DNA of 35,275 nt from Candidatus Gastranaerophilales bacterium (GTDB lineage Bacteria; Cyanobacteriota; Vampirovibrionia; Gastranaerophilales; Gastranaerophilaceae): NCBI GenBank assembly GCA_944324195.1, contig CALUVJ010000012.1:1-35275 (forward strand). Reading direction: 5' to 3'. A program made the translations under genes and the position numbers. How positions within the stretch are numbered: position 1 is the stretch's first letter; each line of letters opens with the position of its first letter. Below, piece by piece: positions 1 through 35,275 of this stretch. A model generated the notes under the pieces. The model ran no database searches. It worked only from the letters and a program-made list of their open reading frames with translations, and had not been told where the DNA came from.

Positions 1-28
1 CAATACCTAAATATACATCTAAACTCAT
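1..28 (-). CDS. Start of an unidentified gene, cut by the window edge
   Basis: A reading frame opens on the minus strand with ATG at 28-26 and runs off the left edge after nine codons (MSLDVYLGI). A purine-rich stretch (AAGGTAAAAAG) sits just before the ATG and could be its ribosome binding site. It reads in the same direction as the helicase gene and lies downstream of it, with about 170 non-coding bases between. Nine residues are too few to name a family, so the call rests only on start codon, binding site and open frame. Confidence 0.45.
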
Positions 29-201
29 CTTTTTACCTTCTTCCCTCTGAATTTAATGTAACTATTATAACACAAAAATTTTAATCGAGAGCTTATTATG
101 AAAGCACCCATCCTAATATAATATTATCGGAAGGAACGCGCAAAGCTTGTAGCTCTCCCTCCATTTTGGAGTAGGCGACAATTCCTTTATATTTACCCCT
201 C

Positions 202-2775
202 CTAGAATTTCTTCAATCTTGCGTAAGCGGCATCCATGGCTTTTTTGCCGAGTTTGCCGAAATCTATCGTATACATTGTGCTGTCGCCTATCTGGATAAC
301 ATCAGTAATATGTCCGATACCGAGTTTGTCGTGGAAAACTCTTTCGCCTACATTGAAGAAATACTGCGTTGCGCTGCTTTTTAGCTCTTCCTCTGCCTGC
401 TGCTGTTTTTCAAGCTCTGCATCCTTGCGCTTTTTCTCCTCAAGCTTGCGCTTCATTATATTATCTTCAAAGAAAGCCTTAATTTTTTCTTCCTCTTTTT
501 CTTTGTTTAAAGGACTTTTTTTGATAATAACCCTGCTCGGAGTGCGCTGAACGACGTTTGTAGTCTTTTTAGCCGCAGGGGCAACAAAATCTTTGCCAAA
601 CCCTGTACTTCCGGTTTTTGACGCAGCATTTCCCCCGCTATATTTACCCCCGTTATATTTACCCCCGGGAGCTACGAAATTAGCGCCGAACCCTGAAACA
701 GGTTTCACATAACCGTCGGGTGTGAAGGATGAAGAAGTTTTTCTGCCGGAAGCATACTCCCCTTTAACTTTCTTAACCGCGCTTGTGAAGGTGCTTTCTC
801 TATCATATTCGGAGAAGGCGGATTCCTCTTCTTCTATGAGTTTTGAAGGGATTTCTTCAAGAAATCTGCTCGGCGAATAATATTTGTATTCGCCCCACAT
901 CTGGCGCCGTTTTGCGGTTGTAAGATAAAGTTTATTCTCAGCCCTTGTAACCCCGACATACATAAGCCTGCGCTCTTCTTCCAATTCGGACAGGCTGTTA
1001 GAGCACCTTGCTGACGGGAAAATTCCTTCGTCACACCCTGCCAGGAATACAATCGGAAATTCCAGCCCCTTTGAGGCGTGAAGCGTCATCAAGGTAACAT
1101 TGTTTGCAATCTCGTCCATTCCGTCAATATCTGATACGAGAGAGACCTGCGCAAGAAATTCGCCCAGAGTATTATCAAGCTCCTCCGGTTCAAATTCGTT
1201 TGCTACGTTAACTAATTCCTGCAGGTTTTCGATTCTTGTCTGGTCCTCATCCGTGCCTGATGCTTGAAGCTCTTTCAAATACCCGCTCTTTTCCAGTATC
1301 AAGCCCAGAAATTCCGGAAGCGAATACCTTGATTCAGCTTCTTTAAGCTTCATAATAAGCGTTGCGAAGTCTTTTAACTTAGTCGCTGTACCTGATTTGA
1401 TTGTAGAAATATCATCCACATTAAGAATTGCGGAAAACAGGCTAATGTCGTGCTCGTCTGCGTATTCCTGCAAATGTTTGAGAGTAGTTTCTCCGATTGC
1501 TCTTTTCGGAACGTTAATTATTCTTCTCAAAGATTGTGAATCATCCTGATTGTAGATTAATTTCAGGTATGCAATTGCGTCTTTAATTTCCTTACGGTCA
1601 TAGAACTTTAAGCCGCCATAAATCCTGTATGGAATACCTGCCGCAATCAAAGCTTCTTCCAGCGCTCTTGACTGGGCGTTTGTACGGTAAAGAACTGCAA
1701 ATTGGTTATAGTTATCGGAAGTATCTCGGATTGATTTTACTATGTAATTAGCCTCATCCGTTTCATCCTGCGCTTCGTATAGAGAAATCTTTTCTCCGTC
1801 GCCTTTTTGGGAGTACAAAACTTTATCAACACGCTCTTCGTTATTTTCGATAATAGCATTTGCAGCATTAAGAATATTAGCTGTAGAGCGGTAATTTTGC
1901 TCCAGCTTAACGAGTTTAGCGTTCGGAAAATCGTTCTGGAAATTCATAATAATTCTGAAATCCGCACCTCGCCAGCTGTAAATTGATTGGTCCACATCAC
2001 CGACTACGCAAAGAGAGCGGTTTTGCGGAATGTCTGCCTGCAAGTTTGTATAAAGTGCTTTTACAAGCTGATATTGAGCCTGGTTTGTGTCTTGATACTC
2101 GTCCACAAGAATATGCTGGAATTTGTCATAATATTTCTTTCGAACTTCCGCGTTCTGTTCAAGAAGTTTAACACAAAGCATCAGCATATCGTCAAAATCT
2201 ATGGCATTATTTGTATTCAGGGCGTTTTCATAGTACTCAAAAATCTTTGCAATATTTTGAGACTTAAAATCTCTTGCAAAAGTCGCAAAAGTATAAGCAT
2301 CCTGCATTTTGTTCTTTGCGTTAGAAATTATTGCCTTAACAAGCTTGGGCTGATAAATTTTATCGTCCATATTAAGCTTTTTGACCGCCTGTTTAATTAT
2401 CGCGAGCGAATCGGTTTCATCATAAATAGTGAAATTCTTATCAAGCTTTTTACCGGATTGGAATGAATAATTTTCGATATCCTGTCTCAAAATACGGCCG
2501 CAAATACTGTGGAAAGTGCCTACCCACATATATCTTACGATTTTTTCTCCGAGGATTGCGGACAATCTCTCCTTCATCTCTTTAGCCGCCTTGTTTGTAA
2601 AAGTCACGGCAAGGATTTTTCCGGCAATAGCGCCGTGTTGAATCATATATGCTATTCTTGAAGTCAGCACTCTTGTCTTTCCGCTCCCTGCTCCGGCCAG
2701 TATAAGCAGTGCACCTTCTGTGGTTTTGGCAGCTTCAAGCTGCTCTCTGTTAAGGTTTTCTAAAATATTTTCCAT
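202..2775 (-). CDS. pcrA: ATP-dependent DNA helicase PcrA/UvrD (SF1A)
   Basis: A 3'-5' DNA helicase of the UvrD/PcrA family, used in nucleotide excision repair, in clearing recombination and replication intermediates, and at stalled RNA polymerase. The 857-residue protein shows the family motifs in order: Walker A GAGSGKT at 28-34, motif II DEYQDTN near 225, GDVDQSIYSWRGAD near 260, TLHASKGLEF near 565 and YVGVTRAENKLYL near 605. The last 50 residues (FNVGERVFHDKLGIGHI onward) match the Tudor-like C-terminal domain that binds RNA polymerase in PcrA. Between helicase core and this domain lies a low-complexity linker with two GFGxxFVAP repeats. A GGGG-containing purine stretch lies just before the ATG, and a TATAAT lies about 20-30 bases upstream. 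It is divergent from the DprA-like gene. Confidence 0.96.
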   Translation of the reverse strand: MENILENLNREQLEAAKTTEGALLILAGAGSGKTRVLTSRIAYMIQHGAIAGKILAVTFTNKAAKEMKERLSAILGEKIVRYMWVGTFHSICGRILRQDIENYSFQSGKKLDKNFTIYDETDSLAIIKQAVKKLNMDDKIYQPKLVKAIISNAKNKMQDAYTFATFARDFKSQNIAKIFEYYENALNTNNAIDFDDMLMLCVKLLEQNAEVRKKYYDKFQHILVDEYQDTNQAQYQLVKALYTNLQADIPQNRSLCVVGDVDQSIYSWRGADFRIIMNFQNDFPNAKLVKLEQNYRSTANILNAANAIIENNEERVDKVLYSQKGDGEKISLYEAQDETDEANYIVKSIRDTSDNYNQFAVLYRTNAQSRALEEALIAAGIPYRIYGGLKFYDRKEIKDAIAYLKLIYNQDDSQSLRRIINVPKRAIGETTLKHLQEYADEHDISLFSAILNVDDISTIKSGTATKLKDFATLIMKLKEAESRYSLPEFLGLILEKSGYLKELQASGTDEDQTRIENLQELVNVANEFEPEELDNTLGEFLAQVSLVSDIDGMDEIANNVTLMTLHASKGLEFPIVFLAGCDEGIFPSARCSNSLSELEEERRLMYVGVTRAENKLYLTTAKRRQMWGEYKYYSPSRFLEEIPSKLIEEEESAFSEYDRESTFTSAVKKVKGEYASGRKTSSSFTPDGYVKPVSGFGANFVAPGGKYNGGKYSGGNAASKTGSTGFGKDFVAPAAKKTTNVVQRTPSRVIIKKSPLNKEKEEEKIKAFFEDNIMKRKLEEKKRKDAELEKQQQAEEELKSSATQYFFNVGERVFHDKLGIGHITDVIQIGDSTMYTIDFGKLGKKAMDAAYARLKKF

Positions 2776-2866
2776 TCCCCTATTCCCAAACTGTCAATTT
2801 TGTGATATTATATATCAGCATACACAAAAGATATGCGAATGACAATATATTTTAAAGGTGGTACTG

Positions 2867-3439
2867 ATGAACGATATTTTAAATTCTCTTGACGATGAAA
2901 AGCAGCCTTCCATTATGGTTCCGGTTGATGATATGGATACGGCTGAACATTCACCGGATACGGTAGACGAACTTGCAATGGAATTGGCTACAATAAAACA
3001 ACCTGCAAAGAGAATTGCTATTATCGGTTCAAGAAACCTTGCTATTACTCATCAACAGATGATTGAAACTTTAACAACCGCACTTGTAAGGCAGGGAAAT
3101 ACCATTATTACTTCAGGAGGTTCCTGCGGTACTAATGCGGCGGCAATCCGCGGTGCAATGAAATCTAATCCTGATAAATTAAAAGTTATTTTACCTCAAA
3201 CAATAGGACAGCAGCCGTCTGATGTACAGGATCAGCTTATCGGCGTTCCTAATATCGTTGAACATGCAGACAGGGCAATGATGACTTTAGCTGACGCTTC
3301 AAGAGTTTGCAACAGAGAAATTATTGATGATTGCAACCAGCTTATTTGCTTCCTGTCTCATACAAGTAAAACTCTTCATACCGCTGTTGAATACGCGGAA
3401 GAGAATCACAAAGTTGTTACAGTATTTTATTTAGACTAA
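2867..3439 (+). CDS. Stand-alone DprA/SLOG-type Rossmann protein of cyanobacterial type
   Basis: Residues from about 50 onward form a Rossmann-like fold related to DprA/Smf and the wider SLOG superfamily: a first strand ending in IIGSRN, a glycine loop TSGGSCGTNAAA, then CNREIIDDCNQLICF and a terminal VVTVFYLD. As I remember it, cyanobacteria carry a short stand-alone protein of this layout, annotated as DNA recombination-mediator protein A. At 190 residues it lacks the SAM-like and winged-helix domains of full DprA. The frame is open to GTG at 2858, but AAAGGTGG at 2854-2861 lies five bases before ATG 2867, so I chose that start. Whether it binds single-stranded DNA or a nucleotide ligand is not shown by the sequence. 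Confidence 0.8.
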   Translation: MNDILNSLDDEKQPSIMVPVDDMDTAEHSPDTVDELAMELATIKQPAKRIAIIGSRNLAITHQQMIETLTTALVRQGNTIITSGGSCGTNAAAIRGAMKSNPDKLKVILPQTIGQQPSDVQDQLIGVPNIVEHADRAMMTLADASRVCNREIIDDCNQLICFLSHTSKTLHTAVEYAEENHKVVTVFYLD

Positions 3440-3490
3440 AAAGTAATTTATTATTTTTTTAGTCTTATTATATTTAGAGGTTTTAAAACG

Positions 3491-4660
3491 ATGGATTTAT
3501 TAAAAAAACTCACCGGTAAAAGTTCTGATGAGTACGAGAGTGCAGCAAAACATCTTGTCGATAATGCAGACACTGAGCTTTTTGAAAAATTAGTTAAGCA
3601 GGATGACTTTCTGTATGATTTTGTAAAAAGCAATGTCGCAAGCCGTATACGAAATGCTTGCAGTAAAGATAACTATTTAAATCTGATGAGTTTTCTTGAT
3701 TATTATTCGCCCTCCTATGATACTGTGATAGCAGAAACGCTTTATAACTTTGGCGGGCTTGAACTTTTGCCTGCAATGAAAGAAATTTTTATAAACGATG
3801 ACGTTGGAAAAAAGGCGTACGCTGCTAAATATTTTTCATTAGTACCAAAAGAAAATATTGAAGAACTTCTTCCTGTAATCAGAAAGACGGCTGAATCAGA
3901 TTTTGAACCTTTAAGCATTAATTCTATTGAAATTCTCTCTAAAATGAAAGATGAGGAATTTAGAAATAATGCTTTAATAATGCTTGATTCTGACGACGAA
4001 TTCGAACAGTATAACGGTGTGAAATATTTGGTTTCATATAAAGCTCCAGATGCATTGCCAAAAATTATAGAAGTAATGAAAAAATCTTCTCTTTCAGAGA
4101 ACATTGCTTCCGAAATCCCATATCTTGTACCGGTTGAAGAGTTGGTAAAATCTGATGACGGGATTTTGGTGCTTTGTAATATAGTAAGTGCCATACCTGA
4201 AATTATTCCTCCATCAGTTGTTTTGGACTATAATCTGTTTGAAGTTTTTGAGGAGTTATACTTAAAAGGTCTTACAAGTACTTCAGCCGTACTGCTGAAA
4301 CTTGCACAGGATAAATTCGCAGAACTTGCCGGAAATGATGAGTACTTATATGATTGTGATAAAAATACAAAAGAGGAAATTTATGCCATAAATCAGCTTT
4401 TAGCAGGAATTGACAGTTATAAATTAAAAAATCTGCTTTATGATGAATTGTATGATTCCAGTGACTTTGTATTCTATGCTGTTGATTATGTTAATGAGCC
4501 GGAAGAGCTTGAAACGTTATTGGACAGCACGAATCCTACACTCGTGCTTAAGGTTCTGTCAAGGTTAAAAGAAAGACAGCAGCTTACTCAGGCGCATAAA
4601 GATTTGGCGCTGAATAATATCGAAAAAGAAGATTTAAAACGCTTTATAGAAGCCTTATAA
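3491..4660 (+). CDS. HEAT-like alpha-helical repeat protein, function unknown
   Basis: A 389-residue, acidic, helix-rich protein without signal peptide or membrane segments, so probably cytosolic. Runs such as LLPVIRKTAESDFEPL, NALIMLDSDDEFEQYNGVKYLV and ALPKIIEVMKKSSLSE have the two-helix spacing of HEAT-type repeats, which normally form protein-binding scaffolds. No catalytic motif is visible. AGAGG at 3476-3480 lies ten bases before the ATG. It is 51 bases downstream of the DprA-like gene and could be cotranscribed with it. Its stop abuts the stop of the convergent gene at 4655 inside the palindrome TTATAA. I do not recognise the family. Confidence 0.75.
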   Translation: MDLLKKLTGKSSDEYESAAKHLVDNADTELFEKLVKQDDFLYDFVKSNVASRIRNACSKDNYLNLMSFLDYYSPSYDTVIAETLYNFGGLELLPAMKEIFINDDVGKKAYAAKYFSLVPKENIEELLPVIRKTAESDFEPLSINSIEILSKMKDEEFRNNALIMLDSDDEFEQYNGVKYLVSYKAPDALPKIIEVMKKSSLSENIASEIPYLVPVEELVKSDDGILVLCNIVSAIPEIIPPSVVLDYNLFEVFEELYLKGLTSTSAVLLKLAQDKFAELAGNDEYLYDCDKNTKEEIYAINQLLAGIDSYKLKNLLYDELYDSSDFVFYAVDYVNEPEELETLLDSTNPTLVLKVLSRLKERQQLTQAHKDLALNNIEKEDLKRFIEAL

Positions 4661-4939
4661 ATTATAGCTGTTGTTTCCGAGTTCTAAATCTTTATTGAAT
4701 TCTCGGACCAGATTAGACGATACTATCCAGTTTATTTTGCCTTCCGGATATTTGATAAAATGCTTTGTTCCGCACATGGTTGTAACATAGCAGGCGTCTA
4801 AAATATTCATATAAGAAATATCAATGCTCATAACTTCGCAATGATATTTGTCGATATAAGACGATATAAAAGCTGCAGTTTCTTGAGCATTTGCGGTATT
4901 TGGGGTTAAGACGTCGCTTTTGGGTAATAGTTGAATCAT
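4655..4939 (-). CDS. Small uncharacterised protein (94 aa)
   Basis: A 94-residue soluble protein with an alternating strand and helix pattern. The stretch EVMSIDISYMNILDACYVTTM followed by a hydrophilic tail is faintly like STAS or anti-sigma antagonist folds, but this is a guess. AAGGA lies about ten bases before the ATG. It converges on the HEAT-like gene with a six-base overlap at the shared TTATAA. It is plausible as a real gene because it fills the gap between two plus-strand genes and has its own binding site. I cannot assign a function. Confidence 0.6.
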   Translation of the reverse strand: MIQLLPKSDVLTPNTANAQETAAFISSYIDKYHCEVMSIDISYMNILDACYVTTMCGTKHFIKYPEGKINWIVSSNLVREFNKDLELGNNSYNL

Positions 4940-5073
4940 GTATATTTTTTCCTTAACAATATATCTAACGGCATAATTAGGATGAAAATTAAATTAAAAT
5001 TTTATTAAATACTGCAAACGGAGGAATTTTTGTTATATAATTTGGATAAGGTTTATTTATAGGAGAGTTTGGT

Positions 5074-5610
5074 ATGAACAAAGAAAATGCGCTGGAAGCT
5101 GCTAAAAAGATTAAAATGCTTGTATTTGACGTTGACGGGGTTATGACGGACGGAAGCATAACCTATGATGAAAATGGTGTTGAGTATAAAACCTTCAATG
5201 CAAAAGACGGGCATGGTGTCATAAGAATGCGTAATTCAGGGTTTATTACGGCTATAATTACCGCAAGAAACAACGGAACCGTGCAGCATAGAGCGAAGAA
5301 TCTTAACTTTACCGAACTTTACCAAGGGAGAAAATATAAGCTCCCGGCACTTGAAGAGCTTATGGAAAAGTACAATTTGAAGTATGAAAATGTATCATAT
5401 ATGGGAGATGATCTGCCTGATATTTGTATTTTAGAAAAAGTCGGGCTCGCCTGTTGTCCTGCTGATGCTGTCAAAGAAGTTCAGGAAATTTGTAATTTTA
5501 AATCCTCTTTTTGCGGCGGAAAAGGTGCAGTAAGAGAACTTTGTGATTTTATTCTTGATGCTCAGGGAATTGAAAAAGAATACATTGTAGCAGAGGGTTC
5601 CGGGAAATAA
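5074..5610 (+). CDS. kdsC: KdsC-like HAD phosphatase (Kdo-8-phosphate phosphatase)
   Basis: HAD-superfamily phosphatase of the KdsC type, which removes phosphate from 3-deoxy-D-manno-octulosonate 8-phosphate on the way to the Kdo of lipopolysaccharide. The 178-residue length fits. Visible motifs: nucleophile loop DVDGVMTDG (Asp19 and Asp21), KDGHGV, the second-motif strand IITARNNG, MGDDLPDI with the metal-binding Asp pair, PADA, and the C-terminal GGKGAVRE that marks the family. The usual Gly-Arg after the motif-II Thr reads Ala-Arg here, a mild deviation. AGGAGA lies seven bases before the ATG. A related phosphatase for another nonulosonic acid is possible. No other Kdo gene is in the window. 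Confidence 0.85.
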   Translation: MNKENALEAAKKIKMLVFDVDGVMTDGSITYDENGVEYKTFNAKDGHGVIRMRNSGFITAIITARNNGTVQHRAKNLNFTELYQGRKYKLPALEELMEKYNLKYENVSYMGDDLPDICILEKVGLACCPADAVKEVQEICNFKSSFCGGKGAVRELCDFILDAQGIEKEYIVAEGSGK

Positions 5611-5704
5611 TTGATTTAAATATTGTAGTACAGCCTTTGAGACAGATTAGTAATATACATACGTAGTATTTGTAAATTTTTCTAACAATAGTATATACTC
5701 CGCC

Positions 5705-5752
5705 TTGTCGAATCATGTACAAAAACATATAATAGTGTAACAGGTACACTAT
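5705..5752 (+). promoter_or_regulatory. Sigma-70-type promoter with palindrome at the start site
   Basis: TTGTCG at 5705-5710, a 17-base spacer and TATAAT at 5728-5733 form a good housekeeping promoter. Overlapping the end of the -10 box is a perfect inverted repeat ATAGTGTA / TACACTAT (5732-5739 and 5745-5752, five-base centre). It covers the expected transcription start, so it could be a repressor operator or a 5' RNA hairpin. It drives the 645-residue gene that starts at 5776. Confidence 0.65.
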
Positions 5753-5775
5753 AGTCGGAATATAGGGGCGGAATA

Positions 5776-7713
5776 TTGAAAATATCTTCTATCAACTCTT
5801 ATTCGGATTTATCCGGAAAACCTTATAAGAATCAAAATCAGAATAACAATTTACCTTCCGGTATGGGTTCGATTGACAAAAAGCAGAGCAGTCCTTCTTT
5901 TAAATCCATGGGCATGTCAATGCTCGGGCTTTCAAGTTCTATTATGCAGTGGATAGAAAGTAAAGGGTATCTTGTTTCTTTTTTGATTCAGGACGGGTTA
6001 GGTATGACTGCGCCGAGAGTTTGGACAGGGTTCCATCGTGATAAAGAATTGACCGGACAGTACAATATTCAGGAAGGTTTTGAAGTTCTCGGGCGTGAAG
6101 GTATAACAGGCCCGTATATTATAGCGGTTGCACCTGCAGTACTGGCTGTTACCGGAAAATTTTGTAAGTCAACAAACACAAATACACGGCTTATAAAACG
6201 TTTGGGAGAAAATTTTAAGACAATGATATCAAAACAGAATTTTGATAAATCTGTTTTGAACGATTCTAAAAAATTAAAAGACGAATTCTATAAATATAAT
6301 TTAACAAAAATGTACAAAGATACAGTTCCAAATGATTCAAAATCTGAAGAAACAATAAATTATATATTAAAAGAATTTAAGAAGTACGATTCCAATGACA
6401 AAAAAGCCGGCAAAGAAGCTATGGGAAATATTGTTGAAATAATCAACAATAAAATGGTGGAAAATTCGGAAGAATTATTGAATGTTAATAAATTATATGT
6501 TGGTGAAGGAAATACCAAGGCAGCTTTCGGAACTGCAGAAACTCTCAGAGCATTAAAGGATTTCGGGCATGATGCAATAACTAAAAATCCTAAATATTCT
6601 GAAATAGATAATTCTTCTATAGAAAATATTAAAAATAATTTTGCCGCAAAACGCCTTTTGACCAATATTGCCAACGTTGTTATAACATTAGGCGGTTTGT
6701 CAGTACTTCCAAAATTGTATGCTCCGTCCAAGGTCTCTCCGGGAGCTAATACAATGAAACATCTCCAAGAAAATAATTTAAAAAAACAAAACGGAGAAAG
6801 TATAAAGGATGAGTCAGCCGAAAATCCTTCTTTCAAAGGAAAAGGCATAAATTCTGACGGATTTTTTGCAAAGCTGGGCTGTTATGTTACAAAAAATGTT
6901 CCGGAAAAATGGCAGGCACTTTTAGAGTATACAGGTTATAATTTTTCCAAAACGACATTTGCTCTTCTTGCAACATTAGGTCTTTTATGGCCGCGCGGAA
7001 AGCACGCCTGGGAAAGAGCTTCTGTAGACCAAAACGGAAAAAAAGACATGACTGAAATTTATGAAATCCTTTTAAGGGATACAGTTTCTTCTTTATCAGT
7101 AGTATTTGCGGTACCGATGTTAACAAAAATGCTGGTAAAAAGCTATGAGGATAAAGTAGGTTTTGTTCTCACAAACAGAGCTTCTGACGGTAAGAGCGCT
7201 TTCAAAAAATTCACTGATGTAATAAATCCGTACAGTGATTTGGAAGTTTTATCAGTAGCAGATTTGGATTCTATATACGGAAATGTGGATTCAAAATCAA
7301 AATTACTAAACTTTTCAAATTTTGTCGATAAAAAGGGCGGAGATTTGGAAAAAATTCTTTCGAAATCTGAAAATGCCAAAGAAATGTTTAATGAACAAAC
7401 ATTTACATTGGATTCAATAAAACATCTTTCAAAAGAAGAAAAGAACAAGAAAATCATTGACTTGTTTAATAAATTTGAAGTTACCGATATAAATGCTTCT
7501 AATGAAGTAATTTCAAAATTAATGAAAGGCTCTGGAGAAATTAAGCACAATAAGATTGCAAAAATGGCAAGAGGATTAAATTCGCTTCCTGGATTCATTT
7601 CAACCGTATTTATATCTCCGATAATACTCGGAATTTTAATTCCGATGCTTACGTACAGCAATACAAGAAAAGCAAATGCTAAGAAGATGGGTATGATTCA
7701 GAGTGAAAAATAG
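5776..7713 (+). CDS. Lineage-specific multi-pass membrane protein, unknown function
   Basis: A 645-residue protein that resembles Gastranaerophilales-type proteins I have seen but no characterised family. It begins KISSINSYS, followed by a polar Asn/Gln-rich stretch and a PSFK motif at residue 40. A second PSFKG motif is near 351. Hydrophobic segments near 110-125, 295-315, 390-405, 435-455 and 605-628 suggest several membrane passes separated by long Lys-rich soluble parts. The start is TTG at 5776, preceded at five bases by AGGGGCGG, and no better start is visible. It stands as a single gene behind its own promoter. No enzyme motif is seen. Confidence 0.8.
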   Translation: MKISSINSYSDLSGKPYKNQNQNNNLPSGMGSIDKKQSSPSFKSMGMSMLGLSSSIMQWIESKGYLVSFLIQDGLGMTAPRVWTGFHRDKELTGQYNIQEGFEVLGREGITGPYIIAVAPAVLAVTGKFCKSTNTNTRLIKRLGENFKTMISKQNFDKSVLNDSKKLKDEFYKYNLTKMYKDTVPNDSKSEETINYILKEFKKYDSNDKKAGKEAMGNIVEIINNKMVENSEELLNVNKLYVGEGNTKAAFGTAETLRALKDFGHDAITKNPKYSEIDNSSIENIKNNFAAKRLLTNIANVVITLGGLSVLPKLYAPSKVSPGANTMKHLQENNLKKQNGESIKDESAENPSFKGKGINSDGFFAKLGCYVTKNVPEKWQALLEYTGYNFSKTTFALLATLGLLWPRGKHAWERASVDQNGKKDMTEIYEILLRDTVSSLSVVFAVPMLTKMLVKSYEDKVGFVLTNRASDGKSAFKKFTDVINPYSDLEVLSVADLDSIYGNVDSKSKLLNFSNFVDKKGGDLEKILSKSENAKEMFNEQTFTLDSIKHLSKEEKNKKIIDLFNKFEVTDINASNEVISKLMKGSGEIKHNKIAKMARGLNSLPGFISTVFISPIILGILIPMLTYSNTRKANAKKMGMIQSEK

Positions 7714-7731
7714 TTTGCCTGCATTTCTCAA

Positions 7732-7760
7732 TAGACATAAATTTCTTTTTGTTGTAGTAT
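7732..7760 (+). promoter_or_regulatory. Predicted promoter of the cysS operon
   Basis: TAGACA at 7732-7737, a 17-base spacer and TAGTAT at 7755-7760, a five-of-six and four-of-six match to the sigma-70 consensus. It lies about 58 bases before the cysS ATG. The GGGGAG near 7800 is the nearest Shine-Dalgarno-like run. Confidence 0.45.
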
Positions 7761-7817
7761 GAGTGGGAAAAGGTAAGTTTACAGAAGAGAATTCTACGGG
7801 GAGATTTTTAAGCAATT

Positions 7818-9191
7818 ATGAAACTGCATAACTCTTACACAAACCAGATAGAAGAATTTAAACCTATTGAAGAAAATAAGGTAAAAATGTATGTATGCGG
7901 CCCGACTGTATATGATAATGCGCATTTGGGGCATGCAAGATGTTATATTACCTGGGATGTTTTATACAGATATTTAAAGTTTAAGGGATATGATGTAACT
8001 TATTGCAGAAATGTTACCGATGTGGATGACAAAATTCTCAAAAAAGCCGAACAGGAAGGAAAGACACCGGAAGAAATATCAACTTACTGGTATAAAAAGT
8101 TTAGCGAAAGCATGAAGGCTTTAAACAATTTAAAACCTGATATTGAACCTTTTGCGACAAAGACTCTTGGCGAGATGATTGCGATTGTAAAAGAGTTAAT
8201 AAACAAAGGTTATGCGTATGAAGCAGACGGCGATGTCTATTTTAGAGTAAAGAAATTCTCAAAATACGGATATCTTTCCAAACAGCCTATTGACCGGCTG
8301 GAGAGCGGCGCAAGGATTGAAATCGGCGAGCACAAAGAAGATCCTCTTGATTTTGCATTATGGAAAAAAGATGAAAAATTCGGTTACAATTCTCCATGGG
8401 GAGTCGGGCGTCCGGGCTGGCATATAGAATGTTCAGCAATGAGCAGAAAATATCTCGGAAAAACTATTGATATTCACGCCGGCGGGGCTGATTTGATTTT
8501 CCCGCATCATGAAAATGAAATTGCGCAGTCGGAGTGTGCAAACGGTTGCAAGTTTGTAAACTATTGGCTGCACAACGGATTTGTGACTATTAATAAAGAA
8601 AAAATGTCAAAGTCTCTTGGGAATTTCCTTACTATAGACGATTTGTTAAAGAATTATGACGCTAATACCATCAGATTTTTTATTTTGACAAATCATTACA
8701 GAATGCCGGTAGAATTCTCTGATGAAGCTTTGCAGGCGGCTGCAAACGGAGTTAAGAGAATGCTTAACGCAAAACAGACTCCGGTGGATGAGACTCTTGA
8801 TATAACGTTGTTTGACGAATATAAAGATTTTGTTGCGGCAATGGATGAAGATTTGAATACATCCAAGGCCCTTGCAGTTTTGTTTGAGCTTGCAAGCAAA
8901 GCTAACAAGGATATTCCTTACGCTTATACTCTTTTGTTTAAATTGGCTTCAACATTAGGCTTTACTTTTGAAAAAGCAAAGTTGTCAGAAGAGGATTTAA
9001 ATAAAAAATTGGAAGAAATAAGTGCTGAATTGGGAGAAAAATTTTCTTCCATGGAGGAAATTATAGAGAAGAGAAAAAATGCGCGTTCTGAAAAGAATTG
9101 GGATGTTGCGGATAAAATCAGAATAGCTTTAGATAAGGCGGGTATTGTACTAAAAGATTCTAAGGAAGGTACTGTTTGGGAATTAAAATAA
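7818..9191 (+). CDS. cysS: Cysteinyl-tRNA synthetase
   Basis: Class I aminoacyl-tRNA synthetase charging tRNA-Cys. The 457-residue length is normal. Signatures: YVCGPTVYDNAHLGHAR, with the zinc-binding Cys and the HIGH-equivalent HLGH; the zinc-site region GWHIECSAMS and IDIHAGGADLIFPHHENE; and the KMSKS loop EKMSKSLGN. The C-terminal part includes the EKNWDVADKIR helix typical of the family. It is the first gene of an operon whose next gene starts 16 bases before the cysS stop, so translational coupling is likely. Confidence 0.97.
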   Translation: MKLHNSYTNQIEEFKPIEENKVKMYVCGPTVYDNAHLGHARCYITWDVLYRYLKFKGYDVTYCRNVTDVDDKILKKAEQEGKTPEEISTYWYKKFSESMKALNNLKPDIEPFATKTLGEMIAIVKELINKGYAYEADGDVYFRVKKFSKYGYLSKQPIDRLESGARIEIGEHKEDPLDFALWKKDEKFGYNSPWGVGRPGWHIECSAMSRKYLGKTIDIHAGGADLIFPHHENEIAQSECANGCKFVNYWLHNGFVTINKEKMSKSLGNFLTIDDLLKNYDANTIRFFILTNHYRMPVEFSDEALQAAANGVKRMLNAKQTPVDETLDITLFDEYKDFVAAMDEDLNTSKALAVLFELASKANKDIPYAYTLLFKLASTLGFTFEKAKLSEEDLNKKLEEISAELGEKFSSMEEIIEKRKNARSEKNWDVADKIRIALDKAGIVLKDSKEGTVWELK

Positions 9192-10810
9192 AACTATTTG
9201 CGGCAATTTTTCTGACGGCATTTTTGATAACGGCGATTAGTCCTGTATTTGCCGGAGGTGATGTTGTTAGAGTAGGACTTACGGATAATAAATTCCAGAA
9301 TGTTTTAAAGCAGCAAATTGTTGTATATGGTACTGCGGATTGTGATATTTGTGATAAGGAGACCAGAAAAGTCATTGATACTGTTCCTGCGGAAACAGAT
9401 ATCATGATTACAAACGGAGTTATTGGTCTGGATTTATTTGTAAACGGTAAAAAGAGCACCTTAAGAGATTTTGTAATAGTATGCCCGCGCGGGGTTTTAG
9501 GGGTTAAAGACTTAACAAGAAAAGGAAAGCCGGCGCTTTATCACGGTGCTTTTGAATTAGTGCAGCATCCGGATAGAAAAGGTTTCTATCTGGTAAATCT
9601 GGTAGAGGTTCAGGAATATCTTAAAGGTGTAGTTCCGAATGAAATGCCTGTAAGGTTTGGTTTAGAAGCGTTAAAGGCTCAGGCGGTAGCGGCAAGGAAT
9701 TATGTATTAACTCCGAGAACTCAGGCTTATGATGAGTTTAATGTAGTAGATAGTGTTGCAAGTCAGGTTTATTACGGGGTCAATACGGAAGATGATTTAT
9801 CAACACGCGCCGTTATGGAAACCGACGGTATTGTTGCTCTTTATGATAATGAGCCTATACTTGCGCTCTACAGTTCAACTGCCGGCGGATATACGGAAAG
9901 TTATTCAAACGCATTTTCAGAACCAAGTACAAAAATGTTTCCGTCAATAAACCGGCCTTATTTGGCGGCAGTACCGGATAAAGAGGAATTTCAGGCTCTT
10001 GATGAAGAGGAAAAAGCTAAAGAGTTTTATGAAAATAAAGTTCCGTCTTACGATATAGAATCACCATATTACAGATGGGAAAAAAATTGGGCGGTAGGCG
10101 AATTGGAGAATATTTTAAAATCTACACTTGTTGCTCAATCTAAGACAGGATTTATTCATCCGGCTTTTAATCAAGGGGATGAGCTGGGACATATAAAAGA
10201 TATTAAGGTTATGAAACGCGGAGCGTCCGGTAAAGCCATTGAAGTTGAATTAATGACAGATAAGGGCTGCTACAGGATTGCAAAGGAGCTTGTAATAAGG
10301 AGAGTGTTTCAAAAAGACGGAATATCTCTTCCGAGTGCAAATATAATTGTAGAAAAGCAGCTTGACAGTTATGGCAATATAACGGATATTACAATGTATG
10401 GCGGCGGTTTCGGACACGGTGTAGGAATGAGTCAATATGGGGCGGGTTATATGGCAAATAAGCTTAATCAGCCTTATTATAATATTTTAAGACATTATTA
10501 TTCCGGAATAAATTTGGGAACCATGCCTGTAACAGTGTGCGGAGAGGAAGTAAAACAAACTTTTTGGGCGCCTGTCGGAAGAGCAAGGCTTATTGTAACA
10601 AATTCAACGGCTGCAAAAATTGCAGTAATGATTAACGGAAAAGTTCACGAGTTTCCCGTTACAAAAACGATATTCCAAAAAGATTATAAAATTGATATCT
10701 CGCGGTATATTGAGGACGGAGCAAATACTATAGTTTATTATCCTCCGACTTTAGGCCGTTCGGTAACTCTGTATGTAGAACTGGTAGAAAAGTATGATAA
10801 AGGTGAATAA
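9176..10810 (+). CDS. Secreted SpoIID/LytB-type peptidoglycan glycanase
   Basis: SpoIID-family protein, which in characterised members is a lytic transglycosylase acting on peptide-free glycan strands. The start is TTG at 9176, with AAGGAAGG six bases upstream. It gives a clear signal peptide (KIKLFAAIFLTAFLITAIS, cleaved after VFA near residue 26). The SpoIID domain shows YLKGVVPNEMP with the presumed catalytic Glu156, then LKAQAVAARNYVL, LALYSSTAGGYTES and FGHGVGMSQYGAGYMA. About 100 residues after the core may bind wall or membrane. The gene overlaps cysS by 16 bases and murJ by 17. In a non-sporulating diderm this points to septal or general wall remodelling, and murJ next door fits that role. 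Confidence 0.88.
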   Translation: MGIKIKLFAAIFLTAFLITAISPVFAGGDVVRVGLTDNKFQNVLKQQIVVYGTADCDICDKETRKVIDTVPAETDIMITNGVIGLDLFVNGKKSTLRDFVIVCPRGVLGVKDLTRKGKPALYHGAFELVQHPDRKGFYLVNLVEVQEYLKGVVPNEMPVRFGLEALKAQAVAARNYVLTPRTQAYDEFNVVDSVASQVYYGVNTEDDLSTRAVMETDGIVALYDNEPILALYSSTAGGYTESYSNAFSEPSTKMFPSINRPYLAAVPDKEEFQALDEEEKAKEFYENKVPSYDIESPYYRWEKNWAVGELENILKSTLVAQSKTGFIHPAFNQGDELGHIKDIKVMKRGASGKAIEVELMTDKGCYRIAKELVIRRVFQKDGISLPSANIIVEKQLDSYGNITDITMYGGGFGHGVGMSQYGAGYMANKLNQPYYNILRHYYSGINLGTMPVTVCGEEVKQTFWAPVGRARLIVTNSTAAKIAVMINGKVHEFPVTKTIFQKDYKIDISRYIEDGANTIVYYPPTLGRSVTLYVELVEKYDKGE

Positions 10811-12371
10811 GGACGAAACGCCCGGGGTATTAAAGGCTGCCTGGCTTATAGCTCTTGTAACTATAGCAAGCAAGTTTATGGGGTTTGTGAGAGATATGGT
10901 TGTTGCAAATTTTTATGGCGCAACACTTGTTTCTGATGCATATTTTTATGCACTCCAAATTCCTTCTTTAGCCATAATTATTTTAGGCGGGGTAGGCGGA
11001 CCGTTTCATAGTGCGGCAGTTGCAGTTTTTTCAAAATTAATACCGGATTTCAGTTCAAAACCGGATGAGACGGTGAATAAGTTATATAATACATTTTTAA
11101 CCGTATCTTTTTTATTTTTTGCGGTTTGTGCGATTTTAGGTTTCTTTTTTGCAGACAAAGTTATGGGTGTTATAATTTCAGCCGGAGCGCCGGAACTTGT
11201 GACTTTGGCATCTGAACACTTCAGAATAATGTCTCCGATAATTTTAATCGGCGGAATAATCGGAATATATTACGGTTTGCTGATTTGTCATAAGCAGTAT
11301 ATTTTGCCGAATCTTTCGCCCATGATATTGAGTCTTGTTGTAATAATCACAATTTCGCTTGTGCATAATGATAAAACCGGCATGGTGCTTGCGTGTGCAA
11401 CAACTCTGGGTGCAATATGCCAGCTTGCTGTTCAATTTCCGAAAATCAGACAAATAGGATACCGGATAAGACCAAATCTTGATATTAATAACCCGCAGTT
11501 TAAAAATATTTGCGAACTTCTGTTCCCTGCAATATTGAGTTCTACGATAGGGCAAATAAGTATTTATATTGATATGTTTTTTGCATCAACTCTAAAAGAA
11601 GGCGCCTGGACTTCTGTTGTTTTTGCAAACAGAATCTTTCAATTCCCTGTCGGTATTTTGGTTACGGCGTTTTTAGTTCCATTATTCCCTATATTTTCAC
11701 GACTTGCAGGTGAAGGAGATTTGGAAGCCATTAAGAAATATTTTAACAAAGGAGTCGGAGTTTTATTTTTTGTTGGGATTCCTATGTTTATATTGATATT
11801 GCTGCTTGCAAAAGACGGTATTTCTTTGATATTTGAGCGCGGAGCCTTTGATGCCGGCGCCGTCGTTATGGTATCTGAGGCGTTGTGTTATCTTTCAATA
11901 TCAATACTCCCATATGTGTTTAGAGATTCAATAACCAGAGTTTATTATGCATTTAATGATTCTAAAACTCCATTTATTATAGCAATGTCATCAATAGCTC
12001 TCAAAGCGGTTCTAAACTGGTTATTAATTCTTAAACTTGATATGGGGATAGCCGGAATTACATTGTCTACTTCTTTTGTGACATTGTTTAACGCAGTATT
12101 TTTGGGAATATTTATATATAAAAAAGTCCGCCTGGATTATAAATCATTATTTTTTAATCTTTTAAAAATGTTTACGGCAGGAGTGATAACATTTACAATC
12201 TGCTGGTTCATATGTCTGGCATGTGATAGATTGGTGTTTCCGAAATATATTTTTGAGATATTTAAAATTGTTCTTGTAATGATTTCTGCATCGGGAATAT
12301 ATTCGGTTTTGAATATTGTATTTAAAATGGATTATGCAAAAGAGCTTTTAGCTCGTGTTTGGAAGCGATAA
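10794..12371 (+). CDS. murJ: Lipid II flippase MurJ (MviN)
   Basis: Polytopic inner-membrane protein of the MOP superfamily that flips undecaprenyl-linked peptidoglycan precursor to the periplasm. The 525 residues are almost wholly hydrophobic segments, consistent with the 14 helices of MurJ. Family landmarks include the N-terminal AAWLIALVTIASKFMGFVRDMVVANFYG, with its conserved Arg-Asp, SDAYFYALQIP, and the FERGAFDAGAVV and DSITRVYYAFNDSKTP segments. It overlaps the preceding gene by 17 bases and has no strong Shine-Dalgarno of its own, so translation is probably coupled. Confidence 0.95.
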   Translation: MIKVNKDETPGVLKAAWLIALVTIASKFMGFVRDMVVANFYGATLVSDAYFYALQIPSLAIIILGGVGGPFHSAAVAVFSKLIPDFSSKPDETVNKLYNTFLTVSFLFFAVCAILGFFFADKVMGVIISAGAPELVTLASEHFRIMSPIILIGGIIGIYYGLLICHKQYILPNLSPMILSLVVIITISLVHNDKTGMVLACATTLGAICQLAVQFPKIRQIGYRIRPNLDINNPQFKNICELLFPAILSSTIGQISIYIDMFFASTLKEGAWTSVVFANRIFQFPVGILVTAFLVPLFPIFSRLAGEGDLEAIKKYFNKGVGVLFFVGIPMFILILLLAKDGISLIFERGAFDAGAVVMVSEALCYLSISILPYVFRDSITRVYYAFNDSKTPFIIAMSSIALKAVLNWLLILKLDMGIAGITLSTSFVTLFNAVFLGIFIYKKVRLDYKSLFFNLLKMFTAGVITFTICWFICLACDRLVFPKYIFEIFKIVLVMISASGIYSVLNIVFKMDYAKELLARVWKR

Positions 12372-12417
12372 TTTATAATATCAACTAATTAACGGATTTA
12401 TTTGGCTTAAAATCAGT

Positions 12418-12430
12418 TATAATATGTGGT
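12418..12430 (+). promoter_or_regulatory. -10 box placed for a leaderless cdd transcript
   Basis: A perfect TATAAT at 12418-12423 ends seven bases before the cdd ATG at 12431. Initiation at normal distance would start the RNA at or next to the start codon. No Shine-Dalgarno can fit in between. The -35 region is weak (no convincing hexamer at 16-18 bases). Confidence 0.5.
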
Positions 12431-12820
12431 ATGACTTGTGATTACAATTTATTAATGGATAAAGCGCGTGAGGCATCAAAAATGTCTTATTCTCCGTTTT
12501 CAAAATTTGCGGTAGGTGCCGCTGTATGTGCCGGAAGCGGGAAAATATACACAGGGTGTAATATTGAGAACTCATCTTTCGGAATGACAATTTGTGCGGA
12601 AAGATGTGCAATATTTAAAGCAATTTCTGAAGGGGAAAAAGAAATTTCGGCAGTAGCAATTTTTTCTCCGAATGAGGACGATTGCTATCCTTGCGGAGCT
12701 TGCCGGCAAGTTATGTATGAATTTCAAGGGGAAAATGAAATCGAAATTATAACTGCAGACAAATCAGGTTTGAACATAAGAAAAATGAGTGATTTTTTGC
12801 CGTTTGGTTTTAAAATATAA
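12431..12820 (+). CDS. cdd: Cytidine deaminase
   Basis: Zinc-dependent homotetrameric-type cytidine deaminase (129 residues) converting cytidine and deoxycytidine to uridine forms in pyrimidine salvage. The active site is visible: TICAERCAIF with the zinc Cys and catalytic Glu, and YPCGACRQVMYEF with the other two zinc cysteines. SYSPFSKFAVGAAV and GCNIENSSFG are the substrate-site segments. It lies just upstream of the PgpH-ybeY-dgkA group. In Bacillus cdd belongs to the same cluster, though after dgkA. Confidence 0.95.
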   Translation: MTCDYNLLMDKAREASKMSYSPFSKFAVGAAVCAGSGKIYTGCNIENSSFGMTICAERCAIFKAISEGEKEISAVAIFSPNEDDCYPCGACRQVMYEFQGENEIEIITADKSGLNIRKMSDFLPFGFKI

Positions 12821-12839
12821 AACTATATTGCAAACCTGA

Positions 12840-13070
12840 ATGCAAAAAATTATTATGTATATTATTGAACTTTTTATAAAATGGCTTAATAAAAATAAAA
12901 GAGGAAATAAGGCTAATCCGGAGGGTTTATATAAAGAGGAGTTTGGAGAATCGCCGGATGAAGCATTAAATTGCAGGCATAATTTTATGCCGGTAGATAG
13001 TACAGGAAATGTTCTCGCTTGTACAAAATGCGGATTTGTAGTAAAAAGAAATGAGAACTATAAAGGGTAA
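12840..13070 (+). CDS. Small protein with C-terminal CxxC, unknown
   Basis: A 76-residue protein with a hydrophobic amphipathic N-terminal helix (KIIMYIIELFIKWLNKNKR) and a C-terminal half containing Cys-Arg-His and LACTKCGFVV. This pattern could bind one zinc ion through Cys, His and the CxxC pair. ATG 12840 is the first start, ATG 12855 is an alternative, and neither has a good binding site. It ends three bases before the ATG of the 7TM-HD protein, so it is very probably in the same operon. It may sit at the membrane. The function is not recognisable. Confidence 0.65.
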   Translation: MQKIIMYIIELFIKWLNKNKRGNKANPEGLYKEEFGESPDEALNCRHNFMPVDSTGNVLACTKCGFVVKRNENYKG

Positions 13071-13073
13071 TTT

Positions 13074-15245
13074 ATGCAAAAATTTTTAGATTTTATATCG
13101 TCAAAAAATTTCAGAAATGTTGTATGTTTTATATTGTTTACATTTCTGCTGACAGTTACGATATCGTCACAAAACTTTTTCTTTCAAAAAGTTATAGAGA
13201 ACGGTATAAGCAAAAGAGATATTGTTGCGCAAAAAGATATCAAAGTTATTGATACAAAAAAGACAGAGCTGCACAAAAAAGAAGTGGCACAAAATGTAGA
13301 GCCAATATTAACGCAGGCAGAGGATGAATTTATTGCAACAAGCCTGGCAACGCTTCAAAATTCCGTCCTGCGAATCAGGGAAAAAAGTGTAAGTGACAAT
13401 GTAAAAAAAGAGGAATTAAATGTACTGTTTGACGAGTCAGGTAAGAAAGGTCTTGTTGATTTCTTATTAAAATCTAATGAAACAGATTTAAGAAATGTTT
13501 TTGATAATGCTAAGATAACTCTATCAGCAGTGTTAAATGTAGGAGTTTCGTCAAAAGATTTTGAAAATAATAACGTTGACGAGATTATCAGGAAAAATTT
13601 GCCAAATAATGTTCCTAAGTACCAAGTAGCATTAATTACCGGAATTTTGAATCAAATAATTGTTCCGAATCTTGTTGTAGATGAGTTTGCAACGGAAATT
13701 GCCAAAAAGAATGCACAAAATGCCGTAAAACCATATGAAGTTGTGTTTAAAAAAGGTGATAAAATTGTATTTGAAGGTGAACCTGTAACCAAACTAAAAA
13801 GAGATGCATTAAGAGCTGCAGGGTATAATGTACTTGAAATTAATTACGGCGGCATATTAGGTTTATTTATTCTTACGGCATTTTTTACTTTTGTATTTTT
13901 ACAATACGAACGAAATTTTGAGAAGCAATATTATGATGCGAAACATATGACAATGGCAGGTACATTTACTTTAATACTTGCTTTTATATCGGTCTTACTG
14001 CCGACGGGGTTTTCTCCTTATATAATACCTATTCCGGCGTATACGATATTGCTTTCAATCTTTACGACACCACGTAATGCGTATTTTGCATCAACTATAA
14101 TTCTTGCTTTGATTGCGATAGGAATGCATTGGAATATCGAGGTTATAGTTTCTTTTATGCTTCTGAATACAGTTGTAATGACCGCGGTATCCAGGTTAAA
14201 ATTCTCAAAACGTTCAGATTTATTAATAGTAAGTTCAAAAATCTCTTTGGCCGGTGTATTAATAGTGGGCGGAATATATTTTCTTGAAAAATACATGATG
14301 GACATAGATAATCTTTTAATTTTAAGAGATTTAGGTTTTATAGTTGTAAACTGTTTTGTCATAAGCGGAATTTTAGTTTTAGGAGTTCTTCCTATAATTG
14401 AAAATATTTTCAGGATTCTGACTCCATACGGATTGGCAGAGTTGGCCGATCACAATCAGGAACTTTTAAAAAGACTTATGCAAGAAGCTCCTGGAACATT
14501 TAATCATAGTTTAACGGTATCTCACTTATGTGAAAATGCCGCTGAAGCAATTGGTGCAAATCCGGTTTTGGCACGTGTCGGCGCAATGTATCATGATATC
14601 GGAAAACTTTTAAGACCGATGTTTTTCGTGGAAAACCAGTCTTTTTACGGCATTGAAAATCCTCATAAAGCGTGTACGCCAAGATTTAGCAAAATGTTGA
14701 TAACTGCACATCCGAAAGATGGTATAGAGCTTGCAAAAGATGCTCATTTGCCGCAAGTTATTAATAACTTTATTTTACAGCACCACGGTACAAGTTTGGT
14801 AAGTTATTTCTATAATGAAGCTTTAAAAGAGGAAGGTGCAGATAACGTAAAAGAAGAGCAATTTAGGTATCCGGGGCCAAAGCCTAATATGAAAGAAACC
14901 GCCATTTTAATGATTGCAGATGCGGTAGAGTCAGCGGTAAGAGCTGCAAAAAATCCTTCTAATGAAGAAATTGATGCTATAATAAATAAGATTATAAAAG
15001 AGCGCTTAAATGACGGACAGTTGTCGGATTCGCCGTTGACGTTAAAAGATTTGAAAACAATTGCGGAAACATTTTCAAGAATGTTAAGAGGCATGCATCA
15101 CAAGAGAATTAAATACCATAACGATTTGGTTCAAGAACTTGACAAGAACAATATGTTAAATCATGATGTTCTAAAACCTTCACTTGATAAAGATATGGAG
15201 TCAAAGGTTAAAGAACTGGAAAACAAAAAGAATGACAACAATTAA
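13074..15245 (+). CDS. pgpH: 7TM-HD phosphodiesterase, PgpH/YqfF type
   Basis: Membrane-anchored HD-domain hydrolase. Characterised members (Listeria PgpH) cleave cyclic di-AMP. Order in the 723 residues: one membrane helix near 17-35, a long extracytoplasmic 7TMR-HDED domain to about 260, a bundle of hydrophobic segments to about 450, and a cytosolic HD domain from about 478. Metal-binding residues are seen in FNHSLTVSHLCENAA, AMYHDIGKL (His-Asp pair near 506), QHHGTSL and MIADAVESAVR. The start has AAGGG ten bases upstream. The order with ybeY and dgkA is the one found in Firmicutes. Activity on cyclic di-AMP is inferred from the family. Confidence 0.9.
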   Translation: MQKFLDFISSKNFRNVVCFILFTFLLTVTISSQNFFFQKVIENGISKRDIVAQKDIKVIDTKKTELHKKEVAQNVEPILTQAEDEFIATSLATLQNSVLRIREKSVSDNVKKEELNVLFDESGKKGLVDFLLKSNETDLRNVFDNAKITLSAVLNVGVSSKDFENNNVDEIIRKNLPNNVPKYQVALITGILNQIIVPNLVVDEFATEIAKKNAQNAVKPYEVVFKKGDKIVFEGEPVTKLKRDALRAAGYNVLEINYGGILGLFILTAFFTFVFLQYERNFEKQYYDAKHMTMAGTFTLILAFISVLLPTGFSPYIIPIPAYTILLSIFTTPRNAYFASTIILALIAIGMHWNIEVIVSFMLLNTVVMTAVSRLKFSKRSDLLIVSSKISLAGVLIVGGIYFLEKYMMDIDNLLILRDLGFIVVNCFVISGILVLGVLPIIENIFRILTPYGLAELADHNQELLKRLMQEAPGTFNHSLTVSHLCENAAEAIGANPVLARVGAMYHDIGKLLRPMFFVENQSFYGIENPHKACTPRFSKMLITAHPKDGIELAKDAHLPQVINNFILQHHGTSLVSYFYNEALKEEGADNVKEEQFRYPGPKPNMKETAILMIADAVESAVRAAKNPSNEEIDAIINKIIKERLNDGQLSDSPLTLKDLKTIAETFSRMLRGMHHKRIKYHNDLVQELDKNNMLNHDVLKPSLDKDMESKVKELENKKNDNN

Positions 15246-15741
15246 TATTTTTACAGAAAATATTTTTGACGGTTGGAAATTGGATGAAAAGGATATTATA
15301 GATAAAACAAGAAAAATGCTGGAGTTTTATATAAAAACTTTGGGAAATAAATCCTGTTTGTCCGGCAAAAAATATGATACTATAACCTTTGATATAGTTT
15401 TTTGCGATTCTGAAAAAACTCATGAATTAAACAAAGAATACAGAAATAAAGATTATCCGGCTGATATTATAACATTTGCCATTTTTGCGGATGATGATAA
15501 CAGTTTTATATTTGATGGAGAAATAAATCTCGGGGAAATTATAATCGCATTGGATAAGGTTATAGAAGGGACAAATCGGGATATAAGTTTATCCGCAAAT
15601 AAAGAACAGGAGTTGTTTTTTTTAATAAGTCATGGTCTGATGCATTTGTTAGGATTTGACCATCAAAGTGAAGAAGAATACAATTTTGTTGTAAGGGAAC
15701 AGCGCAAAGCTCTGGAGTGTATCGAATATGACAAAATTTAA
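15232..15741 (+). CDS. ybeY: Endoribonuclease YbeY (rRNA maturation factor)
   Basis: Zinc-dependent single-strand endoribonuclease used in 16S rRNA 3'-end maturation and ribosome quality control. The signature HGLMHLLGFDH, supplying three zinc-binding histidines, is present near the C-terminus, and the conserved RNKDYPADIITFA segment precedes it. The frame is open to 15184, but that would place 16 extra residues inside the preceding gene. ATG 15232 gives MTTINIFTENIF and a 169-residue protein of normal size. It overlaps the 7TM-HD gene by 14 bases and dgkA by 14. Confidence 0.93.
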   Translation: MTTINIFTENIFDGWKLDEKDIIDKTRKMLEFYIKTLGNKSCLSGKKYDTITFDIVFCDSEKTHELNKEYRNKDYPADIITFAIFADDDNSFIFDGEINLGEIIIALDKVIEGTNRDISLSANKEQELFFLISHGLMHLLGFDHQSEEEYNFVVREQRKALECIEYDKI

Positions 15742-16108
15742 ATCACAAGGATTTAATAATACTTTTAAAAACGCACGAAAAGGTTTTAGATTGGTATTAA
15801 AAAGTGAATTGAATATAAGGATTCACGTTACTGTGGCTATTCTTGTAATGTTTGCAGCTTTGTGTTTAAACTTTTCAGCACTAGAACTTTGCCTTTTGTT
15901 ATTTGTAATCGGATTGGTAATTGTGGCCGAAATGCTTAATACTGCTATAGAATTTACTTTAGATTCAATATATCATAATAAGTATTCGAGAATGGTCGGT
16001 ATGGCGAAAGATATTTCGGCCGGCGCGGTTATGTTTGCAACAATTATAAGTATTCTTGTCGGTGTAATTTTATTTGGCAGCAAAATTATTAGTATTATAT
16101 GTATTTGA
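15728..16108 (+). CDS. dgkA: Diacylglycerol/undecaprenol kinase DgkA
   Basis: Small integral-membrane lipid kinase, 126 residues, with an amphipathic N-terminus and three hydrophobic segments. Family residues are in place: ARKGFRLVLKSELNIRIH, AEMLNTAIEFTLD with Glu68, Asn71 and Glu75, and KDISAGAVM with the conserved Lys-Asp. In Gram-positive bacteria this family phosphorylates undecaprenol, and in proteobacteria diacylglycerol. The position after ybeY resembles the Gram-positive arrangement. Undecaprenol would feed the same lipid carrier used by MurJ, but the sequence does not decide the substrate. Confidence 0.93.
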   Translation: MTKFKSQGFNNTFKNARKGFRLVLKSELNIRIHVTVAILVMFAALCLNFSALELCLLLFVIGLVIVAEMLNTAIEFTLDSIYHNKYSRMVGMAKDISAGAVMFATIISILVGVILFGSKIISIICI

Positions 16109-16152
16109 TACTTGGTTTGTTGTATAATTAAGCAAAAAGGAAGGATAAAATT

Positions 16153-17631
16153 ATGTCAGAAGTAAGAGTAAGAATAGCACCGTCACCGAGCGGAAATCTT
16201 CACATCGGTACGGCAAGAACAGCTTTATTTAATTATTTATTTGCAAAGAAAAATAACGGGAAATTTATATTAAGAATCGAAGATACAGATGCTGAGAGAA
16301 CAAGTCAGGAATATGTAGATAATATTTTTGACAGTCTAAAAGCATTGGGGCTTAATTGGGATGAGGGTCCTGATGTAGGCGGAGAATACGGACCTTACAC
16401 TCAATCTCAGAGATTTGATATTTATCCGAAATATATACAAAAATTGTTGGATGCAGGTTTTGCATATGAATGTTTTTGTACACCCGAAGAGTTAGAAGCC
16501 GAAAAAGAAGAAGCTTCTAAAAATAAAAAAGCGTACGTATATTCAAAGAAATGTGAAAATCTAACAGAAGAAGAAAAAGAAAAATTGCGTGCTGAGGGGA
16601 GAAAACCTGCAATAAGGTTTAATGTAGCAAAGGCTCAGAAAGCTTTTCATGATTCTTCAATCTTGGAGTTTGATGATTTAGTAAAAGGTAAACTCCACAT
16701 GGATACTAATCTTATCGGCGATTTTGTAATAATGAAGTCTAACGGAACACCAACATACAATTACGCGGTTGTGATTGATGATGCGCTTATGAAAATATCT
16801 CATGTTATAAGAGGTGAAGATCATATTTCTAATACTTATAAACAAATTTTGATTTTTGAAGCTTTAGGTTTTGAAGTTCCAAAATTCGGACATTTGGGAA
16901 TGATTCTGGCACCGGATAGAAGCAAACTTTCAAAAAGGCACGGTGCAACTGCCGTTTCAGATTTTGTTGAGCAAGGTTATTTAACTGAAGCTCTTGTAAA
17001 TTTTGTTGCTCTTCTCGGCTGGTCTCCTTCCGATGGGCAGGAAATCAAAACTATTGATGAGATTGCGGCTGATTTTAGAATTAACGAAATATCTTCCTCA
17101 AATTCTATATTTGAATATGACAAACTGAAATGGATGAACAGTCATTATATAAAAATGCTTCCGAAAGATGTTTTGAGAGAAAAGCTTAAAAAGTATTTGA
17201 CAAAATATGATTTAAGCGAGCTTACGGAAGAACAGTACAACAGGATGATAGATATTACTTATGAACCTTTGACATTACTTTCGGATATTACTGATGCGGT
17301 AGCATATTTCTTTGGCGGCGATAAGGTTGAAATTGATGAAAAAGCGCAGGCTGAACTTAATACCGAACTTTCACAAGATGTTCTTGAATCATTTATAGAA
17401 CAGGCTGAAAATTGGGAATGGACGGAAGAAAATCTGCATGAAAAGCTTGAAGTATTCAGAGCCAAATTTAAAGAAGAAAAAGGCTATAAACCGAAGTTTA
17501 CTATGTGGGCAATTCGTGCGGCGGTAACAGGAAGGCTTTGCGGAGCTGATATGGTGGTAACTCTTGCTATTATCGGAAAAGAAAATTCTTTGAAGAGAGC
17601 AAAGGCTGCTGTCAAAACGTTACCGGTTTAA
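16153..17631 (+). CDS. gltX: Glutamyl-tRNA synthetase
   Basis: Class I synthetase charging tRNA-Glu (492 residues). The HIGH motif is in PSPSGNLHIGTARTALFN, KMSKS is in SKLSKRHGATAV, and RIEDTDAERTS and VIRGEDHISNT are typical of the family. A cysteine pair near 110-112 (ECFCTPEEL) lies in the zinc-binding region. AAGGAAGG lies about eight bases before the ATG, and a TATAAT at 16123-16128 is its likely -10 box. If the organism lacks GlnRS, as related cyanobacteria do, the enzyme may be non-discriminating; this cannot be read from the window. Confidence 0.97.
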   Translation: MSEVRVRIAPSPSGNLHIGTARTALFNYLFAKKNNGKFILRIEDTDAERTSQEYVDNIFDSLKALGLNWDEGPDVGGEYGPYTQSQRFDIYPKYIQKLLDAGFAYECFCTPEELEAEKEEASKNKKAYVYSKKCENLTEEEKEKLRAEGRKPAIRFNVAKAQKAFHDSSILEFDDLVKGKLHMDTNLIGDFVIMKSNGTPTYNYAVVIDDALMKISHVIRGEDHISNTYKQILIFEALGFEVPKFGHLGMILAPDRSKLSKRHGATAVSDFVEQGYLTEALVNFVALLGWSPSDGQEIKTIDEIAADFRINEISSSNSIFEYDKLKWMNSHYIKMLPKDVLREKLKKYLTKYDLSELTEEQYNRMIDITYEPLTLLSDITDAVAYFFGGDKVEIDEKAQAELNTELSQDVLESFIEQAENWEWTEENLHEKLEVFRAKFKEEKGYKPKFTMWAIRAAVTGRLCGADMVVTLAIIGKENSLKRAKAAVKTLPV

Positions 17632-17649
17632 ATTTTAATAATATGCATA

Positions 17650-17686
17650 ATAAGGATGCCGGCTCTTTGCTTGCATCCTTATTTTT
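17650..17686 (+). terminator. Rho-independent terminator of gltX
   Basis: ATAAGGATGC at 17650-17659 pairs with GCATCCTTAT at 17673-17682, a ten-base-pair stem followed directly by more T residues. The loop and right arm also hold the -35 element and spacer of the next gene's promoter. Confidence 0.85.
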
Positions 17687-17695
17687 ATGTATAAT
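17667..17695 (+). promoter_or_regulatory. Promoter of the amidase gene, nested in the gltX terminator
   Basis: TTGCTT at 17667-17672, exactly 17 bases, then a perfect TATAAT at 17690-17695. Transcription would start near 17702, leaving a 20-base leader with GAGGGAG before the TTG start at 17722. Confidence 0.7.
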
Positions 17696-17721
17696 GTATA
17701 CAAATTAAGAGGGAGATTGTT

Positions 17722-19074
17722 TTGTTCAGCTATCGTTTAGTAAAAAAAGTATTGGTATTTGTTTCTTTGTTAACGGTATGTCCGGCCGCAACGTACGGTT
17801 ATGAATTGTTTCAGCCGGTTCAGAGGGATTTAAATGTCAGTACTGCTTATATTTTGTTTGCGGGCAAAGCTAGAAATTCCGAATCAATAATGATAAATAA
17901 TACAAAAGTTTACACTGCTTCAAATGGTGCGTTTGCACATTCCGTTAAATTAAATGACGGCGAGAATCGTATAGTTGTACGTTCAAATTACAGTACTAAG
18001 GTTTATAACATTTATAAAAAAACAAACATCTCTAAAGCTCAGGTAGAGGTTCAGGAATTCAGCCGCCGTCCGGTATTAGTTAAGTTAAATGATACTCCTC
18101 TCAGAAGTGCGCCTGCGGAGGATGGCTTTAATATACTATCGTATTTATTTAAAGATACAAGAATATTAATAAACGGAGAAAAAGACGGATATTACAGAGT
18201 TTATCTTTCAGAAGATAAAACAGCATGGATTGCAAAAAGTGATGTGGAAAATGTTTGTGAAACTGCAGAAGATCCTGCAAAATTTATTAATATGAATAGT
18301 GAAAGGTATAAAAATGCGGTTGTGCAGACAATATCTTTTACCGGGAATTTACCATATACTATAGAGGATAAAGATAAGGAAATTGTTTTTAAAGTTTATA
18401 ATCCAGAACTGTCGGAATCTTCAGTTTATACCGTAAATATTCCGAAACCAGATAAATATTTTTATCATGTAAGTTTAGTTAACGGATTATATACTGTTAA
18501 GGTCTGTGAAGTTCCGCGAACATTTGAGGATTGCACGATATTAGTTGATGCCGGGCATGGCGGCTCACAAAAAGGTGCAGTTGGCTGTCTGGGTGATGAG
18601 GAAAAGAATATAAATCTTAAAATAGCGCTTGAATTGCAGCAAATATTAAAAGAAAAAGGTGCCAAAGTTGTAATGACTCGGGAATGTGACGGTAATATTA
18701 CACTTAAAGACAGAATAAAAATCGCAAAAGAAAATGATATAGATATATATTTAAGTATACATTTAAATTCAGTAGGTGATGTTTCTTTTAATACATTCAA
18801 ACATAGAGGAACGAGTGTATTTTATTTTAATAATAATTCAAAAGAATTAGCAAAAATCTTGGAAAAATCAATAACAAAAAAGGCCGGGACTTGGAAAGAC
18901 GGAGTAAAACCGGCCAGTTTTGCGGTTATTCGTCCGGCAGATTATGTCGGAGTTTTAATCGAAACTGCCTATATGATTAATCCTTTTGATACTCTATTAT
19001 ATACACGAGAAGATTTTGCGCGTAATGCGGCAGAAGGTATTGTAGAGGGTATAAGTGAATATTTAAATAAGTAG
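17722..19074 (+). CDS. Secreted N-acetylmuramoyl-L-alanine amidase (Amidase_3, AmiC-like)
   Basis: Exported zinc amidase that cuts the bond between MurNAc and the stem peptide, normally during daughter-cell separation. Start TTG 17722 with GAGGGAG upstream gives a signal peptide (VKKVLVFVSLLTVCPAATYG). Residues about 30-110 look like an Ig- or AMIN-like beta domain, about 120-185 like an SH3-like domain (VLVKLNDTPLRSAP... TAWIAKSDV), and about 270-448 are the catalytic domain. Zinc and catalytic residues are visible in LVDAGHGG, GDEEKNINL, SIHLNS and LIETAYMINP. The 450-residue length fits multi-domain cyanobacterial amidases. With the SpoIID-like protein and NagZ it forms a wall-processing theme. 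Confidence 0.92.
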   Translation: MFSYRLVKKVLVFVSLLTVCPAATYGYELFQPVQRDLNVSTAYILFAGKARNSESIMINNTKVYTASNGAFAHSVKLNDGENRIVVRSNYSTKVYNIYKKTNISKAQVEVQEFSRRPVLVKLNDTPLRSAPAEDGFNILSYLFKDTRILINGEKDGYYRVYLSEDKTAWIAKSDVENVCETAEDPAKFINMNSERYKNAVVQTISFTGNLPYTIEDKDKEIVFKVYNPELSESSVYTVNIPKPDKYFYHVSLVNGLYTVKVCEVPRTFEDCTILVDAGHGGSQKGAVGCLGDEEKNINLKIALELQQILKEKGAKVVMTRECDGNITLKDRIKIAKENDIDIYLSIHLNSVGDVSFNTFKHRGTSVFYFNNNSKELAKILEKSITKKAGTWKDGVKPASFAVIRPADYVGVLIETAYMINPFDTLLYTREDFARNAAEGIVEGISEYLNK

Positions 19075-19117
19075 AAAATTAAATTATTAGCGAACGATTT
19101 AAAAACGCTGACAGAGC

Positions 19118-19148
19118 TTGTACACATTTATCTTTTTAGTGCTAAAAT
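19118..19148 (+). promoter_or_regulatory. Promoter of dnaG-rpoD, leaderless spacing
   Basis: TAAAAT at 19143-19148 ends six bases before the dnaG ATG at 19155. TTGTAC at 19118-19123 is a possible -35 with a long 19-base spacer. No Shine-Dalgarno lies between -10 and ATG. Confidence 0.5.
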
Positions 19149-19154
19149 GTTGGT

Positions 19155-21035
19155 ATGGCAAATTCATTTGAAGAAGTTATTTCTCAGATTAAAGACCGGC
19201 TGGATATAGTAGACGTTGTATCACAATATGTTGTTTTAAAAAAGAGCGGAGCCAATTATTGGGGATTATGTCCGTTTCATAACGACAAAAAGCCTTCTAT
19301 GTCAGTAAGCCCTTCCCGCGGTATTTTTAAATGCTTTTCCTGCGGCGAAGGCGGTGATGCTTTAAGTTTTCTTGTAAAAATTCAAAACCGCGAGTACAAA
19401 GATGTCATACTTGAATTGGCTGAAAAATACGGAATAGAGCTTCCAAAAAAATACAGTCCTTCTTCGGAGACAAAGGATTTAAAAAAAGAAATGATAAAAG
19501 CATGTGAAAAAGCTGCTAAGTTTTATCATAAACAATTAAGAAGCGCTGATGATGCCAATAAAGCAATGACGGCTCTGCGGGCAAGAAGTGTGGATGATAG
19601 CGTTATTGACAGATTTACTCTCGGCTGGGCGCCAAATAAATACGATACTTTGTATAAAGAATTGAAAAAAGAATTTAAAGATGAGGTTTTGGAAAAAGCC
19701 GGTCTGATATTGAAGTCAAACTCAGGCGGCTGGATTGACAGATTCAGAAACAGAATAATTATTCCCATACAAAATGAAAACGGTGATTATGTTGCATTTG
19801 GCGCCCGTGCGGTTGACGAGGGGCAAAATCCTAAGTACTTAAATTCATCAGACTCATTGATATACAACAAAAGTAAAATTCTTTTCGGGCTTTATACTGC
19901 TCAGGATGCAATAAAAAATGAAGATAGTGTTCTTATTATGGAAGGATATTTTGATGTAATTTCCGCACAGGCACACGGTGTGGAAAATGCGGTTGCTTCC
20001 TGCGGAACTGCGATGACTGCAGAGCATGTAAAATTACTTTCACGTTACACAAAATCAAGAAAAATATTTTTGTCATTTGATACTGATAGTGCCGGTATTA
20101 ATGCCACAAAAAGAGGCGGGGAAGTTATAAAAGAAACTCTTGCTGCTCTGGGCGGAATAAAACAATTTGACGAAAGCCATATTTCTTCAACCGCGGATGA
20201 CAAATATGCGTGTGAAATACGTGTGGTATCTCCCCCGCAAGGAAAGGATCCGGATGAATTTATCAGAACAATGGGCGGTGAAGCTTTTAAAGAGTATATA
20301 AAGAATGCCCCATTGCTCATAGATTTTTTATTGAATAATGTATTAAAAGATAAAAATTCAGTAAAAACGCCGCAAGAAAAAGCTCAACTGGTAGAAAAAA
20401 TAATAGAAATACTTAAGGATGTAAATAATAAAATTATTCAATCGGAATATGTAAAAATGGTTTCATCAGCATTAAATATTGATGAAAATGCAATGTTAAA
20501 AGAACTGGCAAGGCATGAAAATATGCTGATTTATTCCGAACGTCCAAATTTCAGTAAAAAAGTTGTAACAAATTCTTCACAAATTGAAATAAAAGCGCAA
20601 AAAAATTTATTGAGCGTTTTTCTAGCAAGTGGCAATGTTTTAACTTACCAACAAATCAATGAATTATTACCCGAAAATATTATAAAAGATGAAACGTTAA
20701 TAATTGTAAAAAATACAATTGACAAATTGGCGTGTACAATAAATAATGTTAAGGAACTCGTAAAAAATTTATATACAGAATTCATTGAGGATGATAATTT
20801 GACCCATATATTAACCGATATAGTTGAACTCTCGGAATCATTCAATGGTCTTGAACCTGACGAGTTTAAGAATGCAGTAAGGGAAAATGTTGCAAGACTA
20901 AAAAGATGTTACCAGGAAAAAGAAGCCGAAATACTTCGCCGTCAGTATAAACAAGTAAATGACGACGATACGGAGGCGTTAAAAATACAAATGCAACTCA
21001 GAGATAAAATAAAGTTAAGAACTGGAGATAAATAA
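19155..21035 (+). CDS. dnaG: DNA primase DnaG
   Basis: Replicative primase, 626 residues. N-terminal CHC2 zinc-binding domain: CPFH (Cys39, His42) and CFSCGEGG (Cys60, Cys63). The primase catalytic core follows, with [23 protein letters not shown] and the Toprim segment [13 protein letters not shown] carrying the metal Glu and FDTDSAG the Asp pair. The C-terminal third is helical, as expected for the DnaB-binding domain. Its stop TAA shares a base with the ATG of the sigma-factor gene, the classic dnaG-rpoD unit. It probably has no leader (see its promoter). Confidence 0.96.
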
Positions 21036-22126
21036 TGACCCAAAAAAGAAATTCACATTCATCTGTAGTAAGTGTAGAAGATGAAAATATTGATTTGCTA
21101 GATTTTGATGCCGAAAAGGAGGAAGATGATACCGTAGATTATATTGAAACTGATTTAGGTACAGATAATATCGAAGATATTATAACTTCTTCAAAACTTG
21201 GCGATATCAAAAGTGATGATTTTTATATGATGGATTCCGATTCATCAAGAGATTCGGAATTTGATACGGAAGTTCCGAAGGGCGTAGCGGTAGAAGATCC
21301 TGTGAGACTTTACCTGAGAGAAATCGGTCGTATAAAATTATTATCAACAAGCGAAGAAATAGAACTGGCAAGAAAAATTATTCAGGGCGGAACTCCGGGT
21401 GCTATAGCAAAGCGCAAATTAGTTCAGGCAAATTTACGCTTGGTTGTCAGTATAGCAAAAAAATATGTAGGCCGCGGCATGCTTTTCTTAGACCTTATTC
21501 AGGAAGGTAATCTCGGTTTAATACGTGCGGCAGAAAAATTTGATCACGAAAGAGGTTTTAAATTCTCAACTTATGCAACATGGTGGATAAGACAGGCAAT
21601 TACAAGAGCAATTGCCGATCAGGCAAGAACAATCCGTATACCTGTTCATATGGTAGAAACAATTAATAAGTTAAAGAAAGTTACAAGACGTCTTGCTCAG
21701 GAACTTTCGCGAAAACCTACCGAAGAAGAACTTGCTTCCGAAATGGGTGTATCAATTTCTAAATTAAGAGAAATTGTGAAAATTGCTCAAGAACCTTTGT
21801 CACTTGAAACTCCTATTGGCAAAGAAGAAGATTCAAGACTGGGTGATTTTATAGAAGATAAAGAAGCGGATGCTCCGATTAAAACAGTTGCATCAGAGCT
21901 TTTAAGAGAAGATTTGGCTGAAGTTCTTTGTACCCTTTCTCCAAGAGAAAGAGATGTATTAAGACTTAGATTCGGTATGGATGACGGACGTCAGAGAACT
22001 CTTGAAGAAGTCGGACAATTATTCGGAGTTACACGTGAACGTATCAGACAAATAGAAGCAAAGGCACTGAGAAAACTTCGTCATCCAAATAGAAGTAAAC
22101 GCTTAAGAGAATATGTAGAAAATTAA
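21035..22126 (+). CDS. rpoD: Principal sigma factor RpoD/SigA, cyanobacterial type
   Basis: Group 1 sigma-70 factor (363 residues). An acidic N-terminus of about 85 residues replaces a full region 1.1. Region 1.2 begins [18 protein letters not shown]. Region 2 follows with [19 protein letters not shown] and [19 protein letters not shown], region 3 after [14 protein letters not shown], and region 4 ends with the helix-turn-helix [19 protein letters not shown]. The [16 protein letters not shown] wording is close to that of cyanobacterial SigA as I remember it. GGAG lies upstream inside dnaG. The promoters found in the window (TTGACA/TATAAT-like, 17-base spacing) fit such a factor. Confidence 0.96.
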
Positions 22127-22136
22127 AAGAATCAGA

Positions 22137-22167
22137 AAAGGGGCCGGCTCATTGAGCCGGCCCCTTT
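22137..22167 (+). terminator. Hairpin terminator of dnaG-rpoD
   Basis: AAAGGGGCCGGCTC (22137-22150) and GAGCCGGCCCCTTT (22154-22167) form a perfect 14-base-pair stem with a three-base loop, ten bases after the stop. Only three T residues end the stem, followed by GGTTG, so termination may rely mostly on the very stable hairpin. Confidence 0.8.
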
Positions 22168-22211
22168 GGTTGATTGAGAAGTTTTTCTTTTTAACAAAAC
22201 ATAACATTTTA

Positions 22212-22256
22212 TTGGATTTTTAGCATGTTTAAAATATAATAACTTAGGTAAACCTA
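22212..22256 (+). promoter_or_regulatory. Sigma-70 promoter of the 197-aa gene with small palindrome
   Basis: TTGGAT at 22212-22217, a 17-base spacer and a perfect TATAAT at 22235-22240. The expected start site falls in a short inverted repeat TAGGT-AA-ACCTA at 22245-22256. GAGGGAG at 22258-22264 is the ribosome binding site of the ATG at 22273. Confidence 0.7.
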
Positions 22257-22272
22257 TGAGGGAGTATAAAAT

Positions 22273-22866
22273 ATGCCTAATAATGAAAGTGTTGGAAAGA
22301 AAATAGTGGAAGCTCTTAAAAAGCAAGCCGAAAGCATGGATATACAAGAGAATCAGGATATAAGTTTTGATACTGTTCCTGTTAGTAATCCTATAAATGA
22401 TGATATTTTTGCTTCATCATCGGATGATATTTTTTCAGAGCCGGCAAAACCTGTAAAAAATACAAATTTCTTTGATGATGTAACAGAAGAAAAGGATCCG
22501 TTTTTTACAGAGTCGAAACCTGTGCAAGCTCCGGTTTCGGAAACAATGAGTGAATCATTTGAAATGCCTGCTAATATAACGGTTCTTAAAAAATTGATAT
22601 CACAACTTCCGAGCGGTGTGTCAAGACATACCGGTGCTCAAATTATTAAGCAGACTATGGAAGCATTGGGAATTTCAATGAAGAGTGTTCTGCAGGATGC
22701 ACAGCAGGTACAGGAAAATTTAAAGGTATCTGCAAGAGAATGCCAGGCGTCTATTCAAGAATATAAGAAACAAATTTTAGCCTTGGAAAAACAATCTCAA
22801 AGCTATCAAAAACAATACTCAGCTTTAAACGATTTGATAAGTTTGTTTATTCAAACAACAAAGTAA
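22273..22866 (+). CDS. Coiled-coil protein of unknown function
   Basis: A 197-residue cytosolic protein. Residues about 20-95 are acidic and probably disordered, with repeated DDIF/DDIFS and FFD motifs. From about 97 a conserved-looking segment begins (ITVLKKLISQLPSGVS), then GAQIIKQTMEALGISMKSVL and a long heptad-rich coiled coil to the C-terminus (VQENLKVSARECQASIQEY, ALEKQSQSYQKQYSAL). The layout of disordered tail plus coiled coil resembles scaffold or division-associated proteins, but I recognise no named family. It has its own promoter and is closed by a bidirectional terminator. Confidence 0.8.
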   Translation: MPNNESVGKKIVEALKKQAESMDIQENQDISFDTVPVSNPINDDIFASSSDDIFSEPAKPVKNTNFFDDVTEEKDPFFTESKPVQAPVSETMSESFEMPANITVLKKLISQLPSGVSRHTGAQIIKQTMEALGISMKSVLQDAQQVQENLKVSARECQASIQEYKKQILALEKQSQSYQKQYSALNDLISLFIQTTK

Positions 22867-22879
22867 GTGTTAAAAATAA

Positions 22880-22906
22880 AAAAGGAGGTTTTAAACCTCC
22901 TTTTTT
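22880..22906. terminator. Bidirectional terminator between convergent genes
   Basis: AAAAGGAGGTTT-T-AAACCTCCTTTT is a palindrome with a T run on one strand and an A run on the other. It lies between the stops of the 197-residue plus gene and the 150-residue minus gene, so it can end transcription from both sides. Confidence 0.85.
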
Positions 22907-22910
22907 ATTG

Positions 22911-23363
22911 TCAAATTTCTTCATTTTCTTCAGAATTTTCATCAGTCAAAGTTGGTGCAGTAACAGTTACTCCTAAAGCTTCAAGTGCAGTTCTTGCCTT
23001 TGGTGCCAGCGCTGTATCGGAAAAATTCTCCAGGATTGTTTGATAACATTCAATAGCTTCCGGTTTCATATCGCGCAGGCGATATACATTTCCGGCTTTA
23101 TAATACAAAGGAGCCAGCTCTGTAGATGGCGACATTAGCATTTGATTATCCAGTTTAATTTTTATACCTATTAATTGTTCATTATCCTGCGGAGACAATA
23201 ATGCCTTGCCGTAAATTTTTTGTGTCAATTTGTCAATAGTGTCAGACATTTCCGTAATAGCTTCTTTAGAAAGTTTTGAAGATTTTTTTGCGGCTGATAC
23301 GTCCAGAGAAATTGCTGACAGCAATAAAAATCCAACTAATATTGATAGAAAAATTTTTTTCAT
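22911..23363 (-). CDS. Small secreted TPR-like protein
   Basis: A 150-residue protein with a textbook signal peptide (KKIFLSILVGFLLLSAISL, cleavage after VSA near 24). The mature part is Lys-rich, then has a helical pair reading LAPLYYKAGNVYRLRDMKPEAIECYQTIL. This has the spacing of one or two tetratricopeptide repeats, and an acidic tail ends the protein. It is probably periplasmic and binds a partner. AGGGG lies about six bases before the ATG and AAAAGGAG slightly further up. A TATAAT about 40 bases upstream is a likely -10 box. The specific function is unknown. Confidence 0.75.
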   Translation of the reverse strand: MKKIFLSILVGFLLLSAISLDVSAAKKSSKLSKEAITEMSDTIDKLTQKIYGKALLSPQDNEQLIGIKIKLDNQMLMSPSTELAPLYYKAGNVYRLRDMKPEAIECYQTILENFSDTALAPKARTALEALGVTVTAPTLTDENSEENEEI

Positions 23364-23414
23364 ATTTGCCCCTATACTCCTTTTAATCTTAACTTAATTA
23401 TACTACATAAAAAG

Positions 23415-23444
23415 TTGATTTTTATTATCAATTAAATGTATGAT
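23415..23444 (+). promoter_or_regulatory. Promoter of nagZ, leaderless spacing
   Basis: TTGATT at 23415-23420, an 18-base spacer and TATGAT at 23439-23444, then six bases to ATG 23451. The box overlaps the upstream in-frame ATG at 23436, which argues that the gene starts at 23451. Confidence 0.6.
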
Positions 23445-23450
23445 TATTTT

Positions 23451-24413
23451 ATGGAACAGCTTATTTATCAGAAATTTATTCTCGGAACAGGAGGAGCAGA
23501 TAACCGTTCATCACTGGATAAAGCTTTAAATGGAGGGCTTGGCGGAGTGATATTTTTTACGCGGGATATTGATTCAAAAGAACAGTTTAAAAATTTGATT
23601 GATGATATAAAAAGCAGCGTTTCTGTACCTTTATTTTTGTCCATAGATCAAGAAGGCGGCAGGGTAGAACGTACGGAAAATATTCATGCAAGATACCTTT
23701 CTCCGAAATTTGCTTATGAAAAAGGAGATGGTTTTTTAATCAGACAAAACGAAAAAATTGCAAAAGAACTTTCGGATTATGGTATAAATCTTAATTTTGC
23801 GCCGTGTGCAGACGTTAATACAAATCCCGATAACCCGATAATAGGAGAAAGGGCTTTTTCTTCCAATCCGGAAGAAGTTTCAAAATGTGTAAGAATTGTG
23901 TCTGAGATATACAGGAAAAATGGAATTATTCCTTGTCTTAAGCATTTTCCCGGACATGGTGACGCTTCAAAGGACAGTCATTTAACGCTTCCGGTGATTG
24001 ATTTATCTCTGGGGGATATGGAGAAAGTCCATATAAAGCCATTTAGAGACAATTTGAATGTTGAAATGATAATGGTTGCACATCTTCATTGCACTTGCTT
24101 TGATAAAGAAACAATTCCCGCATCTCTTAGCAAAAATGTGGTTGGCTATTTGAGAAACATTATGAAATATGATGGTGTTGTAATAACTGATGATATGGTA
24201 ATGAAAGGCGTTCAGGATTTTGGAAGCCTGGATGCGTGTGAAATGGCAATACGAGCCGGTGTTGATATGTTTATTTTCAGAGATGCAAACCCTGAAATGA
24301 TAGGGTTAATAGATGGTCTTGTAAAGTTGGTTGAGCGGGATGAAGATTTGAAGAAAAAGGTTATTGAATCTGATAGGAGGATTCAGAAATTAAAAAAAGA
24401 GCGGCTGATGTAA
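23451..24413 (+). CDS. nagZ: Beta-N-acetylhexosaminidase NagZ (GH3)
   Basis: Glycoside hydrolase family 3 enzyme that removes GlcNAc from 1,6-anhydro-MurNAc muropeptides during wall recycling. Active-site segments: SIDQEGGRVERT (substrate binding), PADVN-like FAPCADVNTNP, GERAFSSNP, the catalytic dyad loop KHFPGHGDASKDSH and the nucleophile VVITDDMVMKG. No signal peptide, so cytosolic, as expected for recycling. An ATG at 23436 is in frame, but the -10 box overlaps it and no Shine-Dalgarno precedes either, so I use 23451 (320 residues, MEQLIYQKF). Confidence 0.92.
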   Translation: MEQLIYQKFILGTGGADNRSSLDKALNGGLGGVIFFTRDIDSKEQFKNLIDDIKSSVSVPLFLSIDQEGGRVERTENIHARYLSPKFAYEKGDGFLIRQNEKIAKELSDYGINLNFAPCADVNTNPDNPIIGERAFSSNPEEVSKCVRIVSEIYRKNGIIPCLKHFPGHGDASKDSHLTLPVIDLSLGDMEKVHIKPFRDNLNVEMIMVAHLHCTCFDKETIPASLSKNVVGYLRNIMKYDGVVITDDMVMKGVQDFGSLDACEMAIRAGVDMFIFRDANPEMIGLIDGLVKLVERDEDLKKKVIESDRRIQKLKKERLM

Positions 24414-24428
24414 TTCAGACCGCTCTTT
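24396..24428. terminator. Terminator shared by nagZ and the zinc-ribbon gene
   Basis: AAAGAGCGG (24396-24404) pairs with CCGCTCTTT (24420-24428), with CTGA/TCAG pairing inside. The left arm overlaps the last nagZ codons. On the minus strand the stem ends in seven T residues, so it works best for the zinc-ribbon gene. Confidence 0.75.
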
Positions 24429-24446
24429 GTAAAGAAAATTATTTAA

Positions 24447-24752
24447 TTAAGAAGCCGCAACTTCTGTTGATTCAGCTGCAGCAGCTTTTTCAGCATCAAA
24501 ACACTCTTTGCAAAGAACATCTCTGCCTTGCGTAGGATTAAAAGGCACTTGTGTTTGTTTTCCGCATTTAGCGCAAACAGCATCGTGCATTTTTTTCTTT
24601 CCTCTGTGCATTTGTTTCTTAATTTTTCTGCAGTTTGCGCATCTTTTTGGCTTATTTGTTAACCCTTTTTCTGCAAAAAACTCTTGTTCACCTGCGGTAA
24701 AAACGAATTCAGCTCCGCAGTCCTCACAAATAAGCGTTTCATCTTGGTACAT
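24447..24752 (-). CDS. Double zinc-ribbon protein (zf_Tbcl/CxxC-x17-CxxC type)
   Basis: A 101-residue protein with two treble CxxC modules. The first (ICEDCGAEFVFTAGEQEFF ... RCANCRKIKK) fits the probable zinc-ribbon family whose members carry the same FTAGEQEF-x-EKG wording. The second (CAKCGKQTQVPFNPTQGRDV then CKEC) fits the CxxC-x17-CxxC domain. A Lys/Arg-rich linker (KKQMHRGKKKMHDAV) joins them, suggesting RNA or ribosome contact, and the tail is Ala-rich. The frame runs to GTG 24803, but AGGAG eight bases before ATG 24752 decides the start. A strong promoter lies upstream. The biochemical role of these families is not established to my knowledge. Confidence 0.88.
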   Translation of the reverse strand: MYQDETLICEDCGAEFVFTAGEQEFFAEKGLTNKPKRCANCRKIKKQMHRGKKKMHDAVCAKCGKQTQVPFNPTQGRDVLCKECFDAEKAAAAESTEVAAS

Positions 24753-24763
24753 GACTTGATCTC

Positions 24764-24799
24764 CTAAATATTTAATAACCCAGACGTAATTAGCGTCAT
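24764..24799 (-). other. Possible 11-codon leader peptide before the zinc-ribbon gene
   Basis: ATG at 24799-24797 lies exactly six bases after the -10 box and opens a short frame reading MTLITSGLLNI, ending in TAG at 24766-24764. That stop overlaps the AGGAG of the zinc-ribbon gene. It could be translated from a leaderless RNA and influence the downstream start, or it may be chance. Confidence 0.3.
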
Positions 24800-24805
24800 G
24801 CACTC

Positions 24806-24834
24806 ATTCTATACTTTTTTTCAGCGGGCGTCAA
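24806..24834 (-). promoter_or_regulatory. Strong sigma-70 promoter of the zinc-ribbon gene
   Basis: On the minus strand TTGACG (24834-24829), 17 bases, TAGAAT (24811-24806). Both hexamers are five of six. The transcript would start near 24799. Confidence 0.75.
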
Positions 24835-24892
24835 GTGGTAAAGGCAATAATATCAAATTATTGCAACAAAACTTAAATCTTTAGCAAGAGTA

Positions 24893-25327
24893 TTATTTAC
24901 CTGTAGAGCCGAAACCGCCGGTTCCTCTTTCAGTTTCTGACAACTCAGTTACAACTTCAATTTTAGCCTGTTCATATTTAGCTATAATCATTTGTGCAAT
25001 GCGTTCATCCGGCTTAATAGTATAAGGTTCATTGGAAAGGTTTACGACCGGGATACAAACTTCTCCTCTGTAATCTTCGTCAATGGTTCCGACGCAGTTA
25101 ATAAGACTTATTCCGTGCTTAATTGACAGACCTGAACGAGGGCGTATTTGAGCTTCATACCCGTGTTCAAGTTCAATTTTCAGTCCTGTAGGGATTAGTT
25201 TCCTTTCAAGCGGCTGCAGTGTAATTTCTTCATCAATAGCAGCGCATAAATCCATGCCGGCTGCACCTTCTGTTTTGTATTCAGGCACGAATCTGTTGTG
25301 CGGCATTCTAAATATTTTTAGTATCAT
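24893..25327 (-). CDS. dut: dUTP diphosphatase (dUTPase)
   Basis: Homotrimeric dUTPase, 144 residues, hydrolysing dUTP to dUMP and keeping uracil out of DNA. All five motifs are visible: AAGMDLCAA, PRSGLSIKHG, GTIDEDYRGEVC with the catalytic Asp, RIAQMIIAKYE, and the C-terminal P-loop-like RGTGGFGSTGK. It follows the 76-residue gene by 17 bases and is probably cotranscribed with it from the TTGACA promoter at 25630. Confidence 0.96.
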   Translation of the reverse strand: MILKIFRMPHNRFVPEYKTEGAAGMDLCAAIDEEITLQPLERKLIPTGLKIELEHGYEAQIRPRSGLSIKHGISLINCVGTIDEDYRGEVCIPVVNLSNEPYTIKPDERIAQMIIAKYEQAKIEVVTELSETERGTGGFGSTGK

Positions 25328-25344
25328 ACTTCTCCTCAGATATT

Positions 25345-25575
25345 TTAGGCTGTAATAATGGTTTTACCGTCTATAACTTGTTTAGGGAATATAGTTAACG
25401 TTTCAATGCCCATAGATTTATCAAGTTTTTTATTGTTAACAGGATTAACTTTTTGTGCTTTTTCAACTGCTTCACCGTTGTTGTTCATCATAGACATAAA
25501 ACTATTGGAATATTTAATAAACATGTTTTTTCTAAGAGTATTATTTTCTCCTAAAGAGACCGATGTAATATTCAT
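25345..25575 (-). CDS. Small lineage-specific protein upstream of dut
   Basis: A 76-residue polar protein beginning MNITSVSLGEN, with no signal peptide or membrane segment. AGAAGG lies eight bases before the ATG and a promoter with a perfect -35 box stands upstream, which supports a real gene. The N-terminus resembles the short beta-strand-like starts of other lineage-specific proteins in this group. No family or function can be assigned. It lies 17 bases before dut. Confidence 0.55.
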   Translation of the reverse strand: MNITSVSLGENNTLRKNMFIKYSNSFMSMMNNNGEAVEKAQKVNPVNNKKLDKSMGIETLTIFPKQVIDGKTIITA

Positions 25576-25601
25576 ATTACTTACCTTCTTTCTATGGTTT
25601 T

Positions 25602-25630
25602 ATTTTCAAACAGAGGAAGTATTATGTCAA
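25602..25630 (-). promoter_or_regulatory. Promoter for the small ORF and dut
   Basis: TTGACA (25630-25625, perfect), 17 bases, GAAAAT (25607-25602, four of six) on the minus strand, about 27 bases before the ATG at 25575. Confidence 0.55.
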
Positions 25631-25644
25631 TAAAAATATAAAAT

Positions 25645-25673
25645 TTGTAACAAAATTTTTTTTGTGATAATAT
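25645..25673 (+). promoter_or_regulatory. Possible promoter of the repeat array and tRNA-Leu
   Basis: TTGTAA at 25645-25650, 17 bases, TAATAT at 25668-25673. It is followed by a small hairpin TGCGC-GGGAA-GCGCA at 25680-25694 and then the first 124-bp repeat. It is the best promoter-like site before the array. Confidence 0.4.
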
Positions 25674-25713
25674 AGATTGTGCGCGGGAAGCGCATTGAAA
25701 AATAAATATAGTT

Positions 25714-25837
25714 TTATGTCGATGTGGCAAGGACTCCGCACAAAACGATAAATAATCGTTTTGAGTGGACGGCAGGCGAATCGGGCTTAAGCCCCGTGAG
25801 CCGTATATAAGATAAATACCGAGTCCGCCACAAAGCA
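25714..25837 (+). repeat. Structured tandem repeat, copy 1
   Basis: A 124-base unit repeated at 144-base offset with one mismatch. Its RNA would fold strongly. A closing stem pairs TGTGGC (25723-25728) and GGACTC (25731-25736) with GAGTCC (25821-25826) and GCCACA (25827-25832). Inside are a nine-pair hairpin CAAAACGAT/ATCGTTTTG (25741-25763) and a second hairpin ACGGC/GCCGT (25769-25773, 25800-25804) enclosing the palindrome GGGCTTAAGCCC (25783-25794). It begins GTCGATGTGGC, the same eleven bases that begin the tRNA-Leu gene. It may be a structured RNA or a palindromic mobile repeat. Confidence 0.85.
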
Positions 25838-25857
25838 GCTGAAAACAGAATAACAAA

Positions 25858-25981
25858 TTATGTCGATGTGGCAAGGACTCCGCACAAAACGATAAATAAT
25901 CGTTTTGAGTGGATGGCAGGCGAATCGGGCTTAAGCCCCGTGAGCCGTATATAAGATAAATACCGAGTCCGCCACAAAGCA
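25858..25981 (+). repeat. Structured tandem repeat, copy 2
   Basis: Same unit as 25714-25837. The only difference is T at 25914 for C at 25770, inside the ACGGC/GCCGT stem, where it leaves a G-U pair in plus-strand RNA. The 20-22-base spacers after both copies are also similar (CTGAAAACAGAATAA versus TTGAAAATTGAATAA). The next period, at +145, is the tRNA-Leu gene. Confidence 0.85.
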
Positions 25982-26006
25982 ATTGAAAATTGAATAAAAC
26001 AAGTGA

Positions 26007-26088
26007 GTCGATGTGGCGGAATCGGTATACGCGCACGTTTGAGGGGCGTGTGGAGAGATCCTTGCGGGTTCAAGTCCCGCCATCGACA
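26007..26088 (+). tRNA. tRNA-Leu (anticodon GAG)
   Basis: Cloverleaf by hand: acceptor GTCGATG (26007-26013) with CATCGAC (26081-26087); anticodon stem CACGT/GCGTG around loop TTGAGGG, with anticodon GAG at 26041-26043; long variable arm with GGA/TCC, as required for a class II tRNA; T stem GCGGG/CCCGC around TTCAAGT; discriminator A at 26088. The CCA end is not encoded. A terminator follows four bases later. Confidence 0.95.
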
Positions 26089-26091
26089 ATT

Positions 26092-26123
26092 AAAAAGGGG
26101 ATAACACTTGTTATCCCCTTTTT
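26092..26123 (+). terminator. Terminator of tRNA-Leu
   Basis: AAAAAGGGGATAACA (26092-26106) and TGTTATCCCCTTTTT (26109-26123) form a perfect 15-base-pair stem with U tract. Confidence 0.9.
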
Positions 26124-26157
26124 AATATGCTTGATTGGTGAGGGATTTAATCAGTTT

Positions 26158-26281
26158 TTGCGGGTTCAGCGGGAGCGAGCTGAGGCTGGAGTGCTTTTGT
26201 TTGGAGTGATGAAATCACGAAAACAAAACACGGAATTGCCGTTAAACGCGAGCGACCAAGACAAGTCCCGCCATCGACAAT
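26158..26281 (+). other. Interrupted second copy of the tRNA-Leu 3' end (scar)
   Basis: TTGCGGGTTCA (26158-26168) equals tRNA positions 26062-26072. After about 95 other bases the tRNA sequence resumes, with CAAGTCCCGCCATCGACAAT (26262-26281) identical to 26071-26090. The T arm is thus present twice, the second time split at the T loop. The insert contains a hairpin (TTTTGTTT..AAACAAAA flanking GTGAT/ATCAC near 26195-26229). This resembles an attachment-site duplication or a small palindromic element that entered a duplicated tRNA end. No integrase is nearby. Confidence 0.6.
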
Positions 26282-26285
26282 AAAG

Positions 26286-26309
26286 AAGAGTCCGAAAGGA
26301 CTCTTTTTT
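26286..26309 (+). terminator. Second terminator, after the tRNA-Leu fragment
   Basis: AAGAGTCC-GAAA-GGACTCTT (26286-26305) with a following T run. Stem sequence differs from the first terminator. Confidence 0.85.
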
Positions 26310-26468
26310 ATTGGAGAAAAGAGGACGCAGAACCCCAAGGTGCAATATTGCTGATGGCATAAAAGGGATTAAATCCATCCAAACTCTGGGATAATAATGG
26401 GTAAAACACACCTGTATATTCTATATCATATATTGTAATATTTCTCTATGCGATGATTCCTCGCTTGT

Positions 26469-28712
26469 TTAAGTAGTAAAAATTCCTTTAAAAAGCAAAA
26501 TAGTTTTGTGGTACTTATTTAATTTTAATATTTCTTCTTTTAAAATTTTATTTTCTATTTGCAGAACTTTATTTTCTTCCCGGATTTCTTGCAAGTGTTG
26601 CAAAACAACTTCAGGAGAAAACTTTTTAGGTGTATCTAATGCTTTTTTTAATTCATTTATGGCAAACTTTCTTAATTCTGCAATTTTATCATTTATCTTT
26701 GTATAATCAATATTAATTTCATCAATTGAAATGTTTAGAGCTTGATTTATATTTTGGAAAAAATAATTTCCTATATCAAATGTTTGTATTAAAGATTTAA
26801 AACGGGAAGTTCCCCTGTTTTGATTTATAATACTCAAAAACGGTTTGTTAAATATTAATGAAAAGCAGACTCCATGGTAGGAATCCGTTATAACAAATTT
26901 AGCTTGCTTTATAGCCTTAAGAAAGTCTTGTATTGAATCTTTTTCAGGATTTATTACATATATTTCAGCCCCGGAGGATAATTTATTGTATAATTTTGAG
27001 TATTCATTATTTTTATCCAACACATAAGCTATAATCTTATTAGAATAATCTTTGCAAGAATCTGCAGCGAGTTTTTCAAAAATATCCTTTTCTGCTAAAA
27101 ATACCGGATCTAAAATATGTTTAGCTTCAATTCCGAAGTAATTTTGACAAATTTGCACACCGGAACTTTCTCTGACGGAGATATAATCAAAACTGCTTAA
27201 CATTCTTTGTATGTCATTGAAACTTTCTTGTGTGCAATTAATATAGTCTTGTCCAAAACTCGCGGCAAAAGCAATTTTCTTTTTATCAAAACCCGCAAAA
27301 TCAAGAAATTTGTATGAGTAAGTTTTATGTCCTCCATATTCCGGCCGAAATACCTGATCGGAACCTGTAATAAAAGTATTAAAATATTTGTTTAGTTCAT
27401 TTAAATCTTCCGGATTTTTATAATGTTTTGTCAGATTAAGGTACTTTTTATCAAATCCTCGATAAAACCATTCACTGTTTTTATATTTTTCAGGACAATT
27501 GTTAATAATTTGTGCGGAATAACCGTTGGATATAAGTAATTCTTGCAAAGCGTAGGCCGTTAATACGGCGCCATAATTACATGTGTACCAAAAATTTAAT
27601 ATTGCGGCATCATATTTATTATCAAGACAAGCTTTTGCGTTTTTTGCAATAGATAGTTTGTCAATATTCTTAAAGAACTCATTCCTTTTCGGGTGCATTC
27701 CAAGCGGGCTTGTAAGTGTCTTGTTACCTTGTTTAGCAATGCTAAACGGAACTTCTTCCAGATATTTGAATTCATTTTTTAATTCATTAAAGATACTTTC
27801 GGACTTACTGTTGTTAGTTATAATTAAGGAAATGCCATTGTACGGTTCAAGAGTTTTGTTATATTTTTCAATTCCCCAGAAGTCGCCCAGAGTGAAATCT
27901 CCGATTCGATTTTCTTGTGCATACTTACATTCGGCACAAGCAATTCGATTAATAAGATCATTCAAAAACATGCGTGTGTAAGGATTTATATTATACCGCA
28001 TTATATTTTCATTTTTATCCGTCACTATTTTTAGCAACAATTGTTTGAGGTTCGGATCTTCGTTTTTAAACCTAAAGTCAATATCCTTAATGGTTTCATT
28101 GCTTACATTTTCATTAAGAAATTTTCTGAAAACTTTCGGGCTTGAAACGCTATGACATAATACTTCAGCTGTAATCAGGCCGGCATACTTGTCTTTGCCG
28201 CCTATATAATTATATAGTCCTGCAACTTGACAAGGAGTGCCTGAAAATAAAACGGTTTTTCCTAAGTCTAATAATTTTTTTATCTCTGTGAAGCATTGTT
28301 CTGTCTTACTTTGTAAATATTTGGAGCCCCTAAGCCTTATTAATTCACTTACTTCGGAAATTACAATATGCTTTACATTCCAATTATCGTCAAATGCTGC
28401 ACCGCAAACGTAACCGCCATTGGAAAGTACATATTCTGCAAGAACGCTGAATGCTCCTCCTGAAGAAGAGCGCAGTCTATACTTATCTTTTCCTATGGCA
28501 GCAAAAACTTTTAACGGAGTGTTATTAAACTCCGGTCTGTTATTTTCCGGACAAACAGAAACACATTTCCCGCAATTGATACATAAATCCTGATTTATAA
28601 CAGGATATTCAAATCCTTCAGAATTCTCTTCCATAGTAATTGCTTTTACCGGACATATTGAAGCGCAAGCCGAACAGGCTGTACAAAGTTTTGTTTCACA
28701 AATGAAGTTCAA
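26469..28712 (-). CDS. Fusion: ferredoxin-FrhB-type reductase plus polysaccharide pyruvyl transferase
   Basis: A 747-residue two-enzyme protein. Residues 5-60 hold two [4Fe-4S] motifs (CTACSACASICP and CINCGKCVSVCP). About 66-330 match the N- and C-terminal domains of the F420 hydrogenase/dehydrogenase beta-subunit family (SSSGGAFSVLAEY, FSGTPCQVAGL, GDFTLGDFWG). From about 370 a polysaccharide pyruvyl transferase domain begins (AILNFWYTCNYGAVLTAYAL), with TGSDQVFRPEYG, DPVFL and the typical ITDSYHGVCFSLIFNKPF. A coiled coil ends the protein. In gut bacteria these two are usually adjacent genes of exopolysaccharide loci. Start is TTG 28712, since a stop lies three codons upstream. It is the last gene of the minus-strand operon. 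Confidence 0.88.
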   Translation of the reverse strand: MNFICETKLCTACSACASICPVKAITMEENSEGFEYPVINQDLCINCGKCVSVCPENNRPEFNNTPLKVFAAIGKDKYRLRSSSGGAFSVLAEYVLSNGGYVCGAAFDDNWNVKHIVISEVSELIRLRGSKYLQSKTEQCFTEIKKLLDLGKTVLFSGTPCQVAGLYNYIGGKDKYAGLITAEVLCHSVSSPKVFRKFLNENVSNETIKDIDFRFKNEDPNLKQLLLKIVTDKNENIMRYNINPYTRMFLNDLINRIACAECKYAQENRIGDFTLGDFWGIEKYNKTLEPYNGISLIITNNSKSESIFNELKNEFKYLEEVPFSIAKQGNKTLTSPLGMHPKRNEFFKNIDKLSIAKNAKACLDNKYDAAILNFWYTCNYGAVLTAYALQELLISNGYSAQIINNCPEKYKNSEWFYRGFDKKYLNLTKHYKNPEDLNELNKYFNTFITGSDQVFRPEYGGHKTYSYKFLDFAGFDKKKIAFAASFGQDYINCTQESFNDIQRMLSSFDYISVRESSGVQICQNYFGIEAKHILDPVFLAEKDIFEKLAADSCKDYSNKIIAYVLDKNNEYSKLYNKLSSGAEIYVINPEKDSIQDFLKAIKQAKFVITDSYHGVCFSLIFNKPFLSIINQNRGTSRFKSLIQTFDIGNYFFQNINQALNISIDEINIDYTKINDKIAELRKFAINELKKALDTPKKFSPEVVLQHLQEIREENKVLQIENKILKEEILKLNKYHKTILLFKGIFTT

Positions 28713-28785
28713 ATTCTTTTAACACTCTTTCTATATAACTTATGCTTATAATATTTACCATAACATGAATGAGTTTTTTTAACAA

Positions 28786-29988
28786 TTAAATCAAAAGTCC
28801 TATTGATTGCATATAAGATGACAAATTATATGTTGAAATTTTATATAATTCATCTGCATATTTTTTTAATTCAATTTGCATTTGTGAATACTCAATAGAA
28901 CTTTGTTTAATTGCATCTTGCATAGCCAATGCTAATTCTTTATTATCATTATAAATAAAACTGTTTTTAATATTGAAACCGTGTAAAGCAGCAAATTTTT
29001 CGTGTATGAGACACGGCATTAAAAATCCGTATATCAGCTGAAAGCTGCCGCTTGTGCCCCGGGTTAGATACCGGTCGTGTTCCGGATTATCAGGATCAAG
29101 CAGAGGAAGAAAATAATCAGCTTTTTTCATTTCTTTATACATTGCGGGAAATGATAGTTTCCCTTTTATAATAAAGTACTTTCTTATATTATTTGGAATG
29201 TTTTCTAATTTCCCGCGTCCGATTATTATTATTTTAAAATTTTTATACCCCTTATTGTGCAGTTCCTGTACTGCGTTTATAAGTAATTTACAATTTCTTC
29301 TCTCGGATTCAATCGCACCAACCATAATAAATCTTATGTTTTTGTGTTTGCCTGTATATTTAAATTCTCCAAAATAATGAGGATTTAGCATTTTTATTGC
29401 GTTAGCTTTGGGATTGGGTATATTGGCAAGTGTAAAAGGCGTAAATTTGTTGTTGAAATCCCATTTTTCTATACGGTGTATAAATCCGCAATGTTGTACA
29501 TGTTCTGAAGCAATGTTTAATTTGTAAACTTCATAAATATTTTTGTTTCCCTTTTTGATGTATATGTTATAAGAATTAAAAAATATAAGTTTGTATTTTT
29601 TTATAATTCCGGGATTGTTTAGAATATGATACCAGTAATTTTCCGGTATGACATACTTATTTACTTTTAAATCTCTTATGCCATATAAGCACCCTGTCCT
29701 TGCAAGTTTTGGCGTTATTAAGATATCAGAGCAATAACCTAAATCTTTGAAATATTTGTATACAGATGGTATTGTTTCTCCATGACAATTGTTTGGCTCT
29801 AAAATCAGAATTTTATTATTAGTATTTGAATATTTCAAAAAGTTAATTACTTGCACTTTAATAAGTTTTTTTAAGTATAAAACATATTTAAGTAAATAAT
29901 CTGTATCAAGAATATCAAAAATCAAAAATGCAAATGCCCTGAAAAGGTTAAATAGTTCAGGGTATTTAGTAAAAATATATCTTAACAC
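28786..29988 (-). CDS. Glycosyltransferase-like protein (GT-B fold)
   Basis: A 400-residue protein. The second half carries the GT-B pattern of family 4-like transferases: IRFIMVGAIESERRNCKLLINAV, then FKIIIIGRG, a helix-turn IKGKLSFPAMYKEMKKADYFLPLLDP and RGTSGSFQLIYGFLMPCLI. The latter holds the region where a Glu-rich nucleotide-sugar loop usually lies; here it is degenerate. The N-terminus is hydrophobic and Tyr-rich and may attach to the membrane. It overlaps the methyltransferase gene by 23 bases. A role in surface polysaccharide assembly is likely, but donor and acceptor are unknown. Confidence 0.7.
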   Translation of the reverse strand: MLRYIFTKYPELFNLFRAFAFLIFDILDTDYLLKYVLYLKKLIKVQVINFLKYSNTNNKILILEPNNCHGETIPSVYKYFKDLGYCSDILITPKLARTGCLYGIRDLKVNKYVIPENYWYHILNNPGIIKKYKLIFFNSYNIYIKKGNKNIYEVYKLNIASEHVQHCGFIHRIEKWDFNNKFTPFTLANIPNPKANAIKMLNPHYFGEFKYTGKHKNIRFIMVGAIESERRNCKLLINAVQELHNKGYKNFKIIIIGRGKLENIPNNIRKYFIIKGKLSFPAMYKEMKKADYFLPLLDPDNPEHDRYLTRGTSGSFQLIYGFLMPCLIHEKFAALHGFNIKNSFIYNDNKELALAMQDAIKQSSIEYSQMQIELKKYADELYKISTYNLSSYMQSIGLLI

Positions 29989-30835
29989 TCAGAATAAGTC
30001 CTTTCAAAAACTTTTTCAAAATCTTAACCGGTTTAGATAAAATATTATACAGCCTGTGTTCTATGTATATTCTGATTTCCTTAGCTCTTAAATCCTGCTT
30101 GCTATATTTTTCCAATGCACAATAGTAATATTGGTTTGGTTTTGTCGTGTCGTATCCAATAAAAGATTCAATGCTTAAACCTTTTACCTGTTTTACAAGT
30201 GAAAGAATTTTATTGGCAGTGAATTTAGAAGTGTCATCAGACAAGAGATAGTTTAGTATGTATCTTATATGCTCTTCCGGAATATTTTTATTTTTAAGGC
30301 ATTGGGTTAATTCTTCTTCTGACTCACAGCATAAATGTTCCCAGTTCTCAAAAGGATTTGTATCATCAGAAAATTTATAGCATATGTCCTGTCGTTGTAC
30401 CCATAGGTGATGTCCTGCTTTGCTAGTATAGAGCGGGCAGCCTTGCAAAAAAGCAACGCCTGTGAATTTTAACATACGCTTAACTTCTTTGACTAATTCT
30501 GTTACATGCAGCACATGTTCAAGTAATGCAATACCGAAAATAATATCAAAATACCCATCAGGAAGCTGCGTTTGCTCCCCGAAATCTTTAATTAATCTAA
30601 TCCTTTTATCAGGAGATTTAAGAGTTTCCGGGAATTTAGGATTAACACAAACCACTTCTTTTGCGCCTTGTGAAATAAAATATCTGGCAACATTCAAATT
30701 AAAATCTGAGCCGATTTCCAAGATTGTTTTATCTTTTAAAGAAACAGAACTTTTAGTAATAAAAATATTTATAAGTTGTTTTTGGTATCTTCTAAATTTA
30801 TAATCTGTTGACAACATACTAGCTCCAGATTTCAT
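29966..30835 (-). CDS. Class I SAM-dependent methyltransferase
   Basis: A 289-residue protein. Residues about 35-150 form a class I methyltransferase core: motif I KTILEIGSDFNLNVARYF, acidic loop VVCVNPKFPE, then LPDGYFDIIFGIALLEHV as motifs II-III. The C-terminal 100 residues end in a basic and hydrophobic tail. In this operon the likely substrate is a sugar or polysaccharide end, but that is from context only. ATG 30835 overlaps the upstream gene by 17 bases; ATG 30817 (MLSTDYKF) is an alternative start outside that overlap. Confidence 0.78.
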   Translation of the reverse strand: MKSGASMLSTDYKFRRYQKQLINIFITKSSVSLKDKTILEIGSDFNLNVARYFISQGAKEVVCVNPKFPETLKSPDKRIRLIKDFGEQTQLPDGYFDIIFGIALLEHVLHVTELVKEVKRMLKFTGVAFLQGCPLYTSKAGHHLWVQRQDICYKFSDDTNPFENWEHLCCESEEELTQCLKNKNIPEEHIRYILNYLLSDDTSKFTANKILSLVKQVKGLSIESFIGYDTTKPNQYYYCALEKYSKQDLRAKEIRIYIEHRLYNILSKPVKILKKFLKGLILSVKIYFY

Positions 30836-31568
30836 TTAATAACGTTAAAAAAGGTTTTCTTAACAGCGGTTTTATTTTAATTTTATAATTTTTAAAAGCG
30901 GAGCAATATAAGTTTTCAATGATATCAATATAAAATTTTGTAGTGACAAGAATATAATCGGGTTTTAACTGTTTTACTTCATCAATTGAATAGACTTTGT
31001 ATCCCAGAAATGTTTCATCATCCTTGTGCTCATCAAAACGTATGTCTGAAATACCTATAATGTTTAATCCGGAAAGGTCATAATACTTGTTGACAGCTTC
31101 TAAAAAGACGCCTGCACCATAGAGAATAACTTTTTTATGTTTTAATTTTTTATTTAAATATTTTAAATGTTTTTCAAAATTGAATTTTTTTAAATAAGTA
31201 TAAGAAGCGATTTCATCTTTGATTGTAATCGGAATTATATCCGGAAAAATTTTGATGATTTTATTGCGGTCAATATGTAAATTTGAGACAAGATACTGCT
31301 CAATAACATCAGAACGCTCATTTGTCACAAGAATATAATCAAAATCAATATTAACAATATCATCCGGCTTAATAGTTTTTATTCCGTATAGTTTTCCCGG
31401 ATTTTCTTTCTCAAATTTTTTATCAGAAAAAGCGGCAATGTTTAAATTTTTAACAATATTAATTTGATTGTTAATAAGCTCAAATCCAAGGCCAACACCG
31501 TAAATAAGAACTTTTTTCCCTTGCAGTTTTTGTATAAATTCGCTTGTCTTTTCATTATTAAATTTCAT
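30819..31568 (-). CDS. Two-repeat Rossmann-like protein of a polysaccharide locus
   Basis: A 249-residue protein built of two similar halves. Each begins with a strand and glycine loop (KKVLIYGVGLGFE near 19, KKVILYGAGVFLE near 144). Each then has a second strand (IAAFSDKKFE, IIGISDIRFD), a G-K-hydrophobic turn (LYGIKTI, LGYKVYS), and a strand leading to DYILVT. This is the layout of the small nucleotide- or sugar-binding domains found at the N-terminus of PglD-like acetyltransferases and beside WbqC or methyltransferase genes in capsule loci. No acyltransferase repeats follow, so it may bind or sense rather than catalyse. It is the first gene of the operon. Confidence 0.7.
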   Translation of the reverse strand: MKFNNEKTSEFIQKLQGKKVLIYGVGLGFELINNQINIVKNLNIAAFSDKKFEKENPGKLYGIKTIKPDDIVNIDFDYILVTNERSDVIEQYLVSNLHIDRNKIIKIFPDIIPITIKDEIASYTYLKKFNFEKHLKYLNKKLKHKKVILYGAGVFLEAVNKYYDLSGLNIIGISDIRFDEHKDDETFLGYKVYSIDEVKQLKPDYILVTTKFYIDIIENLYCSAFKNYKIKIKPLLRKPFLTLLNEIWS

Positions 31569-31730
31569 ATTTGCACTCTCTATAATAGCTGTTATTAAGT
31601 GTTTATATGATAAAATACAAACATGTTAATGTCAAACAACATAAAATTTTTTGTAAACTTAAGAGTTCAGTATAAGATTTTGGGACTTATATACAACTTT
31701 ACAAAAAATATGCTTGACATATAACTATAA
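31569..31730. other. Non-coding upstream region of the polysaccharide operon
   Basis: About 160 bases with no convincing reading frame. The AT-rich sequence has several TATA-like boxes on both strands and a TTGACA at 31714-31719 whose spacing to the next TATAAT (six bases) is not that of a promoter. Together with the REP-like repeat and the tRNA promoter it makes up the 335-base gap 31569-31903. Confidence 0.6.
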
Positions 31731-31795
31731 TGTCATTCCGTTCTTGTTTCGGAATCTTGCCGGCGGTAAGACCCTGAAACAAGATCAGGGTGACA
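31731..31795. repeat. REP-like palindromic intergenic repeat
   Basis: The outer ends TGTCA and TGACA are inverted repeats, and the arms TGTCATTCC... and ...AGGGTGACA pair with few mismatches. Each arm is also palindromic by itself (TTCCG..CGGAA and CCCTGA..TCAGGG, both around a CTTGTTTC/GAAACAAG core). The consensus TGTCATTCCG-TTCTTGTTTCGGAATC is of a type found scattered between genes in many bacteria. It lies between the polysaccharide operon and tRNA-Ser. Confidence 0.75.
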
Positions 31796-31866
31796 ATTTT
31801 AGCTTTTTTAGTGTAAACTGTGCTATAAATTTCAAGATTTTTCCTATTTACATTCCAACAGGGTTT

Positions 31867-31894
31867 TTGTAAAATAAATAAAGAATAGTATATA
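31867..31894 (+). promoter_or_regulatory. Promoter of tRNA-Ser
   Basis: TTGTAA at 31867-31872, 16 bases, TATATA at 31889-31894, ending ten bases before the tRNA. TATAAA at 31893 is an alternative -10 box but has poor spacing. Confidence 0.5.
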
Positions 31895-31903
31895 TAAAAC
31901 CAA

Positions 31904-31990
31904 AGAGGGGTGTCCGAGCGGTTTAAGGTGCAATCTTGGAAAGGTTGTGTAGGAGCAATTCTACCGTGGGTTCGAATCCCATCCCCTCTG
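31904..31990 (+). tRNA. tRNA-Ser (anticodon GGA)
   Basis: Acceptor AGAGGGG (31904-31910) with CCCCTCT (31983-31989); anticodon stem CAATC/GGTTG around TTGGAAA, anticodon GGA at 31938-31940; long variable arm (GTAGGAGCAATTCTAC); T stem GTGGG/CCCAT around TTCGAAT; discriminator G, as in serine tRNAs. CCA is not encoded. Confidence 0.96.
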
Positions 31991-31997
31991 TATAAAG

Positions 31998-32027
31998 CGA
32001 GCAGGTGTAAGCCGGGCTCGTTTTTTT
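31998..32027 (+). terminator. Terminator of tRNA-Ser
   Basis: CGAGC (31998-32002) pairs with GCTCG (32016-32020), followed by seven T residues. Confidence 0.7.
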
Positions 32028-32352
32028 ATGGGATGCGTACATTTGTGCAGATGTAATTTAACGACCGGTTTGATTTGTACGGATAGATAGATTATTTTGG
32101 TAAAGTTGGCTTTGTCTGGGAGTTTCCGGGTCGGAAAAATTAAGTTTACCCAAAAAATCAAACTGGAAAACTGGACTTTTTCTGGACTGTACGGATAGAT
32201 TGAGATTTCCTTGATATAGCTGAATTACGCACCAATTTTGAAGTGTACGGATAAAATGATTATTTTGGTAAAGTCCAGTTCAGCAAATGATTAAAAATTG
32301 ACAAATATTTTAAAGGTTTTCAATTAATTGCTCTTGTATAAAGTTTTTTATA
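32028..32352. repeat. Non-coding region with three TGTACGGATA repeats
   Basis: No gene is visible in these 325 bases. TGTACGGATA occurs at 32076, 32188 and 32244, all in the same direction. The first and third belong to a longer 31-base repeat (32076-32106 and 32244-32274, 28 of 31 identical) ending GATTATTTTGGTAAAGT. Short runs of CTGGA and GGACT recur between them. It lies between a tRNA gene and a restriction-modification cassette, a common place for island ends. The repeats could be recombinase or regulator sites, or decayed duplications. Confidence 0.7.
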
Positions 32353-33240
32353 TCAACTTTCTTGTATTATTTCGTCAATATAAGTATTTTTCCAAACAAT
32401 GCCAAGTTGTGCGGCGATATCCATATCACAATCTTTTATAATTATATTACTATCATCATTCGCTTGAATTTCATTTATAATACGGCCACAATATACACCT
32501 AAAAACTCTATGAAATAAATTTTTTCTTCTAATATATCTTCTTTTGCATATTTTAAATAAGCATTGGTATCTTTATTTATATAAAATACTGGAGAGCCTG
32601 ACATTCCTGAACGAGTACTAGTATCAACATAAAACATATTCCTATTAAATAATGTAGTTGCAATACTACCTTTTTTCCATATTGAAGAACCTGAGTCGTC
32701 TCTTTTCCCTAAAGGATATCCTAAAATAAAAACATTGTCTGAGGGATGGATAATGTCTTTAGATTTAAATTTTTCATAATATTCTGCATTAACGCAAATA
32801 GGTTTTAATTTTTTTCCATGGGAATTATATGTTACATTTATTGGCAAAACTGCAATATCGACATATTCATTGTTATTGTATTTTTTTGCTTTGAAGAGAG
32901 GATTTCCATCATCATCTAGTAATTGAAACTCACAAATGACACAATTTCCTATTGTGATTTCTGTGGTTTTATCATCCATCCAACCATAAATATAAACCTT
33001 GATTTTATTTGGTATAGCTAAGTTGCTATGTTGTGGAGTGTAAACACCATTTTTATCAAGTTTTGGTTCTCTACCACTCATAACATGAAAATTGGAAACT
33101 AAGTAGTGTTGATTTTGTTTTTTATAACAAAAAGCTGTTGCATTAGATAAAATACATTCGTCAAAATAGGTTTCCACATAAAATGAAGAGAACGATAAAT
33201 AATCTATTGGATTATGAGAAGACAGTGTTGGAAAAGGCAT
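32353..33240 (-). CDS. Trypsin-like serine protease linked to the restriction operon
   Basis: A 295-residue protein with a complete chymotrypsin-fold catalytic triad: His52 in SNFHVMSG, Asp128 in EYVDIAVLPI and Ser214 in RSGMSGSPVF. NVFILGYPLG precedes the serine loop, as in HtrA-like or Trypsin_2 peptidases. No signal peptide, membrane helix or PDZ domain is visible, so a cytosolic protease is likely. It starts 25 bases after the DpnII-type gene on the same strand and appears to be the fourth gene of that operon. An anti-phage or regulatory role is suggested only by this position. Confidence 0.8.
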   Translation of the reverse strand: MPFPTLSSHNPIDYLSFSSFYVETYFDECILSNATAFCYKKQNQHYLVSNFHVMSGREPKLDKNGVYTPQHSNLAIPNKIKVYIYGWMDDKTTEITIGNCVICEFQLLDDDGNPLFKAKKYNNNEYVDIAVLPINVTYNSHGKKLKPICVNAEYYEKFKSKDIIHPSDNVFILGYPLGKRDDSGSSIWKKGSIATTLFNRNMFYVDTSTRSGMSGSPVFYINKDTNAYLKYAKEDILEEKIYFIEFLGVYCGRIINEIQANDDSNIIIKDCDMDIAAQLGIVWKNTYIDEIIQES

Positions 33241-33265
33241 ATAAAATTTTCACTTTCTTATGTTT

Positions 33266-34120
33266 TTATAGGTTAAACAAAATTTCATTTTCTAAATCTT
33301 GAATATTATAAACTGTATCTAAAACATCAAAAGTTTCTTCAAGATTGTTTTTAGCACTATTCCAGCCACAACCATCAGTAAACCAGATAAATGTCACCCC
33401 ATCTATTGTTGCAACTTCTTGTGCGAGCGTTTTATAACTTCTTGCTGTTTCGTTTAACTTTGAGCCTCCGCCAGCATAGAAATTAGTTTCAATTACATAA
33501 ACTTGTTTATCTGTTTTTATTACAAAATCAAAACGTTTTTCCATTTTACCTTGATTAGAAATTGCCGACAAATTTACATTCCATTTTTGCTCAATTTCAT
33601 GGATATACATTTCTTTAAAGTAATTTTGCCCCTTAACAAAACCTGCTTTTTGAATATAACTTTCAACAAGATTTTCCATTAAATGCCCGCCACGATTTTT
33701 ACGAGCATTAGAATCTAAGCCTGTTTCAACACCTGTTGCATAATCTACTAAATTATTTACAATATGGTTTTGTAGCAAATCAAAAAGTTTCGTTTTTCTC
33801 ATAAACATCTTGTATTCTTCAATAGAATAATTCATTTTCTTGAATGAAAAATTATATTCCCCATCCTTATCTATTGTATAAATTTCATTAGCCCTAACAG
33901 CTAAAAGCAAAGGAATGCATTTTAGAGTTTCAGGATATTTTTTTATAATATTTTCAAAATCTTGTTCAATATTTTTTGAACCAACTAAAGAGTTTAAAAT
34001 ATTTAACTCAACTTTTAAGTTATCTATATTTTTAGTAATTTTATCAAAATCTGCATAATAGCCATAATCTGCAATACAAGGTCTAAAAGTAGATAACCAT
34101 TCTTTAAAATTTCTAGTCAT
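33266..34120 (-). CDS. dpnB: Type II restriction endonuclease, DpnII/MboI family (GATC)
   Basis: A 284-residue endonuclease of the DpnII family, whose members cut unmethylated GATC. Family landmarks: the N-terminal KEWLSTFRPCIADYGYYADF, the segment NRGGHLMENLVESYIQ (143-156), and the catalytic region RFDFVIKTDKQVYVIETNFY (196-215) continuing GGGSKLNETARSYK. Asp198 and Glu211 fit the PD-(D/E)xK core. It overlaps the methylase gene by eight bases, so protector and toxin are translated together. Specificity for GATC is inferred from the family and from the Dam-like partner. Confidence 0.92.
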   Translation of the reverse strand: MTRNFKEWLSTFRPCIADYGYYADFDKITKNIDNLKVELNILNSLVGSKNIEQDFENIIKKYPETLKCIPLLLAVRANEIYTIDKDGEYNFSFKKMNYSIEEYKMFMRKTKLFDLLQNHIVNNLVDYATGVETGLDSNARKNRGGHLMENLVESYIQKAGFVKGQNYFKEMYIHEIEQKWNVNLSAISNQGKMEKRFDFVIKTDKQVYVIETNFYAGGGSKLNETARSYKTLAQEVATIDGVTFIWFTDGCGWNSAKNNLEETFDVLDTVYNIQDLENEILFNL

Positions 34121-34955
34121 AATTCCTCACTAAAACTTCTGTAATTTTACCTCTACCATTAGCATTAGCGTTTACTGCCCGAGAAGCAAAAACTTTTTTT
34201 ATTTCATAATTTGCATATAATTCATTTACTAATTTAGTATCAGAATTAGATAGCATAAACATTACACCTTTTGAATCTAATTCATCACAGACTTCTCTCA
34301 GCTTAAACTGCATATCTAAATCAAAACCATCCTTTGTATATGAAGTAAAACTAGAAGTCTCATTTAATGGAACATAAGGAGGGTCAAAATAGACAAAATC
34401 GCCTTTTTGGACTTTCTCTAAAATCGCTGAAAAATCTGTACATTTAATTTCTGTATCTTTAAGTAATTTTGAACAATTTATCAAATTATCTGCATCAACA
34501 ATTCTTGGATTTTTATAGTTTCCAAACGGGACATTAAATTGTCCTTGAGAATTTACTCTATACAATCCGTTAAAACAAGTCCTATTTAAGTATATAAAAC
34601 GACTTGCTTTTTCTATATTTGAAAGTGTTGAATATTTTTCAGTTCGATCTAAATTTCTTATTTCTAAAAAATATTCTTTTGATACTTTATGCTTATTCAG
34701 ATCTGAAATTAATTCATAAACATTATCACGAACAGTTAAATATAAATTTATCAACTCCTCGTTCATATCTGAAATGTAGGCATTTTGCGGTTGCAACTCA
34801 AAAAACAGAGCTCCTCCACCGATAAAAGGTTCAAAATATCTGTTGTATAGCTTTGGCATATTTTTGAGCAGTTCAAACATAAGCTGACGTTTCCCGCCAA
34901 CCCATTTAACAATCGGATATGTTTCATTTTTCAATTGTTCTAAAACTACTGCCAT
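34113..34955 (-). CDS. dpnM: DNA adenine methyltransferase, Dam/DpnM type (GATC)
   Basis: N6-adenine methyltransferase, alpha class, 280 residues. KWVGGKRQL (17-25) is the family N-terminus, PFIGGGALFFEL (43-54) is the SAM-binding motif I, and DPPY (191-194) is the catalytic motif IV. NRTCFNGLYRVN and FGNYKNP are typical of the Dam/DpnM branch. It protects host GATC sites from the endonuclease encoded next to it. It overlaps the DpnA-like gene by ten bases and the endonuclease gene by eight. Confidence 0.94.
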   Translation of the reverse strand: MAVVLEQLKNETYPIVKWVGGKRQLMFELLKNMPKLYNRYFEPFIGGGALFFELQPQNAYISDMNEELINLYLTVRDNVYELISDLNKHKVSKEYFLEIRNLDRTEKYSTLSNIEKASRFIYLNRTCFNGLYRVNSQGQFNVPFGNYKNPRIVDADNLINCSKLLKDTEIKCTDFSAILEKVQKGDFVYFDPPYVPLNETSSFTSYTKDGFDLDMQFKLREVCDELDSKGVMFMLSNSDTKLVNELYANYEIKKVFASRAVNANANGRGKITEVLVRNYD

Positions 34956-35275
34956 ACTTTTTCTTTCTTTGAAAATATTTGTTTAAATCTTTTAATTGAA
35001 AGGTCTAAGTATTCTTTTTCTAAATCAATTCCAATAAATTTTCTTCCCAACTCTAAAGCCATTATACCAGTTGTTGAGCTTCCTGTAAAAGGGTCTAGAA
35101 TTAAATCATCTTTGTTTGTTGAAGCTAAAATTATACGCCTTAACAATTCTAAAGGTTTTTGTGTTGGGTGTTTTCCAAATTCTTTTTCATAGCTTTTAGG
35201 AGTTCCTATTGCCCAAACTGAACGCATTTGTTTTTCTGGTTTTTTGATAAAATCTTCACTCCAATTACCATTTTT
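34946..35275 (-). CDS. dpnA: Second methyltransferase, DpnA-like (partial)
   Basis: C-terminal part of a beta-class N6-adenine methyltransferase; the frame stays open to the right window edge, so the N-terminus is missing. Visible are NWSEDFIKKPEKQMRSVWAI, then FGKHPTQKPLELLRRIILAS and DPFTGSSTTGIMALELGRKF (SAM-binding loop), all typical of the DpnA/M.DpnIIB branch. An internal Met at 35227 is not the true start. In Streptococcus pneumoniae DpnA methylates single-stranded GATC and protects incoming transforming DNA. Here it is upstream of the Dam-like gene, unlike the dpnM-dpnA-dpnB order I recall for pneumococcus. Confidence 0.88.
   Translation of the reverse strand, partial: KNGNWSEDFIKKPEKQMRSVWAIGTPKSYEKEFGKHPTQKPLELLRRIILASTNKDDLILDPFTGSSTTGIMALELGRKFIGIDLEKEYLDLSIKRFKQIFSKKEKVWQ

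Follow-up and report, generated by a model that had tools for sequence, protein, structure and literature searches.

The two tandem repeats that precede tRNA-Leu(GAG) in the window, the whole 35,275-nt stretch of DNA analysed here, are probably (at roughly 0.6) two units of a non-autonomous, hairpin-forming family of mobile DNA that prefers tRNA genes. Of the two identities offered by the original prediction, a small RNA or a palindromic mobile repeat, the latter is favoured by many dispersed copies, by empty orthologous sites, and by copies located antisense to tRNAs or away from them. The main feature had been overlooked: both ends of each unit are copied from the tRNA. Bacterial mobile DNA commonly lands in tRNA genes, as a rule at the 3′ end and by way of recombinases. 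Here, the genomes of an abundant gut lineage, Gastranaerophilales, contain small hairpin elements, up to tens of them, with ends that match the adjacent tRNA, in either orientation. Palindromic non-autonomous repeats are a known kind of element; target-copying ends are, to our knowledge, undescribed, and literature searches for tRNA-associated repeats of this sort, in this lineage or in bacteria generally, yielded nothing relevant.

Two repeat units upstream of tRNA-Leu(GAG)

The tandem repeats predicted before tRNA-Leu are real and consist of two 144-bp units, starting at 25718 and 25862 (Table 1). Repeat analysis of the window gave a period of 144 for the tandem copies (25696-25839 and 25840-25983), and BLAST aligned 124 nt at 99% identity between them (25858-25981), with 123 of 124 positions identical in the best stretch, as had been claimed. 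These were the only full copies detected by BLAST in the window's own draft genome. The pair lies 30 nt 5′ of the tRNA. The conserved core of the window units spans 79 nt and is composed of AAGGACTCC, hairpin 1, GGCAGGCGA, hairpin 2, and GAGCCGTATA.

Table 1. Features of the tRNA-Leu(GAG) array and its neighbours in the window
Feature	Positions	Strand	Basis
Promoter-like block TTTGTAAC...GTGATAATATAG	25644-25675	+	Conserved in occupied and empty tRNA-Leu loci, upstream regions compared
Unit 1 X, GTCGATGTGGC, exact tRNA-Leu nt 1-11	25718-25728	+	
Unit 1 conserved core, AAGGACTCC-hairpin-GGACGGCAGGCGA-hairpin-GAGCCGTATA	25729-25807	+	Model R1 match 25727-25807; alignment A1
Unit 1 arm ATACCGAGTCCGCCACA	25816-25832	+	16/17 complementary to tRNA-Leu 26012-26028, inverted repeat I8
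A+T-rich spacer, diverged tRNA-leader copy	25833-25861	+	
Unit 2 X, exact tRNA-Leu nt 1-11	25862-25872	+	
Unit 2 conserved core	25873-25951	+	Model R1 match 25871-25951
Unit 2 arm, complementary to tRNA-Leu 26012-26028	25960-25976	+	Inverted repeat I9
Spacer / tRNA leader	25977-26006	+	
Intact tRNA-Leu(GAG), target	26007-26088	+	ARAGORN; Rfam RF00005
Second, different dispersed hairpin element, antisense, 3′ of tRNA	26128-26281	-	Direct repeat D2
Endonuclease-like frame	33266-34120	-	By eye
Adenine methylase-like frame	34113-34955	-	By eye
Second methylase fragment	34946-35227	-	By eye

Strong folding was also borne out, one copy lying far below shuffled sequence in energy on both strands. Plus-strand RNA of one copy has a predicted energy of -47.6 kcal/mol (z -5.1; 0 of 200 shuffles equally good), and the minus strand of the same copy reaches -44.3 kcal/mol (z -4.9), so that folding alone cannot show which strand is used. 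The closing stem of 12 pairs is present in the window, as 6 + 6 pairs interrupted by a bulged AA, but the family does not conserve its inner half; in tRNA-Pro and tRNA-Lys units, the 3′ arm tracks the tRNA instead. The single difference between the copies (C25770/T25914), previously taken as a hint of plus-strand RNA, loses that meaning in alignment A1, where the base is absent from many family members, and in larger samples wobble pairs are too few to point to either strand (3 GU against 1 AC, both in small modules and in type-1 first hairpins), type-1 denoting units of the kind found in the window.

Unit ends are matched to their target

Each unit has the layout D-X-[core]-[arm]-D-X|Y, with X standing for tRNA nt 1-11, D for the leader of the tRNA, and Y for the tRNA bases that follow X; the arm repeats the X|Y junction in reverse complement. 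Each copy fetched from directly 5′ of a same-strand tRNA begins with the 5′ end of its own tRNA and carries an arm complementary to the next bases of that same tRNA. For example, the Lys unit ends in CCAACTGCGCC, complementary to GGCGCAGTTGG in its tRNA, and in genome G007 near-identical cores carry tRNA-matched ends at both Pro-GGG and Pro-CGG. Among sense type-1 units, the longest stretch of complementarity to the own tRNA reached at least 8 nt in 35/39 and at least 10 nt in 27/39, compared with 0.8% of control pairings with a tRNA for another amino acid that reached 8 nt. Breakpoints within the tRNA cluster at nt 11, with further ones near nt 7-8, 18-20, and 26 in a version built on a smaller hairpin module (see below), which follows the arm rule more weakly (33/81 at 8 nt or more; control 9%). 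The closing helix between X and arm was rejected as a specific feature, own pairing being found in 33/41 units and pairing with the X of other units in 64%; the specific complementarity is that of the arm to the tRNA.

The same end rule holds at sense tRNAs, at antisense tRNAs, and at one or more non-tRNA sites (antisense and non-tRNA examples being L041, L110, L163, and L100). At L100, which is not a tRNA, the element is flanked by a 43-bp perfect direct repeat, and the junction recurs as its reverse complement in the 16-nt arm. A direct repeat was sought at several other non-tRNA sites, and none was clear. Single-unit sites show direct repeats of 11-47 bp, as expected of a target-site duplication; this length is variable, which would be unusual for a MITE-like derivative, and some non-tRNA sites have no such repeat. 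The core ends AAGGACTCC and GAGCCGTATA do not form an inverted repeat with each other, and the outer ends follow the target.

Empty sites and position of the array

The tRNA-Leu(GAG) locus is syntenic among relatives, with the same dut neighbour (86-99% identical protein), and contains zero, one, or two type-1 units; empty orthologous loci are L169, L174, L175, L176, L178, and L182. Between near-identical genomes, no insertion event was seen. The promoter-like block was noted from its conservation, since it falls below the threshold of the consensus scan. Because this block is shared and the first X lies where the tRNA begins in the empty genomes, the array is placed inside the presumed transcribed leader and, judging from this position between block and tRNA, should be transcribed as a long pre-tRNA leader.

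Distribution of the family

A DNA search detected homologues in 57 of 144 relatives, those with the weakest matches having only the first hairpin in common, and a covariance model of the core matched 196 of 383 genomes of the order, with all of the matches listed belonging to the window's own family, Gastranaerophilaceae. This search, which the original prediction had proposed as the deciding one, returned many dispersed copies; covariation in the stems, which the original prediction treated as a sign of an RNA gene, was also seen, and this does not by itself separate an RNA from a DNA hairpin. Copies mostly stand in tandem 5′ of a variety of tRNAs (Leu, Pro, Lys, and others). Most of those fetched lie directly 5′ of a same-strand tRNA (Leu-GAG, Pro-TGG, Pro-CGG, Pro-GGG, or Lys-CTT), others are antisense to Phe (L041) or Arg (L077, L087, and L110) tRNAs, and further copies lie at sites other than tRNAs. 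At L024, L094, L087, and L102, a single tRNA is preceded by a series of type-1 units and small modules. Units in series have different breakpoints (nt 11 and nt 19 for Pro), suggesting that separate insertions accumulate at one gene.

Plasmid and phage collections contained no match to the units, and a phage or plasmid origin was rejected on this basis. A pattern scan of IMG/VR gave one short motif match; for the small module, 7 of 80 IMG/VR matches passed the stem filter, of which most had weak stems and none was close to a tRNA.

A smaller hairpin module shared by many arrays

Many arrays contain a shorter hairpin, ACTCTGCCGA-stem-GAGAGG, mostly 39-51 nt long, whose stems vary freely and stay complementary. 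It is found 5′ of Leu, Lys, Met, Ala, Val, Ile, Pro, and Thr tRNAs, and in antisense orientation at Arg, His, Glu, Gln, Phe, and Leu tRNAs. Contigs of GTDB species yielded at least 97 matches in at least 80 loci; among the matches listed, 81 had a stem, nearly all from Gastranaerophilales/Melainabacteria or gut bacteria, and 43 of these 81 had a tRNA within 500 nt. In a sample of the phylum, the module occurred in 105 of 244 genomes, namely 104 from the window's family and one from the same order, and in none of the other 136. Genomes carry as many as 86 copies, while a reversed-pattern control was nearly zero. Identical modules are found in two tRNA arrays (Lys and Met) of G033, as well as on many contigs of G189, G191, and G210, where the flanks partly differ and the modules lie partly within larger repeats. 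Modules are also nested in type-1 units or cores (L149 and L151).

Several modules lie in other settings. At L510, L511, L513, and L514, the module and a second hairpin are located inside reading frames that, by eye, seem to continue into a type IV pilin-like N-terminus; translation may run through the module here, or the module may interrupt the gene. At L515, by-eye inspection places the module at the break of an antisense partial duplication of an apparent 5S rRNA, the direct repeat there being some 100 nt long or longer. In the window's own genome, three loci (L223-L225, on contigs C68, C103, and C107) have modules away from tRNAs within a repeated leader-like sequence, GACGTATTAGACAGC-module-GAAACGCGCGACCCGCGGTTCAGCGGGGCGGAAGTGGCGGAGAACTGCTTT, for which no Rfam family was found at gathering score.

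A probable mobile hairpin family and its alternatives

The simplest route by which the units could have arisen can be proposed from their anatomy. Insertion would take place inside the tRNA gene after nt 11, and leader plus X would be duplicated over 11-47 bp together with one inverted copy of the target, possibly through polymerase strand-switching at a break, in a short direct-inverted-direct event. The tRNA would survive, since downstream of the insert its 5′ part is found a second time, and extra units could arise by recombination between the direct repeats. It is a tentative and rather doubtful further step to regard this as a previously unseen mode of DNA insertion, in which a gene-less hairpin duplicates its target and writes an inverted copy of it, so that the ends are tailored to each target and the tRNA is never broken. 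If insertion does make the matching arm, the mechanism is an unfamiliar one that is directly testable.

Several observations count against mobility. No mobilising gene was found. A reverse transcriptase is not supported as the mover, nor is a retroelement or group II intron derivation, as the presence of RVT_1 does not follow copy number and this domain is absent from G027, G048, G194, and G198, which are 98-99% complete and have many copies. A Y1/RAYT transposase is likewise unsupported, given its lack of a link to copy number and the rarity of Y1_Tnp genes near modules: several type-1 copies occur without Y1_Tnp in G193, G342, G425, G274, and G380, G033 has Y1_Tnp and no type-1 match, and only 2 clear modules lay near the 26 Y1_Tnp loci examined. 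No autonomous partner element for a MITE-like derivation was found. Furthermore, X remains exact while the leader copy D decays, so that next to the tRNA in the window the match is limited to the 11 nt of X; orthologous units are conserved to about the same degree as their flanks, or more strongly. The exactness of X and the retention of units suggest selection, which also weighs against a mobile repeat; retention of X and core while the spacers decay could be explained either by continued mobility or by function.

Function at the RNA level is an alternative, though an unlikely one: the units would be leader RNAs acting on the pre-tRNA, with the arm pairing to the tRNA 5′ half and X replacing the acceptor strand, so that the transcript would alternate between a free tRNA and an intron-like form with swapped strands, thereby controlling maturation by RNase P. 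The predicted minimum-energy fold of unit 2 with the tRNA is indeed strand-swapped, at -92.5 kcal/mol compared with -45.8 for the unit and -33.1 for the tRNA alone (sum -78.9), yet such a fold follows automatically from the way in which the ends were copied. In predicted folds of type-1 units, X is paired to the 3′ acceptor strand of the tRNA in 36/38 and the 5′ part of the tRNA is paired upstream in 36/38; the median gain is -11.7 kcal/mol, falling to -6.0, with 14/38 sequestered, once arm and spacer are shuffled. In units built on the small module, by contrast, strand-swapping is no greater than in shuffled controls. The stems covary, with double changes at 4/15 pairs and a covariation score above all 500 shuffles, and X and core are conserved where the spacer varies; against this, wobble pairs are far rarer in module stems (3/830 pairs) than in tRNA acceptor stems (19/403), unlike in an RNA selected only as RNA. 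The same units also occur antisense to tRNAs and at non-tRNA sites, and close relatives have orthologous tRNA-Leu genes with no unit. On the predicted folds, a role for the units in tRNA maturation is possible; a function confined to tRNAs was rejected as the sole explanation in view of the antisense and non-tRNA copies. A known RNA family was also discarded: apart from the tRNA, Rfam gave no match at gathering score, consistent with the earlier statement that no named family was known to have this fold. If insertion makes the matching arm, many tRNAs of these bacteria would also come from precursors containing mimics of their own 5′ half, which would bear on RNase P processing and on tRNA annotation.

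The units might instead have formed with no transposition, polymerase template switching at each tRNA gene making partial duplications and the cores spreading by gene conversion and descent. Adjacent direct, inverted, and direct copies of the target are the expected product of a strand switch, and stems that are perfect and almost free of wobble are consistent with repair through template switching, a process described in PMC8794818. Such an origin is nevertheless improbable, for a local process cannot supply the same module of 41-51 nt at many non-homologous places, identical at different loci. That the repeats are a chance palindrome or an assembly artefact of one metagenome-assembled genome hardly merits consideration: the draft consists of 115 contigs and matches in relatives are often at contig ends, but the same element with the same anatomy recurs in hundreds of independent assemblies.

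Relation to known repeats and leaders

As a mobile hairpin family, the units resemble REP/REPIN sequences, elements mobilised by RAYT (Y1) transposases, which are likewise short, non-autonomous, hairpin-forming, dispersed, present in high copy number, and often clustered (PMC3116915); a short dispersed palindrome in many copies, with up to 86 small modules per genome, is what was found here. According to PMC3116915, REPINs occur close to their RAYT gene. Unlike in the REPIN-RAYT system, Y1_Tnp genes in this lineage are mostly unflanked by modules and copy number does not follow them; unlike in a REPIN, stem sequences vary freely at constant structure, and the target tRNA is matched at both ends. 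Rickettsia palindromic elements (RPE) are palindromic insertions of 100-150 nt in one bacterial lineage, also found inside genes. The small modules within pilin-like reading frames are a point of likeness to them. RPE are not known to have a target-matched inverted arm or tRNA preference.

The tRNA fragments left by integrating elements also place a partial tRNA copy beside an intact tRNA (PMC9897764), whereas the part copied in this family comes from the 5′ end (or from the 3′ end, antisense), the insert is a gene-less sequence of ~100 nt, and an inverted copy is present. Tandem inversion duplications and template-switch mutations share the direct-inverted-direct arrangement, but the arrangement here recurs at many tRNAs and always with a shared hairpin core. 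T-box and other leader riboswitches are similar in being structured RNA with complementarity to tRNA in a presumably transcribed leader; in contrast, the units precede the tRNA gene itself, pair with the D-arm region, and have no T-box or other Rfam match.

A second element and other neighbours

The second hairpin element, with the core TCTTGGTCGCTCGCGTTTAACGGCAATTCCGTG...GCACTCCAGCCTCAGCTCGCTC, lies on the minus strand at 26128-26282, and the 3′ end of the tRNA is duplicated at 26262-26281. This element was found in 31 of 57 relatives, with up to 16 matches per genome, and at the fetched loci it is often antisense to Leu, Asn, or Asp tRNAs, or beside a Gly tRNA. Unrelated in sequence to the units, this second family, situated at the other end of the same tRNAs, may use the same route. 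Elsewhere in the window, three minus-strand reading frames (33266-35227) resemble, by eye, a restriction-modification set of the DpnII type.
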